This document shows positions 1 to 64,000 of a DNA stretch of 64,000 bases, piece after piece (within the stretch, counting starts at the first letter, position 1; every line of letters begins with the position of its first letter). Source of the DNA: Pseudomonadota bacterium (GTDB lineage: Bacteria > Pseudomonadota > Alphaproteobacteria > UBA8366). A model generated the notes under the pieces. That model ran no database searches. It was not told where the DNA came from and was given only the letters and a program-made list of their open reading frames with translations. Location of the stretch: NCBI GenBank assembly GCA_036339585.1, contig JAYZAS010000005.1, forward strand, positions 1 to 64,000, written 5' to 3'. Both the position numbers and the translations under genes were made by a program.

Positions 1-444
1 ACAAGACATAATTGGCCTGGTAACGTAAGAGAATTAAAAAATTTAATTGAAAGAGCATGCATACTTTTTCAAGGTCAAGAAGTTACTAGTACAAATGTTA
101 CTGAAAACCTCTTAAGGTTAAAAGCTCCAAATACAATTGAAGAACAAAATGAGATTTGGGATGTAACATCAGAATTAATGGATGAAGTTGAATTTGATAA
201 CAATGATGAAGAAACTAAGATTGATAATCTTCCTCATCCAAATAATTATAAAGATTGGTTTACTTTTTATGACGAAATTGATATTCGACGTCATTTACAA
301 GATATTGAGATAATATTAATAGAAGCAGCTTTAGAAAAAACTAATGGGAAGATCGCCAACGCAGCAGACATCTTAAAGCTTAGAAGAACTACCTTAATTG
401 AGAAAATGAAAAAGTTCTCAATTAAAAAAAATGATACTAATTAA
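1..444 (+). CDS. Sigma-54-dependent activator, C-terminal part (FleQ/FlrA-like)
   Basis: The reading frame is open from base 1, so the gene is cut by the window edge. What remains is the end of an AAA+ sigma-54 activation domain, seen as the motif WPGNVREL (sensor II region) followed by LIERA. A variable acidic linker comes next, then a Fis-type helix-turn-helix at the C terminus with RRTTLIEKMKK. The stretch IDIRRHLQDIE before the HTH and the RRTTLIEKM motif are typical of the FleQ/FlrA/FlrC flagellar regulators rather than NtrX or NtrC. The N-terminal receiver or ligand domain is not in the window, so the exact subfamily cannot be fixed. Codon use is strongly AT-biased, unlike genes beyond 5.3 kb. 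Family assignment is good; the flagellar role is inference. Confidence 0.8.
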   Translation, partial: TRHNWPGNVRELKNLIERACILFQGQEVTSTNVTENLLRLKAPNTIEEQNEIWDVTSELMDEVEFDNNDEETKIDNLPHPNNYKDWFTFYDEIDIRRHLQDIEIILIEAALEKTNGKIANAADILKLRRTTLIEKMKKFSIKKNDTN

Positions 445-477
445 TAAATTTTTAATTCTTAAATTAACTGCTTTGAT

Positions 478-921
478 ATGATTAAAAATAAATATTTTGA
501 AGATTTTAATCTTGGAGACAAGTATGTACTTCCTTCAAGAACTCAAACAAGTGGTATTTTTTCAATGTTTCAGGGTGTATCAGGAGATAATGACCCAATT
601 CACTATGATGTAGAATTTTGTAAAGAAAAAGGTCATAAAAATATGCTTGCTCATGGTATTCAAGTTATGTCTCAAACAGCAGCTGGTGCAGGAAGTTTTC
701 CATCAGAGGTTAGACAAAGTTTATTAGGAATGATCGAAATTAGTGGCAAATTTTTAAAGCCAGTTTATAAAAATGATACTTTATATCCAGAACTTAAAAT
801 CATTAATTTAGTTTCTCAAAAAACCACAGGTATAATTGAAATGAAAGCAACAATACTAAATCAAAATCAGGAATTAGTATTTGAAGGTATTCAAAAATAC
901 TTAATAAAAAAAAATATTTGA
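478..921 (+). CDS. MaoC-like hot-dog dehydratase
   Basis: A 147-residue single hot-dog domain protein. The hydratase-type signature GDNDPIHYD (residues 36-44) supplies the Asp and His that act on enoyl-thioesters in MaoC and R-hydratase proteins, and is followed by LAHG at residues 58-61. Members usually hydrate 2-enoyl-CoA or act on related acyl-thioesters in fatty acid or polyhydroxyalkanoate metabolism, but the substrate cannot be read from sequence. The length fits a stand-alone member. It starts with ATG 33 bases after the sigma-54 activator stop and runs in the same direction. It has the same AT-rich composition as its neighbour. Confidence 0.8.
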   Translation: MIKNKYFEDFNLGDKYVLPSRTQTSGIFSMFQGVSGDNDPIHYDVEFCKEKGHKNMLAHGIQVMSQTAAGAGSFPSEVRQSLLGMIEISGKFLKPVYKNDTLYPELKIINLVSQKTTGIIEMKATILNQNQELVFEGIQKYLIKKNI

Positions 922-1128
922 TATTTTAAAAGATTTGTTTAACAAGAATTTAATATTATCAATTGGGACGTGCTTGTTGAAATAGCAATGGGGTTGTTTT
1001 TTTGAAGTGGTTTAAGAACAACGGATTATTGTATTTAGCAAAGTCATAATAGCCACCTTATTATCTAAAAGTTTTGTGCTCTTAAAGATCGAAGGCTGTC
1101 ATCCAAAGATTTTTTTCCAATCTAATAA

Positions 1129-2549
1129 TCAAAGTTCAAGAGATTTTTTTATCACACCTATTGGGATGGCAAGCCTATCATACTGACTAACAAGCTGCAG
1201 ACGTACAGAAGAATCATCAAATAGCTCCTTAGGCAAGGTAGCAGTAATAAGATCGCCTTCTACTACTAAATCAACTAGCATTAAATTATCATTTATGATG
1301 AGAGATGGATTGTTAAGTTTATCTAAGTTTTGAATTTTTATCCAAATACCTACTTCACCATTAGGTTGAATATTTGGTAGTGCACCCTCAGAGTAGCTAT
1401 CAGGGCCCCAATATAATAATTTCAGATCTTGATTAAGGTCTAAATTAACATTGCCATCGAACAGAAAGTTAGGCGCAAGACTAGCAGGTTTTTCTAGACT
1501 TAATTTATAACCATTTTGAATTTGGAGTGAATTAAAGTACAAACTACGGACAAGTTTTGCGTATTCTATTATTGGCTGAGTATCAACTGTTTGATTCGTC
1601 AATGCGCTTTTTTTCTTGGAAAGATTATTCAAAAAAATTTTCAAGTTAAACAACTCACTCCCCATGTCAAAAAGATCATTAACATCTTTACGCGCACCAT
1701 TGTAGCCAGAAATGATTTCATCACATAGTTGTTTAGGTTCTAGCTTTCTTCTGCAGCATCGACCACTATAATTAAAATCCAAAGATGTTTTAAAATTATC
1801 TATTCGTATATATCCTGGACCACCAAATCTGTCATAACAATATACTGGACGACGAGCAAGAATTGCACTTTGTACTGTTTTTCCAATCGTCACTACAACG
1901 TCAAATTTTTGTATGTCAGGTTTTGAAAGCCGCTTGTAATTTTGTTGCCCAAGCCCAAAAGCCTCTACCTTTACACTAAGTTTCGTCAAATTTTCTGCAG
2001 CTTTTCCTAATTCATCTGGAATATGATTCGAGACAATTAACACGCTTTCGATTGGCTTGAAACTTTGTGTTGGTAAAATTTTTTTTTCAACAAAATCATC
2101 TTTAGTGGCATTGTTAAAGTTATATATTTTATGAGAATTCATAAAAAAAGAATTAATCTTTTTAGCTGTTTCTTGGCTATTACTAACTAAGTTGGCTCCA
2201 ATAGGTTTGGCGTAAACAAGTGAAGCTAACTCGAACGGTTCATAAGGTGACAAATGTATTGAATTAAAGCTGCCAGAAAAATTATCTAAATCTGAAAAAC
2301 CTTTGCACAGAGGCGCTACAAAATGTTGTGCCCAAACAAAATCAAATTCACGTAAGTCGAATTTTTCGGGTTCATTTGAAACGCTAATACCATACTTTTT
2401 GTATAATGTATAAATCTCATTAGCTACAACATTTGCTACGAGCGAAACTTTATACTTATAATACTTAGGACTTCACTCACCTCAAGTGCTAGAATTTCAC
2501 TACCTGCCCAATCATGGAGATGATTAGTTAACACTAGCGCACGCTTCAT
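1129..2549 (-). pseudogene. Glycosyltransferase-like gene with a frameshift
   Basis: The longest open frame is 2253-1129, but the coding sequence clearly starts upstream at the ATG at 2549 (MKRALVLTNHLHDWAGSE, the GT4-type N-terminal pattern NH..GGSE). That frame ends early near 2430. Shifting frame around 2455-2470 restores a continuous protein (KVSLVANVVANEIYTLY and onward) that runs into the downstream frame. Farther on, GKTVQ...RRPVYCYDRFGGPGY resembles the donor-site region of surface-polysaccharide glycosyltransferases. The C-terminal 130 residues have no motif I recognise. A single indel, either real or a sequencing error, separates the parts. Composition is less AT-rich than the flanking guaA copies, hinting at a separate origin. 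Confidence 0.6.
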
Positions 2550-2618
2550 TACTTCTTCCTACATTCTATTGATGATAAGCAACTAATTAAATAAAATCAA
2601 TCACTTACACTAAATTAA

Positions 2619-3602
2619 TTACTCCCATTCAATAGTTCCTGGTGGTTTTGAGGTAATATCATAAGTTACCCTATTAACACCACTTACCTCATTTATAATT
2701 CTTGTTGATGTGTCAGAAAGAAAATCTTGGTCAAATTTAAAATAATCAGCTGTCATTCCATCCACAGAAGTAACAGCTCTCAAAACACAAGCATAGTCAT
2801 AAGTTCGTTTATCCCCCATAACCCCTACAGACCTAGTAGGTAATAACACTGAAAAGGCCTGCCAAATTTGATCATAAAGATTATTTTTTTTAATTTGGTC
2901 GATAAATATTTCATCAACGTTTTGTAAAATTTTAATTTTTTTAATTGTTACTTCCCCAGGACATCTTATAGCTAATCCAGGTCCTGGAAATGGATGTCTA
3001 TTTATAAATGTCTTGGGTAAATTTAATTCATTTCCTAATTTTCTAACTTCATCTTTAAAAAGACTTCTTAAGGGTTCAATTAATTTCAGGCCCATTTTTT
3101 TTGGAAGTCCACCAACATTATGATGTGATTTTATGGTAACAGAAGGACCATCATTTACAGAAACACTCTCTATTACATCAGGGTATAATGTACCTTGAGC
3201 CAAAAACTTTATATTATCCATTTTTTTTGCATGTTTTTGAAACACTTTTATAAATAAATTTCCAATTATTTTTCTTTTCTTTTCTGGATTTGTAACACCT
3301 TTTAATTTTTCTAAAAAAAGTTTGCTTTCATTAGCGTAAATTAGAGGTATTTTATAATTATCTTTGAACATTTTTAAAACTTTTGAATGTTCATTTTTTC
3401 TAAGCAATCCATGATTAACAAAAATACAGTTTAAATTATTACCAATAGCCTTGTGTAAAAGGATAGCCGTTACAGAACTGTCAACTCCACCTGATAGTGC
3501 ACAAATGACTTTGTTATTACCAATCTTTTTTCGAATATTGTTAATCTGATCTTGATAAAATGATTGTATTGTCCAATCACGTTTAAAGCCAGAAATTTTT
3601 AT
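2619..3602 (-). pseudogene. guaA: guaA fragment, copy 1 (GMP synthase, ATP-PPase and dimerisation domains)
   Basis: This encodes the C-terminal two thirds of GMP synthase, which aminates XMP to GMP. Visible are the PP-loop [10 protein letters not shown], then [11 protein letters not shown], the dimerisation-domain [16 protein letters not shown], and the invariant end [13 protein letters not shown]. The N-terminal glutamine amidotransferase domain with its catalytic Cys is absent. Homology stops exactly at the Lys of KISGFKRDW (about 3599), where the sequence turns into the inverted second copy. The few residues upstream in the open frame read through antisense of copy 2 and are not GuaA. It is truncated at the 5' end and would not make a normal bifunctional enzyme. 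Confidence 0.85.
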
Positions 3603-4649
3603 GGTGTTCAATTTCATCCTGAGGTTCATCATACTCCAAAAGGAAAAGTTTTATTTGATAATTTTTTAAAAATCTCAGGTTTTAAACGTGATTGGACCAT
3701 GCAATCATTTTATGAAGATGAGATTGAAAATATTAGAAAAAAAATTGGCAATAATAAAGTTATTTGTGCACTATCAGGTGGTGTTGATAGCTCTGTGACA
3801 GCTATCCTTTTACACAAGGCTATTGGTAATAATTTAACCTGTATATTTGTTAATCATGGATTGCTTAGGAAAAATGAACATTCAGAAGTTTTAAAAATGT
3901 TCAGAGATAACTATAAAATACCTCTCATTTACGCCAATGAAAGCAAGCTCTTTTTAAACAAATTAAAAGGTGTTACAAGTCCTGAAAAGAAAAGAAAAAT
4001 AATTGGTAATTTATTTATAAAAGTTTTTCAAAAACATGCAAAAAAAATGGATAATATAAAGTTTTTGGCTCAAGGTACATTATACCCTGATGTAATAGAA
4101 AGTGTTTCTGTTAATGATGGTCCCTCTGTTACCATAAAATCACATCATAATGTTGGTGGTTTACCTAAAAGAATGGGTTTGAAATTAATTGAGCCTTTAA
4201 GAAATCTTTTTAAAGATGAAGTTAGAAAATTAGGAAATGAATTAAACTTACCTAAAACATTTTTAAATCGACATCCATTTCCAGGACCTGGATTAGCTAT
4301 AAGATGCCCAGGAGAAGTAACAATTAAAAAAGTTAAAATCTTACAAAACATTGATGAAATATTCATCGACCAAATCAAAAAATATAATCTTTACGATGAA
4401 ATTTGGCAGGCATTTTCAGTATTGTTACCAACAAAGTCTGTTGGTGTAATGGGAGATAAAAGAACTTATGACTATGCTTGTGTGTTGAGAGCTGTAACTT
4501 CCGTAGACGGAATGACAGCTGATTATTTTAAATTTGATCAAAGTTTTCTTTCTGAAACATCAACAAGAATTATTAATGAGGTAAGTGGCGTTAATAGGGT
4601 AACTTATGACATTACCTCAAAACCACCTGGTACAATTGAGTGGGAGTGA
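3597..4649 (+). pseudogene. guaA: guaA fragment, copy 2 (end of GATase, ATP-PPase and dimerisation domains)
   Basis: This second GuaA part runs the opposite way. It enters the family at [10 protein letters not shown] near the end of the amidotransferase domain (its catalytic His and Glu region) and continues through [10 protein letters not shown] to the intact C terminus PPGTIEWE. It shares most residues with copy 1 but differs at about twenty positions, for example [11 protein letters not shown] against [11 protein letters not shown], so the two are diverged homologues and not an exact duplication. The catalytic Cys part of the amidotransferase is missing. The open frame begins upstream inside copy 1, but that stretch is not GuaA-like. 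The 3' end carries the sequence that recurs at 5143 and 5252. Confidence 0.85.
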
Positions 4650-4656
4650 ATAAAAA

Positions 4657-5091
4657 TTGTTCAAAAGAAGTCACTTTGTAAAAAAAATATACTCAGTTTT
4701 TGTTTGTTTAATACCATTAAATATAATTTTTTCTATGGCGTTTGCTAAAGATAAATCAAGCAATTATTCAGAATGCATAAAAGATTTTGGAACAATAAAT
4801 AATGCAGCTGTTCATAAATGTGCCTCTGAAGTTTCAGAGTTTTTAAAAGTAGAAATTGAACATAAATTAAAACAAATTATTAACAAAATTATTGAGAAGG
4901 GAAACTTTGAAAAGAAAAATGATTTGAATGAATTTCTACAAAGTGACTATCATTGGAAAACTTATATGGAATTGCAATGTAAATTTGAAACAAAATATAT
5001 TGGTTCTCCAATGTTCAATTATTGTCCAATGACAAAACTTGAAAAAAGACTAGAAGAGTTAGAAATTATTTTAGATAAAGTTTCAAATTAG
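4657..5091 (+). CDS. Secreted LprI-like (DUF1311) protein
   Basis: A 144-residue protein with an N-terminal hydrophobic signal segment (about residues 10-30, cleavage plausible after SMAFA). The mature part has the DUF1311/LprI pattern: an early Cys (SECIKDF), then WKTYMELQCKFE, a later Cys in NYCPMTKLEKRLEEL, and a helical C terminus. LprI-family proteins are periplasmic or secreted, and some inhibit lysozyme. That role is family knowledge and is not shown here. It uses a TTG start only seven bases after the guaA copy 2 stop, and no strong ribosome binding site is visible, so the start is uncertain. It sits between two copies of the guaA 3'-end repeat, as expected for inserted cargo. Confidence 0.55.
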   Translation: MFKRSHFVKKIYSVFVCLIPLNIIFSMAFAKDKSSNYSECIKDFGTINNAAVHKCASEVSEFLKVEIEHKLKQIINKIIEKGNFEKKNDLNEFLQSDYHWKTYMELQCKFETKYIGSPMFNYCPMTKLEKRLEELEIILDKVSN

Positions 5092-5142
5092 TTTCAAACT
5101 TCTTAAAAAATCAATATAAACAATGATTTACAAGGTTTAGAT

Positions 5143-5157
5143 TATTGAGTGGGAATA
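5143..5157 (+). repeat. Second copy of the guaA 3'-end sequence (possible att site)
   Basis: ATTGAGTGGGAATAG differs from the end of guaA copy 2 (ATTGAGTGGGAGTGA, 4635-4649) only in the last few positions. The 3' end of guaA is a known integration site for genomic islands, so this may mark an element boundary. No integrase gene is present in the window. Confidence 0.45.
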
Positions 5158-5251
5158 GTGATTGACTTGTAAGTCATTGATATTATTAGGTTTCGAAGTT
5201 TGAAAGTTTTTGTAACATGTTGATAATAAAAAATAAAAACACTATGTCGCC

Positions 5252-5266
5252 ATTAAGTGGGAGTAG
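5252..5266 (+). repeat. Third copy of the guaA 3'-end sequence (possible att site)
   Basis: ATTAAGTGGGAGTAG has three mismatches to the end of guaA copy 2 at 4635-4649. It lies at about the point where the AT-rich left segment gives way to the less AT-rich remainder of the window. The 95 bases between this copy and the previous one hold no gene. Confidence 0.35.
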
Positions 5267-5361
5267 CAAAAACGGTCATAAAAGCATTACAGTGACAGGG
5301 CTAAATAAGCCATTGATGTCGATGGTTTGTGATGCTGGTGCCATTTACTTTTAAATTGTTA

Positions 5362-6660
5362 TTAAGCGGTTGCCATCATCCAAGCGAGGATTTTTGTACC
5401 CTCGCAAAAATCTTCCATCTCCATTGCTTCGTCCGGATTGTGGCTACCATTTTTATTGCGGATAAAGATCATTGAAGAGGGTACGCCCTCGTGATGGAAC
5501 TCAGCCGCATCGTGACCGCCGCCACTAGCAAGGCTGAGTGCCTCGAGACCCATCGCGGCACAGCCTTTCAGCATGCGATCCTTCTCACCATTGTGGAGGG
5601 CGGCGGGCACGGATACCGAAAATTCCCCAAGATCGACATTAACGCCCCTTTGTTCAGAAATTTCTGCTGCAATACCTTCTGCCGTTTTCCTCATCGTGTC
5701 TAATGTTTCCGAACTTTCGCTCCGCATGTCCAAAGTGAACTTGACTTCACCACAAACCTTAGAAAGTCCGTTAACATCGGGGTCCGTATGGATAATGCCG
5801 GGATTAAAAACTAGATCACCGCCGTCGGCCAGTGTTTGTAGACCTGCCTGCTCAAATTTATAAAGAAATTCAGCAGCGCCCAGTGCTGCGTCCTTTCTAA
5901 AAGATTGTGGAGTGGCGCCACCATGATTGTATTCGCCCAATACTTTGCAATTTCGGAAGCGCCGATTCCCGCGAATGCCGCTGACTACGCCGACCGGTTT
6001 GTTCTCAGCTATCAATATGGGTCCTTGTTCAATATGAAGCTCACAATAGCCTTTAATTTTTTGCGGGTCCAAATGGGGCGGATTATTAGCAATAGCGTCG
6101 GGATCAAAACCAGCCGTTTTAATCACCTCATAGAGGGATTTGTCGAAATAGTTGTGGTGGGCAGTATTCAACTCATCTTCCATAAATCGGCCCAGCGCTG
6201 CCCGACTGCCAAGATGGCCACCGTGTAGGCCTGAAAACCAGCTGCCGGCCTCTTCGGCGCGGATTGCCATCACAACGGTATCCTGGGCGGGAGTGATACC
6301 GGCTGCTTGAAAAGCTTGAATGGCGGCAAGTCCTGAAATAACTCCTGCGGCACCGTCATAATTGCCACCGCAGGGCACGGTGTCCATATGGGAACCTACT
6401 ATAAATGGTGGCGCTTCGCGATCTGCACCCGGAAATGTCATATACAGGTTGCCGGTACTGTCCCCCGAGATTTCTAGTCCGAGCTCGTTTGCCCATGCCT
6501 CGCACATGTCGTGACCTATTTGTTCACCTTCGCCCCATGCAATACGAGTGACACCCGGTCCATCTTTTGTTTTTTCTTCTATTTCTAGGAAAAACTGATC
6601 GGCACGCTCCATTGACTCTTCGACGGCGGTAATCAGTGCCTGTTCAAAATTATCCGTCAT
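5362..6660 (-). CDS. M20-family amidohydrolase (N-carbamoyl-amino acid hydrolase / allantoate amidohydrolase type)
   Basis: A 432-residue Zn-dependent amidase of the HyuC/AmaB/AllC group. These enzymes hydrolyse N-carbamoyl amino acids, ureidoglycine-type compounds or allantoate and release ammonia and CO2. Metal-site motifs are all present: GSHMDTVPCGGNYDG (His and bridging Asp), EEAGSWFSG, ELHIEQGP, and near the end GGGHDAAEF followed by GSHNPDE. The length is normal for the family. The substrate cannot be decided because no transporter or purine/hydantoin gene is adjacent. It is monocistronic, on the minus strand, with a weak AAGTGAA ribosome binding site just before the ATG. It is the first gene with the composition of the rest of the window. 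Confidence 0.88.
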   Translation of the reverse strand: MTDNFEQALITAVEESMERADQFFLEIEEKTKDGPGVTRIAWGEGEQIGHDMCEAWANELGLEISGDSTGNLYMTFPGADREAPPFIVGSHMDTVPCGGNYDGAAGVISGLAAIQAFQAAGITPAQDTVVMAIRAEEAGSWFSGLHGGHLGSRAALGRFMEDELNTAHHNYFDKSLYEVIKTAGFDPDAIANNPPHLDPQKIKGYCELHIEQGPILIAENKPVGVVSGIRGNRRFRNCKVLGEYNHGGATPQSFRKDAALGAAEFLYKFEQAGLQTLADGGDLVFNPGIIHTDPDVNGLSKVCGEVKFTLDMRSESSETLDTMRKTAEGIAAEISEQRGVNVDLGEFSVSVPAALHNGEKDRMLKGCAAMGLEALSLASGGGHDAAEFHHEGVPSSMIFIRNKNGSHNPDEAMEMEDFCEGTKILAWMMATA

Positions 6661-7253
6661 ATTTCACTTTGCTTCTTTGTTAATAAATTGCCAAAGGTAT
6701 AAAAGGTACATACCGTTCTAGCATGAAAATAAATGCCGTTAAAATGAGCAAAAAAATTATCGGAATTGGCTGAGTAGGTCTTAATGTTACATCAGTGAGG
6801 CTCTAGATACGAAGGATAATAAATTACGTGTGTGAGATATACATATAATAGCAATTATTTTGATATTTAAACCAATTTAAGCAAATTATAAAATAATATT
6901 AATCAATAAAAATTATTTTTCACAAATCAAAATATTGTAATAAATATTAAATAAAAAATGAAACTGCTACAAAATTAAATATAAATTTTTATTTATATCT
7001 AATAAAACGCATTAATATCGATAAAATATATTTTTCATTGTAATTTTACGTATCTATACAATGTTCGCATGCTATTAATAAATTATGTATTCTCGATGAT
7101 GTCATGAACCATTGAAAAGCGACCTCATGTTTATTTAACCCAAATTATAAGAAAGTGATTTCGGGGATTAAAAATAACAATTAACATTTACTGTTAGAAT
7201 TAATTCAAAGCTCAATGAAATAGAGCCGAGACACGCGAGGCATCGCATTTCAT
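6661..7253. other. Intergenic region with a very AT-rich block
   Basis: About 590 bases between the divergent M20 hydrolase and hemG. The middle (about 6840-7070) is almost entirely A and T, with runs such as AAATATTAAATAAAAAATG, and has no open frame of useful length. I see no RNA gene. It may hold the promoters of both flanking genes, but I cannot pick a confident -35/-10 pair in such AT-rich sequence. Confidence 0.6.
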
Positions 7254-7280
7254 TTGCATAATGGTTGGAAGGAAAATTTA

Positions 7281-7805
7281 TTGGCTAAAATTTTAATGAT
7301 TTATTCGACGACCGACGGACAAACGAAGAGAATAATTGAACGTATAAAGGTTGAATTAGCAGGTAGTGATGTTGAAACAGCACCGATTTGCCGTGCAAAC
7401 GAATTGGCATTAACCGATTTTGATAAGGTAGTGTTAGGTGCCAGTATTCGATATGGAAAACACAAGCCGGAGGTTTTCGACTTCGTCAAAAAACAAAAAA
7501 AGACCCTTGAGGGAAAAGAAACTTATTTTTTCTCGGTTAATGTTGTTGCACGCAAACCTAACAAAAATACGCCAGCCACCAATCCATACATGAAAAAATT
7601 TTTGGAGAAAACGGGCTGGAAGCCAGATTTTATTGAGGTATTTGCCGGAATGGTGAATTATCCAAAATATAATTTTTTAGATAGAAATATAATTCGTCTC
7701 ATTATGTACATAACTAAAGGGCCAACCGATATTTCCCAATGTCATGAATTCACTGACTGGGAAAGTGTTAAGAGATTTGGCAAATTAATTTTAAAGCCGT
7801 CGTGA
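7281..7805 (+). CDS. hemG: Menaquinone-type protoporphyrinogen IX dehydrogenase
   Basis: A flavodoxin-fold enzyme of about 175 residues that oxidises protoporphyrinogen IX to protoporphyrin IX in haem synthesis, passing electrons to respiratory quinone. The FMN phosphate loop is YSTTDGQTKRI at the N terminus. GASIRYGKH, the long insert FSVNVVARKPNKNTP and a C-terminal FTDWE match HemG closely, so this is not a generic flavodoxin. The open frame extends to 7254, but the TTG at 7281 is preceded by GAAGGA at good spacing and gives the usual N terminus (MAKILMIYST). No other haem gene is adjacent. It converges with the ZIP-type transporter gene. Confidence 0.9.
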   Translation: MAKILMIYSTTDGQTKRIIERIKVELAGSDVETAPICRANELALTDFDKVVLGASIRYGKHKPEVFDFVKKQKKTLEGKETYFFSVNVVARKPNKNTPATNPYMKKFLEKTGWKPDFIEVFAGMVNYPKYNFLDRNIIRLIMYITKGPTDISQCHEFTDWESVKRFGKLILKPS

Positions 7806-7838
7806 TTTGCTTTGCATTGTATCTTTTTCAATACCCGC

Positions 7839-9215
7839 CTACTCAAAAAGTTTAAATGCTACGGCCGATAAAAATCCCACCAATGTGGCCAGTCCAGTCG
7901 AGTTTCTTCCGCCTAAGTGAATGGCTTCCGGAATCATAGCAGCGGCGATCATGGTTAACATTGCACCTGCTGCAAAACCTTCTACTAATACAAGAACACC
8001 GTGACCTAATATGCCGCCGAACCAGAACCCTGCGCCGGCACCGATGCTTGTCATAACCGTAAGGCTCAACCACATAAGTAGGATCCTTGTACTTCCCCAT
8101 CCCTGCTTTTTCATTCCAATAGAACTACTCATCGCTTCTGGGAAATTAGCTAGGAATAACCCCGCAATAAGCGTGTAGGGAATTACAGACCCTAATGTAA
8201 CTGAGTCAGGTCCGGCTTGCGCAATCACGGTTGAGATAGCGACTAATAGTGCAGAGCCTATCACAAAGCTCTCCGGGATGCCGTCTAGCATTATGCCGAG
8301 CCAGATGGCTAGCGGTGCTCCATCATGCTCTTCGCTAACCTCTTTGAGTTGAGATTTAGTGGGCACGAAAGAAGTTTCCACTGATGAATTCATTACATCG
8401 TCGACCCAAGCATCCGAATTACTATTGTATCCATCGCGGGCCAAAAGCTCCTTGAGGCGGCTTGCGGATAGTACTGTTGCCGCTGCTTCAAATGTTTTAT
8501 ATCTTGATCGCCAAGCATCAAATTCCCTTTTGGTAAGAGAAAATGCTTTTGTGGTTTCCGCGGCTATTGCTGTCGCGGTTCTTGCTGCTCCAGTTACAAG
8601 CGCTATCTCTCCCAATACGTCGCCGCTACTTAGTCGGGCGATTTCTTGAGAATCACGTGAAATGGTTACGCTGCCCGTCTCCAGAAAAAAAACATCATCC
8701 CCGTCATCCCCTTCTTGAAAAATTATTTCGCCAGCCTTGAAAGACTTCTCACTCACCCTTCTTACCATTTCTTCGACTGCTTCAAGCGGGAGGTGCCGAA
8801 TTAGCTCGCTTATTGATAAGTGCTCTAAAATCTCTCTTCGGCGTGCGGCTCTACGGTTGGTGAAATATTCAATGGTGGAAGATGTTTTTCTAAGAAAACC
8901 GCCTTTCGAATTAATGATTTCGTCAAGAACTACGAATACAATACCGCCGCCGGCAGCACCCAATAATAAATATACAAGATGGTGTGCGGCCTCATCTTTC
9001 TCATCAGCGGTCGAGGCACTAACGAGGTCCATTGCAGTTGGTGCAACTAATTCTATTCCCAATGCAGCGAGCAAAGCACCTCCACCAAAGGCAGTCATCA
9101 TCCCGACAATGCGATTATTAGGCGTCCAGACTAATCCCAATAATGAGCCCAATGGAAGTGATGCTGCAGAGAGAGCTCCTAGGAAAACGGCCCAAATCAG
9201 AAATTGAAAATCCAT
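7839..9215 (-). CDS. ZIP-like metal transporter with an inserted cyclic-nucleotide-binding domain
   Basis: A 458-residue membrane protein. Residues 1-105 form the first hydrophobic segments. Residues 125-260 are soluble and form a cNMP-binding domain (FKAGEIIFQEGD, then GDVLGEIALVTGAARTATA at 198-216 with the phosphate-binding Glu and Arg). Residues 300-458 resume the membrane part with the ZIP-like helices GIMLDGIPESFVIG and LFLANFPEAMSSS, and end with AAAMIPEAIH. The soluble domain sits where ordinary ZIPs have the variable cytoplasmic loop between TM3 and TM4. The inference is metal transport gated or tuned by cyclic nucleotide. The metal is unknown, and the canonical His of TM4 (HNFPD) is replaced, so transport itself should be treated as probable rather than shown. 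Confidence 0.75.
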   Translation of the reverse strand: MDFQFLIWAVFLGALSAASLPLGSLLGLVWTPNNRIVGMMTAFGGGALLAALGIELVAPTAMDLVSASTADEKDEAAHHLVYLLLGAAGGGIVFVVLDEIINSKGGFLRKTSSTIEYFTNRRAARRREILEHLSISELIRHLPLEAVEEMVRRVSEKSFKAGEIIFQEGDDGDDVFFLETGSVTISRDSQEIARLSSGDVLGEIALVTGAARTATAIAAETTKAFSLTKREFDAWRSRYKTFEAAATVLSASRLKELLARDGYNSNSDAWVDDVMNSSVETSFVPTKSQLKEVSEEHDGAPLAIWLGIMLDGIPESFVIGSALLVAISTVIAQAGPDSVTLGSVIPYTLIAGLFLANFPEAMSSSIGMKKQGWGSTRILLMWLSLTVMTSIGAGAGFWFGGILGHGVLVLVEGFAAGAMLTMIAAAMIPEAIHLGGRNSTGLATLVGFLSAVAFKLFE

Positions 9216-9434
9216 AATGGTGCACTCTTATTCAGTTAAACAACAACATCAAACCCGTGGAAATCCTGTCGGCTTAGGCGAGGGTAATGGAGACTTAAAG
9301 ATAAATTTAGGTAAATGATTGATATTAAACTTAATATTTGTTGCATAAAAATCGTATAAAATCCATCTAATTGACTTGAATTCATTGCATGAAATAATTG
9401 TTCTGTCTTCTCAGACGGTCGATAGGTTAAAATC

Positions 9435-10274
9435 ATGAACATAAAATTAGAAAAATTACAGGTGGCGGATACGTTGTATGGGAAGATGATTTTTCCCGAA
9501 AACGACGCCGTGGTCGGTAAGAGTTTGCCTTTGTATGGCGAATGGTCTGAGGGCGAAAATATTGTTATGTCGCAGTTTGTTGAACCGGGAGATACTGTTC
9601 TAGATATTGGCGCAAACATCGGCACAACAGTAATGTCGTTATCCAAAAGGGTTGGAGCAAAAGGGAAGGTATACGCCTTTGAGCCTCAACAGTTGATGTT
9701 ACAATGCCTGAACGCAAATTTAGTCCTTAACAACATTAAGAATGTTGACGTATTTTCATTAGCTGTATCTTCGGAAACAGGCTGGGTACTATTAAATGAC
9801 CAAGAGCACTCGGGTGCAGGACGTTACGGGTCCGTTGGCATATCCATCGATGGGACGCCTGCACAAGCCATTCATCTCAACGAATTTCCAACAAATAAAT
9901 GTTCATTTGTGAAGATTGATGTGGAGGGTCATGAGTGGAATATCGTTCAAGGTGGCGATAAATTCTTAGTCCAGCACCAACCTGTAGTCTATTTGGAAGC
10001 AAAAAAAGAGTTGGAGGGAACCCAAAAATATTTGACTTGGTTTATGGATAATGGCTGGGTTTGTTATTGGCATTTTGCTTTTTGGTACAGAGATAACAAT
10101 AGAAACAAAGTTAGTGATAATATTTTTGGTGGAACAGGTGATATGAATGTTGTTGCTGTCCCGGAAGGCAGTGCTCCGTTAGAAAATTTACTACGAATCA
10201 AGTCTCCTCAAGACAAATGGAACTCCAAAACATATTTTGATTTTTACAAAAAAAATAACATTCCAATCGTTTAG
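9435..10274 (+). CDS. FkbM-family SAM-dependent methyltransferase
   Basis: A 279-residue methyltransferase. SAM-binding motif I is TVLDIGANIGTT (about residues 53-64), the acidic end of strand beta-2 is YAFEPQ, and the FkbM hallmark is FVKIDVEGHEWNIVQGG. FkbM enzymes O-methylate sugars, polyketides or other small molecules; the acceptor here is unknown. No glycan or polyketide cluster surrounds it, so context gives no substrate. It starts at an ATG with GATAGG upstream and is divergent from the ZIP-type transporter. A hairpin follows the stop. Confidence 0.82.
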   Translation: MNIKLEKLQVADTLYGKMIFPENDAVVGKSLPLYGEWSEGENIVMSQFVEPGDTVLDIGANIGTTVMSLSKRVGAKGKVYAFEPQQLMLQCLNANLVLNNIKNVDVFSLAVSSETGWVLLNDQEHSGAGRYGSVGISIDGTPAQAIHLNEFPTNKCSFVKIDVEGHEWNIVQGGDKFLVQHQPVVYLEAKKELEGTQKYLTWFMDNGWVCYWHFAFWYRDNNRNKVSDNIFGGTGDMNVVAVPEGSAPLENLLRIKSPQDKWNSKTYFDFYKKNNIPIV

Positions 10275-10285
10275 AATATTTAATT

Positions 10286-10308
10286 GAGCCAAAAATAAAA
10301 TTGGGCTC
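10286..10308 (+). terminator. Hairpin after the FkbM gene
   Basis: GAGCCAA pairs with TTGGGCTC, with one bulged G, twelve bases after the FkbM stop. There is no clear T-run after it, so intrinsic termination would be weak. Confidence 0.3.
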
Positions 10309-10438
10309 TGTTGCTAATACCGTTCATTCGCAGGCTTTTGCCGACCAAACTTTAAAACTAATAAAATTACTTGTTATTGAATAAGGCGACAAAAAAGCTA
10401 CCTACCAAAGGTAGTATTTTCACTACACTCGGTGCAGC

Positions 10439-11932
10439 ATGAAAAGTAAAACTTTTGTAATACTTGGGAATCAATTGTTTGACCCCCGCTTATTAAGGGC
10501 AAATGGGTGTGACCATGTATTTATGTCGGAAGACCACGGTCTTTGTACCTACCAAAAACATCACAAGAAGAAGATTTATCTATTTCTCTGCGCAATGAGA
10601 GAGTACCGGGATGAATTAGAGCGTAGTGGTTTTAAAGTCTCATATTTTTCTCTGGAAGATAGAAACGATGGGTTGGGCTACGTCGAATTTCTTCTTCGAT
10701 TTTGTGAAGAAAATAGAGTAGATCATTTAAATTTTTTTGAAATCGAGGATAAGAACTTTGAAGAATCTCTTCTCAGAGGGTGCACAAAAAAGGGATTGGC
10801 TATTGAGTTTTTTAATTCTCCTATGTTTATGTTTTCACGCGACGAATTCATTTCAGCACAGGGAGAAAAGAAAACATTTCGGCTCGCAAATTTTTACAAA
10901 ACTGGAAGAAAAAAATTCCAAGTACTAGTCAACGAACATAACGAACCAATAGGCAACAAATGGTCGTTTGACGAGGAAAACAGGAAAAAAATCCCTGCAA
11001 ACGTCTCTATTCCTCAGCCAAGTGCGCCGTGCTTGTCTAAGTATCACGATAAGGTCATGGACTTAATAAACAGCCGGTTTGCTGATCATCACGGCAGTTT
11101 GAATGATATTTGGTTTCCTGTTGAACGTCGCGGTGTAGAAAAGCAGCTAGAATTTTTCTTGCAAAACAAACTCTCTAACTTTGGAGTTTATGAAGATGCT
11201 ATGCGGGTCGGTGAGAATTTTTTATTTCACAGTTGCATTAGTCCATTCCTCAATATTGGTTTAATTACACCAGATATCATTATTGAGAGGGTATTTGGGC
11301 TTTTCAAAAAAGGCGAAGTGCCCATTAATTCTGCGGAAGGTTTTATAAGGCAGGTGTTGGGTTGGCGGGAATTCATACGCGGAATCTATCAGATGAAGGG
11401 TGTTGAACAGTATGAGAGCAACTTTTGGAAACACAAACGCAGCCTGACTGATAGTTGGTATGATGGTTCTACCGGCATATTGCCCTTGGACGATTGTATT
11501 AACTCAGCGATCAATGATGGGTACAGCCACCACATTCCAAGGTTGATGGTAATCGCTAATTTAATGAATCTCAGTGAAATAGACCCTGTGGCTATCTATA
11601 AATGGTTTATGGAAATGTACATAGATGCTTCTGATTGGGTGATGGTGCCAAATGTGTTCGGAATGGCAACCTTCGCAGATGGTGGATTGATGTCAACCAA
11701 ACCATACACGTGCAGTTCTAACTACATTCTTAAGATGAGTAATTACAAACGGGGAGATTGGTGCAATGTGGTGGATGGGCTCTACTGGCGGTTCATTATG
11801 AAACACAAGGCTTTTTATCAAAAAAACCCCCGGCTTTCATTTCAAGTAAAAATGTTAGAAAAAATGAATCCAGATCGAAAAGACACAATACTTCAAAGCG
11901 CGGAACGATTCATAGAAGAACATACATGCTAG
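10439..11932 (+). CDS. FeS-type photolyase/cryptochrome (PhrB/CryB-like) with altered cluster ligands
   Basis: A 497-residue protein of the bacterial cryptochrome/(6-4) photolyase group (deoxyribodipyrimidine photolyase-related). The N-terminal alpha/beta domain starts FVILGNQLFD. The C-terminal FAD domain has VLGWREFIRGIY, HHIPRLMVIANL, DWVMVPNVFGMATFADGG and LYWRF. Characterised members bind a 4Fe-4S cluster with four Cys. Here C353 (DDCINSA) and C442 (DWCNV) are in place, but the usual YCxxC is YKRGD (K437, D440) and several residues are missing before LYW. The cluster may be lost or altered while FAD binding remains. It probably repairs UV photoproducts or senses light. It is alone in its transcription unit. 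Confidence 0.82.
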   Translation: MKSKTFVILGNQLFDPRLLRANGCDHVFMSEDHGLCTYQKHHKKKIYLFLCAMREYRDELERSGFKVSYFSLEDRNDGLGYVEFLLRFCEENRVDHLNFFEIEDKNFEESLLRGCTKKGLAIEFFNSPMFMFSRDEFISAQGEKKTFRLANFYKTGRKKFQVLVNEHNEPIGNKWSFDEENRKKIPANVSIPQPSAPCLSKYHDKVMDLINSRFADHHGSLNDIWFPVERRGVEKQLEFFLQNKLSNFGVYEDAMRVGENFLFHSCISPFLNIGLITPDIIIERVFGLFKKGEVPINSAEGFIRQVLGWREFIRGIYQMKGVEQYESNFWKHKRSLTDSWYDGSTGILPLDDCINSAINDGYSHHIPRLMVIANLMNLSEIDPVAIYKWFMEMYIDASDWVMVPNVFGMATFADGGLMSTKPYTCSSNYILKMSNYKRGDWCNVVDGLYWRFIMKHKAFYQKNPRLSFQVKMLEKMNPDRKDTILQSAERFIEEHTC

Positions 11933-11996
11933 CTGGAATTTATTATGTGTCCAAATCAAGGCACCACTGTAAATTCATCGGCACTTTTCTGTAATA

Positions 11997-12464
11997 CTAT
12001 TCGGATTTTTTCTGCACTCTGGTTTTTCTGCGAGACTGTATTTTCTCTAGGCTTAATTTATCCTTTAAACTCATTATGTAGGCCGCCCCCGCAAGCAAAA
12101 GTATAGAACCTGAGGCCGCTAGAAGCGTGGTGTCTTCAATATCTTTGCCTTGAGCTATCATTACACGACACAAAGCTGTAATCGCAATAATTATTGGCAG
12201 CGTTACGGGGATCCGGCTACTTGCATAAAAAGCACCGATCATGCCAACGATTTCGGCGTAAATAAATAGTAAAAATAAGTCGCCAAGCAATATTTCTTTT
12301 TTTTCCCATAGGGCATGTATCTCTAAAGCGGCAGCTAACATTGTAAGGGCACCAATTACTGCGAGAAGCCCCTTTTCACTAACGACAGTGGTCCAATGAA
12401 GGCGGCGATTTACCGACTTGGAGTTCAAAATTTCATTCATTTTTTTCTCTGAAAATAAATCCAT
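11997..12464 (-). CDS. PsiE-like membrane protein
   Basis: A 155-residue protein with four predicted transmembrane helices: GLLAVIGALTMLAAALEI, LLGDLFLLFIYAEIVGMIGA, RIPVTLPIIIAITALCRVMI and LAASGSILLLAGAAYIM. The pattern LFIYAEI...Y..SRIPV...IAITALCR is that of the phosphate-starvation-inducible PsiE family, whose molecular role is unknown. The C terminus is short and basic (KSRRKTRVQKKSE-like). It converges with the photolyase gene. No Pho-box was identified upstream, so phosphate control is not supported by sequence. Confidence 0.75.
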   Translation of the reverse strand: MDLFSEKKMNEILNSKSVNRRLHWTTVVSEKGLLAVIGALTMLAAALEIHALWEKKEILLGDLFLLFIYAEIVGMIGAFYASSRIPVTLPIIIAITALCRVMIAQGKDIEDTTLLAASGSILLLAGAAYIMSLKDKLSLEKIQSRRKTRVQKKSE

Positions 12465-13071
12465 GTGCCTGGTGCAACCAAAAAAAAATCTAAATCTTCA
12501 TCCACCGAGGTAAGCAATTTAATAGAGTGTAAAGCTTAATAAAGCATTGGTAAAATGGATATTCTCAAAGCTCGCAAAATAATGTGATTTGAACCAAAAA
12601 AGGGCCACGATAAATGGGCCAATTGTTTGACTATTTTCATCTTTTTGTTTGCAATTAGTTTTGTAATTAAAAAATAATCACAACAGCACTAACACCAAAG
12701 AGCTTTCGCTCATTCAAAGTAACTAACTATATTTTATTATTTGAACAACATTATTGATAACATTGAATAGTAAATATCAAAAAATATTGTTTATTTCCTT
12801 TATGCATATTCTAGAAGCAATGATAGATGAGCATGTATATTGTAAAGTAGCACGTTTTGACAATCAATATAAACTCATGATGAAGAATGACAACACTGAT
12901 TACTTAATTTCAAGCATTTGTTATTATTGATTATTTGGCCTTTTTACAAAACCTTTTTTCTTATCTCTGCCATTGTTCTTGGCCTATTTTTTTCGTATCC
13001 TCTTACACTAGTCCGCTTCAAAAATTATCGGTCTAAACTTTTAATTACGCATTTTTTCTGGAGATGTAGTT
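12465..13071. other. AT-rich intergenic region
   Basis: About 600 bases between the divergent PsiE-like gene and the LolA-like gene. It is AT-rich and contains scattered short frames only; the longest (about 12918-13187) has no ribosome binding site, runs into the next gene out of frame and does not look like a protein. I see no RNA gene. It presumably contains the promoter of the downstream export operon. Confidence 0.5.
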
Positions 13072-13896
13072 ATGACTTTTGCACGACAAACGCAGTTAAT
13101 GATAGTCGCAAGCCTTGCCTTATCATTACTTCCCTCGGTGACCATGGCCGACACGAAAAGCCTATCCGGTCGGCAAATTATGGATGAGGTCGAAGCCCGT
13201 CACGACAAACCCTTCGAGTTTGAAATACAAAAAATGACCTTGGTGGACAAGTCAGGCAAGAAAGAAGTGCGTGATGTGCGGCGGTTCACACGTGAAAAGG
13301 ATAAGTCGCAAACTCGGTATCTCACAATCTTTAGATCTCCTTCCGGCATAAAAGGTACGGCTATGCTGACGTGGCAGAATGATAGCAAGGCTGATGATCA
13401 GTGGTTGTATTTGCCTGCGCAGGGGAAAAAACTGAAACGAATAGCAAAGGGGGGTAAACGAAATTACTTCATGGGCACAGATTATACTTATGAAGATCTG
13501 GTGTCTGAGGCTAAGGAGAAATTTTCGTACGAAAGACAAAAAGATGAAAAGATGAACGGTGAGAATGCATTTGTTGTAAAGGCGATGGCCAAAGACAAAC
13601 AGCTAAAGAAAGATACCGGCTATAAATTCAGACTTCTTTGGGTGGGCCAAAAGCATTTTAATATCATAAGAACCGATTATTTTAATCGCAGAGGCAAGCT
13701 TATAAAGCGTCAAACTACCGACAAGTGGGTGAATGTTGAAGGAAAAGCATGGCGCGCAAATCTTTCAATTATGGAACATCTGAAAAACAAACATAAAACA
13801 GTGACGGAAGTTATCGAGCGCAGCCTCAAGGAGGCTGATGCACCCTCAAAGAATTTCAGAAAGAAAACTATTACTTCTGGCAAATTGGCGCGTTAA
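13072..13896 (+). CDS. LolA-like outer-membrane lipoprotein-sorting protein
   Basis: A 274-residue periplasmic protein with a signal peptide (residues 1-26, cleavage after SVTMA). The mature part follows the family often annotated as outer membrane lipoprotein-sorting protein: ADTKSLSGRQIMDEVEAR at the start, SPSGIKGTAMLTW, WLYLPAQGKKLKRI and NYFMGTDYTYEDL. Such proteins have a LolA/LolB-type half-barrel that shields lipids. An ATG follows CTGGAGATG. It is the first gene of an operon with the RND transporter (78 bases downstream) and the outer-membrane barrel. This pairing is common for RND exporters thought to move lipids or hydrophobic molecules to the outer membrane. The cargo is unknown. 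Confidence 0.8.
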   Translation: MTFARQTQLMIVASLALSLLPSVTMADTKSLSGRQIMDEVEARHDKPFEFEIQKMTLVDKSGKKEVRDVRRFTREKDKSQTRYLTIFRSPSGIKGTAMLTWQNDSKADDQWLYLPAQGKKLKRIAKGGKRNYFMGTDYTYEDLVSEAKEKFSYERQKDEKMNGENAFVVKAMAKDKQLKKDTGYKFRLLWVGQKHFNIIRTDYFNRRGKLIKRQTTDKWVNVEGKAWRANLSIMEHLKNKHKTVTEVIERSLKEADAPSKNFRKKTITSGKLAR

Positions 13897-13974
13897 TCCG
13901 GCCAAATTTGAAACCAAAATGTAATTGTAACTCAAGACCACGGTTCACTGGCTATTTAAATTTAGGAACACAGC

Positions 13975-16809
13975 ATGGCAGAAGGCAATGTAAAATCCTT
14001 ATCGCAACACGGCAACGGAGGCCCGGAGAGCGAGAATAACGGTAAGAAGAAGCCGTGGTATGAAATAGCAATGACTTTCGGGGCTCGCAGGCCAGTCGTC
14101 AGTTTTATGTTAGCTGCTATCATTACTGTGATATCAGTTTTTGGGGCCCTCAAACTAACTGTAGATGGTAGTTTCGATATTCTCTACAGCAAAAATGACC
14201 CGGGTTATGCTCCTTACCAAGAGACAGTCGCCGAGTTTGGTTCAGACAATATCGTTCTTGTGTATTTCAAAGATAAAGACCTATTTTCAAAAGAAAAACT
14301 GAGTTTGATTGAAGAATTTGCATTCGGCTTAGAGGATGTGAAATACGTTGAAAAACAAGAAAGCTTGTTTACAGCGTTAAATATCCGCGCGGGTCCGGAT
14401 GGGTTAGATATGAACCCATTGATGGATGCCACTCCCGAAACAGCCCAAGAGATTGCAAAAGCGCGCGAGGATGCACTTTACAGTCCAATAATGCGCGGGA
14501 CTTACATTTCTGATGATGCAATGAAGACGACTGTAGTGGTCACATTGGAGAATATCGAGGGAGATCCATCTTTTAATCGTAAAGCAGCAGCGGAAATAAA
14601 TAGTCGCCTTAAAAATATCCGTGATGAATTTGAGGATGTTTTTGTAATGGGAGCGCCTCGCATCAATGTAGCCATAGAAAGAGGTCTGTTCAGCGATATC
14701 GGATTACTCACTCCGATTGGTGCGGTGCTTCTGGTAGTCATACTGTTAAGCCAATTAAGGACCCCAGTGGCTGCCGGTTTGCCATTGATTACTGCTGGAA
14801 TGAGTATTCTGTGGACCGCAGGTTTCATGGGTTTTGCCGGCATCCCTTTAAATCTTTTAACGGCAATTTTACCAGCGTTGGTAATCGTGATTGGCTCAAC
14901 CGAAGACACGCATATGCTGACTGCATACCTGGACGGTATAACTAAGGATAACCCTCCAAATCGGATTAACGCTGTCCGCTTTATGGCAGTTCATGTAGGC
15001 TTGCCGATTTTTATCACGTCCTTCACTACGGCTGCCGGTTTCATGGCAAACATCTCCAGTGATCTGATAATGGTCCAGCATTTTGGAATTACTGCAGGCT
15101 ACGCAATGGTGGCAAATTTAATTGTTACCATTTTAATGCTTCCTTTATTGTTGAGGTTTTTTGGGCCGCGTAAGTCAAAAATAAAGGGCGACGGTGAAAA
15201 TGTTAGTGGACTGGCAGGGAAGGTGCTGTCCATCCTCGATATGCTTGGAGGTCGATATGAGCGGAGAGTGGTAGTCGTCGTTTTATTGGCAGCAACTATC
15301 TTTGCAGGGTACGCGACCAAGGTTCAAACAAGCAATGATCCCTTGTCATTTTTTAAACCAGATAACTCGGTAAGGCTTGATGCTGACACCTTGCATAATG
15401 ACTTGGCAGGGATGCAAGTATTCTACCTATCTATTAACGCAGACTCTGGTAAAGATTTCAAAGACCCGGAATGGTTACAAAAAGTTGACAAAATCCAAAA
15501 TGTAATGAGGCAGCAAGGGGCGTACGACAAGGTCACTTCAATTGCTGATTATTTGAAACTCGTCAACCAGGAGATGAACCAAGGAAATAAAGCATTTTAT
15601 GTAATGCCAAAGACGCGCGCATTGGCAGAACAATATCTCTTGCTCTTTGCGAGATCAGACGTTGAGCGCTTCATCAACGCAGACGCTACACGCGCAAATC
15701 TAATGGTGCGTCATAACATTTCAAATTCGTACGAACTAAAACAATATCTCGATGATCTTCGAAAGCAAATCGCCAACATTCTTGATCCCAAAACCACGTA
15801 TCACATAACCAGTAAAAATATTTTGATCAACAATGGCGCTGAAACAATGATTAAGAGTCAAAGTACGTCTATCATTTTACTAGTTGCTATTATCTTTGTG
15901 CTGATGTGTTTCTTGTACACTTCTCTCACTGCTGGCTTTGTTTCTTTGGTGCCTAACCTCATACCTGTCGTTACTATGTTCGGCATTATGGGAATATTTG
16001 GGGTACCGCTAAACGCTGGCACCACTTTGGTATCAGTCATTGCGATAGGTATAGCAATTGACGATACCATTCATTTGCTTACGAACTTTAATGATCAGTT
16101 GAAAATCAATCCAGATCAAACGGTCGCTGCAAGAGCAGCGGTGCGCGTGGAGGCTATACCGGTTGTGTCAACCTCATTAGCTCTGGCCTTTGCTTTCCTC
16201 TCGTTACTCTTATCGGACTTTACAATCATCATTCAGTTCGGGCTTTTATGTGCTGTAACGATGGTGATGGCATTGATTACAGATTTGTTAATAACGCCTA
16301 TACTTCTCAAACGATTTAGGCTCGTCAGCCTGTGGGACATTGCATCGCTTAAGCTTAATCAACAAGTTTTGGCGGATAGCGAGGTATTCAAAGGTATGTC
16401 TGCCTATCAAATGAGAAAGACAATATTACTGTCCTATGCAAAAGAGTTTGAACCCGGCGAGAATGTATTTCTTCAGGGAACCACGGATCGTAACATGTAC
16501 GTGATCTTGTCGGGTAAGGCAGAGGTGGTGCTCGGTATAAAAGACGGTAAAGAGACTCTATTGGCCACGCTGGGCACGTCAGAAATATTTGGTGAAGCTG
16601 CGTATGCTGGCAATGTCGCCAGGACAGCAACTGTGCGTGTTCCAGAGAACTCAAAAGAGCCTCTCAAGGTTCTTATGCTGGAGCAAGAGCGCGTTGCATC
16701 AGCTATGCGCTCATACCCGCGCATCCATGCTCTTTTGAATCGTAACATTAGCGCCATATTGGCGGGTAGGCTTGCAAATATGGGCGAGCAGCTCAGCACT
16801 CGAGATTAA
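13975..16809 (+). CDS. RND/MMPL-family exporter with C-terminal cyclic-nucleotide-binding domain
   Basis: A 944-residue inner-membrane transporter with two RND repeats. Each repeat has one N-terminal helix (near residues 38-58 and 430-448), a large periplasmic domain, and a block of five helices (about 235-395 and 630-780). The second block contains GIAIDDTIHLLTNF, where Asp residues typically carry protons. After the last helix, residues 803-930 form a cNMP-binding domain: FEPGENVFLQGT, MYVILSGKAEVV, and EIFGEAAYAGNVARTATV with the phosphate-binding Glu and Arg. This domain is not part of ordinary RND exporters. It would be cytoplasmic and could couple export to cAMP or cGMP. The gene lies between the LolA-like gene and the barrel gene. 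Confidence 0.85.
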   Translation: MAEGNVKSLSQHGNGGPESENNGKKKPWYEIAMTFGARRPVVSFMLAAIITVISVFGALKLTVDGSFDILYSKNDPGYAPYQETVAEFGSDNIVLVYFKDKDLFSKEKLSLIEEFAFGLEDVKYVEKQESLFTALNIRAGPDGLDMNPLMDATPETAQEIAKAREDALYSPIMRGTYISDDAMKTTVVVTLENIEGDPSFNRKAAAEINSRLKNIRDEFEDVFVMGAPRINVAIERGLFSDIGLLTPIGAVLLVVILLSQLRTPVAAGLPLITAGMSILWTAGFMGFAGIPLNLLTAILPALVIVIGSTEDTHMLTAYLDGITKDNPPNRINAVRFMAVHVGLPIFITSFTTAAGFMANISSDLIMVQHFGITAGYAMVANLIVTILMLPLLLRFFGPRKSKIKGDGENVSGLAGKVLSILDMLGGRYERRVVVVVLLAATIFAGYATKVQTSNDPLSFFKPDNSVRLDADTLHNDLAGMQVFYLSINADSGKDFKDPEWLQKVDKIQNVMRQQGAYDKVTSIADYLKLVNQEMNQGNKAFYVMPKTRALAEQYLLLFARSDVERFINADATRANLMVRHNISNSYELKQYLDDLRKQIANILDPKTTYHITSKNILINNGAETMIKSQSTSIILLVAIIFVLMCFLYTSLTAGFVSLVPNLIPVVTMFGIMGIFGVPLNAGTTLVSVIAIGIAIDDTIHLLTNFNDQLKINPDQTVAARAAVRVEAIPVVSTSLALAFAFLSLLLSDFTIIIQFGLLCAVTMVMALITDLLITPILLKRFRLVSLWDIASLKLNQQVLADSEVFKGMSAYQMRKTILLSYAKEFEPGENVFLQGTTDRNMYVILSGKAEVVLGIKDGKETLLATLGTSEIFGEAAYAGNVARTATVRVPENSKEPLKVLMLEQERVASAMRSYPRIHALLNRNISAILAGRLANMGEQLSTRD

Positions 16810-16814
16810 CTTTT

Positions 16815-18206
16815 ATGCATAAGAATTTTAAAGCTATTTGCGCAATCCTTTTAGCGATTGGTCTTAGTGCCGTTAACGGCCAAGCTGAAGCTGGTTCAGA
16901 AGTTGACGCGAAAATTAAGAAAGCCTTAATTACGCCAGTTAATAGGGTGCTCGTTGATCTTGCAACCAACGTCCAACGTACGGCCACTACTTCGTTTTCT
17001 GGCTTTATTACCAAAATTGATGATAGTTCAATCCGCGATGACTACGTTATTTTTAGCCCCAGACTTGAAGGGGAAACGGAGGCAAGCCTGAACGAAGAGT
17101 TTTCAATCGGGATGAAGGGATATTTGTCTCTATCTACGGATCAGGATACGGTGCAGGGTTGGTTTAATGGCCCTGGGCAGAATTACCAGAAAATTCGGTA
17201 TGCCGACCTAACCGCAGCTTGGCTCAAATATGAGGCTGAAAATTATGAATTAATTCTCGGCAAAGATGTGCTATCGATGGGATTGCTTGAGCTTCATTCC
17301 CCCTCTGATCGATTTGGTTTGTGGGATGGAAGCGATCCCTCATCGACAACAGAGTTAGGTGTCTGGCATCTTGGTTTGAATTATTTCATTGATGACGACA
17401 CCGTCTCATTCAAGTTTCTCCCATTTGACAAAAAATCAATAAGCCCCGGCGAGGGTTCTAGGTGGGCTGGTACTTCTGGAAGCTCTGTTTTTTTAAATCT
17501 ACCAACGGGGTCATCGGTGGTTGATTTTTACCATCCAACCCATTTTGAAAATATGGGTTATTTGGCGCTATATGAGGGTGCACGAGAGGGTATTGATTTT
17601 TTTGGGTTTGCTCATCACGGCCCATCAAGTTATTCGGTACTGAGTTCTACCACGCGTAATGTAGCTGATCCTAATTCACTTGTTTTGGAAAGAGTAAACC
17701 CCATTTCTATAAGCACCGGAGCTGGATTGTCTCGTGTGATAGATGAATGGAAATTCACCGGTGAAGTAGTTTATCAGAGAACTTATAACGGCCGAGACGA
17801 GGACTTTATTCGGTACGGAGCAGGCTTTAGCTACACCGATAGTAGGTTTGCAAATTTTATCGGTTTGGAGAAGATAACTTCGATAGCGGAATTTTCCGGG
17901 GATGAAATAATTAGCGACGCTTATGCAGATGATTGGGTTCAGAGCTCGAAGCTATCTAGACCATTCCGACGCACAGTTTTTCTGCGAGTAGTAGTTGAGC
18001 ATAATGAAGAGCTAAGCTACTTCGCAGGTAGTACCGTAAACATAAAATATGAGGATCATACTTTCGGTGCCGGAGTTGAGTATCGTCCAAATGACAACTT
18101 TAAAATACAAATGAGCGGCGCATTTTTTGAGGGAAATTCGGACACCCATTTTGGGCGATGGACCGATAATGAGCTTATTAGACTTGGCGCAGAGTATTCA
18201 TTTTAG
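16815..18206 (+). CDS. Outer-membrane beta-barrel protein of the export operon
   Basis: A 463-residue protein with a signal peptide (residues 1-27, ending GQAEAG). The remainder alternates polar and aromatic residues as in beta-barrels and ends in Phe (GAEYSF), the usual outer-membrane barrel C terminus. I do not recognise a named porin family. It starts five bases after the RND stop, so the two genes are almost certainly co-transcribed and the barrel is likely the outer-membrane partner of the LolA-like/RND system. It has no TolC features (no long coiled coil), which argues against a tripartite drug-efflux tunnel and for a porin-like or lipid-accepting role. That function is inference. Confidence 0.72.
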   Translation: MHKNFKAICAILLAIGLSAVNGQAEAGSEVDAKIKKALITPVNRVLVDLATNVQRTATTSFSGFITKIDDSSIRDDYVIFSPRLEGETEASLNEEFSIGMKGYLSLSTDQDTVQGWFNGPGQNYQKIRYADLTAAWLKYEAENYELILGKDVLSMGLLELHSPSDRFGLWDGSDPSSTTELGVWHLGLNYFIDDDTVSFKFLPFDKKSISPGEGSRWAGTSGSSVFLNLPTGSSVVDFYHPTHFENMGYLALYEGAREGIDFFGFAHHGPSSYSVLSSTTRNVADPNSLVLERVNPISISTGAGLSRVIDEWKFTGEVVYQRTYNGRDEDFIRYGAGFSYTDSRFANFIGLEKITSIAEFSGDEIISDAYADDWVQSSKLSRPFRRTVFLRVVVEHNEELSYFAGSTVNIKYEDHTFGAGVEYRPNDNFKIQMSGAFFEGNSDTHFGRWTDNELIRLGAEYSF

Positions 18207-18533
18207 CGGGAGTACATCAACGTTTTAGCGTTACAGAACTACACTTTCAGTGTCGAGGATTATCAATTGAATTTGTGATACACTCAGAAAAAAATGGTAA
18301 TTGTTTGCGGGTAGGTGCCATTATGGTCATTGGCTAGGCCTACAATTTATTATTCTGTGTCTATGCCAAAAACATCAAAATTAATAGTGCAATCTGAAGT
18401 GGCTTGAGCGTTTTTTTGCATCTCCTCTTTGTGGATTGCAAACGAGGGCACAGCTATCCGTAGCTTATGTCCGGGCAGATCTCATGAAAGTTACGAAGGT
18501 TATGATATTTTAACGTCATGGAGAAAGTATTAG
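18207..18533. other. Intergenic region without a recognised feature
   Basis: About 330 bases following the export operon. It contains no credible open frame or RNA gene. A GGAG stretch just before 18534 serves the next small gene. Confidence 0.5.
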
Positions 18534-18788
18534 ATGCCCGAAAAATCATTGGACAAACTGCATAATAAGATAACAAATCAAATTGTATGCTCAAAATGTG
18601 AGATCGAATTTATGAAGGGTGAGACCGGGCGTCGCTCATTGCAGGAATATTCTTTGCTTGATGTGGGGTTCACAAATATTGGTGTGCAAGTATGGTGCCG
18701 CAGACACGATGTGAACGTGGTGCATATTGATTTTGATGGCAGTAGATTAGATGCAGATTTTCGTTGTCTGGAGCCTAAATTGCAATAA
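18534..18788 (+). CDS. Small hypothetical protein with paired cysteines
   Basis: An 84-residue protein I do not recognise. It starts at an ATG with GGAG about ten bases upstream. The sequence has CSKC near residue 19, a central GFTNIGVQVWCRRH, and a hydrophilic end. CxxC plus the later C and H could bind zinc, but this is a guess. It has no signal peptide or membrane segment. It stands alone between the export operon and lemA, in the same direction. Confidence 0.5.
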   Translation: MPEKSLDKLHNKITNQIVCSKCEIEFMKGETGRRSLQEYSLLDVGFTNIGVQVWCRRHDVNVVHIDFDGSRLDADFRCLEPKLQ

Positions 18789-18991
18789 ACATGGTGATGA
18801 TCTTTACTCAGTAGATTGAATTAATGTGACTGTTATGTGCCGGATCTAGCAAACAACTGTTTGGTAAGAACTGGAGGTTTCAATGGTTGTGTCGAGATTT
18901 GTTCTCATTACACCCTACGAGATTTTTTTACATTATCCCCATTGTGTAACGTATACTGAAAGAGCTGTATTCATTTACACAAAAAAATTGT

Positions 18992-19008
18992 GACGCTACG
19001 CTAGCGTC
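18992..19008. repeat. Perfect inverted repeat upstream of lemA
   Basis: GACGCTA and TAGCGTC flank a CGC centre, 42 bases before the lemA start. It could be an operator, or, read on the minus strand where A-runs upstream become a T-run, a weak terminator. No minus-strand gene is close, so an operator is the more natural guess. Confidence 0.35.
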
Positions 19009-19049
19009 TTAGAAAACTAGCTGAAGTCAAAGTGCATTAGGAGGTTGTT

Positions 19050-19619
19050 ATGGACATCATTTTGATAATTGCCGCAGGGTTGGCTGTGGTTCTATACATC
19101 TGGTATGCAAAAATAGTTGCACGGCGAAATACGGCAGGAGAAGCATTGTCCGGGATTGACGTACAGTTGACCAAGCGGTCAGAGCTGATTCCTAATATCC
19201 TGGCAATAGCTAAGAAATTCATGGAGCATGAGAAAGAACTTCTAGAAGAAGTAACGAAACTGCGTGCAAAAGCCACTGAGGGATATGATACTTTAGATCC
19301 GAAACAAGTTGCTAAACACTTTGAGGATTCGGCTGCACTGGGTGCGCAAATGGGCAAGCTTATGATTTCTATGGAGGCATATCCAGATTTGAAGTCCGAC
19401 AAAACCATGATCCAAGCTCAAAAGACATATAATGAAGTTGAGGCTCAAATCGCGGCTGCTCGTAGGTTTTACAACTCGGCTGTCTCTGACTTGAATAACT
19501 CGATAGAGATTTTTCCGGGTAGTTTGTTAGCTCCGCTGGCAAATTCGCGGGTCATGCCTTTTTACGAAGGTGATGCCACTTCGCGGGAGCCGGTAGACGC
19601 AGCAAAGTTGTTGGGCTAG
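19050..19619 (+). CDS. lemA: LemA family protein
   Basis: A 189-residue LemA protein with one N-terminal membrane helix (residues 3-21, IILIIAAGLAVVLYIWY) and a helical-bundle domain. Family marks are RRNTAGEALSGIDVQLTKRSELIPNIL and, later, YNEVEAQIAAARRFYNSAVSDLNNSIEIFPGSLLA. The helix anchors it in the inner membrane. The molecular function of LemA is not settled, but lemA is commonly found beside M48 metalloproteases, and one follows here after the SH3-like gene. The ribosome binding site AGGAGG is unusually strong and close to the ATG. Confidence 0.92.
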   Translation: MDIILIIAAGLAVVLYIWYAKIVARRNTAGEALSGIDVQLTKRSELIPNILAIAKKFMEHEKELLEEVTKLRAKATEGYDTLDPKQVAKHFEDSAALGAQMGKLMISMEAYPDLKSDKTMIQAQKTYNEVEAQIAAARRFYNSAVSDLNNSIEIFPGSLLAPLANSRVMPFYEGDATSREPVDAAKLLG

Positions 19620-19849
19620 CGTCCGCATAATATGTGGCAAATCAAACTTCAACTTTGCCAACCAAAACTTATTGTTCTCCGCACAAGCAAAAATGGGAGA
19701 AACACACTCGATAGTGAAGCATTGCGGGACAACCGGAGTGATTAATACTGATATTTTACCGGCGTGCTAAGGCTATAGGGTATTGTGATTTGTAAAAAAA
19801 TGCTACGGATATATGGTAAACTAAATTCGTACACTGGTGAATTTCAATC

Positions 19850-20500
19850 ATGCATTTTGAATCTGAATTTAAAAAAGGCATTTTTCTTCTATCATTGCCG
19901 ATTATCATGTCCACGAATGTTGCACTGGGCTTCGAACGTCTGAATGTTGGTGATACTGTATTCGTTGCATGTGAAAACATCTTCATTCATTCTAAACCTT
20001 CGGTATTTTCTGAAAGAATTAAGACTTTAAAGTTTGGCGATAGCGTAAATGTTATTGGGTTAACTAAGTTATTCACACTGCCAGCATCTGATGCGTCGTC
20101 TAAAGAAACGCTCGAACGAGAGGAAGAAAACTCTGCGGAGCAGGAAGAAAGAGAAATTAGGCCAGTCCCGGCTGAGTCGTATACTCGGGCCTCTTGGCTA
20201 CAGTTTACGAATGGATATAGCCCAGCATCGTGTTTTGTAACAAAAAAATTGATGAAAACCCAGACCCCCGAAAAGATAAAACAAAAGGTAGACGCTCTGT
20301 CTGCGAGCAAAGCGAAAAGAAATTTTTCGGAGGATGAAAAAGGAGATATGACTGCTATGCGTGGAGTAGCGGGAAAAGCAAAAGGTGCGCAGGCTGACTA
20401 TGAAAAGGTTGATCAATTAATTGAGGAGAACCAAAAAAATCTAGATATCGAAAAGTTCCAGGTATTTCGCAAAAACGGTCGGTTGGGAGAATTCAGATGA
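19850..20500 (+). CDS. Secreted SH3-like domain protein
   Basis: A 216-residue exported protein. A signal segment spans residues 10-28, followed by a bacterial SH3-type beta domain: VGDTVFVACENIFIHSKPS...TLKFGDSVNVIGL, later YTRASWLQFTNGYSPASCFV. A charged loop (residues 85-105) interrupts the SH3 core. The C-terminal 80 residues are helical and charged. Its last four bases overlap the start of the M48 protease gene (ATGA), so the two are translationally coupled. The context suggests a periplasmic adaptor or regulator for the protease. That role is inference. Confidence 0.68.
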   Translation: MHFESEFKKGIFLLSLPIIMSTNVALGFERLNVGDTVFVACENIFIHSKPSVFSERIKTLKFGDSVNVIGLTKLFTLPASDASSKETLEREEENSAEQEEREIRPVPAESYTRASWLQFTNGYSPASCFVTKKLMKTQTPEKIKQKVDALSASKAKRNFSEDEKGDMTAMRGVAGKAKGAQADYEKVDQLIEENQKNLDIEKFQVFRKNGRLGEFR

Positions 20501-21489
20501 AACGATGGCAACAAAAAATAGTTCTCCAAGCTGTAATATTCATCGTCCTAAGTGTGGGCGCTAGTGACGGAAAAGCGCAATCTCTCGGAGGTTTCCTTGA
20601 TTCACTTAATAGCCAGAAGCCTGCTCAAAACGGTGGACAATCTCAAGAGCAAAGTCAAAGTCCAAGCCAGACTATCAAAAATCTGTTAGGCGGCATTAAG
20701 TCAAACAGTGACACGCCAGAGGGACAAGGCGAGACCCCCGGGGGCGGTGTAAATTTAGGAAAAATGGTTGGAAAGGTTTTTGATGCACATCACAATACCA
20801 TTCTCGGTCCGATGGGAAGGTATTACTTGGGCAGGAAGCTTTCAGCGCATGTGTTGGGGCGTTACGCTACCCTGCCGCAAAGCGATTTGCGTACAAAATA
20901 TGTTCGAAGTATAGTTTTGACACTGCTATCAGCAAGTAACTATGCCGGCAATCACAAAGAGCCGCTAGTTATTATTTTGCGAGATAAGAGCGTTATCAAC
21001 GCGTTTTCTGCGCCCGGTAATTTTGTTTTCATTTCAACAGGAATGTTAGACTTTGTTCGGAATGAAGATGAATTAGCTTTTGTCCTTGCCCACGAAGTGG
21101 CTCACGTAGAGTTGGACCATGGATTGAATGCTGTTAAATCAAAGCAGGGCACCGACCTTATGAAAGATGTTGCCGGTAATGCTTTTCCTGGCTTGGGAGG
21201 GGTCCTTGGGAATATGATGGGCTTCATGGAAAATGGTTTTAGCGCTGACTTGGAGGGAGAAGCTGATCGGCGCGGCGCAGAGCTCGCCGCCAAAGCAGGG
21301 TATAATGCAAGGGCTGGCGTGAACGTGATCAGGCGTCTTGAAAAGTCGCAGGGGCATCAGCATGCGAAGGGCTATCCAAAGGATCGAACTTCTATTGTTA
21401 CACGGGTAGCGAATGCATCCTCTCAAGTTTCGGAAAATTTGGTACAAATAAGATCGAGACGTTTTGATGAAATCATCAGAAACAAATGA
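20497..21489 (+). CDS. M48-family metalloprotease, exported
   Basis: A 330-residue peptidase with a signal peptide (residues 1-28, ending DGKAQ), a low-complexity Gln/Ser-rich linker (about 37-80), and an M48 catalytic domain. The zinc motif is LAHEVAHVELDHG, and the third ligand is in ADLEGEADRRGAELAAKAGYN. A Gly-rich insert (FPGLGGVLGNMMGF) separates them. The family includes BepA and LoiP, which degrade misfolded outer-membrane proteins, and the exported location fits that. It is coupled to the SH3-like gene by a 4-base overlap, and overlaps the start of the downstream TPR gene. Confidence 0.85.
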   Translation: MKRWQQKIVLQAVIFIVLSVGASDGKAQSLGGFLDSLNSQKPAQNGGQSQEQSQSPSQTIKNLLGGIKSNSDTPEGQGETPGGGVNLGKMVGKVFDAHHNTILGPMGRYYLGRKLSAHVLGRYATLPQSDLRTKYVRSIVLTLLSASNYAGNHKEPLVIILRDKSVINAFSAPGNFVFISTGMLDFVRNEDELAFVLAHEVAHVELDHGLNAVKSKQGTDLMKDVAGNAFPGLGGVLGNMMGFMENGFSADLEGEADRRGAELAAKAGYNARAGVNVIRRLEKSQGHQHAKGYPKDRTSIVTRVANASSQVSENLVQIRSRRFDEIIRNK

Positions 21490-23152
21490 GGAATACTCCG
21501 AACAAACAATACAAGAGCTTTTAACGCTACAAACCCGCTCACTGCGGCGGCTTGAAAATCACTTTGCGCCGGAGGTTGTTGAGGAACAAGAACGCCGTAG
21601 GTTTCAGAAGATTCGGTCTTTATGTGTCAAGTTAACCTCTTTAATTGCTCTACTTGCAACAGCAATTGTGGGTGGTGGCGAAGGTGTAATTTATCTTAAG
21701 GAGTTATGGGAAAAACGCGCTACTGCCCAAAAATATGCAGAAGTTGGCGTGCGGGTTTACTACGATGAAAATAATATAAACATTGGTAAAGAATTTATTG
21801 GAAAGGCTCTTGAGCTAAGTCCCAACAACTCTGAATATTTATACTTGGATGCATATATCGACGGTATGGCCGAAGTTCGAAGACTTCTCAACCTTGACCG
21901 TCCGTATACCGCCAGTGAGCTTGATGCGGCCCATAGAGCTATCGCTAAGTCTATACTTTTGGAACAACAGGCTCCACAGAAACCGGAAGCTTACATTCTA
22001 CAGGGTCAGATTTACACGGCATTGCGCGAGAGTGACCGAGCAAAAAAAGCACTTTCAAAAGCAATTTTATTAGATCCGGATAACGATTTCGCAATAATGC
22101 GCCTTGGGGTGGTTGAATATAGGAGTGGGCGGAGAGATAGGGCAGTCGAACTTTTTGATAAAGCTCTTAAGATTAATAAAGAATCAAAATGGGCCCATTT
22201 ATGGAAGGGTATAATTTTTTCGGACGAAAAAAAGTTAGACTTGGCCAAGTCTTCCTTCAATGCGGCTCTTAATATCGACCCACGATTTGATTTGGCTCTT
22301 TACAATCTTGGATGGTTGGAGCTTAAAACGAAAAAAAGAGACTATGTTACGGCCGAAGCATTTTTTAGAAAAACACTCCGCGTAAATCCATCATATAAAG
22401 AAGCGTTTTATGGGATGGGAATGGTTTACGGGTATCAGAAACAGTATGAAGTTGCCCATAGGTACCTTTCAAAAGCGCTAAAAATAGACAAGGAGTTTCT
22501 TACAGCTTGGAAGTGGCGAGGGATCGTCAACTATGAAATGAACAAACTCCAAGAAGCAAAAGCTGATTTTACGGCTGGCCTAGAACTTGATCCATCCAAC
22601 GCAAATTTGTTCGTTCGTCGAGCCCGTGTCGCGATACTGTCGGAAGAGTTTGAAAATGCTTTATCAGATCTGATGTTTGCTAATAAGTTAGATAAACGGA
22701 ATGCAAGGACATTTTTATATCTTGGTCAGGTTTATGAAGCCTTGGGTCAAATGGAACCAGCGATTGAAAGCCTTAATAAAGCATTATCAATTAACAGAAA
22801 ATATAGTGAAGCACATGCAGCATTGGGCAGCGTTTACCGGAAACAAGGTGACAATAACAAAGCCATTGCAGCTTATCAGAATGCGTTAAACGGTTCTTCT
22901 TACAGAAGAGAACGTTTCGCAATACCAATGTCCCGGATTTTGCGTGATTTAAAAAGGACTAATGAGGCATATCAGTTAATCAATCAAATAACATTCACGG
23001 AACGTGAGTCACCCGAGCTTTGGTTCGCTCTATTTGAGACAGCTTTAAGTGTTGGTAAACTAGATCGCGCAAAGTCGGCTTTTGTTGAATACCAAAAATT
23101 ATTACCAGGTTCTGACAAAATCGCATTGATGAGAAGAAAACTTAAAAGGTAA
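21467..23152 (+). CDS. Membrane-anchored TPR repeat protein
   Basis: A protein of about 561 residues with a cytoplasmic N terminus, one transmembrane helix (about 53-75), and many tetratricopeptide repeats from about residue 150 to the end, with recurring patterns such as AKKALSKAILLDPDN, AVELFDKALKINKES and AIESLNKALSINRKYSEA. The TPRs would face the periplasm and bind other proteins. The ATG at 21467 overlaps the 3' end of the M48 gene by 23 bases; a TTG sits just before it. It belongs with the SH3-like protein and protease as one unit and may act as a scaffold for them. Molecular partners are unknown. Confidence 0.8.
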   Translation: MKSSETNEEYSEQTIQELLTLQTRSLRRLENHFAPEVVEEQERRRFQKIRSLCVKLTSLIALLATAIVGGGEGVIYLKELWEKRATAQKYAEVGVRVYYDENNINIGKEFIGKALELSPNNSEYLYLDAYIDGMAEVRRLLNLDRPYTASELDAAHRAIAKSILLEQQAPQKPEAYILQGQIYTALRESDRAKKALSKAILLDPDNDFAIMRLGVVEYRSGRRDRAVELFDKALKINKESKWAHLWKGIIFSDEKKLDLAKSSFNAALNIDPRFDLALYNLGWLELKTKKRDYVTAEAFFRKTLRVNPSYKEAFYGMGMVYGYQKQYEVAHRYLSKALKIDKEFLTAWKWRGIVNYEMNKLQEAKADFTAGLELDPSNANLFVRRARVAILSEEFENALSDLMFANKLDKRNARTFLYLGQVYEALGQMEPAIESLNKALSINRKYSEAHAALGSVYRKQGDNNKAIAAYQNALNGSSYRRERFAIPMSRILRDLKRTNEAYQLINQITFTERESPELWFALFETALSVGKLDRAKSAFVEYQKLLPGSDKIALMRRKLKR

Positions 23153-23266
23153 GTCCTTTAGTTTTCGTCCTCGCAAAATGTTCGTTATCAGGCTCTTTTA
23201 ACGGTCTCTGTGTTTTTTTTATTTTTGTTACACTCTGCTATGTTTCTTGGCGGAGGTTCAAGAGTT

Positions 23267-24578
23267 ATGGTTATTAGTCTAAAAAAAGGAAAAGATAAAA
23301 TTGCAATTGCAAGAGATGATGCTGAGGTGCGTGAGGTTGTTGAGGGCATCATCAATGATATTGAGGCGCGTGGAGATATTGCGATTCGCGAATTATCTTT
23401 AAAGTATGACGGTTTCACGCCAAAAAAAATTTTTCCTTGACGAGGATGATATTGCAGTTGCCCTCGCAAGGGTTTCTGCAAATGATCTCGATGACATTAA
23501 ATTCGCTCAGACACAAATCCGTAATTTTGCTGAACTCCAAAAAGATTGCCTTAAGGACCTAGAGGTCGAGACTCTTCCCGGTGTGGTGCTTGGACACAAA
23601 AATGTGCCGGTTAATGCGGTGGGTTGCTATATCCCTGGCGGCAAGTATCCAATGGTTGCATCTGCACACATGAGCGTCCTAACTGCGCAGGTAGCTGGGG
23701 TAAACCGGATAATGGCCGCTGCCCCTCCCCAGAATGGTAAACCCCATCCTGCGCAAGTGGCAGCAATGCATTTGGCCGGGGCAAATGAAATTCTTTTAAT
23801 TAGTGTTCAGGCAGTTGCAGCTATGGCTTTAGGTACAGAAATTATAAATGCTGTTGATATGCTTGTTGGACCAGGCAATATGTACGTGGCCGAAGCAAAG
23901 AGACAGCTTTTTGGTCGTGTCGGAATTGATCTCCTTGCCGGCCCCACGGAGACGCTTATAATAGCAGATGACAGCGCCGATCCAGAGGTATGCGCGGTAG
24001 ATTTATTGGGCCAAGCAGAACATGGGCCTACGTCGCCCGCAACGTTACTTACAAATTCCAATGAATTAGCTGTAAACACGTTGAAACAGGTTGAACGGCA
24101 ACTCGAAATAATGCCCACTGCCGAGGTGGCAGGACGGGCATGGGCTGATCTTGGTTCGGTACTTGTCTATGACTCATTAGAAGAGATGGTTGTTGAGGCA
24201 GATCAATTGGCATACGAGCACGTGCAAATAATGACAAAAGACCCCGATTATTTTGCAGAGAAGATGACGAACTACGGTGCGCTCTTCTTAGGAGCGCGTA
24301 CTAATGTTTCGTACGGTGACAAAGTCATAGGCACAAACCATACGTTGCCGACGGCAGGAGCAGCGCGTTATACAGGAGGTCTCTGGGTAGGAAAATTTAT
24401 GAAAACTTGCACCTATCAAAAGGTGCTAACCAATGAGGCCTCTGCAATGATTGGAGGTTATTGTTCTCGTCTTTGTGCTTTGGAGGGTTTCGCAGGTCAC
24501 GGTGAGCAGGCAAATCTACGGGTAAGACGTTATGGTGGATCTAATATCGAACCTTACGGAGTGGCAACGAAGGTATGA
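23267..24578 (+). pseudogene. HisD-family dehydrogenase (sulfopropanediol-dehydrogenase-like) with a frameshift
   Basis: The start is an ATG at 23267 with GGAGG upstream (23252-23256). The N-terminal frame stops at 23440, and the rest of the protein continues in another frame from the homopolymer A8T5 at 23422-23434, so one indel breaks the gene. The continuation has all core features: [59 protein letters not shown] and [17 protein letters not shown]. The last motifs resemble the HisD paralogues that oxidise 3-sulfopropanediol (HpsN) more than true histidinol dehydrogenase, and no other his gene is near. The stop overlaps the start of the SDR gene (ATGA). Substrate is inference; the frameshift may be a sequencing error in the A-run. 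Confidence 0.7.
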
Positions 24579-25345
24579 GTAAAGCGTTACCTAAAATGCC
24601 CAGTTTCCGTTTGGATGGTCGGCGTGCACTTGTAACGGGTGCAGGGCGAGGCATTGGCCGTGCTGCTAGTTTTGCTCTTGCTGAAGCTGGCGCAGATCTT
24701 TTCTTAGCAGCACGGACCATCTCTGAAGTAGAAAAAGTGGCCTCTGAAATTCATGAGGCTAATGGTAGGGCTAGAGCAATCCGTCTCGATGTTACCGATA
24801 CGTTAGCGGTGAAAGAAATGATGGTAGAATTGGGGCCGTTTCAGATCCTAGTCAACAGCGCAGGTGGAAATCGGCCGCAGGACTTGTTAGATGTGTCAGA
24901 AGGAGATTTCGACTTAATTGCAAACCTCAATTTTAGAGCATCCTTTTTCGTTGCCCAGAGCATGGCGGCTGGTTTGATTGAAGGTGGCCTTCCACGATCA
25001 ATTATAAATATTTCATCTCAAATGGGACATGTCGGGGGGCCCAAGCGAACAGTTTATTGCGCAACCAAACATGCGATTGAGGGTGCAACAAAAGCTATGG
25101 CTTGGGAATTAGGGAAACATAACATTCGGGTGAATACACTTTGCCCAACGTTTATTAGAACGCCTATGGTCGAGAAATTTTTGGCAAATTCTGAGTTTCA
25201 TGATTACGTCATAGAAAATATTGCTCTGAAACGAATTGGGGAAGTTGAAGATATTATGGGTGCTGTAGTATTCTTAGCATCTGATGCTTCGGCACTAATG
25301 ACTGGCTCAGCCCTCGTCATTGATGGTGGTTGGACAGCCGCATAA
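24575..25345 (+). CDS. SDR-family oxidoreductase
   Basis: A 256-residue classical short-chain dehydrogenase. The cofactor loop is [13 protein letters not shown] stands for NNAG, the catalytic Ser is in INISSQMG, and the Tyr/Lys are in YCATK. The end VIDGGWTAA is typical. It overlaps the HisD-like gene by four bases, so they form one transcript. In sulfonate (DHPS) degradation a HisD-like HpsN works with SDR-type dehydrogenases, which makes a joint role in diol or sulfonate oxidation possible. Other hydroxy substrates are equally possible from sequence alone. Confidence 0.85.
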
Positions 25346-25458
25346 GAATTTTTAGACTCCGGCTCGGATTTCTTACCTCGTCGTTTATAGCTTTTGTAAG
25401 GCACTCACATGGTTCAATTCATCTCTGAATGTAGTCCTATTTTGCGGCGTCTGTATTA

Positions 25459-26478
25459 ATGCATAATGAGACGCTTCATAAGGTCTCGGTTGCTCCGATG
25501 ATGAAATGGACTGATCGGCATTGTCGGTTCTTCCTAAGGCAATTTAGCCACTATCTGTTGTTACATACAGAAATGATCACGACAGGCGCAATCCTGCACG
25601 GCAACTATAAACGACTACTTAGATTTGATCCCGAGGAACAGCCTGTAGCGCTGCAACTCGGTGGTTCGTGTCCTAAAGATCTTTCCGAATCTGCTCGCAT
25701 AGGTTCTGATGCTGGTTATTGCGAAATTAATTTAAATGTTGGATGCCCAAGCAGTAGGGTCCAAGAGGGCAGGTTTGGAGCGTGTCTGATGAAGGAGCCT
25801 CAATTGGTTGGAGATTGTGTCAATGCAATGATTGAAGCAGTTGACATACCTATCACTGTAAAAACTCGTATTGGCGTAGACGAGCAGCCGGAGGGCCCAG
25901 CTCTTGAGGAATTTATCGATATCGTTACTCAGGCAGGATGCAAAAGGTTTATAATTCATGCGCGCAAAGCATTCCTTCAGGGACTCAGTCCACGGCAAAA
26001 TAGAGAGGCACCGCCCCTCAATTACCCAGTTGTATATGAAATGAAGAAACGGTTTTCAGATATTGATATCGTAATTAACGGGGGGATCGCAGATTGCGAC
26101 CAGGGTAAAATGCATCTTTCCCATGTTGATGGGATAATGTTCGGTAGGGCAGCATACCAGAATTGTTTCATGTTGAACCAAGTTGACCATTGTTTTTACG
26201 GCGAAGATGGGCCACACCGTAGCAGGCATGAGATTGCGCAAGCCATGATCCCTTATATTGCACGCGCAATCGAGGAAGGTACTCCTCTTGTCGCAATTAC
26301 GAAGCACATGCTAGGTCTTTTTTACGGAGTCCCTGGAGCTCGATTATGGAGACGAAACTTAAGCGTAATGGCACGTGATCCGCACGCTTCGGCCTCACTA
26401 ATTGAAGATACCCTTACTTCAATGCCGAATTCCGATCATCGCCCATGTATTCAAACAAAAACAGTATGTACGTCGTGA
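25459..26478 (+). CDS. dusA: tRNA-dihydrouridine synthase A
   Basis: A 339-residue FMN enzyme that reduces uridine 20/20a in the tRNA D-loop. DusA signatures are VAPMMKWTDRHCRFFLRQ, TEMITTGA, LQLGGSCPKDL, INLNVGCPSSRVQEGRFGACLM (with the catalytic Cys) and VKTRIGVD. The length is as expected. The N terminus is as in DusA rather than DusB/C. It is monocistronic and converges with gcrA. No oddity is seen. Confidence 0.93.
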   Translation: MHNETLHKVSVAPMMKWTDRHCRFFLRQFSHYLLLHTEMITTGAILHGNYKRLLRFDPEEQPVALQLGGSCPKDLSESARIGSDAGYCEINLNVGCPSSRVQEGRFGACLMKEPQLVGDCVNAMIEAVDIPITVKTRIGVDEQPEGPALEEFIDIVTQAGCKRFIIHARKAFLQGLSPRQNREAPPLNYPVVYEMKKRFSDIDIVINGGIADCDQGKMHLSHVDGIMFGRAAYQNCFMLNQVDHCFYGEDGPHRSRHEIAQAMIPYIARAIEEGTPLVAITKHMLGLFYGVPGARLWRRNLSVMARDPHASASLIEDTLTSMPNSDHRPCIQTKTVCTS

Positions 26479-26554
26479 TCTTCTATTATTTTGGGTTAAA
26501 TCTAGCCACTAGTCCATCTTATTAGAGAATGTAAAACCGCAACGACATGCCTAG

Positions 26555-26902
26555 CTATCTATTAGCAGTAGCATGGGTGGAGTTTTCACTTTTCCTCCGG
26601 TAAGCTGCGGTGCAGTGATCCTCACAATAGGGCCGCCCATGCAACGCTGGCTTCCCACAAAAACGGAATTCAGGGTCTCCAGGATCCCCAATTGGCCACT
26701 GACACATACGTTCACTTACAGCAGCCAAAGGGATCATTTTACGTTTGATAGGTGATGGGCGTGAGGATAGACCCAGCCTATGAGCTTTGCCTATTACGGC
26801 ATTGCGGCTAACCCCCCCTAACTTTTCGGCAATTTGACTTGCCGTTAGCCCATCTCCCCACAACTGCTTGAGCTGGTCCACACGTGTTTCAGTCCACTCC
26901 AT
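26555..26902 (-). CDS. gcrA: GcrA-family cell-cycle regulator
   Basis: GcrA is an alphaproteobacterial factor that binds sigma-70 RNA polymerase and activates promoters carrying GANTC sites methylated by CcrM. The N terminus MEWTETRVDQLKQLW...GLTASQIAEKLG and VSRNAVIGKAHRLGL is the conserved DNA-binding part. The C-terminal Cys/His motif CQWPIGDPG..FRFCG...PYCEDHC is also present. The open frame extends to 26971, but the family starts at MEWT. The ATG at 26902 has GAGAGG upstream, giving 115 residues, shorter than Caulobacter GcrA because the linker is short. The upstream non-coding region holds several GANTC sites. Confidence 0.9.
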   Translation of the reverse strand: MEWTETRVDQLKQLWGDGLTASQIAEKLGGVSRNAVIGKAHRLGLSSRPSPIKRKMIPLAAVSERMCQWPIGDPGDPEFRFCGKPALHGRPYCEDHCTAAYRRKSENSTHATANR

Positions 26903-27153
26903 TCTGGCCTCTCTCGCTACGTTCTTACGCTCGCTGGGCTGTCCAGCATAAATAATAAAATTTTTTGTCACGGACTATATGTTGCGATATTATCTGACAA
27001 TTAACACAACTTATTGAGAGCTACTCCACCAAACAACTCTATTTGTGTTATGGCTTCACTTTGTAGACCCGTCAATAATCGAATCCGTCGAAACACTAAA
27101 AAAAGTTTTAAGAAACAGCCGAAAAGCGCCGTTTGCGGCCCGAACTAATTGAC

Positions 27154-27162
27154 TTATCCACA
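27154..27162 (+). promoter_or_regulatory. Perfect DnaA box
   Basis: TTATCCACA matches the DnaA consensus TTATNCACA exactly and lies in non-coding sequence upstream of gcrA. A single 9-mer can occur by chance; the second site at 27347 has one mismatch. Confidence 0.45.
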
Positions 27163-27239
27163 GGATTGCCAGCGCGAAAATTACCAACTTTTGAAGAAGT
27201 AATTAAACTCGAGCAATAGAAGACACTACGAAATAATTG

Positions 27240-27267
27240 GATTCATTGGGATTCTCTGTAACGACTC
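27240..27267. promoter_or_regulatory. Cluster of three GANTC (CcrM) sites
   Basis: GATTC, GATTC and GACTC occur within 28 bases. GANTC is the CcrM methylation site that GcrA reads in alphaproteobacteria, so clustering in the gcrA upstream region may be regulatory. Confidence 0.4.
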
Positions 27268-27496
27268 GAAGATAAAAAATTGTTTTTTAATAAATTCTCC
27301 TTAATTGAAGGCTGTTTCGCAAATTTCACGAAAGGTAAAGGATCTTTTTTCCACAAGGTAGGTATTGGGTATCATTTATTTTGTCTGTACCTATTCAATT
27401 GGAACGATAAATACTACTAATGCTTTAGAGCAACCTGGTTGAACGACGTTCGACTCAATCATTGATGTTCTTTACGCTCAAGAGAGAGCTGTTTTT

Positions 27497-27844
27497 TCAG
27501 CGCGAACGGAAAACGAGATAAGGCTTGGTATCAAAGACTGATAATACCTCATTTATGTTCTTGCCGTGTTTCAGTTTTTGTGGTCCTGCAAAAACAGTGT
27601 AATAAGCCTTACGGCCTTGACGGTGTTTGAAGATCGAGAAAAGCGGCGTGTCGTAGGTGCTTCGGAAAATTGAGAAGGTAGCTGACCCTTTCTGGAGATC
27701 TATCGCGTAGTCTCTCCATTCCCCGGCCGCAACGCGGCGACTGTAGACATCCAGCAATTGCCGTAACTCATTTTTATCAAATGACACATAGGAATGTCGA
27801 CGTTTGCGAAGTTCAGAAAGCCTTATCGGAGTACTCAGGGTCAT
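27497..27844 (-). CDS. DUF2794 family protein
   Basis: A 115-residue cytoplasmic protein of the DUF2794 family, found in Alphaproteobacteria and of unknown function. Recognised marks are VSFDKNELRQLLDVYSRRVAAGEWRDYAIDL, FSIFRSTYDTPLFSI and YTVFAGPQKLKHGKNINEVL. It has no signal peptide or metal motif. The length is typical. It sits upstream of gcrA on the same strand but is separated from it by the long non-coding region, so they are probably separate transcripts. Confidence 0.8.
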   Translation of the reverse strand: MTLSTPIRLSELRKRRHSYVSFDKNELRQLLDVYSRRVAAGEWRDYAIDLQKGSATFSIFRSTYDTPLFSIFKHRQGRKAYYTVFAGPQKLKHGKNINEVLSVFDTKPYLVFRSR

Positions 27845-27923
27845 AATATACTTTCTGCAAGTTGTTTCATGCTACTGTGAGGATAAACTACAAGCAAAAT
27901 CTCCCAGCTTTTTTGATGGAATA

Positions 27924-28301
27924 TTACTGTACTCGTGTAGTAGTAGGACCATACGGGTCTGGCTGTGCATAACATGCAACTTTGCCCAAGGTTCGATAAC
28001 AATAAATCGGTTTTTCGTAGATCTGTGGGTTAAAGCTCTCGCGACAAAGTGGTCCTTTATCTCGCATAGCCTTTAATGTGCTGCATTCTTTACCTGTCAC
28101 TAATTCAGCTAGGTAATCTTGAGGTAAGCGATCAGACTGGATGAAATTAGCCATGCCAGCTCCAAGAAGATATACGGAGGTTTCTGTGCCGCAAGCAACA
28201 ACTAGAAGACAGGCACCCATAGCTGTCGCTATCACGCCCCGTCTGTAGATCTTTTTGATTTTATTTAGCCAGGTTTTATCCGGATACGTTTTTTCTAACA
28301 A
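27924..28301 (-). CDS. Small lipoprotein with conserved cysteines
   Basis: A 125-residue protein with a basic N terminus, a hydrophobic segment and a lipobox-like VVAC (Cys37), so it is probably a lipoprotein. The mature part has GKECSTLKAMRDKGPLC and the ending YCYRTLGKVACYAQPDPY, a pattern I associate with small uncharacterised alphaproteobacterial lipoproteins. The Cys may form disulfides in the periplasm. The start may lie downstream of the listed ATG because the N-terminal region before the signal is long. Function unknown. Confidence 0.6.
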   Translation of the reverse strand: MLEKTYPDKTWLNKIKKIYRRGVIATAMGACLLVVACGTETSVYLLGAGMANFIQSDRLPQDYLAELVTGKECSTLKAMRDKGPLCRESFNPQIYEKPIYCYRTLGKVACYAQPDPYGPTTTRVQ

Positions 28302-28578
28302 CTTGGAAGACGCCCACCTTTCGTATACTTTTTCCTAATGGGGATAGACAATAATGTTTTCATCGTTCTTTCGATTATTCACGGAAGCCGTATTCTATGC
28401 AAGTATTGGTCCTAGCTGTTTATGTTTAGGCAAGTTGAAAAGATCGACGATGGATTAAACTTGTAGAAAAAAAATCATTAAACCCTATACAATATAAGCG
28501 GTCATAAGTTTCATTGCGAGGGATTTGCGATGAGGTGCAGAATATCTTATCGGGAGCAGACCCGAGCGGAGGATTGAA

Positions 28579-29223
28579 TTGTCAGATATTTTTGAAGAGG
28601 TCGATGAGGAGGTCCGAAAGGATAAATACTCAAAGTTGTGGCGAAAGTACGGTAATTGGTTTGTCTCTTGCGCTGTAGCACTCTTAATTTCAGCAGTCGG
28701 ATATGTTCAATGGCAAAAATATAATTTTGAGCAGCGTGCTCAATCGAGCACTGAATTTAACGCTGCTCTTAGGCTAATTGATTCGAAAAAACTAGATGAA
28801 GCTACAAGCGCATTAGCTGGACTAGCTGAAAGCGGCACTAAAGGTTATACAATTTTAGCAAAATTTCGGGCCGCTGGTCTCAAGGTACAGGCTGGCGACA
28901 GTGCAGCTGCTAGTGATATTTATGACGCTATAGCCAATGATGATGAGATAAATGCGTTATATCGAGACTTAGCGCGACTCTACGCGATAATGCAGAAGAT
29001 TGATTATGGTGATACTTCAGAATTATCTACTAACATACGTAAATTACTTTCAGATGACAATCCTTGGCGATTTTCTGCGCGGGAAATGGCAGCAGTCTTG
29101 GCATTACGTAAGCGAGATACAAAAACTGCTAAAGAATATTTCAAAATGCTGACCGATGATCCCGGTACTCCTGCAGGATTGAGACAGAGGGCCAGCGAAA
29201 TGCTGCAAGCAATCGATGGGTAA
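28579..29223 (+). CDS. YfgM-like tetratricopeptide protein
   Basis: A 214-residue inner-membrane protein with a cytoplasmic N terminus (SDIFEEVDEEVRKDKYSKLWRKYG), one transmembrane helix (residues 27-45) and a periplasmic TPR-like helical domain. This is the layout of YfgM, which associates with the SecYEG translocon and periplasmic chaperones. It uses a TTG start with CGGAGGA (28567-28573) at good spacing. Its stop overlaps the bamB start by eight bases, and a yfgM-bamB-der order is widely conserved, which supports the assignment. Confidence 0.85.
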   Translation: MSDIFEEVDEEVRKDKYSKLWRKYGNWFVSCAVALLISAVGYVQWQKYNFEQRAQSSTEFNAALRLIDSKKLDEATSALAGLAESGTKGYTILAKFRAAGLKVQAGDSAAASDIYDAIANDDEINALYRDLARLYAIMQKIDYGDTSELSTNIRKLLSDDNPWRFSAREMAAVLALRKRDTKTAKEYFKMLTDDPGTPAGLRQRASEMLQAIDG

Positions 29224-30577
29224 AAACACAGATCGCTTCGGTACACATCATAACTTTTCAAAGTTTAGTTCGGTAATCATCTTTTTTCTAATATTGAGTG
29301 GGTGTGATACGTTTGATAGTCTTATTGGCAAGAAATCCCCCCCTCCGCTGCCTGGTGAACGCATCCCAATAATGCTTCATGAGCGTGACCGAACAGCAGA
29401 TCCTCGTGTCTCGGACTTGCGAGTGCTGTTGCCTCCCCCCCGTTTGAACCGCGATTGGTCTCAATCAGGCGGCACCCCCTCCCATGCTATGCACCATCTT
29501 AAGATCAATAAGTCAGTGTTACGCCGTTGGAGTGCAGATGCAGGTGAGGGGTCAGGGAAAGATCGACGGTTGCTAGCATCACCCATTGTGGTCGGGAACA
29601 AAGTTTTCGTTACCGATCTCGAATCAAAAGTTACCGCATTTGATGCGAAGAATGGCAACTTTATTTGGCATTTCCGACCAAAAGTGCCGGCACGAGATGA
29701 CGAGGCATTTGGTGGGGGACTTGCCTTTGGAAGTGAAACGGTATTCCTGAGCACCGGATATGGCCGTGTATACGCTTTAGAAGCGAAAACGGGCAAGCTC
29801 AAATGGGAAAAGAAATTGCAGGGCCCAATGCGCGCGCCTCCAGCGGTGGCAGGTGGTCGTGTCTTTGTTGTGACCATCGATAACCATTTAATTGCGCTCA
29901 ATGCTGAGAGTGGCGAACGATTGTGGACCCATGCAGGCCTCTCAGAAATTGCTGGTTTGTTAGGAGGTGCAGCACCAGCAGTTGATGGTAACACGGTAAT
30001 TGTTCCTTACTCATCCGGGGAGATTTTTGCGATCCGGGCCGAGAACGGTCGGGTTTTTTGGTCGGAAGCGTTATCTCCGGCTCGTAGAATAGATGCTCTT
30101 GCGACACTCGCGCATGTGCGCGGTAGTCCTGTCATTAATCGTGGGTTAGTCCATGCTATAAGCCATTCCGGCCGTTTGGTGGCAATTGATCAGCGATCGG
30201 GCGCTCGTATTTGGGAGCGGAGTATTGGTGGAGTAGAGACACCTTGGGTTGCTGGTGATTTTATTTACCTTCTTAGCAATCAAGCCGAAATTTACTGCCT
30301 AACGCGTCGGGGCGGTCGGATAAGGTGGGTTCGACCACTGCCAAAATTTGAGGACCCTCAGGATAAGGAAGGTCCCATTAAGTGGTCGGGGCCAGTCTTG
30401 GTAAGTGATCGTTTAGTTGTGACTGGCAGCCATGGCGAAGCCTTATCGATATCGCCATACACCGGTGTGCCGTTAGGGCGGGTTGAATTGCCTAGTAGCA
30501 TTTCTATTGCGCCAGTGGTAGCGGGCGGGACACTCTACTTTTTCACTAACGATGCAGAATTGATTGCTTTTCGTTAG
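29216..30577 (+). CDS. bamB: Outer-membrane assembly lipoprotein BamB
   Basis: A 453-residue lipoprotein with the lipobox LSGC (Cys30) after a hydrophobic signal. The mature protein is a PQQ-repeat beta-propeller; blade motifs include VTAFDAKNGNFIWHF, VYALEAKTGKLKWE, LIALNAESGERLW and IFAIRAENGRVFW. BamB is an accessory part of the BAM complex that inserts outer-membrane proteins. The N-terminal 90 residues before the propeller are Pro-rich and longer than in E. coli. It is coupled to the YfgM-like gene and followed by der. Confidence 0.9.
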   Translation: MGKNTDRFGTHHNFSKFSSVIIFFLILSGCDTFDSLIGKKSPPPLPGERIPIMLHERDRTADPRVSDLRVLLPPPRLNRDWSQSGGTPSHAMHHLKINKSVLRRWSADAGEGSGKDRRLLASPIVVGNKVFVTDLESKVTAFDAKNGNFIWHFRPKVPARDDEAFGGGLAFGSETVFLSTGYGRVYALEAKTGKLKWEKKLQGPMRAPPAVAGGRVFVVTIDNHLIALNAESGERLWTHAGLSEIAGLLGGAAPAVDGNTVIVPYSSGEIFAIRAENGRVFWSEALSPARRIDALATLAHVRGSPVINRGLVHAISHSGRLVAIDQRSGARIWERSIGGVETPWVAGDFIYLLSNQAEIYCLTRRGGRIRWVRPLPKFEDPQDKEGPIKWSGPVLVSDRLVVTGSHGEALSISPYTGVPLGRVELPSSISIAPVVAGGTLYFFTNDAELIAFR

Positions 30578-30618
30578 GATAGTCTAAAATATGTTTGGCA
30601 CCTGAGGAGTGTGCACGG

Positions 30619-31959
30619 ATGGGTATTACCGTGGCTATTGTTGGACGTCCAAATACTGGTAAATCAACGCTTTTTAACAGGCTTGTAGGCAAACGCTTAG
30701 CAATAGTAGACGACGCGGCTGGTGTTACCCGTGATCGACGTGAAGGGGATGGATCCCTTGGAGATCTCCACTTTCGTGTTGTGGACACTGCTGGATTTGA
30801 TGGCATCGAGTCAAACAACCTAGCGGGAAGAATGCAACAGCAAACTAAGCAGGCAGTTTCGGAATGTGATGTAGTGTTGATGCTAATAGATGCCCGAGCC
30901 GGGATAAATCCACTAGACCGGTTTTTTGCGAATTGGCTCAGGGGTCAATCGGCCTTTACAATACTGATTGCAAACAAATGCGAGGGTGGGGGAGGTGTCT
31001 CTGGGCGGTTAGAAGCGTTTGAATTGGGGCTTGGCGACCCTCTAGCTATTTCTGCGGAACATGGCGAAGGCTTGGCAGATTTGTACACAGCGCTTCAACC
31101 AATTTTTGACCATGCCGGTAACTCAAATAAACTAGCTACGCCGCCGGAACTCCAATTGGCTATTGTTGGACGTCCAAATACCGGTAAATCCACACTTGTA
31201 AATCAATTATTGAAAAATGACCGAATGCTAACGGGGCCAGAGGCTGGAATAACTCGTGACTCAATCGGTATTGAGCTGCACTACCAAGGACACTCGTTGA
31301 AATTAATTGATACTGCGGGTCTTCGTCGCAAGGCAAGAGTAGACGATAAGTTAGAGAAGCTTTCTGCCTTAGATACTTTGCGTGCTATTAGGTACGCTCA
31401 GGTAGCTGTTGTCTTACTAGACGGACAACAACCAGTTGAACGGCAAGATATAACAATTGCTCGCCAAGTTGCAGATGAAGGGAGAGCTCTAATAATTGCA
31501 GTAAATAAATGTGATTTATTAGTTTCAAGAAAAAATACAAAACAAATGTTGGAGCAACGCCTTGAAAGCTCTCTTGCTCAGGTTCGCGGGGTTCCAATTA
31601 TAACTTTGTCGGCCCTTACAGGACGTGGAATAAAAGAGTTAATGGAGGCGGTCTTTTCAATTTATCAAACTTGGAATCGCAGAGTCACCACCGCACAACT
31701 CAACCGCTGGCTGGCGGACATGGTTGAAATTCATCCGCCACCTTTGGCATCAAGTGGGCGTCGTATCAAGCTTCGATATATAACTCAGATTAAAAGCCGT
31801 CCGCCGACCTTTGCGATTTGGGTATCAAGACCAAAGAACATAGCTGAGTCTTATAAACGTTATTTGATAGGTGGCTTACGCGAATCTTTTGGATTGTGTG
31901 GTGTGCCAATACGGATGGAATTTCGTCAGGGTAAAAACCCATATAGTACTGATAAATAA
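30619..31959 (+). CDS. der: Ribosome-assembly GTPase Der (EngA)
   Basis: A GTPase of about 446 residues with two tandem G domains and a C-terminal KH-like domain, needed for 50S ribosome maturation. Both P-loops are visible (GRPNTGKSTLFN and GRPNTGKSTLVN), as are the switch II motifs DTAGFD and DTAGL and the NKC(D/E) motifs. The open frame starts at 30595, but the ATG at 30619 has GAGGAG upstream and gives the usual N terminus MGITVAIVGRPN. It follows bamB by 41 bases. Confidence 0.94.
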   Translation: MGITVAIVGRPNTGKSTLFNRLVGKRLAIVDDAAGVTRDRREGDGSLGDLHFRVVDTAGFDGIESNNLAGRMQQQTKQAVSECDVVLMLIDARAGINPLDRFFANWLRGQSAFTILIANKCEGGGGVSGRLEAFELGLGDPLAISAEHGEGLADLYTALQPIFDHAGNSNKLATPPELQLAIVGRPNTGKSTLVNQLLKNDRMLTGPEAGITRDSIGIELHYQGHSLKLIDTAGLRRKARVDDKLEKLSALDTLRAIRYAQVAVVLLDGQQPVERQDITIARQVADEGRALIIAVNKCDLLVSRKNTKQMLEQRLESSLAQVRGVPIITLSALTGRGIKELMEAVFSIYQTWNRRVTTAQLNRWLADMVEIHPPPLASSGRRIKLRYITQIKSRPPTFAIWVSRPKNIAESYKRYLIGGLRESFGLCGVPIRMEFRQGKNPYSTDK

Positions 31960-31966
31960 ATTTATT

Positions 31967-32701
31967 TCATTTGGGACAAATTTCAGGATAAGCCTCAAAT
32001 GTCTTACCATTTTGTTCGAAATCTGCTTCGGCTAAATCAACGAAAACCCCAGTCATCTCCTCTGGTCGGCGAAGTTTTTTTGGATTTTCTCCAGGAAATG
32101 CCTTAGCTCGCATTGAGGTGCGCTGACGACCAGGATCTACAAGATTTACACGTACATTAGTGTGTTGAACTTCCTGGGCGTATGTTCTTATAAGCGCTTC
32201 TAACGCTGCTTTGCTGGCCGCATAGCCCCCCCAAAAAGGGTTTAAATCAATTGCTGCCCTTGACGTCACAAATATCGCACGTCCAGCATCAGAGGCCTTT
32301 AAAAGTGGATCCATAGAACGGATTAAGCGATAATTCGCTGTTACATTCAGAGCAATGACATTATCCCACGTAGTCGGTTCAAGGTGGTGGACTGGAGTTA
32401 ATTCACCGAGTGTTCCCGCATTCCCAATTACAATGTCTATCCTGCCAAACCGCTCATATAGCGCAGCGCCAAGTTGATCAATTGTATCGCCGTCTGCTAG
32501 ATCAAGTGGAACCAGCGTGGACTCGGTGCCATTAATTTTTCTGATGGAGTCGTCCGTGTCCTCCAAGCCCCCTACCGTTCGTGCTGTCAAAACAGTATGG
32601 GCCCCCTCCTGTGCAAATCTTTTTGCAATGGCCGAGCCTATGCCGCGGCTGGCACCAGTAATAAGTGCTATACGATCTTTTAAGCGGTTATTTGGCATCA
32701 T
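31967..32701 (-). CDS. SDR-family oxidoreductase
   Basis: A classical SDR: TGASRGIG, GNAGTLGEL, the catalytic Ser in VTSRAAI, and YAASK. Homologues of this type sit near cell-envelope genes in Rhodospirillales, but the substrate is unknown. The frame opens at 32737; I place the start at MMPNNRLKDRIALITG (32701 or 32698) because that matches SDR N-termini, although no good ribosome binding site marks either. It converges with der, with seven bases between the two stops. Confidence 0.8.
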   Translation of the reverse strand: MMPNNRLKDRIALITGASRGIGSAIAKRFAQEGAHTVLTARTVGGLEDTDDSIRKINGTESTLVPLDLADGDTIDQLGAALYERFGRIDIVIGNAGTLGELTPVHHLEPTTWDNVIALNVTANYRLIRSMDPLLKASDAGRAIFVTSRAAIDLNPFWGGYAASKAALEALIRTYAQEVQHTNVRVNLVDPGRQRTSMRAKAFPGENPKKLRRPEEMTGVFVDLAEADFEQNGKTFEAYPEICPK

Positions 32702-32968
32702 GTATGTGTCACAATGTATCCCCTTGGCGCTCAACATTTACCCTTTGAATTTCACATATGTAGAGCACAAAAACGGAATTTTAAAGGTTTGCAAATGATA
32801 CTAAGCTCTCGAGGCATTTTTATGGTGTAGTGATTTTTATCAATAACAAAAATAGTAGATTCGCAATTTGAACCTACTTTTTTACGCAAATTACCAAGGG
32901 CGAAGCAGTATGACGACATTTCTCTTGGAAATTCCTATTATCCAAGGCGTAGTCTTATCTAAACAAAA

Positions 32969-33679
32969 TCATTGTACCTCGCGCTGCAAAAGCTCGTTAA
33001 ATTCCCTGCGCTCGTTTTCATTGTATCCCTGCACCCCTTTTTGTCTGTTAGGATTAGCAGCATTAGGATTGAGAAGCTTTTCAAATGCCTCGCGGTTGTT
33101 TTGAGTGTTACCGAGTCTTTGAACTCCCTTTTTTAAAAGGTCTATTTCCGTTTTGCCCGTAACCGATTTGGCTGCATCGCCCACATTATGTTGCAGTCGA
33201 GTGGGCAGCAAGGACCAGATAAAATCGGCGCCGAGTGTAACTAACGGTGCAGCTTTAGCCCCCCTTATATCCGATGGAATATGCTCTTCTTTTTCATAAA
33301 AGATACTAATCGCGATGTAGATTACGGCGAGGAGCAGCCAAGCTCTTGCGATGCCAAAGAATACTCCAAATGTGCGATCGAGGCCGCTCATGTAGCTTTT
33401 CTGAACCTTCTCTGATAAAAAGTTTCCAATAATCGATAAGATAATTATTGATACCAAAAACAGGCCCGCTCCAGTAGCGATCCGAGATAGCCAAATATTA
33501 CCTATCAAAGTGTAAACGTGAGGCTCGATATAAGGAAACGAAAACAGAGTAATCAAGCTTGCGCCAACCCATCCAAGTAAAGATAAGATTTCTTTCGCCA
33601 AGCCACGGGAGAGCCCAATCAGTGTGGACAAAAACGTAACGACCATCACGATAATATCAGTTACGGCGATATCACCCAT
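32969..33679 (-). CDS. cvpA: CvpA family membrane protein
   Basis: A 236-residue protein with four N-terminal transmembrane helices (first DIIVMVVTFLSTLIGLSRG, then LLGWVGASLITLFSF and onward) and a long hydrophilic C-terminal tail. The start of the CvpA domain (SRGLAKEILSLLGW) is clear. CvpA is linked to envelope homeostasis and, in E. coli, colicin V production. It overlaps the end of radA by eight bases, so the two are co-transcribed. Confidence 0.85.
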   Translation of the reverse strand: MGDIAVTDIIVMVVTFLSTLIGLSRGLAKEILSLLGWVGASLITLFSFPYIEPHVYTLIGNIWLSRIATGAGLFLVSIIILSIIGNFLSEKVQKSYMSGLDRTFGVFFGIARAWLLLAVIYIAISIFYEKEEHIPSDIRGAKAAPLVTLGADFIWSLLPTRLQHNVGDAAKSVTGKTEIDLLKKGVQRLGNTQNNREAFEKLLNPNAANPNRQKGVQGYNENERREFNELLQREVQ

Positions 33680-35096
33680 GCTGTTTTCCTAACAATTTAT
33701 CTTTAACCGCATCACTGCCGAACTGATGAATTAAGCCGCTCAAGTGTCGTATTTCTGTAACTTTCAGGTTCTGATCTTTGTTATTTTTTTTCGCTCGTTC
33801 TGGAAACGCTGGTGTTAATGCCACTGTAAACCCAAGTTTGGCTGCCTCACGAATTCGCGCTTCGGCTTGATTTACCGGACGCACCTCACCGGAAAGGCCT
33901 ATTTCACCGAATACAATCATATTTTCAGGCATTGGCTCGCTTATGAGCGAGGAGATCAATGCGGCCGCAACTGCCAGGTCAGCTGCCGGCTCGCTAATAC
34001 GCAATCCTCCCACTACATTGAGATAGACGTCGTTACCGCCAAATTGCAAGCCGCAACGAGCCTCTAAGACGGCCAGTATCATTGAAAGCCTTGCAGAATC
34101 CCATCCTACGACAGCACGCCGCGGCGTGGCTAATGGTGACGGGGCAACAAGTGCCTGAATCTCGACCAACATTGGCCGCGATCCCTCAATTCCAGCGAAA
34201 ACCGATGCGCCTGAGACTTCACCTTGACGATCTGCTAAGAACAAAGCTGAGGGGTTAGTGACCTCGCTTAGACCTTGGCCAGTCATTTCGAAAACCCCTA
34301 TTTCATCAGTTGCGCCGAAACGATTTTTGACTGACCGCAGTAAACGAAATTGATGGCCCCGCTCTCCTTCAAAATAAAGAACGGTGTCAACCATATGTTC
34401 CAAAACGCGTGGGCCTGCTAAGGCGCCCTCTTTAGTCACGTGGCCAACCAAAAGTAAAGCGAACCCACGCCTTTTTGCGAGTCGGATTAACTCTTGTGCA
34501 GATGCTCGGATCTGCGCAACTGTTCCGGGCGCTGACCCCAAGCTAGCGCTGTACATTGTTTGAATTGAGTCTATCACGACTACATCTGGTCGATCATCAA
34601 TGTCGAGTGTTGCTAAAATATTGGCCACATTTGTAGCTGTTGCCAGCTCTACTGGCTCTGCAGCCACATCAAGCCTGGCCGCTCGCATTCTTATTTGATC
34701 GACTGCTTCTTCGCCGGATATGTAAATACAGCGAGCTTTCTGAGCAAGTGCTGCTGTTACCTGCAATAATAGAGTTGATTTTCCAATTCCAGGATCACCA
34801 CCAATTAAAAGAGCAGATCCATCGACAAGACCATTTCCAGTAACGCGGTCAAATTCTTCGATGCCGGTTTTCCGTCGTGGTGCACTTTTGGAATTTCCCA
34901 CTAAATTTACGAAATTTATGGGGGTTCCCATATCTGAAAACGACTGCGCCCGTAATTTACCGCCAATAGGTGCAGATTCAGGAAGGATTTCCTCTACAAT
35001 ACTATTCCAGGCGTCGCACTCATCACAATAACCGACCCATCGGGGATGCACAGATCCACAGCTCTGACAAACGAAACGATTTTTCACTTTGGCCAT
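33672..35096 (-). CDS. radA: DNA repair protein RadA (Sms)
   Basis: A 474-residue RecA-like helicase that drives branch migration during recombination. The N-terminal zinc finger is FVCQSCGSVHPRWVGYCDEC, Walker A is GGDPGIGKST, the RadA-specific motif is KNRFG (SVKNRFGATDEIGVFEM), and the C-terminal Lon-like domain has GLSGEVRPV. The length is normal. It lies between mlaF and cvpA in a minus-strand run from dnaB to cvpA. Confidence 0.94.
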   Translation of the reverse strand: MAKVKNRFVCQSCGSVHPRWVGYCDECDAWNSIVEEILPESAPIGGKLRAQSFSDMGTPINFVNLVGNSKSAPRRKTGIEEFDRVTGNGLVDGSALLIGGDPGIGKSTLLLQVTAALAQKARCIYISGEEAVDQIRMRAARLDVAAEPVELATATNVANILATLDIDDRPDVVVIDSIQTMYSASLGSAPGTVAQIRASAQELIRLAKRRGFALLLVGHVTKEGALAGPRVLEHMVDTVLYFEGERGHQFRLLRSVKNRFGATDEIGVFEMTGQGLSEVTNPSALFLADRQGEVSGASVFAGIEGSRPMLVEIQALVAPSPLATPRRAVVGWDSARLSMILAVLEARCGLQFGGNDVYLNVVGGLRISEPAADLAVAAALISSLISEPMPENMIVFGEIGLSGEVRPVNQAEARIREAAKLGFTVALTPAFPERAKKNNKDQNLKVTEIRHLSGLIHQFGSDAVKDKLLGKQHG

Positions 35097-35132
35097 CAGT
35101 ACATATTTCTTGCCAAAAATGGAGGATATGAA

Positions 35133-35906
35133 TCAAATGATTGCAGGTTCGAAATCTATTGGTCCTTCAGAATTACCATTGATGAACTGGCGGAGGAACT
35201 CATTTTTGGTCGTTTCAATTTCTTCGACTGTTCCATGCCAGATGATTTTGCCTTTGTAAAGCATGGCTATACGGTCCGCGATTTTCCGTGCACTCGACAT
35301 ATCATGTGTAATTGATAAGCCAGTAGCACCAATATTTTGGGTGGTTTCGACAATAAGCTCGTTGATGATATCTCCCATAATGGGATCAAGGCCAGTAGTT
35401 GGTTCATCAAAAAATATTATTTCGGGATTAATCGCAATAGCGCGCGCAAGGCCGACGCGCTTGCGCATTCCTCCTGATAAATCGGAAGGGTGCATCTCTG
35501 CTGTATCTTTTTCCAATCCCACTGCAGCCATCTTTTCAAGCGCAATAGCGCGAGCCGTGCTTGCTAACATTCCTTGTCCTTCAACAAGACCAAAGGCTAC
35601 ATTCTCCCAAACTGACAAGCTGTCGAATAATGCAGCATGTTGGAATAGCATGCCGATCTTTGCGTTGATGGTATTGCGCTCAACAGGACTTAGATCCAGT
35701 ACGGATTGGCCGTCTATTTCAATTTCTCCAATATCTGGTGTTAGAAGCCCTAGTATGCATTTAATGGTGACGGATTTGCCCGTACCGGAGCCTCCAATTA
35801 TTACAAGCGACTCCCCCGGCATGATCTCAAGATCTACACCATCTAGCACAACCTTGTCACCGAAGCGCTTATGAATATTTTTTAGCTTAATTTTTGGTGT
35901 TTTCAT
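35133..35906 (-). CDS. mlaF: ABC transporter ATP-binding protein MlaF
   Basis: The ATPase of the Mla phospholipid transporter, which moves lipids between inner and outer membranes. Walker A is GGSGTGKS, the signature is LSGGMRKR, and Walker B is IIFFDEPTTGLDP. The open frame extends to 36035, but that N-terminal stretch only reads antisense of mlaE. The ATG at 35906 gives the normal start MKTPKIKLKNIHKRFG and overlaps the mlaE stop by four bases. No mlaD or mlaC gene follows; radA does. The rest of the system must be elsewhere. Confidence 0.9.
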   Translation of the reverse strand: MKTPKIKLKNIHKRFGDKVVLDGVDLEIMPGESLVIIGGSGTGKSVTIKCILGLLTPDIGEIEIDGQSVLDLSPVERNTINAKIGMLFQHAALFDSLSVWENVAFGLVEGQGMLASTARAIALEKMAAVGLEKDTAEMHPSDLSGGMRKRVGLARAIAINPEIIFFDEPTTGLDPIMGDIINELIVETTQNIGATGLSITHDMSSARKIADRIAMLYKGKIIWHGTVEEIETTKNEFLRQFINGNSEGPIDFEPAII

Positions 35907-36682
35907 GCGCCAAAGAACATCGCGGTTATCATATAATTGAGGATGAGTATTAAAATTGCCGAAGAGACCACCGCGTTGATGGTGGCCGCGCCAACACCTT
36001 GCGCTCCTCCTTTTGAGAAATATCCCTGATAACACCCCATTAACGTTGTGACAAAACCAAAAACTGTCGCCTTTACCAGGCCAGAAAAAACATCAGTGAA
36101 TTGGACGAAATCCCAGGTGTTTTTAAGATAGATTGCAGCATTAAAATCAAGCTTATATACCGCTACTATATAACCACCGAATATGCCGATAACATCGCCT
36201 ACTAAGATGAGAATAGGTAATGTGGCTATTCCGGCAATCACACGCGGCGCTACGAGATACTTAAAGGGCTCCGTAGCGAGCGTAGTCAAAGCGTCAATTT
36301 GTTCAGTTACCCTCATAGTGCCGATTTCGGCAGCGATCGAAGAGCCAACCCTCGCGGCAACCATCAGACCAGCGAGTACCGGGGCTAACTCTCGCGTTAT
36401 GCTGAGCACGACAACCTTCGCTATCGAACTTTCTGCACCCGCGGCAAAACGAGCAAAACCGGTATAGCTTTGTAGGGCTAACACCATTCCGGCGAACACG
36501 GTTGTTAGCCCCACGACTGGCAGCGAATAATATCCAATCTCTACTATTTGCCGCCAGATGAGTTGGAAATAGAAAGGTGGACGAAAGCAATGTGACACTG
36601 CCACTATTGTAAAATGGGTAATATGTCCAACGGCTCGGAAAAATCCGAGGATTGTTGCCCCCGTAAGTTGCAAAAAGCTCAT
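35903..36682 (-). CDS. mlaE: ABC transporter permease MlaE
   Basis: A 259-residue inner-membrane permease with the MlaE/YrbE fold. Recognised are the elbow helix and SLPVVGLTTVFAGMVLALQ, then ARVGSSIAAEIGTMRVTEQIDAL (the conserved coupling helix region) and GYFSKGGAQGVGAATINAVV. It overlaps alr at its 5' end and mlaF at its 3' end by four bases each, so translation of the three is coupled. Confidence 0.92.
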   Translation of the reverse strand: MSFLQLTGATILGFFRAVGHITHFTIVAVSHCFRPPFYFQLIWRQIVEIGYYSLPVVGLTTVFAGMVLALQSYTGFARFAAGAESSIAKVVVLSITRELAPVLAGLMVAARVGSSIAAEIGTMRVTEQIDALTTLATEPFKYLVAPRVIAGIATLPILILVGDVIGIFGGYIVAVYKLDFNAAIYLKNTWDFVQFTDVFSGLVKATVFGFVTTLMGCYQGYFSKGGAQGVGAATINAVVSSAILILILNYMITAMFFGA

Positions 36683-37761
36683 TCATTAGCCCCAATATAA
36701 ATCCGTTTGTGGCGTGGTCCTAGAGTAGTTAGCAATTCATATCCAATAGTTCCAGCGCATTTAGCAAGATCGTCAACGCTAATTGTGGAGCCTATTATTT
36801 CAGCCCAGTCCCCTGGTTTTACGCCTTCTATACCCGTTATGTCTACGCTTATCAGGTCCATTGAAATACGGCCGGCAACAGGGGCAAGCATTCCTTTTAT
36901 AGCAACATGCGCTGTTTGCGCTAAAGCACGTGAATAGCCGTCCGCATATCCAATTGCTATCGTTGCGATTTGGCGTCTTTTATTAGATCGAAAAGTAGCT
37001 CCATATCCAACTGTTTCTCCGCGAGTTACTTCTCTGCATTGCATTATTCTAGCCTTTAAATTGATGACAGGCCTCATTGGGTTTGGTTGATTTTTTGTTG
37101 GATTTCCACCGTACAGTGCATATCCGGGCCGCACCATGTCAAAATGATAAGATGGGCCCAAAAAAATTCCAGATGAGGCGCTCAACGAGCGGGGAGAGGA
37201 TTGAAATGTGGGTCGTAGTGCTTGAAATTTTTTAAGCTGTTGAACATTTAAATCATGGCCTGGCTCATCGGCACATGCGAGGTGGCTTAATATGAGTGTT
37301 GGCTGGATTACAGATCCATTTGAGATACTAGAGGACAGTTTTAAGAAATCTTTTTTCGATAGCCCAAGTCTATTCATACCTGTATCCAAATGAAGCGCTG
37401 CAGGTCCTCTCGAATTCCATAGTTTAACTTGCGGAATTGAATTCAGCACGGGCCGCAGTGAAGCCTCTGCAAGGGCAACGTTGTTCTCTTCTGATACTCC
37501 AGCAAAAACATAAATTGTCTTTGCGGTTATAGTTCTTAAAGTTAGTCCTTCATCAAGTGTTGCAACAAAAAATGTCTTGCACCCGGCTTCCTCTAGCGTG
37601 CGTACGACGGGCCGCAATCCTAAACCATAGGCGTTTGCCTTGACGACCGCGGCGCACTCCGAAGGCGCACTTTGTTCGGCAAGAAAATGATAGTTTGCGG
37701 CGAGTGCTTCAAGGTTAATAGAAAGCTCGCTCAGGCTGTTTTTAGTTAAAGCCGTCTCCAT
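36679..37761 (-). CDS. alr: Alanine racemase
   Basis: A PLP enzyme that makes D-alanine for peptidoglycan. The PLP lysine is in VKANAYGLG and the catalytic Tyr region is GETVGYGATF. HLDTGMNRLG and RPGYALYG are also typical. The open frame begins at 37803, but the ATG at 37761 (METALTKNSLSEL) matches family length better and leaves a 20-base overlap with dnaB; an upstream start cannot be excluded. It is part of the dnaB-alr-mlaE-mlaF-radA-cvpA run. Confidence 0.92.
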   Translation of the reverse strand: METALTKNSLSELSINLEALAANYHFLAEQSAPSECAAVVKANAYGLGLRPVVRTLEEAGCKTFFVATLDEGLTLRTITAKTIYVFAGVSEENNVALAEASLRPVLNSIPQVKLWNSRGPAALHLDTGMNRLGLSKKDFLKLSSSISNGSVIQPTLILSHLACADEPGHDLNVQQLKKFQALRPTFQSSPRSLSASSGIFLGPSYHFDMVRPGYALYGGNPTKNQPNPMRPVINLKARIMQCREVTRGETVGYGATFRSNKRRQIATIAIGYADGYSRALAQTAHVAIKGMLAPVAGRISMDLISVDITGIEGVKPGDWAEIIGSTISVDDLAKCAGTIGYELLTTLGPRHKRIYIGANE

Positions 37762-39271
37762 CGTGATGGCGATCATAGTTGGCGAATCTGGTAAAACGGC
37801 CATCGAAATAAAGGTCTATTGTACCGACCGGGCCGTGTCTTTGTTTGGCTATTATAATACTGGCTGTGTTGCGAACTTGTTCAATACGTTCTGCCCACTT
37901 TTGCGAACGCTCTGAGAATTTAATGTTGTCTTCGTCGGAGCGGATTATCGGCTCTGCTTTCTCCAAATAATATTCTTCGCGGAAAATGAACATAACCACA
38001 TCAGCATCCTGTTCAATTGAGCCCGATTCTCGGAGGTCGGACAATTGCGGCCTTTTATCATCACGGTTTTCGACTTGACGAGAGAGTTGTGAAAGAGCCA
38101 AAACCGGAACGTCTAATTCTTTTGCCAGTGTTTTGAGGCCACGCGTAATTTCAGATATTTCCTGAACGCGATTATCATTTCTTCCACCACCACCCTGCAG
38201 CAATTGAAGGTAATCTACAACTATTAGGTGTAATTTTTTTTGTCGTTTCAGCCGGCGGGCGCGGGTTCTCAGCGCAGACACCGTTAAAGCTGGGGTGTCA
38301 TCAATATAAAGAGGTAACGCGTTCAATTCTTGTGCAGCGGATGCTAGCCGATCAAAATCATCCTGCTTAATATCGCCGCGGCGTATTTGATCTGAGGGAA
38401 TTTCTGACTGTTCAGAAAGTATACGCCCAGCTAATTGTTCTGCTGACATTTCCAGTGAAAAAAATAAAACGTGCCCACCCTCAGTAACAACTTCGCCCTG
38501 ATCATTTTTGATTTCTCTAAAGGCCTGGGCTGCATTAAAGGCAATATTAGTTGCTAGTGCAGTTTTGCCCATGGATGGCCGACCAGCGAGGATGAGTAAA
38601 TCGGATGAATGTAGACCACCAAGTTTAAGATCTAGATCTTTAAATCCGCTTGTAACACCAATTACTTTGCCATCACGTTTATAAGCTTCTTCGGCAGTTT
38701 TGATTGCATCGTATACCGCATCTTTTAGATCAACGATGCCTCTTTCTAGGTCGCCAACATTCGATAAATCGTAGAGCTTTTGTTCGGCCGCCTCAATTTG
38801 GGTGGGGGCTTTTTCGTCTACTGATGGAGCAAATGCGTCATTGACTATATCTTCCCCAAGTGTGATCAATTGTCGCCGTAGATACAAATCATGAATTGTT
38901 TGCGCATAATCATGAGCATTTATTATGTTTGGTGCGTTGGCGGCTATATCAAATAGATATTCAGCCCCGCCAACGTCGGCTAAGGCATCATCGCGTTCGA
39001 AAATATGTTTTAGTGTCAATGGGCTAGCGATTTGCCCGGTTTCGGTGAGTGTTTCAATGGCCCCATAAATTCGTCCATGAACTGGCTCAAAGAAATGGTC
39101 GGCCCGCAAGAAATTTGAGACTTTCTCAAGAGCTCTGTCATGTGTTAGTAGAGCTCCAAGCAACGCGGCCTCTATCTCGGTATTCTGTGGAGGCGTTCTG
39201 TAAAGAGGATTGCCATCGCCATCAGCCTGATGGAGGGGGGTTATAGTTGTATTTGAAGATAAAGTAGCCAT
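37742..39271 (-). CDS. dnaB: Replicative DNA helicase DnaB
   Basis: A 509-residue hexameric helicase. The N-terminal domain begins RTPPQNTEIEAALLGALL, the linker precedes GVTSGFKDLDLKLGG, Walker A is GRPSMGKTAL, and the later motifs HLIVVDYLQLL and LSQLSRQVENRDDKRP are all intact. No intein is present; the length is normal. It lies downstream of rplI with a 188-base gap, so it may have its own promoter. Confidence 0.95.
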   Translation of the reverse strand: MATLSSNTTITPLHQADGDGNPLYRTPPQNTEIEAALLGALLTHDRALEKVSNFLRADHFFEPVHGRIYGAIETLTETGQIASPLTLKHIFERDDALADVGGAEYLFDIAANAPNIINAHDYAQTIHDLYLRRQLITLGEDIVNDAFAPSVDEKAPTQIEAAEQKLYDLSNVGDLERGIVDLKDAVYDAIKTAEEAYKRDGKVIGVTSGFKDLDLKLGGLHSSDLLILAGRPSMGKTALATNIAFNAAQAFREIKNDQGEVVTEGGHVLFFSLEMSAEQLAGRILSEQSEIPSDQIRRGDIKQDDFDRLASAAQELNALPLYIDDTPALTVSALRTRARRLKRQKKLHLIVVDYLQLLQGGGGRNDNRVQEISEITRGLKTLAKELDVPVLALSQLSRQVENRDDKRPQLSDLRESGSIEQDADVVMFIFREEYYLEKAEPIIRSDEDNIKFSERSQKWAERIEQVRNTASIIIAKQRHGPVGTIDLYFDGRFTRFANYDRHHDGDGFN

Positions 39272-39459
39272 GGTTGTAATTTAAACCGTGGTCTTTATGA
39301 GGTTGTATAATTTCTAGCTGTAGATAAAAAGAATTGTGGGGAAAACTTTTTCTATTGATGCAAAAGGCATGTAAACAAACGAGTCGCAGCGCATCAAAAA
39401 ACCATTCTGGAAAAAACGAAGAGTAATTACTGACTGCAACTCCTCTGCATTGTAGGATG

Positions 39460-40194
39460 CTACTCTGTTTTTTCTGTCGAATCGGATTGAACTCCGTCAT
39501 CAATTTGACCAGCAGCTTTGTCCTCTAGGACCTCTTCGTGTGAACTACGGTCATCAGTATCCTCCCGTTTTTGCTCGTTGTCTTCATTTCCCATCGCAAG
39601 ATCTGCAGCAGCGTTTGCTTGCGCTTCGGGCTCAAACATTTCTTCTGTATTTTGTGTTGCGGATTGAGCCAATTCTTCCTCCGCATACTGTTGTTCATCC
39701 TCGCCGCTGATTATAGCGCGGCCAAGTTCTTGCTGCTGTTTAGCCTCATCTTCAGACCGAGCCACATTCACACAGACAAATGCATCAACCTCTGGATGAA
39801 GACGTATACGTATATCAAAGATGCCCAACAACTTGACTGGTCGGTCTATTACGACCTGGTTCCGAGTAATTCTAAAACCGTTATCAGACACTGAGTCGGC
39901 AATATCACGAGCATTCACAGATCCATAGAGCTGTCCTGCTTCGCCGGCACTGCGTATGATCGCAACCTGCAATCCATTCATACGATTAGCTATATCTTCC
40001 GCCTCACTTTTACGCTTCAGATTCTCCGCTTCAAGCTCTTTGCGTTGATTTTGAAAATGCTGCAGGTTAGCGTCGCTGGCTCTCAGTGCCTTTTGCCTGG
40101 GAAAGAGAAAGTTGCGGGCATACCCTGGCTTTACTGATACCACATCGCCCATTTGGCCCAAATTTTCAATACGTTCTAACAGAATAACATTCAT
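39460..40194 (-). CDS. rplI: 50S ribosomal protein L9 with acidic C-terminal extension
   Basis: A 244-residue L9. The N-terminal rRNA-binding domain is standard (MNVILLERIENLGQMGDVVSV, GYARNFLFP), and the C-terminal domain ends near residue 148 (VARSEDEA). About 95 further residues are Glu/Gln/Asp-rich and low in complexity. Typical L9 is near 150 residues. Some alphaproteobacteria have such a tail. It may be disordered. It is the third gene of rpsF-rpsR-rplI. Confidence 0.93.
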   Translation of the reverse strand: MNVILLERIENLGQMGDVVSVKPGYARNFLFPRQKALRASDANLQHFQNQRKELEAENLKRKSEAEDIANRMNGLQVAIIRSAGEAGQLYGSVNARDIADSVSDNGFRITRNQVVIDRPVKLLGIFDIRIRLHPEVDAFVCVNVARSEDEAKQQQELGRAIISGEDEQQYAEEELAQSATQNTEEMFEPEAQANAAADLAMGNEDNEQKREDTDDRSSHEEVLEDKAAGQIDDGVQSDSTEKTE

Positions 40195-40228
40195 GGGAAT
40201 CTCCTTAGTCTTAGCGTGAGGCCTTCGA

Positions 40229-40483
40229 CTAACTTAATACATACGGCATTAGGCCGAGATAGCGCGCTCTTTTTATTGCCCTTGTCAATTCACGTTGCCT
40301 CTTCGCTGAGACACCTGTTATTCTACTGGGAACAATTTTGCCTCTTTCAGAGGTAAAACGGCTCAATAGTTTAATGTCAGTATAGTCTATTTTCGGAGCA
40401 TTTGGCCCGCTGAATGGGCACGACTTTCGGCGTCTGAAAAAGGGACGTCGACCACCGTTTGCACTGGAACGCGGTGAACTCAC
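40229..40483 (-). CDS. rpsR: 30S ribosomal protein S18
   Basis: An 84-residue S18 with the usual core: [26 protein letters not shown] and [18 protein letters not shown]. It binds S6 on the platform of the small subunit. It starts just two bases after the rpsF stop, within the rpsF-rpsR-rplI operon. Confidence 0.95.
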
Positions 40484-40485
40484 TG

Positions 40486-40965
40486 TTAATTCTCCTTTTC
40501 ATCATGCGGTTCGTTTTGGTCAATATTTTCGCTTTCGTCTGAAGCAAGTTTCGCTTCATCAATCTCTGTTTGTTCAATGCCGGACACTTCTTCGGGTTTC
40601 TCTCGTTTGCTACCGCGATCAGCTCGATCCCGATCCCGATCGCCTTTTCCCTGCATTATAGGTGAAGCATCCCCCCTCAAACTCTCTAGACGGACTGTCA
40701 TAAACCGAAAAACGTCCTCGTTCAGACCCATGCTACGTTCCATTTCTTGGACGGCTTCTACGGGTGCATCCAAGTTAAAAAGGACGTAATGACCTTTGCG
40801 ATTTTTTTTGATGCGGTATGCAAGAGTGCGCAAACCCCAGTATTCCCTGCGTTCTACTGAACCTGAATTATCAGTAATAATCTTTTCAAAGCCATCAGCC
40901 AGACTATCTACCTGAGCAGCAGACACATCTTGCCTAGCGATAAAGATACTTTCGTAAAGTGGCAT
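40486..40965 (-). CDS. rpsF: 30S ribosomal protein S6
   Basis: A 159-residue S6. The core [35 protein letters not shown] and MRSMG-like [18 protein letters not shown] is standard; the last 55 residues are a charged, probably disordered tail rich in Glu, Asp, Lys and Arg, as in other alphaproteobacteria. It heads the rpsF operon and is preceded by a stable hairpin in the leader. Confidence 0.95.
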
Positions 40966-41020
40966 ACAATAAGCTCCCTGTGGTTATTTATGAGCTGGCG
41001 TCAAAACCAAGACATTCCAA

Positions 41021-41053
41021 CTCCAGACGGCAAACGTGTTTGCCGCCAAGGAG
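41021..41053 (-). promoter_or_regulatory. Stable hairpin in the rpsF operon leader
   Basis: CGGCAAACGTGTTTGCCG (41028-41045) is a perfect inverted repeat, flanked by CTCC at 41021 and GGAGG at 41051 that can extend the stem. It lies about 60 bases upstream of rpsF. S6:S18 leaders autoregulate this operon in many bacteria, but I could not confirm the S6:S18 motif here. It could also serve the divergent fabD promoter region. Confidence 0.4.
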
Positions 41054-41248
41054 GTTTCCAAACTTTCCACAGTTCAGCGTGGACAGTAAAGGTGGGAATA
41101 TACACAAATACTACCTAATCGAAAGTAAAAACTGCATTGAAGTTAATAATTAGGTTTGCTCAAATGGTAGTTTCTTGTTAGGTCGATGGAAGGGTTCATG
41201 TTTCGCAGTTTCTGCATGCGGCAATTACATACAAGAGGGTAAATTCAT

Positions 41249-42190
41249 ATGAAAAATGCTTTCGTTTTTCCCGGGCAGGGCTCTCAAGCGGTTGGGATGG
41301 GCTTTGCGCTGTCGGAAGCATTCCCCGCTGCCCGATTGGTTTTTGAGGAAGTAGACGATGCACTTGAGCAAAAGCTTTCTTCTTTGATGTTTGATGGCCC
41401 GGAAGACAAACTTATTCTTACTGAGAACGCGCAGCCGGCATTGATGGCAACGAGCATTGCCGTTATTCGTGTATTGAAGGATGAGTGTGGGATTTCCCTC
41501 ACTGAAACTGCAAAGTTTGTTGCTGGTCATTCTCTTGGTGAGTATTCAGCACTCGCAGCTGTAGATGCATTAGCTCTAGCTGACGCGGCCCGTCTCCTTA
41601 AGCAGCGTGGAATGGCTATGCAAGAGGCAGTGCCAGTCGGTGAGGGTGCGATGGCAGCCTTGTTGGGTCTCGATTTAGATGCGGCGCAGCAGGTTGCTGA
41701 TTTAGCCTCAGAGCACGGGGTCTGTGCTTGTGCGAATGATAATGCTCCGGGCCAGGTTGTTGTTAGTGGTAGCAAACAAGCGGTGGAGCTGGCTGCAGAG
41801 ATTGCAACGCAAAAAGGAGCCCGGAGGGCAGTTATGCTGCCTGTGAGTGCTCCCTTTCATTGCTCATTAATGCAGCCGGCTGCTGACACGATGGAAGAAG
41901 CCTTGAACCGAACACATATTCGGGAACCAAAAGTACCTATAATCTCCAATGTAACCGCGGCTGAAGTGACTAATCCCGATGACATAAGAACCCATTTAGT
42001 TGAGCAAGTTACAGCAATGGTTCGTTGGCGTGAGAGCGTTCTTTATATGAGGGAAAAAAATGTGGATACGTTGATTGAGATAGGTTCTGGAAAGGTTTTA
42101 TCGGGTCTTGCTCGGCGCATTTCGAGTGACTTAACTGCCAGAGCAATACAAAACCCGAATGATTTTGATAGTTTCGTAAAGGACGTTTAA
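41249..42190 (+). CDS. fabD: Malonyl-CoA:ACP transacylase
   Basis: A 313-residue enzyme that loads malonate onto ACP. FPGQGSQAVGMG is the N-terminal motif, the catalytic Ser is in GHSLGEYSAL, and the His is in PVSAPFHCSLM. A GAGGG ribosome binding site precedes the ATG. It is the first gene of fabD-fabG-acpP-fabF-mltG, divergent from rpsF. Confidence 0.95.
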   Translation: MKNAFVFPGQGSQAVGMGFALSEAFPAARLVFEEVDDALEQKLSSLMFDGPEDKLILTENAQPALMATSIAVIRVLKDECGISLTETAKFVAGHSLGEYSALAAVDALALADAARLLKQRGMAMQEAVPVGEGAMAALLGLDLDAAQQVADLASEHGVCACANDNAPGQVVVSGSKQAVELAAEIATQKGARRAVMLPVSAPFHCSLMQPAADTMEEALNRTHIREPKVPIISNVTAAEVTNPDDIRTHLVEQVTAMVRWRESVLYMREKNVDTLIEIGSGKVLSGLARRISSDLTARAIQNPNDFDSFVKDV

Positions 42191-42192
42191 GA

Positions 42193-42939
42193 ATGCCTTG
42201 TCTTTTTGACCTTTCTGGCAAAGGAGTTTTGATTACTGGCGCATCAGGCGGGATCGGTGGTGCGATTGCGCGAGGCCTTCATGGAGCAGGTGCTGAGGTC
42301 GTGCTATCGGGTACTAGAACTGATTCGTTGAATGCGCTGGCAGGCGAGCTCGGGGATAGTGCCCATGTGCTAACAGCAGGACTGGGAGTGGAGGGCGCGG
42401 AGGACCAACTTATTAAGAAAAGTATAGATGCACTTGGCTCTTTGGATATCCTTGTAAACAATGCCGGCATAACGCGAGATATGCTTAGCATGAGGCTATC
42501 CGATAAGGATTGGGAGGATGTTTTAGACATTAATCTTTCCTCAGTTTTTCGACTGTGTCGCGCCACCGTGCCGGCTATGATGAAGAAGAGATGGGGGAGG
42601 ATTATCAATATCACATCAATTGTCGGCATCACTGGAAACGCTGGACAAGCAAATTACGCTGCGTCAAAGGCAGGTATGATTGGCATGACCAAGTCGATTG
42701 CCCAGGAAGTAGCACCACGCGGGATAACAGCAAATTGTATTGCACCAGGTTTTATAGACACAGCCATGACGGAGGATCTTAGCGAAGCTATAAAAGAAAG
42801 ACTCTTAGGGGCTATTCCAGCAAAGCGCCTTGGAAAACCCGATGATATAGCTGGTGCAGCTATCTACCTCGCGAGTGACGAGTCTGCTTATCTAACAGGT
42901 CAGACACTACACATAAATGGTGGAATGGCGATGGTGTGA
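42193..42939 (+). CDS. fabG: 3-oxoacyl-ACP reductase
   Basis: A 248-residue SDR that reduces 3-oxoacyl-ACP with NADPH. TGASGGIG, NNAGITRDML, ITSIVGITGNAGQ and YAASK are all present, and the C terminus GQTLHINGGMAM is typical. It starts two bases after fabD, in the fatty-acid operon, which supports the FabG role over other SDRs. Confidence 0.94.
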   Translation: MPCLFDLSGKGVLITGASGGIGGAIARGLHGAGAEVVLSGTRTDSLNALAGELGDSAHVLTAGLGVEGAEDQLIKKSIDALGSLDILVNNAGITRDMLSMRLSDKDWEDVLDINLSSVFRLCRATVPAMMKKRWGRIINITSIVGITGNAGQANYAASKAGMIGMTKSIAQEVAPRGITANCIAPGFIDTAMTEDLSEAIKERLLGAIPAKRLGKPDDIAGAAIYLASDESAYLTGQTLHINGGMAMV

Positions 42940-43106
42940 AAAAGAAGTGACTTTAGTTGTAATTTCTGGGTGTTGGCAATTAAAAGGGAATCGTGATAGG
43001 ACACGCCCGGTATCATTTAGGGCATCAATTAAAGAGGCAATCTCACTGTTGATGCGGCGATTGTAAGTAGTTTCGTTTTGCAACTTTTGAGAAGGAATTT
43101 TCGATT

Positions 43107-43343
43107 ATGAGTGACGTTGCCGACCGCGTGAAGCAAATCGTTGTGGAGCATTTGGGCGTGGATGAAGCCAAGGTAACCGTTAATGCGAGCTTTATTGATG
43201 ATCTCGGTGCTGACAGCTTGGATACGGTTGAGCTGGTGATGGCTTTTGAGGAGGAATTCGGTTGTGAAATACCTGATAACGCAGCTGAAAAAATTCTTAC
43301 CGTAGAAGATGCCATTGGGTTCATTGAAGAGCAATCTTCATAA
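43107..43343 (+). CDS. acpP: Acyl carrier protein
   Basis: A 78-residue acidic carrier with the phosphopantetheine site [10 protein letters not shown] (Ser in DSLD). Length and helix pattern are standard. GAGAAGG precedes the ATG. The 167-base gap after fabG suggests a separate promoter, as is common for acpP, which is highly expressed. Confidence 0.96.
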
Positions 43344-43395
43344 TTGTAATGCTAGCGTTTTGGGCACCTTTGAATTAGGTGCGTAGGTTAAAGAG

Positions 43396-44658
43396 ATGAG
43401 ACGGGTTGTAGTTACCGGGCTTGGGCTAGTGTGCCCTTTAGGGCTTGGTGTGGATTTTGTGTGGCGAAAGTTGGTAGCCGGGAAATCCGGTATAACTCGC
43501 ATTAACAACTTTGATACGTCCGATTTAAACTGTAAAATTGCGGGCCAGGCACCTTTTGGTCCTTCTGAGACTGGTGGGTTTAATCCGGATGAGTGGGTCC
43601 AACCCAAAGACCAAAAGAAAATGGACCGGTTCATTGTTTGCGCGGTAGCGGCTGCTGCCGAGGCGGTTTCGGATGCTGGATGGACGCCGACAGAACAATC
43701 GGCGCTGGATCGTACTGGAGTATTAATTGGTTCTGGCATCGGTGGTTTGCCGGGAATTGCTGAAACAGCTGTCACGTTGCACGAACGTGGACCTCGCCGA
43801 GTTAGCCCGTTTTTCATAGCGTCGGACCTAATCAATTTAGCATCGGGTCAGGTATCGATAAGATTTGGATTTCGTGGACCGAACCATTCAGTAGTTACGG
43901 CTTGTGCTTCTGGAGCTCATGCCATAGGCGACGCCGCTCGCATGATCATGTGGGACGATGCAGACGTCATGCTTGCGGGTGGCGCAGAGTCGACAGTATG
44001 CCGCATTGGTATTGCGGGGTTCTCGGCTTCAAGGGCTCTCTCAACTGAATTTAATGACACTCCCGAGGCCGCATCACGACCGTGGGACATAGACCGCGAT
44101 GGGTTCGTAATGGGCGAAGGTGCAGGTGTTTTGGTGCTGGAAGAACTGGGACATGCTAAAGCACGAGGTGCACAAATCTATGCAGAATTAACTGGTTACG
44201 GGATGTCTGGTGATGCTCATCACATTACGGCACCGGCACCTGATGGCAATGGTGCTTTTCGGGCTATGCAGACGGCATTGAAGCGTTCCAAACTTAATCC
44301 CGAAGATGTGGATTATATAAACGCTCACGGAACATCGACGCCACTTGGTGATGAGATAGAGGTAGGTGCTGTAAAAAAACTTTTTGGTGCTGCTGCATAC
44401 GATCTTTCGATGTCGTCAACCAAATCGGCGATAGGGCACTTGTTGGGAGCAGCGGGTGCTGCAGAGGCTGTATTTTGCATCAAAGCTCTTACTGAGGGAG
44501 TTTGTCCACCAACACTCAACTTAGATACCCCATCCGATGGTTGCGACATTGATTTAGTGCCACACCAGGCAAAGGAGCGGCCTATTGAAAATGTAATGTC
44601 AAACTCCTTTGGCTTCGGAGGAACTAACGCATCTTTAATCCTATCAAATAAGCCGTGA
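43396..44658 (+). CDS. fabF: 3-oxoacyl-ACP synthase II
   Basis: A 420-residue condensing enzyme that elongates acyl-ACP with malonyl-ACP. The catalytic Cys is in TACASGAHAIG, and the two His are in NAHGTSTPLGD and KSAIGHLLGAAGA. The end NSFGFGGTNASLIL is typical. It follows acpP by 52 bases and overlaps mltG by four. Confidence 0.95.
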   Translation: MRRVVVTGLGLVCPLGLGVDFVWRKLVAGKSGITRINNFDTSDLNCKIAGQAPFGPSETGGFNPDEWVQPKDQKKMDRFIVCAVAAAAEAVSDAGWTPTEQSALDRTGVLIGSGIGGLPGIAETAVTLHERGPRRVSPFFIASDLINLASGQVSIRFGFRGPNHSVVTACASGAHAIGDAARMIMWDDADVMLAGGAESTVCRIGIAGFSASRALSTEFNDTPEAASRPWDIDRDGFVMGEGAGVLVLEELGHAKARGAQIYAELTGYGMSGDAHHITAPAPDGNGAFRAMQTALKRSKLNPEDVDYINAHGTSTPLGDEIEVGAVKKLFGAAAYDLSMSSTKSAIGHLLGAAGAAEAVFCIKALTEGVCPPTLNLDTPSDGCDIDLVPHQAKERPIENVMSNSFGFGGTNASLILSNKP

Positions 44659-45677
44659 AAAAAACCGATCGGGCTCATAGTGAGCAAGCTTCCAAGAAGC
44701 TAAGGAGATATTTGTTTCTCGGTATCATGTTAGTTTTTGCATTTGCACTTGTTTATGAGGGCATAAACGGGGCCGGCCCTTTATCGAAAAGTACAGCGGT
44801 AATTGTGCCCAAAGGTGCCGATTTAAATAGCATTAGTCGAAAGTTGAAAGATGAGGGTGTTATTGGGTCGGAGTTTCTTTTTTCTTTCGGCGCACGGCTG
44901 AAGCAAGTACACCGGGAATTGCGTGCAGGTGAATATCGATTCCCTCCTGGAATAAGTATTAGAGATGTTTTATCTGTGATGCGTGAGGGGCAACACATAA
45001 ACCGTCGGGTTACCATAGCCGAGGGGTTGAACGTCCGACAGGTGTTAGAAGTTTTGGATAGAACGAAGGGTTTAGACGGCCAAATATCTCCTTTGCCGGA
45101 AGAAGGGACCCTACTTCCTGATACGTATTATTTTGTTTTTGGGGCAACCCGTCAGAGTATAGTCGATCAAATGAGATCACAAATGAACGATTTGCTGGAA
45201 AAATCGTGGACTAATCGTGCAGCAAGTCTCCCAATAAAAACAAAACAAGAGCTTATTATTTTGGCGTCTATTGTTGAAAAAGAGACTGGCCTAGCGGCGG
45301 AACGACGCCAAATTGCCGGAGTATTTATCAATAGATTGAGGTTGGGTATGCGCTTGGAATCTGACCCGACTGTGATGTATGCGGTCACAGGAGGAAAACG
45401 GAAGCTAGCAAGAGGTTTGAAGAAAAGTGAGCTGCGCCGCGAACATCCTTATAATACATATCGAGTTCACGGTCTGCCCCCAGGTCCGATTTGTAACCCA
45501 GGAAGAGAATCTATTGCTGCGGTTCTTAATCCAGAAAGAACATCAGCATTATTCTTTGTTGCTGACGGAACAGGAGGACACATATTTTCAGACACGCTGA
45601 AGGAGCATCTTAAAGCAGTACGCAAATGGCGGAAAATTGAACGAACACTTAAGCGACGCACGACACAAGCTAATTAA
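44655..45677 (+). CDS. mltG: Endolytic murein transglycosylase
   Basis: A 340-residue protein with an N-terminal transmembrane anchor (about residues 16-36) and a periplasmic YceG domain that cleaves nascent peptidoglycan. The catalytic Glu region is ILASIVEKETG, and RLESDPTVMYA and YNTYRVHGLPPGPICNPG are family hallmarks. Its start overlaps fabF by four bases (GTGA), the classical alphaproteobacterial fabF-mltG arrangement. It converges with the panE-like gene. Confidence 0.92.
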   Translation: MKKTDRAHSEQASKKLRRYLFLGIMLVFAFALVYEGINGAGPLSKSTAVIVPKGADLNSISRKLKDEGVIGSEFLFSFGARLKQVHRELRAGEYRFPPGISIRDVLSVMREGQHINRRVTIAEGLNVRQVLEVLDRTKGLDGQISPLPEEGTLLPDTYYFVFGATRQSIVDQMRSQMNDLLEKSWTNRAASLPIKTKQELIILASIVEKETGLAAERRQIAGVFINRLRLGMRLESDPTVMYAVTGGKRKLARGLKKSELRREHPYNTYRVHGLPPGPICNPGRESIAAVLNPERTSALFFVADGTGGHIFSDTLKEHLKAVRKWRKIERTLKRRTTQAN

Positions 45678-45736
45678 TGCTGAACGAAGATTCACGCCAT
45701 ATTTCAGTGAGAAAAAATGCTATTTTTAACGACTTG

Positions 45737-46795
45737 TCATTCGAGGAGTGACCGTCCTAACTCAGCGCCGGCCTTTGAGTTGTCTTTTTCCACAGCCTTT
45801 ACCGCATCAACGATGCGGTCATTTACCGGTGTGGGTATCCCGAGTTCCTTACCTTTAATGCAAACAAGGCCATTCATAAAGTCTATTTCAGTACGCCGGC
45901 CTTTTTGCATATCTTGGCCCATGGATGGTCGCCCATCGGGATTTCCCTTTTTGCCCATAGCTATATAATCTTCCTCAATTTCATTGTAAGCCGTCGTATC
46001 GCCATCCACAGCCTTTATCCATTGCTCGCAGTTTATTCCGTGTAACTGCTCTAAATTAAATCCAGCCGCTTTTCCAACAATGATGGCCTCTGCTGCTAGA
46101 TGAGTCTTTAATTTCCTGAGGACTTCGTCCTGGGAAATAGCTGTAGAGGACATGTCAGTCACGGCTGAAACTGGATTAGAGCTGGCGTTCATTACCAGCT
46201 TTGTCCAGCGTTCACCCCAAAGGTTAGTAGTGACCATGTGGCTATCGCAATAACCGCAAAGTCGCGCAACCTCTTCTGCTCGAGGGGTAATGCGGCCATG
46301 TGGTTCTCCTACTCGAAAAACGGTGTGGCTTGAGCCCATTATCGGACCGTTTCTGTGAACATGGCCCGGACCGGGCAGTGCGACAGAAATCTTAGCCGCA
46401 ATGGTGCCCATGACCTTCCCCCAACCTACGATAGCTGCAATAAATTCCTCATTCATGCAGTTTTGGAGCGACACTATGAATCCATCGGGAGAAAGGTAAG
46501 GTTTAATCAGTTGTGTTGCCCACTGAGTATCGTAGGATTTCATGCTCACAAATGCGATATCGATAGGGTCTTCCTTGGCTAGTTGTTGGACATCGGTCAA
46601 ATGCAGCGCTCGGCCTTTTACGGTGATCTCTTCTTCAGCGGTATTTCCGGTCAAGTGCAGGCCCCGGGAATTAATTGCCTCCACATGCTCAGGCCACCCG
46701 TCTATGAAAACAACATCTTCGCCATTAGCTAGCATATGGCCACCAACTTTCGACCCAACAGCTCCTGCGCCGACAATAGCGATTTTCTTACCCAT
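45737..46795 (-). CDS. Ketopantoate-reductase-family (ApbA/PanE) dehydrogenase
   Basis: A 352-residue NAD(P)-dependent reductase. The Rossmann loop is IAIVGAGAVGSKVG. The family Lys region is RWTKLVMNASSNPVSAV, and the substrate-binding part includes SMGQDMQKGRRTEIDFMNG. PanE reduces ketopantoate in CoA synthesis, but this protein is longer than typical PanE and stands in an accessory cluster of SDRs, so another 2-oxo acid may be the substrate. GGAGG precedes the ATG. Confidence 0.82.
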   Translation of the reverse strand: MGKKIAIVGAGAVGSKVGGHMLANGEDVVFIDGWPEHVEAINSRGLHLTGNTAEEEITVKGRALHLTDVQQLAKEDPIDIAFVSMKSYDTQWATQLIKPYLSPDGFIVSLQNCMNEEFIAAIVGWGKVMGTIAAKISVALPGPGHVHRNGPIMGSSHTVFRVGEPHGRITPRAEEVARLCGYCDSHMVTTNLWGERWTKLVMNASSNPVSAVTDMSSTAISQDEVLRKLKTHLAAEAIIVGKAAGFNLEQLHGINCEQWIKAVDGDTTAYNEIEEDYIAMGKKGNPDGRPSMGQDMQKGRRTEIDFMNGLVCIKGKELGIPTPVNDRIVDAVKAVEKDNSKAGAELGRSLLE

Positions 46796-46893
46796 GAATT
46801 CCTCCGATTAATTCCGATTTTTTGAACTTTTTATTTATTATAATATAGAAAGGTCAATTTGGGAAAAGTTTGTGTTTATCTGGGGATAAAACA

Positions 46894-47661
46894 ATGTCCG
46901 ACGTGACACGGGAGCTTGATGGAATGGTAGCCCTTGTAACTGGCAGTGCGCGAAACATAGGTCGTGCTACAATAGAGGAGTTGGCACGGGCTGGTGCGGC
47001 GGTAACTGTGAATTCCAAACAAGCACGGGACCTGTGCGAAGAGGTGTCTGCTGGCATTAAAGAGAATGGGGGTAAAGCAATTGTTGCAATGGGTGATGTT
47101 CGTGATCCATCACAGGTGAATGAGATATTAACGGCGACTTTTGAAACTTTCGAGTGTATAGATATTATTGTTCATAATGCTGCGGTCAGAACCAATCAAT
47201 CCATAGAAGAAATCAAATTTGAGACTTTTAAGCACATTGTTGACCTCTCGATACATGGCTGCTTCCATTTGGCGAAGGCTGCAATACCCTCGATGAAACG
47301 AAGGGGTGGAGGGTGTTTCGTTGGGGTAGGAGGTATGAGTTCGTTGCAAGGAGTAAAGGGTCGTAGTCATGTTATGGCGGCTAAGATGGGCTTGAATGCT
47401 TTTATTCGCGGCTTAGCGATTGATCTGGCGCCCTATAACATACGAGCGAACCAGGTCGTAGTTGGGCATTATGATACTAATCGCGATGGTAACCCTTCGT
47501 CATTGTCGGAGCGTCAAGTTGTTGATTGTGATGTTCCGCTCGGTCGCAGAGGTGTGCCTCAAGATATGGCTAATCTAATAAGATTTATCGTCGGGCCAAA
47601 AGCAAGTTACATCACGGGCCAGACCATTCACTCGAATGGCGGCGCATATATGAATCTTTAG
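46894..47661 (+). CDS. SDR-family protein lacking the catalytic tyrosine (paralogue A)
   Basis: About 255 residues with the SDR fold. The cofactor loop is TGSARNIG, the NNAG position reads HNAAVRT, and the Ser is in GMSSLQG. At the catalytic YxxxK the sequence is SHVMAAK: Lys is kept, Tyr is Val, and His precedes it. It is clearly a sister of the SDR at 48911-49699, which has the same loss. Either it uses another acid or it no longer reduces a carbonyl. The frame opens upstream at a TTG, but the ATG at 46894 fits better. It is divergent from the panE-like gene. Confidence 0.78.
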   Translation: MSDVTRELDGMVALVTGSARNIGRATIEELARAGAAVTVNSKQARDLCEEVSAGIKENGGKAIVAMGDVRDPSQVNEILTATFETFECIDIIVHNAAVRTNQSIEEIKFETFKHIVDLSIHGCFHLAKAAIPSMKRRGGGCFVGVGGMSSLQGVKGRSHVMAAKMGLNAFIRGLAIDLAPYNIRANQVVVGHYDTNRDGNPSSLSERQVVDCDVPLGRRGVPQDMANLIRFIVGPKASYITGQTIHSNGGAYMNL

Positions 47662-47671
47662 GGCCAAAAAA

Positions 47672-48646
47672 ATGAAAGGGAGAATAGCGGTAATTGGTGC
47701 TGGTATCACAGGCCTCACACTTGCTCAACTTCTGCAGAGAAAATTTGATGTGTTGTTATATGAAAAATCCTGGAGACCAGGCGGGCGCATGTCAACAAGA
47801 CACTCCGATGAATTTCAATTCGACCACGGCACGCAGTATTTTACTATTCGTGGTGCTGAATTCCGAAATTTTTTAAATGATGCCCTTTTGGATGGAATTA
47901 TTAGGCCCTGGGAGGCCCGTTTTATGACTTTCGATGGCCGTAATACCCTTAAGTGCGAAAAACGACAAGAAGTTGTGTATGTTGGTACGCCATCTATGAA
48001 TTCCCTCTGCCAGTATCTTGCTCGGGACCTTGCCATAAAGTTTGATACTGATATTAAAAGTTGCCGATACGACGCGGAAGGTTGGTTTTTAAGTATTGAG
48101 GATGATATCGAAGAAGGTCCGTTCGATTTACTTGTTTCAACTATTCCTGCGCCTCAGAATGATGGTCTTTTCACCAAAAATATAACGCTTTGGGAAGGCT
48201 TGGCGGGTGTTCAAATGCGCGGCTGCAGTACTCTTATGCTTGGCTTTAATGATCCTGTCGATATTGCTTGGGAGGGCGCAATCGTCACCAATTCACCTAT
48301 TGGCTGGATTGGGCTAGACAGTTCCAAACCCGCGCGTCCCGGTAATACTTCATTGGTAGTCCAATCAACAGGCGACTGGGGCGACAAACTACTAAATGCA
48401 AAGACGTCCCAAATTGAAAATGTTCTGTTAGAGGAATTAAAAAAGATATCTGGAATTGATGGATGGCTGGCGTCTCACCGTTCAATCCACAGGTGGCGTT
48501 ACGCTGGCACCTCAAAAGCTGCGGGCCAAAAATATTTTTTGGATCCCGCTGGCAAATTAGCTATTTGTGGAGATTGGTGCATCAAGGGCAGGGTGGAGGC
48601 CGCCTTTATGAGTGCCGAAGCATTGGCAAAAGCACTTTTGCAATAA
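47672..48646 (+). CDS. FAD-dependent amine oxidase-like oxidoreductase (renalase-like)
   Basis: A 324-residue flavoprotein with the dinucleotide-binding motif IAVIGAGITGLTLA at the N terminus, then YEKSWRPGGRMSTR and FDHGTQYFTIR, the pattern of the renalase-like NAD(P)/FAD oxidoreductases. The C-terminal FAD motif is LAICGDWCIKGRVEAAFMSAEALA. The substrate is unknown. It starts ten bases after the SDR stop and is co-transcribed with it. Confidence 0.82.
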   Translation: MKGRIAVIGAGITGLTLAQLLQRKFDVLLYEKSWRPGGRMSTRHSDEFQFDHGTQYFTIRGAEFRNFLNDALLDGIIRPWEARFMTFDGRNTLKCEKRQEVVYVGTPSMNSLCQYLARDLAIKFDTDIKSCRYDAEGWFLSIEDDIEEGPFDLLVSTIPAPQNDGLFTKNITLWEGLAGVQMRGCSTLMLGFNDPVDIAWEGAIVTNSPIGWIGLDSSKPARPGNTSLVVQSTGDWGDKLLNAKTSQIENVLLEELKKISGIDGWLASHRSIHRWRYAGTSKAAGQKYFLDPAGKLAICGDWCIKGRVEAAFMSAEALAKALLQ

Positions 48647-48910
48647 CCATATGGTGTATTAGATGAGCACCTGTCGCTCTTGATACAGGGTTCTCGAATC
48701 TTTCAATCCACTGGGATTCGAATATAGCACAAATAAATTTTAAGCTTAGGGGGTAGACGAGTACGGGAACGGTGAATTTTTTATCGTTGAGATATTTACA
48801 GAAAAATTAGGCTGATAAAACAACAGCCTTCGTTATTGTATTTAATCTTTAAACTTCCTGTCTAAATGCTATGGAATCATTTATTGTTGGGATGAAATTC
48901 GGGAGGGCAT

Positions 48911-49699
48911 ATGTTTCAGGACGTCAACACTTCGAAAATAGATCGGAACAATGAACTTGAGGGTAAGGTTGCTATAATTACGGGTAGTGCACGCAACATT
49001 GGGAAGCGGATAGCAATTGAGTTGGCGAAAGCGGGCGCAGCAGTAGTCATTAATGCGGTGTCAGCGCAAGATCTTTGTGAGGATGTTGCGAATGAAATTG
49101 AAAATGGTGGGGGACGGGCAATCCCGATATTAGCTGATATCACTAAGGAAAGAGATGTTGATAAAATAGTTGCCGAAACAGTTAGTGCTTTTGGTGGAAT
49201 AGACATTCTAGTAAACAATGCAGCTGTTCGGACAAAAAAACATTTCACTGAGCTCACATTTGAGGACTGGGAAAAACTAAGGGAAGTTGCGCTCGATGGC
49301 GGTTTTCGGATGTCAATGGCCACGGTGCCTCATATTATCCAGCGTGGAGGTGGTTCGGTCGTCGGTATTCATGGTATGAGTTCCTACTCTGCCGGACCGA
49401 TGGGAGCTCATAAGTCTGCTGTCAAGTGTGGAATGGCCGGTATGGTGCGAGGGATGGCTCGTGATCTCGGGGAACATAACATAACTTGTAATATTGCAGT
49501 GGTTGGCCGTTTCGATACAGAGCGTGTAGGGAGCTCCGGCGAGATAGAGCCAGCTCACGCTGATTTGGGTATACCTCTCCAGCGAAGGGGTACCCCGCAA
49601 GACATGGCGGAATTAGTTCGCTTTTTAGTGGGCCCATTTTCACGATATATTTCTGGCCAGACGATTCAACTCAATGGGGCAGCTTTAATGCCTCACTAA
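48911..49699 (+). CDS. SDR-family protein lacking the catalytic tyrosine (paralogue B)
   Basis: A 262-residue SDR-fold protein with TGSARNIG, NNAAVRT and GMSSYSAG. At the active site the sequence is AHKSAVK: Lys is kept but the Tyr position is Lys, and His precedes it exactly as in the sister gene at 46894. The shared TGSARNIG, AAVRT and GQTI motifs show close common descent. GGGAGG precedes the ATG. It is followed after 20 bases by a VOC protein, suggesting one transcript. Confidence 0.78.
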   Translation: MFQDVNTSKIDRNNELEGKVAIITGSARNIGKRIAIELAKAGAAVVINAVSAQDLCEDVANEIENGGGRAIPILADITKERDVDKIVAETVSAFGGIDILVNNAAVRTKKHFTELTFEDWEKLREVALDGGFRMSMATVPHIIQRGGGSVVGIHGMSSYSAGPMGAHKSAVKCGMAGMVRGMARDLGEHNITCNIAVVGRFDTERVGSSGEIEPAHADLGIPLQRRGTPQDMAELVRFLVGPFSRYISGQTIQLNGAALMPH

Positions 49700-49719
49700 C
49701 AAAAAGAAGGAAATTTGAA

Positions 49720-50118
49720 ATGTGTGCTATGCGTATTGCTCATATTGCTGTGCGTGTCGATGATATTGGCGAGGCGCGTGATTTTTACGAGGGAGTTCTT
49801 GGAATGAGAGAGGTTCGAAGTGAGCACCATCGTGAACATTGGTCGTGTCATTTGACGGATGGTCATATTGATTTTTCAATACTTCAATACGATAAAGGCA
49901 GCAAGACGAAGGAATCACTAGCTGCGGGTGACAAGCCATGCATTCACCACATAGGATTTGAGGTAGATGACTTGGAAACCGGAATTGAAGAGTTGCGAGC
50001 GCGTGGGTACGAAATCATCACTGCTCCCGGCGTGATCCCGGTCAAGTTTCGAGCCCCTGGCGGAACAGTTGCTGAAATTGCTCCAAAAGGAAGATTTTTG
50101 AAGGATGCCTCTAAATAA
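49720..50118 (+). CDS. Glyoxalase/VOC-superfamily protein
   Basis: A 132-residue VOC-domain protein: IAHIAVRVDDIGEARDFYEGVLGMREV opens the first beta-alpha-beta-beta-beta unit, and CIHHIGFEVDDLETGIEELRARGYE opens the second. His at HIAV and HHIGF and a Glu near the end (VAEIAPKG) could form a metal site. VOC members include glyoxalase, epimerases and dioxygenases; the reaction cannot be told. It is probably co-transcribed with the preceding SDR. Confidence 0.8.
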   Translation: MCAMRIAHIAVRVDDIGEARDFYEGVLGMREVRSEHHREHWSCHLTDGHIDFSILQYDKGSKTKESLAAGDKPCIHHIGFEVDDLETGIEELRARGYEIITAPGVIPVKFRAPGGTVAEIAPKGRFLKDASK

Positions 50119-50259
50119 AAAGTTACGAGCATAGTGGCTGTATTTTGTCTTTTGACTCGGATACCGAAAATTTCTTCTGCTAATCATGGGTTCAGAATAT
50201 TCTTACGCTCATTCAAAAATTCTATGAAAAAATTTTATTTCTAATTTGAAAACCAATTT

Positions 50260-51009
50260 ATGCAAATTCTTGATGTTGCCATACTCACGATAGCGGCATT
50301 CTTTACATCTGCCCTTACCGCTGTTGCAGGTTCAGGTGGGGGGGCAGCACTAATGGCAATTATGTTGCAGTTCATGCCGCCAGTAGCTGCAATCCCGGTT
50401 CACGGGGCCGTACATTTAGTGTCAAATTTAACACGCTGTTGGCTTTTATGGCACAACATGTCTTGGCCGATAATTATTCGATTTGCCCTGCCGTTACCCT
50501 TTGGCGCGGTCTTAGGAATATGGTTATTCCAAGGGCTCTCAACCGAAATTGTTCAAATTCTAATCGGTGTTTTTGTTCTTCTGTCGCTGGTAAGTGGAAG
50601 GAAAGGTTGGCTTGGGAATAATGAACTGCCGTTATGGAGTTTCTTTCCAGTGGGTTTTGCGGCTGGCATCATGAATATGATTGTGGGTGCAATCGCCCCT
50701 ATCCTTGGGGTATTTGTAATCCGAAAGGATTTAAAAAAAGAAAATGTAGTGGCAACGCTTGGATTATTTGGGGTTGTTTCAAATATTGCTAAAATAGCAG
50801 GGTTCACTTTAATAGGATTTAGTTATCAATCTTATGGAATAGCTGTGCTTTGTATGATCCCTGCGGTCATTATAGGTACTCGCCTTGGTCGTTTAGCTCT
50901 TGATAAGATTAATGAACGGATATTCCTAATAATATTTAGGATTATTCTCTTGGCTCTGGGCTTGAAGCTAATCGTGGTAGATGGTTTGGCATTATTTAAA
51001 AAATTTTAA
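50260..51009 (+). CDS. TauE/SafE family permease
   Basis: A 249-residue membrane protein with about seven or eight helices. The TauE/SafE pattern is seen in ALTAVAGSGGGAALMAIML near the N terminus and GFAAGIMNMIVGAIAPILGVFVIRKDL in the middle. The family exports organosulfur compounds or related anions such as sulfoacetate or sulfite. The cargo is not known here, though a HisD-like gene of possible sulfonate metabolism lies elsewhere in the window. It is transcribed alone. Confidence 0.83.
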   Translation: MQILDVAILTIAAFFTSALTAVAGSGGGAALMAIMLQFMPPVAAIPVHGAVHLVSNLTRCWLLWHNMSWPIIIRFALPLPFGAVLGIWLFQGLSTEIVQILIGVFVLLSLVSGRKGWLGNNELPLWSFFPVGFAAGIMNMIVGAIAPILGVFVIRKDLKKENVVATLGLFGVVSNIAKIAGFTLIGFSYQSYGIAVLCMIPAVIIGTRLGRLALDKINERIFLIIFRIILLALGLKLIVVDGLALFKKF

Positions 51010-51238
51010 TGATTGGGTGTTTGCCAGTTAAACTTTTTTCTTCAGCTGCTCGGAAAAATAATGCAAATCAGAAAGCTTCTGATTAAAGGGGATATCCCCG
51101 CGCCAAATTAAAAATTTGAAGGCAGTGTCTTAGATGAATTCGGCTGTAAACTGATTTATTCTCCAGCTATAATGACTAAATTTAGAACGATTAATTACAG
51201 ATCCGGACTTATTTTCACTTGGTTGGAGGAATTTCATT

Positions 51239-52621
51239 ATGGTTTCGGCGGAAGTAAGGATCCTTGCAGGATCGGGCGTTTGTGGCGCAGGATTTAGAGC
51301 TGAGTCTCTCGAGGAGGGCATTGGAAAGAAGCCACATTTTATCGGTTGTGATGGTGGGTCGACTGACCCAGGACCATACCCACTTGGTTCAGGCGAAACT
51401 GCGTTCGGGAGGTCATCCATCAAACGGGATATGCGATTGATGTTGTTGGCCGCACAAAAAGAGAAAATACCATTACTTCTGGGAACGGCAGGAACCTCTG
51501 GTGGCCATCCTCATGTTGCTGCGGCAAAGGAGATATTGCTGGAAATCGCGGAAGAGGAGGGCCTTAAATTTCCGCTTGCCGTTATCCATGCTGAACAAGA
51601 CAAGGCTTTCCTTAAAAAGTGTTTCAGGCAGGGTCGCATTAAGCCACTCGATCCAGCTCCAAAGTTTGATGAGGCAACTATAGACAAGGCCGAGCGTATA
51701 GTTGGTATGATGGGCGAGGAGCCATTTTTAAGAGCGCTCGATAATGGGGCGGAAGTTGTGTTGACAGGTCGTTCTAGTGACTGTGCGATCTATGCCGGGA
51801 TCCCTGTGCGAGAGGGCATCCCTGCGGGTATTGCTTGGCACGCTGCAAAAATCCTTGAATGTGGTGCGGCATCCGTGGAGCAGCGTAAAACTGCGGACAG
51901 CCTCTTTGCCACATGCCGCGGCGATCACTTTGACGTCGAACCGTTGGATCAAGACCTCCGCTGCACTCCACAGAGCGTCGCCTCTCATAGTCTCTACGAA
52001 AATGCTGATCCATTTCGTCTTGTGGAATCTAGCGGGACAATGGATTTGTCGACATCCGTTTATGAGGCACTTAATGATAGGTGTGTGAGAGTATCCAAGT
52101 CTGGATTTGAGCCAGCAACAAGATACACCGTAAAATTGGAAGGGGCGGAAAAAGTTGGATATCAGACTATTGTTATAGGCGGGGTGCGCGATCCATACAT
52201 ATTACGTCAGCTTGATGGCTGGTTAGAAACAGGCGAAGCCAATATTCACAAGCGGATCGCTGATATTTATGGTGACACCATTACTCGTGATGATTACGAA
52301 TTAAATATCCGAATATACGGTAAGAATGGTGTCATGGGTCCTTTAGAGCCCCAAAAAGAGCTGACTTCGCACGAAGTTTGCCTGATTTTAGAGGCAACTG
52401 CATCAAGTCAAGAGATCGCAACATCGATTGCTACGATAGCCCGGCATAAAATTTTGCATGAACCCATCCCTGAATGGAGCGGTTTAATAACCGGTCTTGC
52501 TTGCACCTATAGCCCGGCTCATATAGAGCGTGGAGCTGTATACAGGTTTAATGTTAATCATGTATTGGAGCCCGTGGATCCTTACGAGATGTTTCCGATT
52601 GAATATATGAATGTAAATTAG
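51239..52621 (+). CDS. AtuA-like (DUF1446) protein
   Basis: A 460-residue protein of the acyclic terpene utilisation AtuA family. Motifs are LAGSGVCGAGFRAES, CDGGSTDPGPYPLGSG, LLLGTAGTSGGHPHV, VVLTGRSSDCAIYAGIP and ECGAA. AtuA is needed for growth on acyclic terpenes in Pseudomonas, but the reaction is not defined. GGAGGA just before the ATG is a strong ribosome binding site. The DUF4387 gene follows ten bases later, a common pairing, so the two probably act together. Confidence 0.85.
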   Translation: MVSAEVRILAGSGVCGAGFRAESLEEGIGKKPHFIGCDGGSTDPGPYPLGSGETAFGRSSIKRDMRLMLLAAQKEKIPLLLGTAGTSGGHPHVAAAKEILLEIAEEEGLKFPLAVIHAEQDKAFLKKCFRQGRIKPLDPAPKFDEATIDKAERIVGMMGEEPFLRALDNGAEVVLTGRSSDCAIYAGIPVREGIPAGIAWHAAKILECGAASVEQRKTADSLFATCRGDHFDVEPLDQDLRCTPQSVASHSLYENADPFRLVESSGTMDLSTSVYEALNDRCVRVSKSGFEPATRYTVKLEGAEKVGYQTIVIGGVRDPYILRQLDGWLETGEANIHKRIADIYGDTITRDDYELNIRIYGKNGVMGPLEPQKELTSHEVCLILEATASSQEIATSIATIARHKILHEPIPEWSGLITGLACTYSPAHIERGAVYRFNVNHVLEPVDPYEMFPIEYMNVN

Positions 52622-52631
52622 GAGATATCGC

Positions 52632-52946
52632 ATGAAGACAATCGGGGAATTAGCGAAATTAGTACGATCAAAGAATGCTGGGCCTTTTGTAATGACAATC
52701 GATATTATGTTCGCAGACTCTGAGACTTACGAATTAGTTAAAGAGACTGGAGTGCTGAATAGGGGGATGGTTTCTGAGATTTATAACGTGTCAGAAAACC
52801 AAGTGCAGTTTTTTGAGGTTGATAATTGTTACGCGTTCAAAATCTCAATTCCAAGGCCATATTTTCAAGGAGATATCCGTGACTCAGATAGTCACGCCGG
52901 GCAGCAATACGCTCCTTTTGTTGACCTATTAGTGCCAGGCACCTGA
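52632..52946 (+). CDS. DUF4387 domain protein
   Basis: A 104-residue protein with TIGELAKLVRSKNAGPFVMTIDIMFADSETYELV and a conserved end with RPYFQGDIRDSDSHAGQQYAPF, matching DUF4387. Its function is unknown. It is nearly always found beside or fused to an AtuA-like protein, as here. It has no signal peptide. AGGAG precedes the ATG. Confidence 0.8.
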   Translation: MKTIGELAKLVRSKNAGPFVMTIDIMFADSETYELVKETGVLNRGMVSEIYNVSENQVQFFEVDNCYAFKISIPRPYFQGDIRDSDSHAGQQYAPFVDLLVPGT

Positions 52947-52994
52947 GTTGCGTTTTGCGGTCTAGCAAAGTTCCCATCCTAGGCAGTCTTTGGC

Positions 52995-53047
52995 GTGCCC
53001 TAAGCATATGTTATGAAATATAATTATATGCTAGGACTTCAGGGCAC
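52995..53047. terminator. Two-part inverted repeat between convergent genes
   Basis: GTGCCCT (52995) pairs with AGGGCAC (53041), and inside it AAGCATAT pairs with ATATGCTA-like sequence (53026-53032). A competing pair AGGACT/AGTCCT spans 53033-53055. It lies between the convergent DUF4387 and PagL-like genes and probably ends transcription from both sides. Confidence 0.45.
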
Positions 53048-53062
53048 TCAGTCCTTCAAAGA

Positions 53063-53668
53063 TTAATTAATTGGAATACTTAGATTTAAGCCTATCATCT
53101 CTGTACCTGGATTTGTGTCTGAATTGAGCAGCTTTCCGTGTGACATGTGGTGGAAACTTCCAGTGATTCTCATAGCGTTATCAAATCTATATCCAACTTC
53201 AAAGCCTGACCTTAAAACACCGGCTGAGCCAAGGTTTTTGGCTTTCTCCCCTCCAATGTAAAACGCGGGACCAATATTAAAGTTGATTACGAAATGGCGA
53301 GTTATATGGAAGTCGTGGGATGCGGCAAGCCAGCCATAAAAGCTACCATCTGTATTACCAGTTACACCTACAAGGGGTTTGATTCGTGCCCAAGTCCAAC
53401 CGGGCTGAAATTCTAAACTAAAATCGTAAGCCTTATTTTCATCATCCACGGCATCAAATTGACTAGCACTAAGTTTGGTAAAGGCTTGTTCTGAGTCGGG
53501 CTGAGGTAGATCAAACACAAACCCGGGCAGCACAGTAGTGAGTGCTGCTCCGGCAATGTAGTAAACCGCAGGGTCTTGAGCACGGGACTCTGATGTCCCC
53601 ATTAGATTCAGCAGAAGCACAAGCGTAAAAGAAAAACTTGTTTTTTTTATGTGATGCCATTTTTTCAT
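53063..53668 (-). CDS. PagL-like lipid A 3-O-deacylase
   Basis: A 201-residue outer-membrane protein with a signal peptide (ending SESRAQ) and a short beta-barrel. The C-terminal part HHMSHGKLLNSDTNPGTEMIGL matches the PagL active site, with His and Ser two apart and a Glu after NPG. PagL removes the 3-O acyl chain of lipid A. It is two bases downstream of the PAP2 phosphatase stop, which suggests a lipid A remodelling operon. The rest of the barrel is diverged, so activity is inferred from the active site. Confidence 0.72.
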   Translation of the reverse strand: MKKWHHIKKTSFSFTLVLLLNLMGTSESRAQDPAVYYIAGAALTTVLPGFVFDLPQPDSEQAFTKLSASQFDAVDDENKAYDFSLEFQPGWTWARIKPLVGVTGNTDGSFYGWLAASHDFHITRHFVINFNIGPAFYIGGEKAKNLGSAGVLRSGFEVGYRFDNAMRITGSFHHMSHGKLLNSDTNPGTEMIGLNLSIPIN

Positions 53669-53670
53669 AT

Positions 53671-54654
53671 CTATTTTCCGCCTTTGGGAGCTGAAATTGG
53701 ATCATCAGCGCCAGTTTTACCGTGTCGGTGCGTGTGGCTAGTATCCGCGCCCATATTGATTTCTCTATGAGTCGTGCAAATGTGTTGTTTATTTTTTTCT
53801 GCATCTTCCTCGGCAACATCTGAATCTGACAAGCGGTCTTTCATTAAAGATCTGAGCTTTGTAGGTGTGCGTTTCATCGCCCAGGTTGAAATTTGCGCGT
53901 ATCCATAAGCACCTTCAAACATAAATCGGTAAAGAGTAAGGCATGTTATGAGTGAGATAAGGGCAGAAAATACGACGTCGCTCGTAAAGTGCCCGCCCTC
54001 TCCGACCCTTAGGACAGCAAAAAAAACTCCATACCCAAGTGCAAGTTTTATCAACAGTGGCCGCCGGCGTGAAATCATACCGAAAGCCAAAAAACAAAAA
54101 GCGAAAGATGCTTCTCCAGATGGGAACGAACAATTCCCAGTACATTGATTGGTTCGCATCATTGGCGGGGTGTACTCCATTTTGCCGCCAAAATCTGCAA
54201 TGTGCGCTGGCCGTGCACGACCCCAATTCTCTTTTAAAATAACACTTACGAATAGCCCAGGAGCCAATGCAAAACAAAAGAAGACATAGAGCAATTTCTT
54301 GCGATTTAGCCAAAATCGAGAACGACGGAAAAAGTATGCAACGACAATAAGTACAAAAAGTCCAATCATTGTGATCCGTGTTATTGCGAAACCAGCTTGT
54401 CGGAGGTAACCGATGATAGCAAGGCGTTCCTCACTGTGAGTCAGCGCAAAGATAGTAGGCTCAATGAAAAATACCTTCGAGATCCATAAATCAATTTCTG
54501 GGAAGGAAACAAATAAAAATGCCAACCCAAAGCCTGCCGCTAGCACTGCAGCGAGTGCTCGCTGCACGCGGGTTTGTGTAAGACGATTATTGTCGGTTGA
54601 GGATACTGCCGACACATTAGGCTCCGACGCTTCGTGCCTGTTTATGGCACCCAT
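53671..54654 (-). CDS. PAP2-family phosphatase (LpxE-like)
   Basis: A 327-residue membrane phosphatase with about six helices. The three PAP2 motifs are KENWGRARP, SFPSGEASFAF and RVGEGGHFTSDV. The usual PSGH His is Glu, a variant I know from other alphaproteobacterial PAP2 proteins. The final His and Asp are intact. The C-terminal 70 residues are hydrophilic and His-rich. Next to a PagL-like gene, a lipid A 1-phosphatase or related role is likely, though undecaprenyl-PP phosphatase is an alternative. Confidence 0.75.
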   Translation of the reverse strand: MGAINRHEASEPNVSAVSSTDNNRLTQTRVQRALAAVLAAGFGLAFLFVSFPEIDLWISKVFFIEPTIFALTHSEERLAIIGYLRQAGFAITRITMIGLFVLIVVAYFFRRSRFWLNRKKLLYVFFCFALAPGLFVSVILKENWGRARPAHIADFGGKMEYTPPMMRTNQCTGNCSFPSGEASFAFCFLAFGMISRRRPLLIKLALGYGVFFAVLRVGEGGHFTSDVVFSALISLITCLTLYRFMFEGAYGYAQISTWAMKRTPTKLRSLMKDRLSDSDVAEEDAEKNKQHICTTHREINMGADTSHTHRHGKTGADDPISAPKGGK

Positions 54655-54843
54655 TTATTTTTTTAAAACACGCAAATATGCGTGGACCAAATCATTGCCA
54701 TGATAAGGTAACATGTGAATAAAAATTTGCAAATAAAAATCGACCTGTTTATAGTAATTAATGCAGTAAAAAATACTATATATGGTAATGACTTCAATAT
54801 TAGTCTATTTAATAGCGATATTACTTAAATTATTTAGGTGATT

Positions 54844-54900
54844 TGATCGCCAAATGTACTTTTATTATCCTTTTATTTATGTTTTATGATTTGGCGATCA
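54844..54900. repeat. Perfect 12-bp inverted repeat at the PrpD 3' end
   Basis: TGATCGCCAAAT (54844-54855) and ATTTGGCGATCA (54889-54900) are exact inverted copies with a 33-base AT-rich spacer. The right arm lies within the last codons of the PrpD gene. The spacer is long for a terminator, so it may be a loose hairpin or a recombination footprint. Confidence 0.45.
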
Positions 54901-56269
54901 CGCTCCGCAGGGGCGAAATAATGGGTAACAAAGATGTTTGATTCTCAAGGTTCCAAACCGAGGCAATGGTATTTTCGGCATTTTTTTCTCCCACCAAAGG
55001 CACGGCGAGAGCCCGAAATTTAGAAGACAATTTTTCCCATTGGCCTGACAGGTCCTCGTTAGGTTTAGCAAGGTCATCAGTCTCTCGGATTACAGTTCCG
55101 TCATCCTGATGAACAATTACCTCAGATTGGTTAGGCGTAAAAGTGTTCTCAGCTATTAACTTCACTTTATCGCGAAGCTCTATCAGACCTTTTTTCTTAG
55201 CTGTTTCGCGACTGTATACATCAAGTCTTCCTGTATCCAAACCAGCCAAAGCCATGGCGGTAGTCATATAAAGACTAAATTTTATTTCCAGACCTGTTTC
55301 TGGCTTTGGTTGATCACACATACCCTTAAGACGCGCGGCGTGCCGAACCTCTATTTTTGTAACCCTTTCGATTCTGAAAGCTGGGTTTTTTGATATTCGT
55401 TTTGCACACTCGATTGGTGAGTGCACACCGTAACAAGCAGCGTGATATTTGAATAGTAAATCTGTAAGGTGAAACTTTTCACCGAGTCCCTCTAGCGCTG
55501 CATTTACGTTGCATTCGCCCTCAAAGTTTTCACCAAACCCATCGACGCGCTCGACGATATTTTGGCGTGAGGTAAAACCGCGCTTTGCCCATTCTGCTGA
55601 TAATAGTCCATTCATGGCTGCTTTACCTGCATGGAGTGGTTTGCACATAGTTCCAAAATTAGCTTTAAGACCGGCGGCCTGTGTGCCTGAAATGCCAAGG
55701 GCATTTGCGGTGGTTACTGCATCTAATCTCAGCAACTTTGAGGCACCAGCAGCTGAGCCAAAATGTCCCATTGTGCCAGTTGCATGCCAACCCTTCAGGT
55801 AATGTGAGTCGCCCATATAGGCGCCAATGCGGGCTTCAACCTCAATACCTGTAATTAATCCAAGCATGAAATCTGCCCCTGAACATCCATCGCGTTCAGC
55901 AATAGCTAGCACTGACGGTGCCACAGGAGCAGTAGGGTGACCACGAAAAATACGCACAACATCGTCGTAATCAAGAGCGTGCCCGGCAGCACCGTTAATT
56001 AGAGCAGCTTGACTTGCAGAGGCGGTTTGTCCCCGGCCGATTAGACTTGCTTGGCTTCCAAGGCCCTCCATGTTTGCTGTGTCATGTAGAATGCCTACCA
56101 ATTCGTCCTGAGCGCCAGCAATGGTGACTCCCAGCCAGTCTAGGAGGCAGTGTTTCGCATTGATTTGCGCCCTCTCTGGCACCTGCGCGAGCGTAAGAGC
56201 ATTGCCCCAGTGCGCCAATTGTTCTGTGAACCCATATTCCTCATTAGAGGGTGTAGCTGCAGTTTCCAT
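54884..56269 (-). CDS. MmgE/PrpD family protein
   Basis: A 461-residue protein of the family that includes 2-methylcitrate dehydratase and cis-aconitate decarboxylase. Marks are CLLDWLGVTIAGA, INGAAGHALDYDD near residue 95, and KPLHAGKAAMNGLLSAEWAKRGF in the middle. No methylcitrate-cycle gene is adjacent, so a PrpD role is not supported, and many members have unknown substrates. It is monocistronic and divergent from the SelW-like selenoprotein gene. Confidence 0.85.
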   Translation of the reverse strand: METAATPSNEEYGFTEQLAHWGNALTLAQVPERAQINAKHCLLDWLGVTIAGAQDELVGILHDTANMEGLGSQASLIGRGQTASASQAALINGAAGHALDYDDVVRIFRGHPTAPVAPSVLAIAERDGCSGADFMLGLITGIEVEARIGAYMGDSHYLKGWHATGTMGHFGSAAGASKLLRLDAVTTANALGISGTQAAGLKANFGTMCKPLHAGKAAMNGLLSAEWAKRGFTSRQNIVERVDGFGENFEGECNVNAALEGLGEKFHLTDLLFKYHAACYGVHSPIECAKRISKNPAFRIERVTKIEVRHAARLKGMCDQPKPETGLEIKFSLYMTTAMALAGLDTGRLDVYSRETAKKKGLIELRDKVKLIAENTFTPNQSEVIVHQDDGTVIRETDDLAKPNEDLSGQWEKLSSKFRALAVPLVGEKNAENTIASVWNLENQTSLLPIISPLRSVIAKS

Positions 56270-56394
56270 ATTATTCTCTCTTTACCTGACGAGTTTGGCA
56301 CGATATTAACATTAATAGAAACTTTACGATAGAAGTATGGTTTCTCCGGCGGAATATGTTTAGCGTCTCACATTTACTGAATAGGGGTTGGCAC

Positions 56395-56610
56395 TTGAAA
56401 GTCTTAATAGTTTTCTGTAATTCCTGAGGTTATGACCGAGAGGCTTTCCGTGTGAGAGACTATCTAACTGAAAAATTCGAAGCTGATGTTTCATTGCAAG
56501 AAGGTACCGGTGGCATCTTCGATGTGTTTGTTGACCAAGAATTGCGTTTTAGTATTTTTAAAACCGGTTGTTTTCCGACTGAGAAACATTTAAATGCGCT
56601 GGGTTTATAA
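56395..56610 (+). CDS. SelW/Rdx-like selenoprotein with in-frame UGA (Sec11)
   Basis: This gene is only seen when TGA at 56425-56427 is read as selenocysteine. From the TTG at 56395 the product is 71 residues: MKVLIVFCNS-U-GYDREAF, then EGTGGIFDVFVD and KTGCFPTE. CxxU (Cys8, Sec11) followed by GY is the redox motif of SelW, and the GTGGIFDV and TGxFP stretches are shared with bacterial Rdx/SelW-like proteins. AGGGG (56383-56387) sits seven bases before the TTG. The next stop is TAA at 56608. The protein is a thioredoxin-fold redox partner of unknown substrate. It lies alone between prpD and an SDR. A real broken gene is the alternative, but the downstream hairpin argues against it. No selA, selB, selC or selD is in the window. 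Confidence 0.8.
56438..56464 (+). promoter_or_regulatory. Candidate bacterial SECIS hairpin
   Basis: CTTTC (56444-56448) pairs with GAGAG (56454-56458; one U-G pair), loop CGUGU. The stem extends outward with G-C, A-U, A-U and G-C pairs separated by two G-A mismatches down to 56438 and 56464. The loop begins 21 bases after the UGA and has G as its second base. Both fit the published bSECIS rules (loop 16-37 bases from UGA, G in the first two loop positions). Confidence 0.65.
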
Positions 56611-56683
56611 CATGTCAATCGTATTTGTTTGGCAGTGCATTCATTTAAGGATCGGTCAACTGGTTGGGCAGGATTCCCACGAG

Positions 56684-57376
56684 TCAACTTAGAAAATGGC
56701 TCGCCACCGGAAACGCAATCATGGGCTTGTTAGCTTGCAAGCCTTGGTAGATAATCGGCGCTGTATGTTCAGCATCCATTAATAGAGGCATAGGGAACTG
56801 ATTTCTCTCCGTCATTCTGCTATCAACAAACCCGGGACATACGACCGACACGTTTATCGTATGTATCTGAAAGGCGCCGCGCAAAGCTTGCCCGTAAGCA
56901 GGTGCAGCCGCCTTAGACGCGCTATAAGCTGGTGCTACTGGCAGACCACCAAACTCGGCGAGGGAGCTCATAATGGTAATCTGCCCTTTCCCGCGTTGCT
57001 GCATACGTTCGATTGCAGGATGGATTGTGTTTAGCATGCCCTCAAAATTGATTGAAAATATTTCTCGTGCCTGCTGTCCGGTTTCACTACCGGAGCCGGC
57101 AGAAATGCGGGCGTTAGCGATAACCAAGTCAAGTGGTGCAACATCATCTATTGTTTCGATCCACTGTCTCATTCCTTTCTGGTCTACTACATCAACTGGC
57201 TTACAACTGACAGACGCTTTCTTATGGTGGCACGCCAACTCCACCATCTTTATCCTCATTGTATCACGTCCATTTATAGCCAAATTTCGTGTTTTACCTG
57301 CATAAAGCATGGCGAGCGCCTCACCAATGCCACTCGAAGCATCTGTAATCAACACTGATGAAGGATGTTTAAACAA
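56684..57376 (-). CDS. SDR-family oxidoreductase, short C terminus
   Basis: A 230-residue SDR. The cofactor loop is ITDASSGIG (usual TG is TD), NAG reads NAR, the catalytic Ser is in MSSLAEF and the Tyr/Lys in YSASK. Relatives continue about 20-30 residues past FPVASHFLS, so the C terminus seems cut. It may be a decaying or diverged gene, although the catalytic residues are intact. It converges with the selenoprotein gene. Confidence 0.75.
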   Translation of the reverse strand: MFKHPSSVLITDASSGIGEALAMLYAGKTRNLAINGRDTMRIKMVELACHHKKASVSCKPVDVVDQKGMRQWIETIDDVAPLDLVIANARISAGSGSETGQQAREIFSINFEGMLNTIHPAIERMQQRGKGQITIMSSLAEFGGLPVAPAYSASKAAAPAYGQALRGAFQIHTINVSVVCPGFVDSRMTERNQFPMPLLMDAEHTAPIIYQGLQANKPMIAFPVASHFLS

Positions 57377-57465
57377 ATTGACACTTTAGCACAGTCTGAA
57401 CTTCAACGCTGGTCCATTAGTTAAAAACAGCGTCACTATATTTATAATTTTAGAAAGAGAATACT

Positions 57466-58353
57466 TTGACCGTTTCATCTATGACTGGATTTGGCCGCGC
57501 CGAATATGAATTCAATAATTTGAATTGGTGCTGGGAAGTAAAAAGCGTGAATAACAAATCCCTTGATATTCGTGTACGATTACCAAGTAAATACTATCGC
57601 CTTGAGTCAGCAGTGCGTCGGGAGGCTCAACGTCGATTTAAACGTGGCGCATTAGATGTGTCACTAACGGTTCGGCAGTCCGAGGTAACTGAAGTCCAAC
57701 ATAAATTTCACATAAATCATACTCTTTTGCATCAGTTAGTCGAAACAGCGCAAAAAATAAATCCTTGTGAAGTGGTGAATATCGAGGCCTTACTTAATGT
57801 TCGCGGAGTTGTTGAAAAACTGGAGGAACCTGAGGGTGAAGAAGAAAAAGGGGCACGGACTGCTAAGATGATGGAATCACTTGTTAAAGCACTTGATTCA
57901 TTAAAGCACAACCGAGTTGCAGAGGGTGAAAAATTAGCGAAAGTATTGCAGCAGCAGCTGCAAGGTATTTCAGATTGTATAGATGCTACTGAAATAATTT
58001 TGATTCAAAGGGGGCAAGATAAGAGTGAAAGGTTGCAAGTTCAGCTCAGCGAAATTTTAAAAGCGCACCCTCCTCTTTCAGAAGAGCGTTTATTACAAGA
58101 ACTTGCACTAATTACAATTAAATCTGACATTACTGAAGAGTTGGATCGTCTTCGATCGCACGTCTCCGCCTCAAAGCAGATCCTGAAGGAAAGTGAACCC
58201 AAAGGACGGCGTTTGGATTTTTTGTGTCAGGAATTTAATCGTGAAGCCAATACAATTTGTTCAAAAGCAAACTACACAGAGTTGACGAAGCACGGGCTTG
58301 AAATGAAGGCTTTGATAGAGCAATTTCGCGAACAAGTTCAAAATGTGGAGTAG
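57466..58353 (+). CDS. yicC: YicC family endoribonuclease
   Basis: A 295-residue protein. The N terminus SSMTGFGRAE and WEVKSVNNKSLDIRVRLPSKYYRLE, and the C terminus GRRLDFLCQEFNREANTICSKA are YicC hallmarks. YicC-type proteins are endoribonucleases linked to small-RNA turnover and stationary-phase fitness. The start is TTG with AAAGAGA upstream. It is directly followed by gmk, a conserved pair. Confidence 0.92.
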   Translation: MTVSSMTGFGRAEYEFNNLNWCWEVKSVNNKSLDIRVRLPSKYYRLESAVRREAQRRFKRGALDVSLTVRQSEVTEVQHKFHINHTLLHQLVETAQKINPCEVVNIEALLNVRGVVEKLEEPEGEEEKGARTAKMMESLVKALDSLKHNRVAEGEKLAKVLQQQLQGISDCIDATEIILIQRGQDKSERLQVQLSEILKAHPPLSEERLLQELALITIKSDITEELDRLRSHVSASKQILKESEPKGRRLDFLCQEFNREANTICSKANYTELTKHGLEMKALIEQFREQVQNVE

Positions 58354-58358
58354 AATAT

Positions 58359-59000
58359 TTGACTAATGAATTGGGGCTCCGGCGGCGCGGCTTGATGCTT
58401 GTTTTATCCTCACCGTCTGGAGCAGGGAAAACAACTATCGCTCGCGAGATTCTAGTTCGCGATCAATCGATAGAGATGTCTGTTTCAGCAACAACGCGTC
58501 GTAAACGTCCCGGCGAAGTAAGCGGGGTGGATTATCACTTCGTCAAAAAAACTGAATTCAATATAATGCGCAATCAAGGAGCATTTCTCGAGAGTGCGAA
58601 GGTTTTTGATCATTACTATGGTACACCATCAAAACCAGTTATGAATGCTCTCGCAAACGGTACTGATATTCTGTTCGATATCGATTGGCAGGGGACGCAA
58701 CAGCTTGTTGAGAAAGCGCCTGATGATGTTGTGAGCGTTTTTATTCTGCCTCCGAGCCACGCCGAGCTTGAACGCCGCCTTTACAGTCGAGCTCAAGACT
58801 CATCGGATATTGTTGCTAGGAGAATGGCAAAAGCTGCGGCCGAGTTAAGCCATTACGCCGAATATGATTATGTATTCATTAACAATCATTTAGGTGAAAG
58901 CATTGTAAACATTATGGCTATTCTAGAGGCTGAACGCTTGAAACGTCGTCGGATGATTGGCCTTAGTGATTTTGTAAAACGGCTTTGCGAAGGTGGCTAA
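58359..59000 (+). CDS. gmk: Guanylate kinase
   Basis: A 213-residue kinase that phosphorylates GMP to GDP. The P-loop is SSPSGAGKTT, followed by SVSATTRRKRPGEVSGVDYHFV and ILFDIDWQGTQQL. It begins at a TTG with GGAG upstream, five bases after yicC. Its 3' end overlaps that of rsmA, transcribed the other way. Confidence 0.94.
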   Translation: MTNELGLRRRGLMLVLSSPSGAGKTTIAREILVRDQSIEMSVSATTRRKRPGEVSGVDYHFVKKTEFNIMRNQGAFLESAKVFDHYYGTPSKPVMNALANGTDILFDIDWQGTQQLVEKAPDDVVSVFILPPSHAELERRLYSRAQDSSDIVARRMAKAAAELSHYAEYDYVFINNHLGESIVNIMAILEAERLKRRRMIGLSDFVKRLCEGG

Positions 59001-59829
59001 ACCCTCGGGCAAGGCGCGTGTAATCTTCAATTGTCAATTCTTCTGCTCGCTTTGTAGGGTCTATTTTCGCTGCGTATAAAAGTGTTAATGTGTTACAGTC
59101 AAGAGTTTTCAGAGAACTTCGCAACATTTTGCGTCTTTGTCCAAAAGCGGCAGCGGTGACCTTTTCGAGGTCCGAGAGCTCCACATTTTCAGATAAGCTC
59201 ATGTGAGGTTTGATCGATACTAATGCGGAACTTACTTTTGGTGGTGGCGTAAAGGCGCGAGCCGGTATTTTGAATAGGAAATCAGTGTTAGCTCGCCAAT
59301 TACAAACTACCGATAGTCGCCCGTACACTTTGGTGCCTGGCCCTGCAACGATCCGCCTTGCAACTTCATTCTGAAACATGAGGGTCATGCGTTTAAAAGC
59401 ATTGCCCTTAGAGATCCATTTGGTCAGCAGGACTGTCGATATATTGTAAGGTAAGTTGGCGACTATTCGACGGGGAGGGGGGGCGAGTTCTGTTAGATCA
59501 ATATATTGAGCATCTCCCTCCAATACTTTTAGCCTGCCGTTTGCAGCATCTACTAAGCTAGTTAATGCAGTTATACATCGCGGATCACGCTCAATCGCAA
59601 TTACACGGCGGGCACCCGCCTTAAGAAGGGAACGGGTCAAACTGCCCGGCCCTGGGCCAATTTCGAAAACGGTTCCGTCCGTTATATTCCCGGCGCTACG
59701 AGCTATTCTGTCTGTGAGGTTTAAATCAAGTAGAAAATGCTGGCCGAGTGTTTTTCTCGTTTTCAAGTTGTGGGTAGAGATGATTTCCCTTATTGGCGGA
59801 AGTGTTTCAAAGTGAGTTTTAATGTTCAT
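58963..59829 (-). CDS. rsmA: 16S rRNA dimethyladenosine transferase
   Basis: A methyltransferase of about 288 residues that dimethylates A1518 and A1519 of 16S rRNA. KTLGQHFLLD, the SAM motif FEIGPGPGSLT and the catalytic NLPYNIS are intact. The open frame reaches 59913, but the ATG at 59829, one base after the pdxA stop, gives the usual N terminus. The 3' end overlaps gmk by 38 bases in convergent orientation. Confidence 0.93.
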   Translation of the reverse strand: MNIKTHFETLPPIREIISTHNLKTRKTLGQHFLLDLNLTDRIARSAGNITDGTVFEIGPGPGSLTRSLLKAGARRVIAIERDPRCITALTSLVDAANGRLKVLEGDAQYIDLTELAPPPRRIVANLPYNISTVLLTKWISKGNAFKRMTLMFQNEVARRIVAGPGTKVYGRLSVVCNWRANTDFLFKIPARAFTPPPKVSSALVSIKPHMSLSENVELSDLEKVTAAAFGQRRKMLRSSLKTLDCNTLTLLYAAKIDPTKRAEELTIEDYTRLARGFSHLRKAVLQNH

Positions 59830-59830
59830 G

Positions 59831-60850
59831 TTACTCGGGTATTTGTCGTTTTTTGAGTCGTCGATTTGCAATATCGGCGGCCATTCTAACGGCAGAAACA
59901 AGGCTAGTTTCATCGGCGATCCCTAAACCTGATATTTCAAAGGCTGTGCCGTGATCAGGCGAGGTCCGTACAAAAGGTAAACCCATTGTGATGTTAACTC
60001 CCCCGACGAAATCGATAGTTTTGAGGGGGATCAGTGCCTGGTCATGATACATGCAAATCACTGCGTCATAGTTTTCTCGTGCTTGGGCGTGAAATAACGT
60101 ATCTGCAGGTGCCGGACCGGCGACATTTGCCCCTTGCCTCTTAAGTTCCTCTATTGCGGGTTGTATAATTTCATGCTCTTCAACACCTAATCGGCCCTGT
60201 TCGCCACCGTGCGGGTTAAGAGCAGCTATTGCGATTTGCGGTACTTCGATACCAAAATCTTGTTTTAGCGAAGAAATAGTAATGTTGCTTATCTCAATAA
60301 TATTTTTGGCGGTGAGGGTTCGGATAGCATTACTAAGGGATACATGGGTAGTGACAGGGACCGTTCGCAAACCCGGGCAGGCTAGCATCATTGCTGACCT
60401 ATTTTTACCTGCAAGTTTTGCCAGATATTCCGTATGTCCAGGATGCCCAAACCCATTCTCATAAAGTATGTTTTTGTGTATCGGATTCGTTACGATTGCT
60501 GAGGCAGAGCCTTTTGTCACTAATTTCACTGCCATATCTATGGCAGCGACCACACTCTTGGCATTAGCAGGATTCGGCTCCCCAGACTTGACCTGTGCTG
60601 GTAATTTGAGTGGTAATACTGGAAGGCCTAGTCTAAATACATCTGCTGTTGCAGCAGGGTCCTCAATGGGGATCACCTCGACTGGCCATTCGAGATCTCG
60701 CGCGATCTTTTGTAATCGTGCAGGATCGTCGATTGTGAAGAATGGTGGCAGAGGGCCACCTTCCGTATTGGCCCAAGCCTTCAAGGTTATTTCCCCACCA
60801 ATTCCAGCGGGCTCCCCCATAGTCATTGCAATTGGTGTGAAATTAGTCAT
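59831..60850 (-). CDS. pdxA: 4-hydroxythreonine-4-phosphate dehydrogenase
   Basis: A 339-residue enzyme of vitamin B6 synthesis. MGEPAGIGGE, TNPIHKN, GHPGHTEYLA, LNPHGGEQGRLG, MYHDQALIPLK and RTSPDHGTAFEISG are all present, including the metal-binding His residues. It overlaps surA by one base (TAATG) and precedes rsmA by one base. Confidence 0.95.
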   Translation of the reverse strand: MTNFTPIAMTMGEPAGIGGEITLKAWANTEGGPLPPFFTIDDPARLQKIARDLEWPVEVIPIEDPAATADVFRLGLPVLPLKLPAQVKSGEPNPANAKSVVAAIDMAVKLVTKGSASAIVTNPIHKNILYENGFGHPGHTEYLAKLAGKNRSAMMLACPGLRTVPVTTHVSLSNAIRTLTAKNIIEISNITISSLKQDFGIEVPQIAIAALNPHGGEQGRLGVEEHEIIQPAIEELKRQGANVAGPAPADTLFHAQARENYDAVICMYHDQALIPLKTIDFVGGVNITMGLPFVRTSPDHGTAFEISGLGIADETSLVSAVRMAADIANRRLKKRQIPE

Positions 60851-62175
60851 TAGCCGCGCAGGTCAATATATGCTGTGCGCCTCAAGTCGCGCATGTATCG
60901 CTGCATGAGTAGATTTAATTGCCGGTCACCCAAGCGCGCCCGAACTTCTTTTTTTGGCGGAAGGCTGGACCTAGGTTTGTCCCATTCGCAAACCATCATT
61001 AGCAATAGCCCTTCAGCAACTCGGATAGTCGGGCTCACTTTGTTAGCTGGTAAATTCCTGATTGCTTTTGAGATCGTTGATGGTAGCTCTTCAATATTTA
61101 TTTTTCCAAGACTGCCTGACTGAGGTGTATTGAGTGCGCGCCCACTCTCGTCAAGGTGTTTACACGATGTCGAGGTGTCTCGAATTTGCGCAGCAATATC
61201 TTCTTGCGAATCAATTTCCGCTTTTTTTGCTTCCGCTTTTAAAGGTAAAAGTAATTGTGAGACCAAGGCCATGACCGGTTTATTGTTATGTATGGTGGGT
61301 GAAATGCGCTCGTGTAATTTCAAGATGTAAAAACCAGATATAGTGCGGAGGGGGCCAGCCAATTCTCCGTTATTTAATGCATCAAGCGCTTTCTCGAGTT
61401 TAGGGTCAAGCTGGCCTTTTGACACAGTCCCCAAATTTCCACCAGTTGCCGCACTTGAACTTTGGGAAAATTCTCTCGCGATCAAATTGAATTTGGCCCC
61501 TTCGTCCAATTGACCTAAAAGCCTGCGCGCTACGTCTAAAACCTGATCTTCTTGGTCTGGATTATCGACGGCGAGAAAAATTTCGGAAACCTTATACTTA
61601 GGTAAGTGTTGAATTGATTGTAAGCGACGAAATTCATCCTCTATTTCCTCATTACTTACATTAACTTGTTTAATTAGACGGCGACGAACAATAGATTGCC
61701 ATGCAATTTCACCTCTTAATTTATCATGTAAAACACTATGACCTATGCTCGCTTGATCAAGTAATCGTGGTATGCTCCCACTTGGCAGATTATTGCGTTT
61801 CTCAAGTAAAGATATCTGTTGGTTCACACGGCTTGTCGGTACACGTATGTTTAATCGGGCCGCTTCTTGGAGGCGCAGCTTTTCGTCAATCATTGCCCGA
61901 AGAACTTGGGGTGCCAGTCTTTTTCGGTTATCAGGAGAATCGGGAATTGCACTTGTCATGATCAAAAGACGAACCCGTTGAAAAAGATCGTAAAATGAGA
62001 TCACATCATCATTGACTATTGCACGAATACGTAACACTTCGTTAGCGTTCGCGCACGTAGAGGTAATAACGCAAGCCATACCAATTAGTGCAGCGAACAC
62101 CATTTTTAAGAGTCGCTGTTTGATAAGCTGGAATAAGCTTATAGTCGTAAGAGAATTAGTTTGGGAATTCGCCAT
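60850..62175 (-). CDS. surA: Periplasmic chaperone/peptidyl-prolyl isomerase SurA
   Basis: A 441-residue outer-membrane-protein chaperone with a signal peptide (about residues 20-45, ending CANAN). The SurA N-terminal domain starts RIRAIVNDDVISFYDLFQRVRLL. A parvulin domain spans about 185-300 (SEIFLAV, FSQSSSAATGGNLGTVSKGQL, GFYILKLHER). A second, degenerate parvulin-like part follows. It starts four bases after the lptD stop, as in other proteobacteria. Confidence 0.92.
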   Translation of the reverse strand: MANSQTNSLTTISLFQLIKQRLLKMVFAALIGMACVITSTCANANEVLRIRAIVNDDVISFYDLFQRVRLLIMTSAIPDSPDNRKRLAPQVLRAMIDEKLRLQEAARLNIRVPTSRVNQQISLLEKRNNLPSGSIPRLLDQASIGHSVLHDKLRGEIAWQSIVRRRLIKQVNVSNEEIEDEFRRLQSIQHLPKYKVSEIFLAVDNPDQEDQVLDVARRLLGQLDEGAKFNLIAREFSQSSSAATGGNLGTVSKGQLDPKLEKALDALNNGELAGPLRTISGFYILKLHERISPTIHNNKPVMALVSQLLLPLKAEAKKAEIDSQEDIAAQIRDTSTSCKHLDESGRALNTPQSGSLGKINIEELPSTISKAIRNLPANKVSPTIRVAEGLLLMMVCEWDKPRSSLPPKKEVRARLGDRQLNLLMQRYMRDLRRTAYIDLRG

Positions 62176-62179
62176 GGCG

Positions 62180-64000
62180 TCATCCTGCGTTAGTCGATAC
62201 CTGTCCCAAGTTCTTGAATATAATTCTGAATAATAACGAGGTTGATGGGCGTATATCGGCGTCCCGAAAAAAGCTGCGTCTACCTATCACGTTGAACGTT
62301 ATACACTCATCTGCATATCTAAGGCTCGCAGAATGGCTAAGCGAGCCGCCATCTTTGGTCAAATCCCTATGAGTAGATGCACGGATTGACCAGAATTGAC
62401 TAATTTGTGAAATAACCGCAGTTTTTATTTCTTCACGCTTTCTTGATGAGCCGGCACCGGTCCCGTTATCAACGTAAATGTAATCTCCTGAAATCTGAAA
62501 GGCTTTTGGGCCAACGTTGAATGAGAATTCATTACGCAGAGGCGTTAGATTCATGTGGTTGGCTCGAAATCTGTACAAAAGGTCAATATATCTGTGCGGT
62601 TTGATATCGACCCGTCCCACTAGATCGGAGAATCCTTGGTTAATCCCGCTATTTGCAGCCAGGTCATCATCTTCAGAAATTCTGAAAGTTTGACCAATGA
62701 AGATACTATTCTGGCCAAATTGTCTGCCAAAAAGACCATATCTAGCACCATATATTAGGCGTTGCCCACTCTCGACGCGATCAAGTCCCGGCAGTCTATC
62801 CATGCTTAAAAGATTGGTGTCATCCTCTTCAAAAACACTGCTATCTTCGTCGGGAATTTTGTTTGAGTTTCCACCATTTCGCGTTGCAACGAGGCCAATC
62901 AGGGGTTCAACTAAGTGGGAAGTTGCGTCCCTCGCTAGAATAAATGGGAATCTCCAGTCTGCATATATCCGAGGCATGAGCCGATATTCAACACCATCTG
63001 ACGAAGTGGAGTTAACTTTTGGGTTCGAAATCTGATCAGTGTTGTAGAGATCCATTTGCATATCTAGATTTATTCGAGATACAAATCCGATATCTGAGGT
63101 GCGCGAAAGTCCATATCCCGGCTGTGCAGAAAATCGTTGGCCAGTCGGCCCATCACCTCGTCCAAGAAAACGAAAATTTGCATCAAGAGAGGTGCGTCCG
63201 CCCCAGGAGTCGGCCTCACCAATATGTTTGTAATCAATAATTGGTGCTACAAAAGGTTGTTCGTTTTGTCCTTCTTTACTTGAGCGTAGGTCTTGGAAGG
63301 AATAAAAATTTAGTGAAGCGTAGTTCCGGTGTCTAAAGCCCTCGATGTACACATGCTGTTTGAGCGAATTTCCTTCAGGTTTAAAAAAATTAAAGCGACG
63401 TAGGTATGAGCGGTCGGTACTCCGCTCAATATCCATTCCCATACGCCAAGTATCATTGATATCGTAACGCCCAAAAGCTTCAACATGCCCCCGAAATTCG
63501 TCTTCTTTTGTTTGTGGATTGGATGGATCTCCCTCTTTGCGGTCGGCCCCAGTGGCACTACCTGCCAGATAGAGTTCACCCTTATTGAATCTATGGCGAT
63601 ATTCACCGTTAAAAATTAATCCTTCCTTCATTGTATAAATCGGTGAGATGGTCATATCTTTGTTATCGTCAAGCACTAAGAAAAAAGGTGTTTGTAAAAA
63701 TCCATCAAAGTTCCCCCCTAAGCCAAAGTTTGGAGTAAGAAAACCACTTCGGCGATAGACAGTAGGGTCTGGATGCGAAAAATAGGGTGAATAAGCTACA
63801 GGCACCCCAAAAAGTTCGAGGAAGGCGTTACGGTAGGTTACCTCTTGATCAGATTGGTCATGGACTATTTTCTCTGCTTTTAGTTGCCAAACAAGGGCCC
63901 TATTGGGGTCGTCTTTGCAAGGCTCGCATGGTGAGTATACGGCCCGACGCATCACAGTTCTATTGCCGTCGCGCCTAGTTCCTTCAGCAGCAGCGAACCG
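62180..64000 (-). CDS. lptD: LPS-assembly protein LptD, 5'-truncated
   Basis: The frame is open to the window edge, so the N-terminal part (signal peptide and most of the jellyroll) is missing. Visible are RAVYSPCEPCKDDP with the conserved Cys pair, SGFLTPNFGLGGNFDGFLQTPFF and a long beta-barrel region with alternating residues to the C terminus. LptD with LptE places LPS in the outer leaflet. The order lptD-surA-pdxA-rsmA is conserved, confirming the call. Confidence 0.94.
   Translation of the reverse strand, partial: RFAAAEGTRRDGNRTVMRRAVYSPCEPCKDDPNRALVWQLKAEKIVHDQSDQEVTYRNAFLELFGVPVAYSPYFSHPDPTVYRRSGFLTPNFGLGGNFDGFLQTPFFLVLDDNKDMTISPIYTMKEGLIFNGEYRHRFNKGELYLAGSATGADRKEGDPSNPQTKEDEFRGHVEAFGRYDINDTWRMGMDIERSTDRSYLRRFNFFKPEGNSLKQHVYIEGFRHRNYASLNFYSFQDLRSSKEGQNEQPFVAPIIDYKHIGEADSWGGRTSLDANFRFLGRGDGPTGQRFSAQPGYGLSRTSDIGFVSRINLDMQMDLYNTDQISNPKVNSTSSDGVEYRLMPRIYADWRFPFILARDATSHLVEPLIGLVATRNGGNSNKIPDEDSSVFEEDDTNLLSMDRLPGLDRVESGQRLIYGARYGLFGRQFGQNSIFIGQTFRISEDDDLAANSGINQGFSDLVGRVDIKPHRYIDLLYRFRANHMNLTPLRNEFSFNVGPKAFQISGDYIYVDNGTGAGSSRKREEIKTAVISQISQFWSIRASTHRDLTKDGGSLSHSASLRYADECITFNVIGRRSFFRDADIRPSTSLLFRIIFKNLGQVSTNAG

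Follow-up and report, generated by a model that had tools for sequence, protein, structure and literature searches.

Insertion of selenocysteine (Sec) by the SelA, SelB, SelC and SelD system is established biology in Escherichia coli, and in eukaryotic selenoproteins the SECIS element lies in the 3'-UTR. SelW-like proteins formed the most abundant selenoprotein family both in the Sargasso Sea, with 48 genes (PMC1088965), and in the GOS data, with 427 genes (PMC2398784), and annotation is known to miss SelW genes (PMC4607533). A survey of 2006 found no selenoprotein other than formate dehydrogenase alpha (FdhA) in Sec-decoding Alphaproteobacteria (PMC1794560).

Here we examine a 64,000-nucleotide stretch of alphaproteobacterial DNA (the window), for which an earlier note had proposed a hidden SelW-like selenoprotein gene, pointing rightly to such proteins in marine metagenomes (PMC1088965, PMC2398784). 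Our analysis leaves little doubt that positions 56395-56610 are an alphaproteobacterial SelW-like (Rdx family) selenoprotein gene, in which the UGA at codon 11 would be read as Sec.

Reading frame and translation start

The gene lies on the forward strand (56395..56610), with a TTG start and a TAA stop at 56608-56610. With TGA read as U it translates to the 71 residues LKVLIVFCNSUGYDREAFRVRDYLTEKFEADVSLQEGTGGIFDVFVDQELRFSIFKTGCFPTEKHLNALGL*, which contain the segments CNSUGY and EGTGGIFDV that the earlier note had described. The Sec codon (56425..56427, forward strand) is the sole in-frame TGA and is TGA in 27/27 of the distinct TGA-form sequences aligned. It closes the CxxU redox motif C8-N9-S10-U11 seen in the translation (56416..56427, forward strand), and across the 27 aligned proteins the C8 and U11 columns hold nothing but C or U. 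Standard-code ORF calling misses the gene, listing no product of at least 60 aa in its frame at 56395-56610. This would also be expected if the UGA were a genuine stop, with one half being a short leader and the other an independent downstream ORF. We consider that very improbable, because the two halves form one SelW domain with one fold and the UGA itself is the catalytic residue.

Reading the frame as one gene, the start is preceded by AGGGG (56383..56387, forward strand), a probable Shine-Dalgarno sequence 7 nt 5' of the TTG at 56395, again in agreement with what had been described. The nearest relative, L022, likewise has AGGG 5' of a TTG. The TTG lines up with the ATG of relatives, and the MK- start of many TGA forms in the order matches TTG-K in the window, although TTG is a weaker start than the ATG of the relatives. 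An upstream in-frame ATG at 56356 was considered as the start and rejected, the frame being shifted upstream in L022.

In the whole window, seven frames overlap little with other genes and have an internal TGA flanked by at least 8 and at least 45 sense codons. Judged by eye, only the SelW-like gene among them resembles one protein split by TGA; four others look like the usual beginnings or ends of genes, and the other two, both short, belong to no recognisable family. A consensus scan of the SelW-like gene gave no clear sigma-70 promoter or terminator, with nothing above chance. The 1.5-5 kb flanks of relatives contained no conserved operon partner. The neighbouring MmgE/PrpD, SDR and YicC genes recur within these flanks only in L022, L035 and L036, all of the same family, and YicC alone is co-directional with the SelW-like gene. 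Since these neighbours are mostly not co-directional and are found only in the same family, they indicate no functional link.

Family assignment and fold

Searching the product against the SelW/Rdx families, with C in place of U, gave matches above the cut-offs for both PF10262 (Rdx; 52.1 bits against 22.6) and TIGR02174 (CXXU_selWTH; 38.5 bits against 34.2). When the whole genome was searched in all six frames, exactly one Rdx place was returned, which is the SelW-like gene with its one internal TGA. An AlphaFold2 model, computed from an alignment of the window and relative sequences, has a mean pLDDT of 97.6 and the thioredoxin-like SelW fold. It places the CxxU motif close to the N terminus, following the first strand (E2-8) and ahead of a helix (14-28). 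When the model was compared with the PDB, the top 23 matches were all SelW-family structures, ahead of thioredoxins; 2fa8, 3dex and 2obk were the best, and mouse SelW (2npb), 2oka and 2p0g were also matched. The profile scores, the CxxU motif and the predicted fold together place the 71-residue product in the SelW/Rdx family. The product is most likely a small thiol/selenol oxidoreductase: the CxxU motif suggests a redox function, and the partner may be glutathione, a reported interactor of SelW (PMC1088965).

Conservation of the UGA codon and exchange with cysteine

The UGA is kept at the same codon in 27 distinct genomic sequences, that of the window among them. Of the 43 genomes in the order, 17 hold an Rdx family member. 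Exactly one in-frame TGA is present in 16 of these 17 genes, with CxxU at the same place and mostly as Y-C-x-x-U-(N/G)-Y; the 17th (G004) has no stop and is a Cys form. SelA occurs in 16/16 of the TGA-form genomes and is absent from the Cys-form genome. At class level, 385 genomes were sampled, of which 28 carry a TGA form and 18 carry a form without TGA, and strong SelA matches were found in 27/28 and 2/18 of these, respectively (Fisher p = 2.5e-9, with counts that treat genomes as independent though some are related). The lone TGA-form genome without SelA in this sample is 77% complete. Across the class, the TGA form of SelW goes together with the Sec machinery. Separately, one strong Rdx match in a genome with SelA (L057, G377:C179:1227-1448) has an internal TAA and is possibly a pseudogene or an error.

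These data bear on whether the window gene is a Cys-form Rdx in which a Cys codon (TGC/TGT) was mutated or misread to TGA, as a pseudogene or a sequencing error. Cys forms of the family do occur in the class and TGC differs from TGA by one base, yet the TGA is kept in the 27 distinct sequences, which come from different genera and families and whose flanks are still coding, and the TGA form and selA co-occur. The nearest relative, a same-genus MAG of an uncultured Rhodospirillaceae (L022), is 85-86% identical, and Sec-form relatives outside the genus are 35-48% identical to the window protein. Over the gene, pN is 0.067 and pS is 0.216 between the window and L022, which indicates purifying selection on the frame. 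Conservation across independent genomes already refutes a pseudogene or error, to which we give next to no credence; the codon at 56425, which the earlier note had left open to a check of reads, is not a read error.

Both Cys homologues and Sec (UGA) homologues align at U11, and all non-TGA forms checked have Cys (TGC/TGT) at this position. The frame would be open under any code that reads TGA as a residue, so decoding as tryptophan or plain suppression of the UGA has to be weighed against Sec. The homologous residue in the non-TGA forms checked is Cys and not Trp, and the gene of L024 ends with TGA where its relatives end, which speaks for a stop function of UGA outside the SECIS context. Together with the tRNA-Sec, SelB and covarying SECIS described below, this makes tryptophan or suppression highly unlikely and argues for Sec. 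The L024 gene (G022) uses TGA at the Sec position and again for termination, a double use that offers a built-in natural control for SECIS-dependent recoding.

The SECIS hairpin

A candidate apical hairpin of a bacterial SECIS lies at 56444..56458 on the forward strand (CUUUC-CGUGU-GAGAG), with the stem halves CUUUC at 56444-56448 and GAGAG at 56454-56458, the loop CGUGU at 56449-56453, and G at loop position 2. The start of the loop is separated from the UGA by 21 nt, and one of the five pairs in the window is G-U. The hairpin and its spacing had been noted correctly, but the claim that they are a strong independent signal from the sequence alone did not hold: a single-sequence fold of 56420-56475 was no better than shuffles (z = 0.38). 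An Rfam scan of the SelW-like gene region gave no match to a SECIS family.

It is covariation across relatives that turns the SECIS into a strong signal. Over the 27 distinct sequences, the five stem pairs are formed in 99.3% of pair cells, whereas control partners slid by 1-3 columns reach only 35-67%. In 14 cells both sides of the stem have changed, compared with a mean of 3.1 after shuffling (0/500 shuffles); one pair occurs as C-G, U-A or G-C and another as U-A or G-C. The loop is CGUGY in 26/27 of the relatives' sequences, the exception being CGUAC. In L068-L070, an Arg to Ser exchange (AGG to AGC) is accompanied by a synonymous GCC to GCG change and the stem is kept as CGCUC/GAGCG, a paired change that protein constraint alone would not explain. 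Synonymous changes between the window and L022 in the SECIS codons (1 in 9.3 sites, against 7 in 30.7) are suggestive of a depression, with too few changes to use. We therefore accept the hairpin as real because it is kept and covaries in relatives, and not from its single-sequence stability. The predicted element has what characterises a bacterial SECIS, a hairpin just 3' of the UGA whose small apical loop contains a G.

Selenocysteine machinery of the host

The earlier note had implied that the host makes Sec, and its genome (an assembly of 2.79 Mb in 25 contigs with a completeness of 100) indeed contains selA, selB, tRNA-Sec and selD. The first three lie in a row on contig C10: selA at 40133-41248 (profile match 513.6 bits), selB at 41303-43189 (442.9 bits, with SelB-specific winged helices) and the tRNA-Sec gene selC at 43428-43520 (69.8 bits against a gathering threshold of 47). 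The selD gene encodes an Ndh-SelD fusion of 754 aa (L041:2252-4516, contig C18) with a SelD match of 311 bits and a CxxC in the SelD domain. The fusion passes the selD family TIGR00476 and scores 502.6 bits with TIGR04369 ('fusion_not_SelD'), below the cut-off of 700. Aquatic bacteria are known to have Ndh-SelD fusions that contain CxxC (PMC2398784). With selA, selB, selC and selD all in the genome, the host has the Sec-decoding trait. Of the three conditions that the earlier note had named as refuting it, none was borne out, as far as they could be checked.

Sec insertion at codon 11 would follow from the parts found here combined with the biology of the E. coli system. SelA would charge tRNA-Sec using selenophosphate from the Ndh-SelD fusion. 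A ribosome meeting the UGA at codon 11 would encounter SelB bound to the SECIS hairpin just downstream, and SelB would deliver Sec-tRNA-Sec at the UGA. The expected product is a 71-residue protein of thioredoxin-like fold with the C8-x-x-U11 redox motif at the end of its first strand.

UGSC-family genes in the host genome

The host genome also contains four genes with in-frame TGA of the known UGSC family. One of them (L075; L040:13297-13863, contig C10:45296-45862) lies about 1.8 kb downstream of tRNA-Sec and has one in-frame TGA, followed by a hairpin at -14.4 kcal/mol; it matches PF24696 with 174 bits and NF041046 with 150 bits. A second (L076, C5:101083-101577, minus strand), with the sequence IESLADUGSCTSC and one in-frame TGA, lies outside the window, though on the same contig. 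The other two (L077 and L078, C1:130117-130575 and 131887-132327, minus strand) are neighbouring paralogues in which a UGSC-like domain with in-frame TGA, carrying the Sec motifs AAUGRC and AAUGNC, respectively, is fused to a domain of about 380 aa. The latter, searched in L078 only, had no Pfam or NCBIfam match. On C10, the UGSC gene is immediately preceded by a stand-alone relative of this domain, 30% identical over 329 aa, and the fusion and this gene order point to UGSC and the 380-aa domain as a functional pair. L077 and L078 may be the UGSC/Unknown_1 fusion described in PMC2398784, for which they are candidates.

No FdhA over the family cut-off was found in the host genome. Whether this is a lineage with the whole Sec machinery but no such FdhA, in which Sec decoding would be kept for SelW and several UGSC proteins, is, in our judgement, evenly balanced.

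Comparison with known systems

The gene's family is the commonest one known among the selenoproteins of marine bacteria. With the SelW-like selenoproteins of marine metagenomes (PF10262/TIGR02174; PMC1088965, PMC2398784) it shares CxxU, the in-frame UGA, the small Trx-like domain and a bacterial SECIS with a G in the small apical loop. Nothing essential differs, and the window gene is a divergent member with a TTG start. The SelW-like gene leaves the understanding of selenoproteins unchanged; what it contributes is a well-supported gene overlooked by standard ORF calling, in a host that carries the Sec-decoding machinery. Mildly of note is that this host has SelW and four TGA-containing UGSC-family genes with no FdhA over the cut-off, compared with the survey in PMC1794560.

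The Cys-form SelW-related structures 2fa8, 2obk, 2oka, 3dex and 2p0g have the same fold as the model (TM 0.85-0.90 by query for most chains). As aligned, 2fa8 and 3dex have CxxC where the window protein has CxxU, and, relative to the window protein, the aligned Cys forms have three additional residues following the first helix. Mouse SelW (2npb) and MIEN1/C17orf37 (2ljk) share the fold and the position of the redox motif with the window protein but, unlike it, are eukaryotic.
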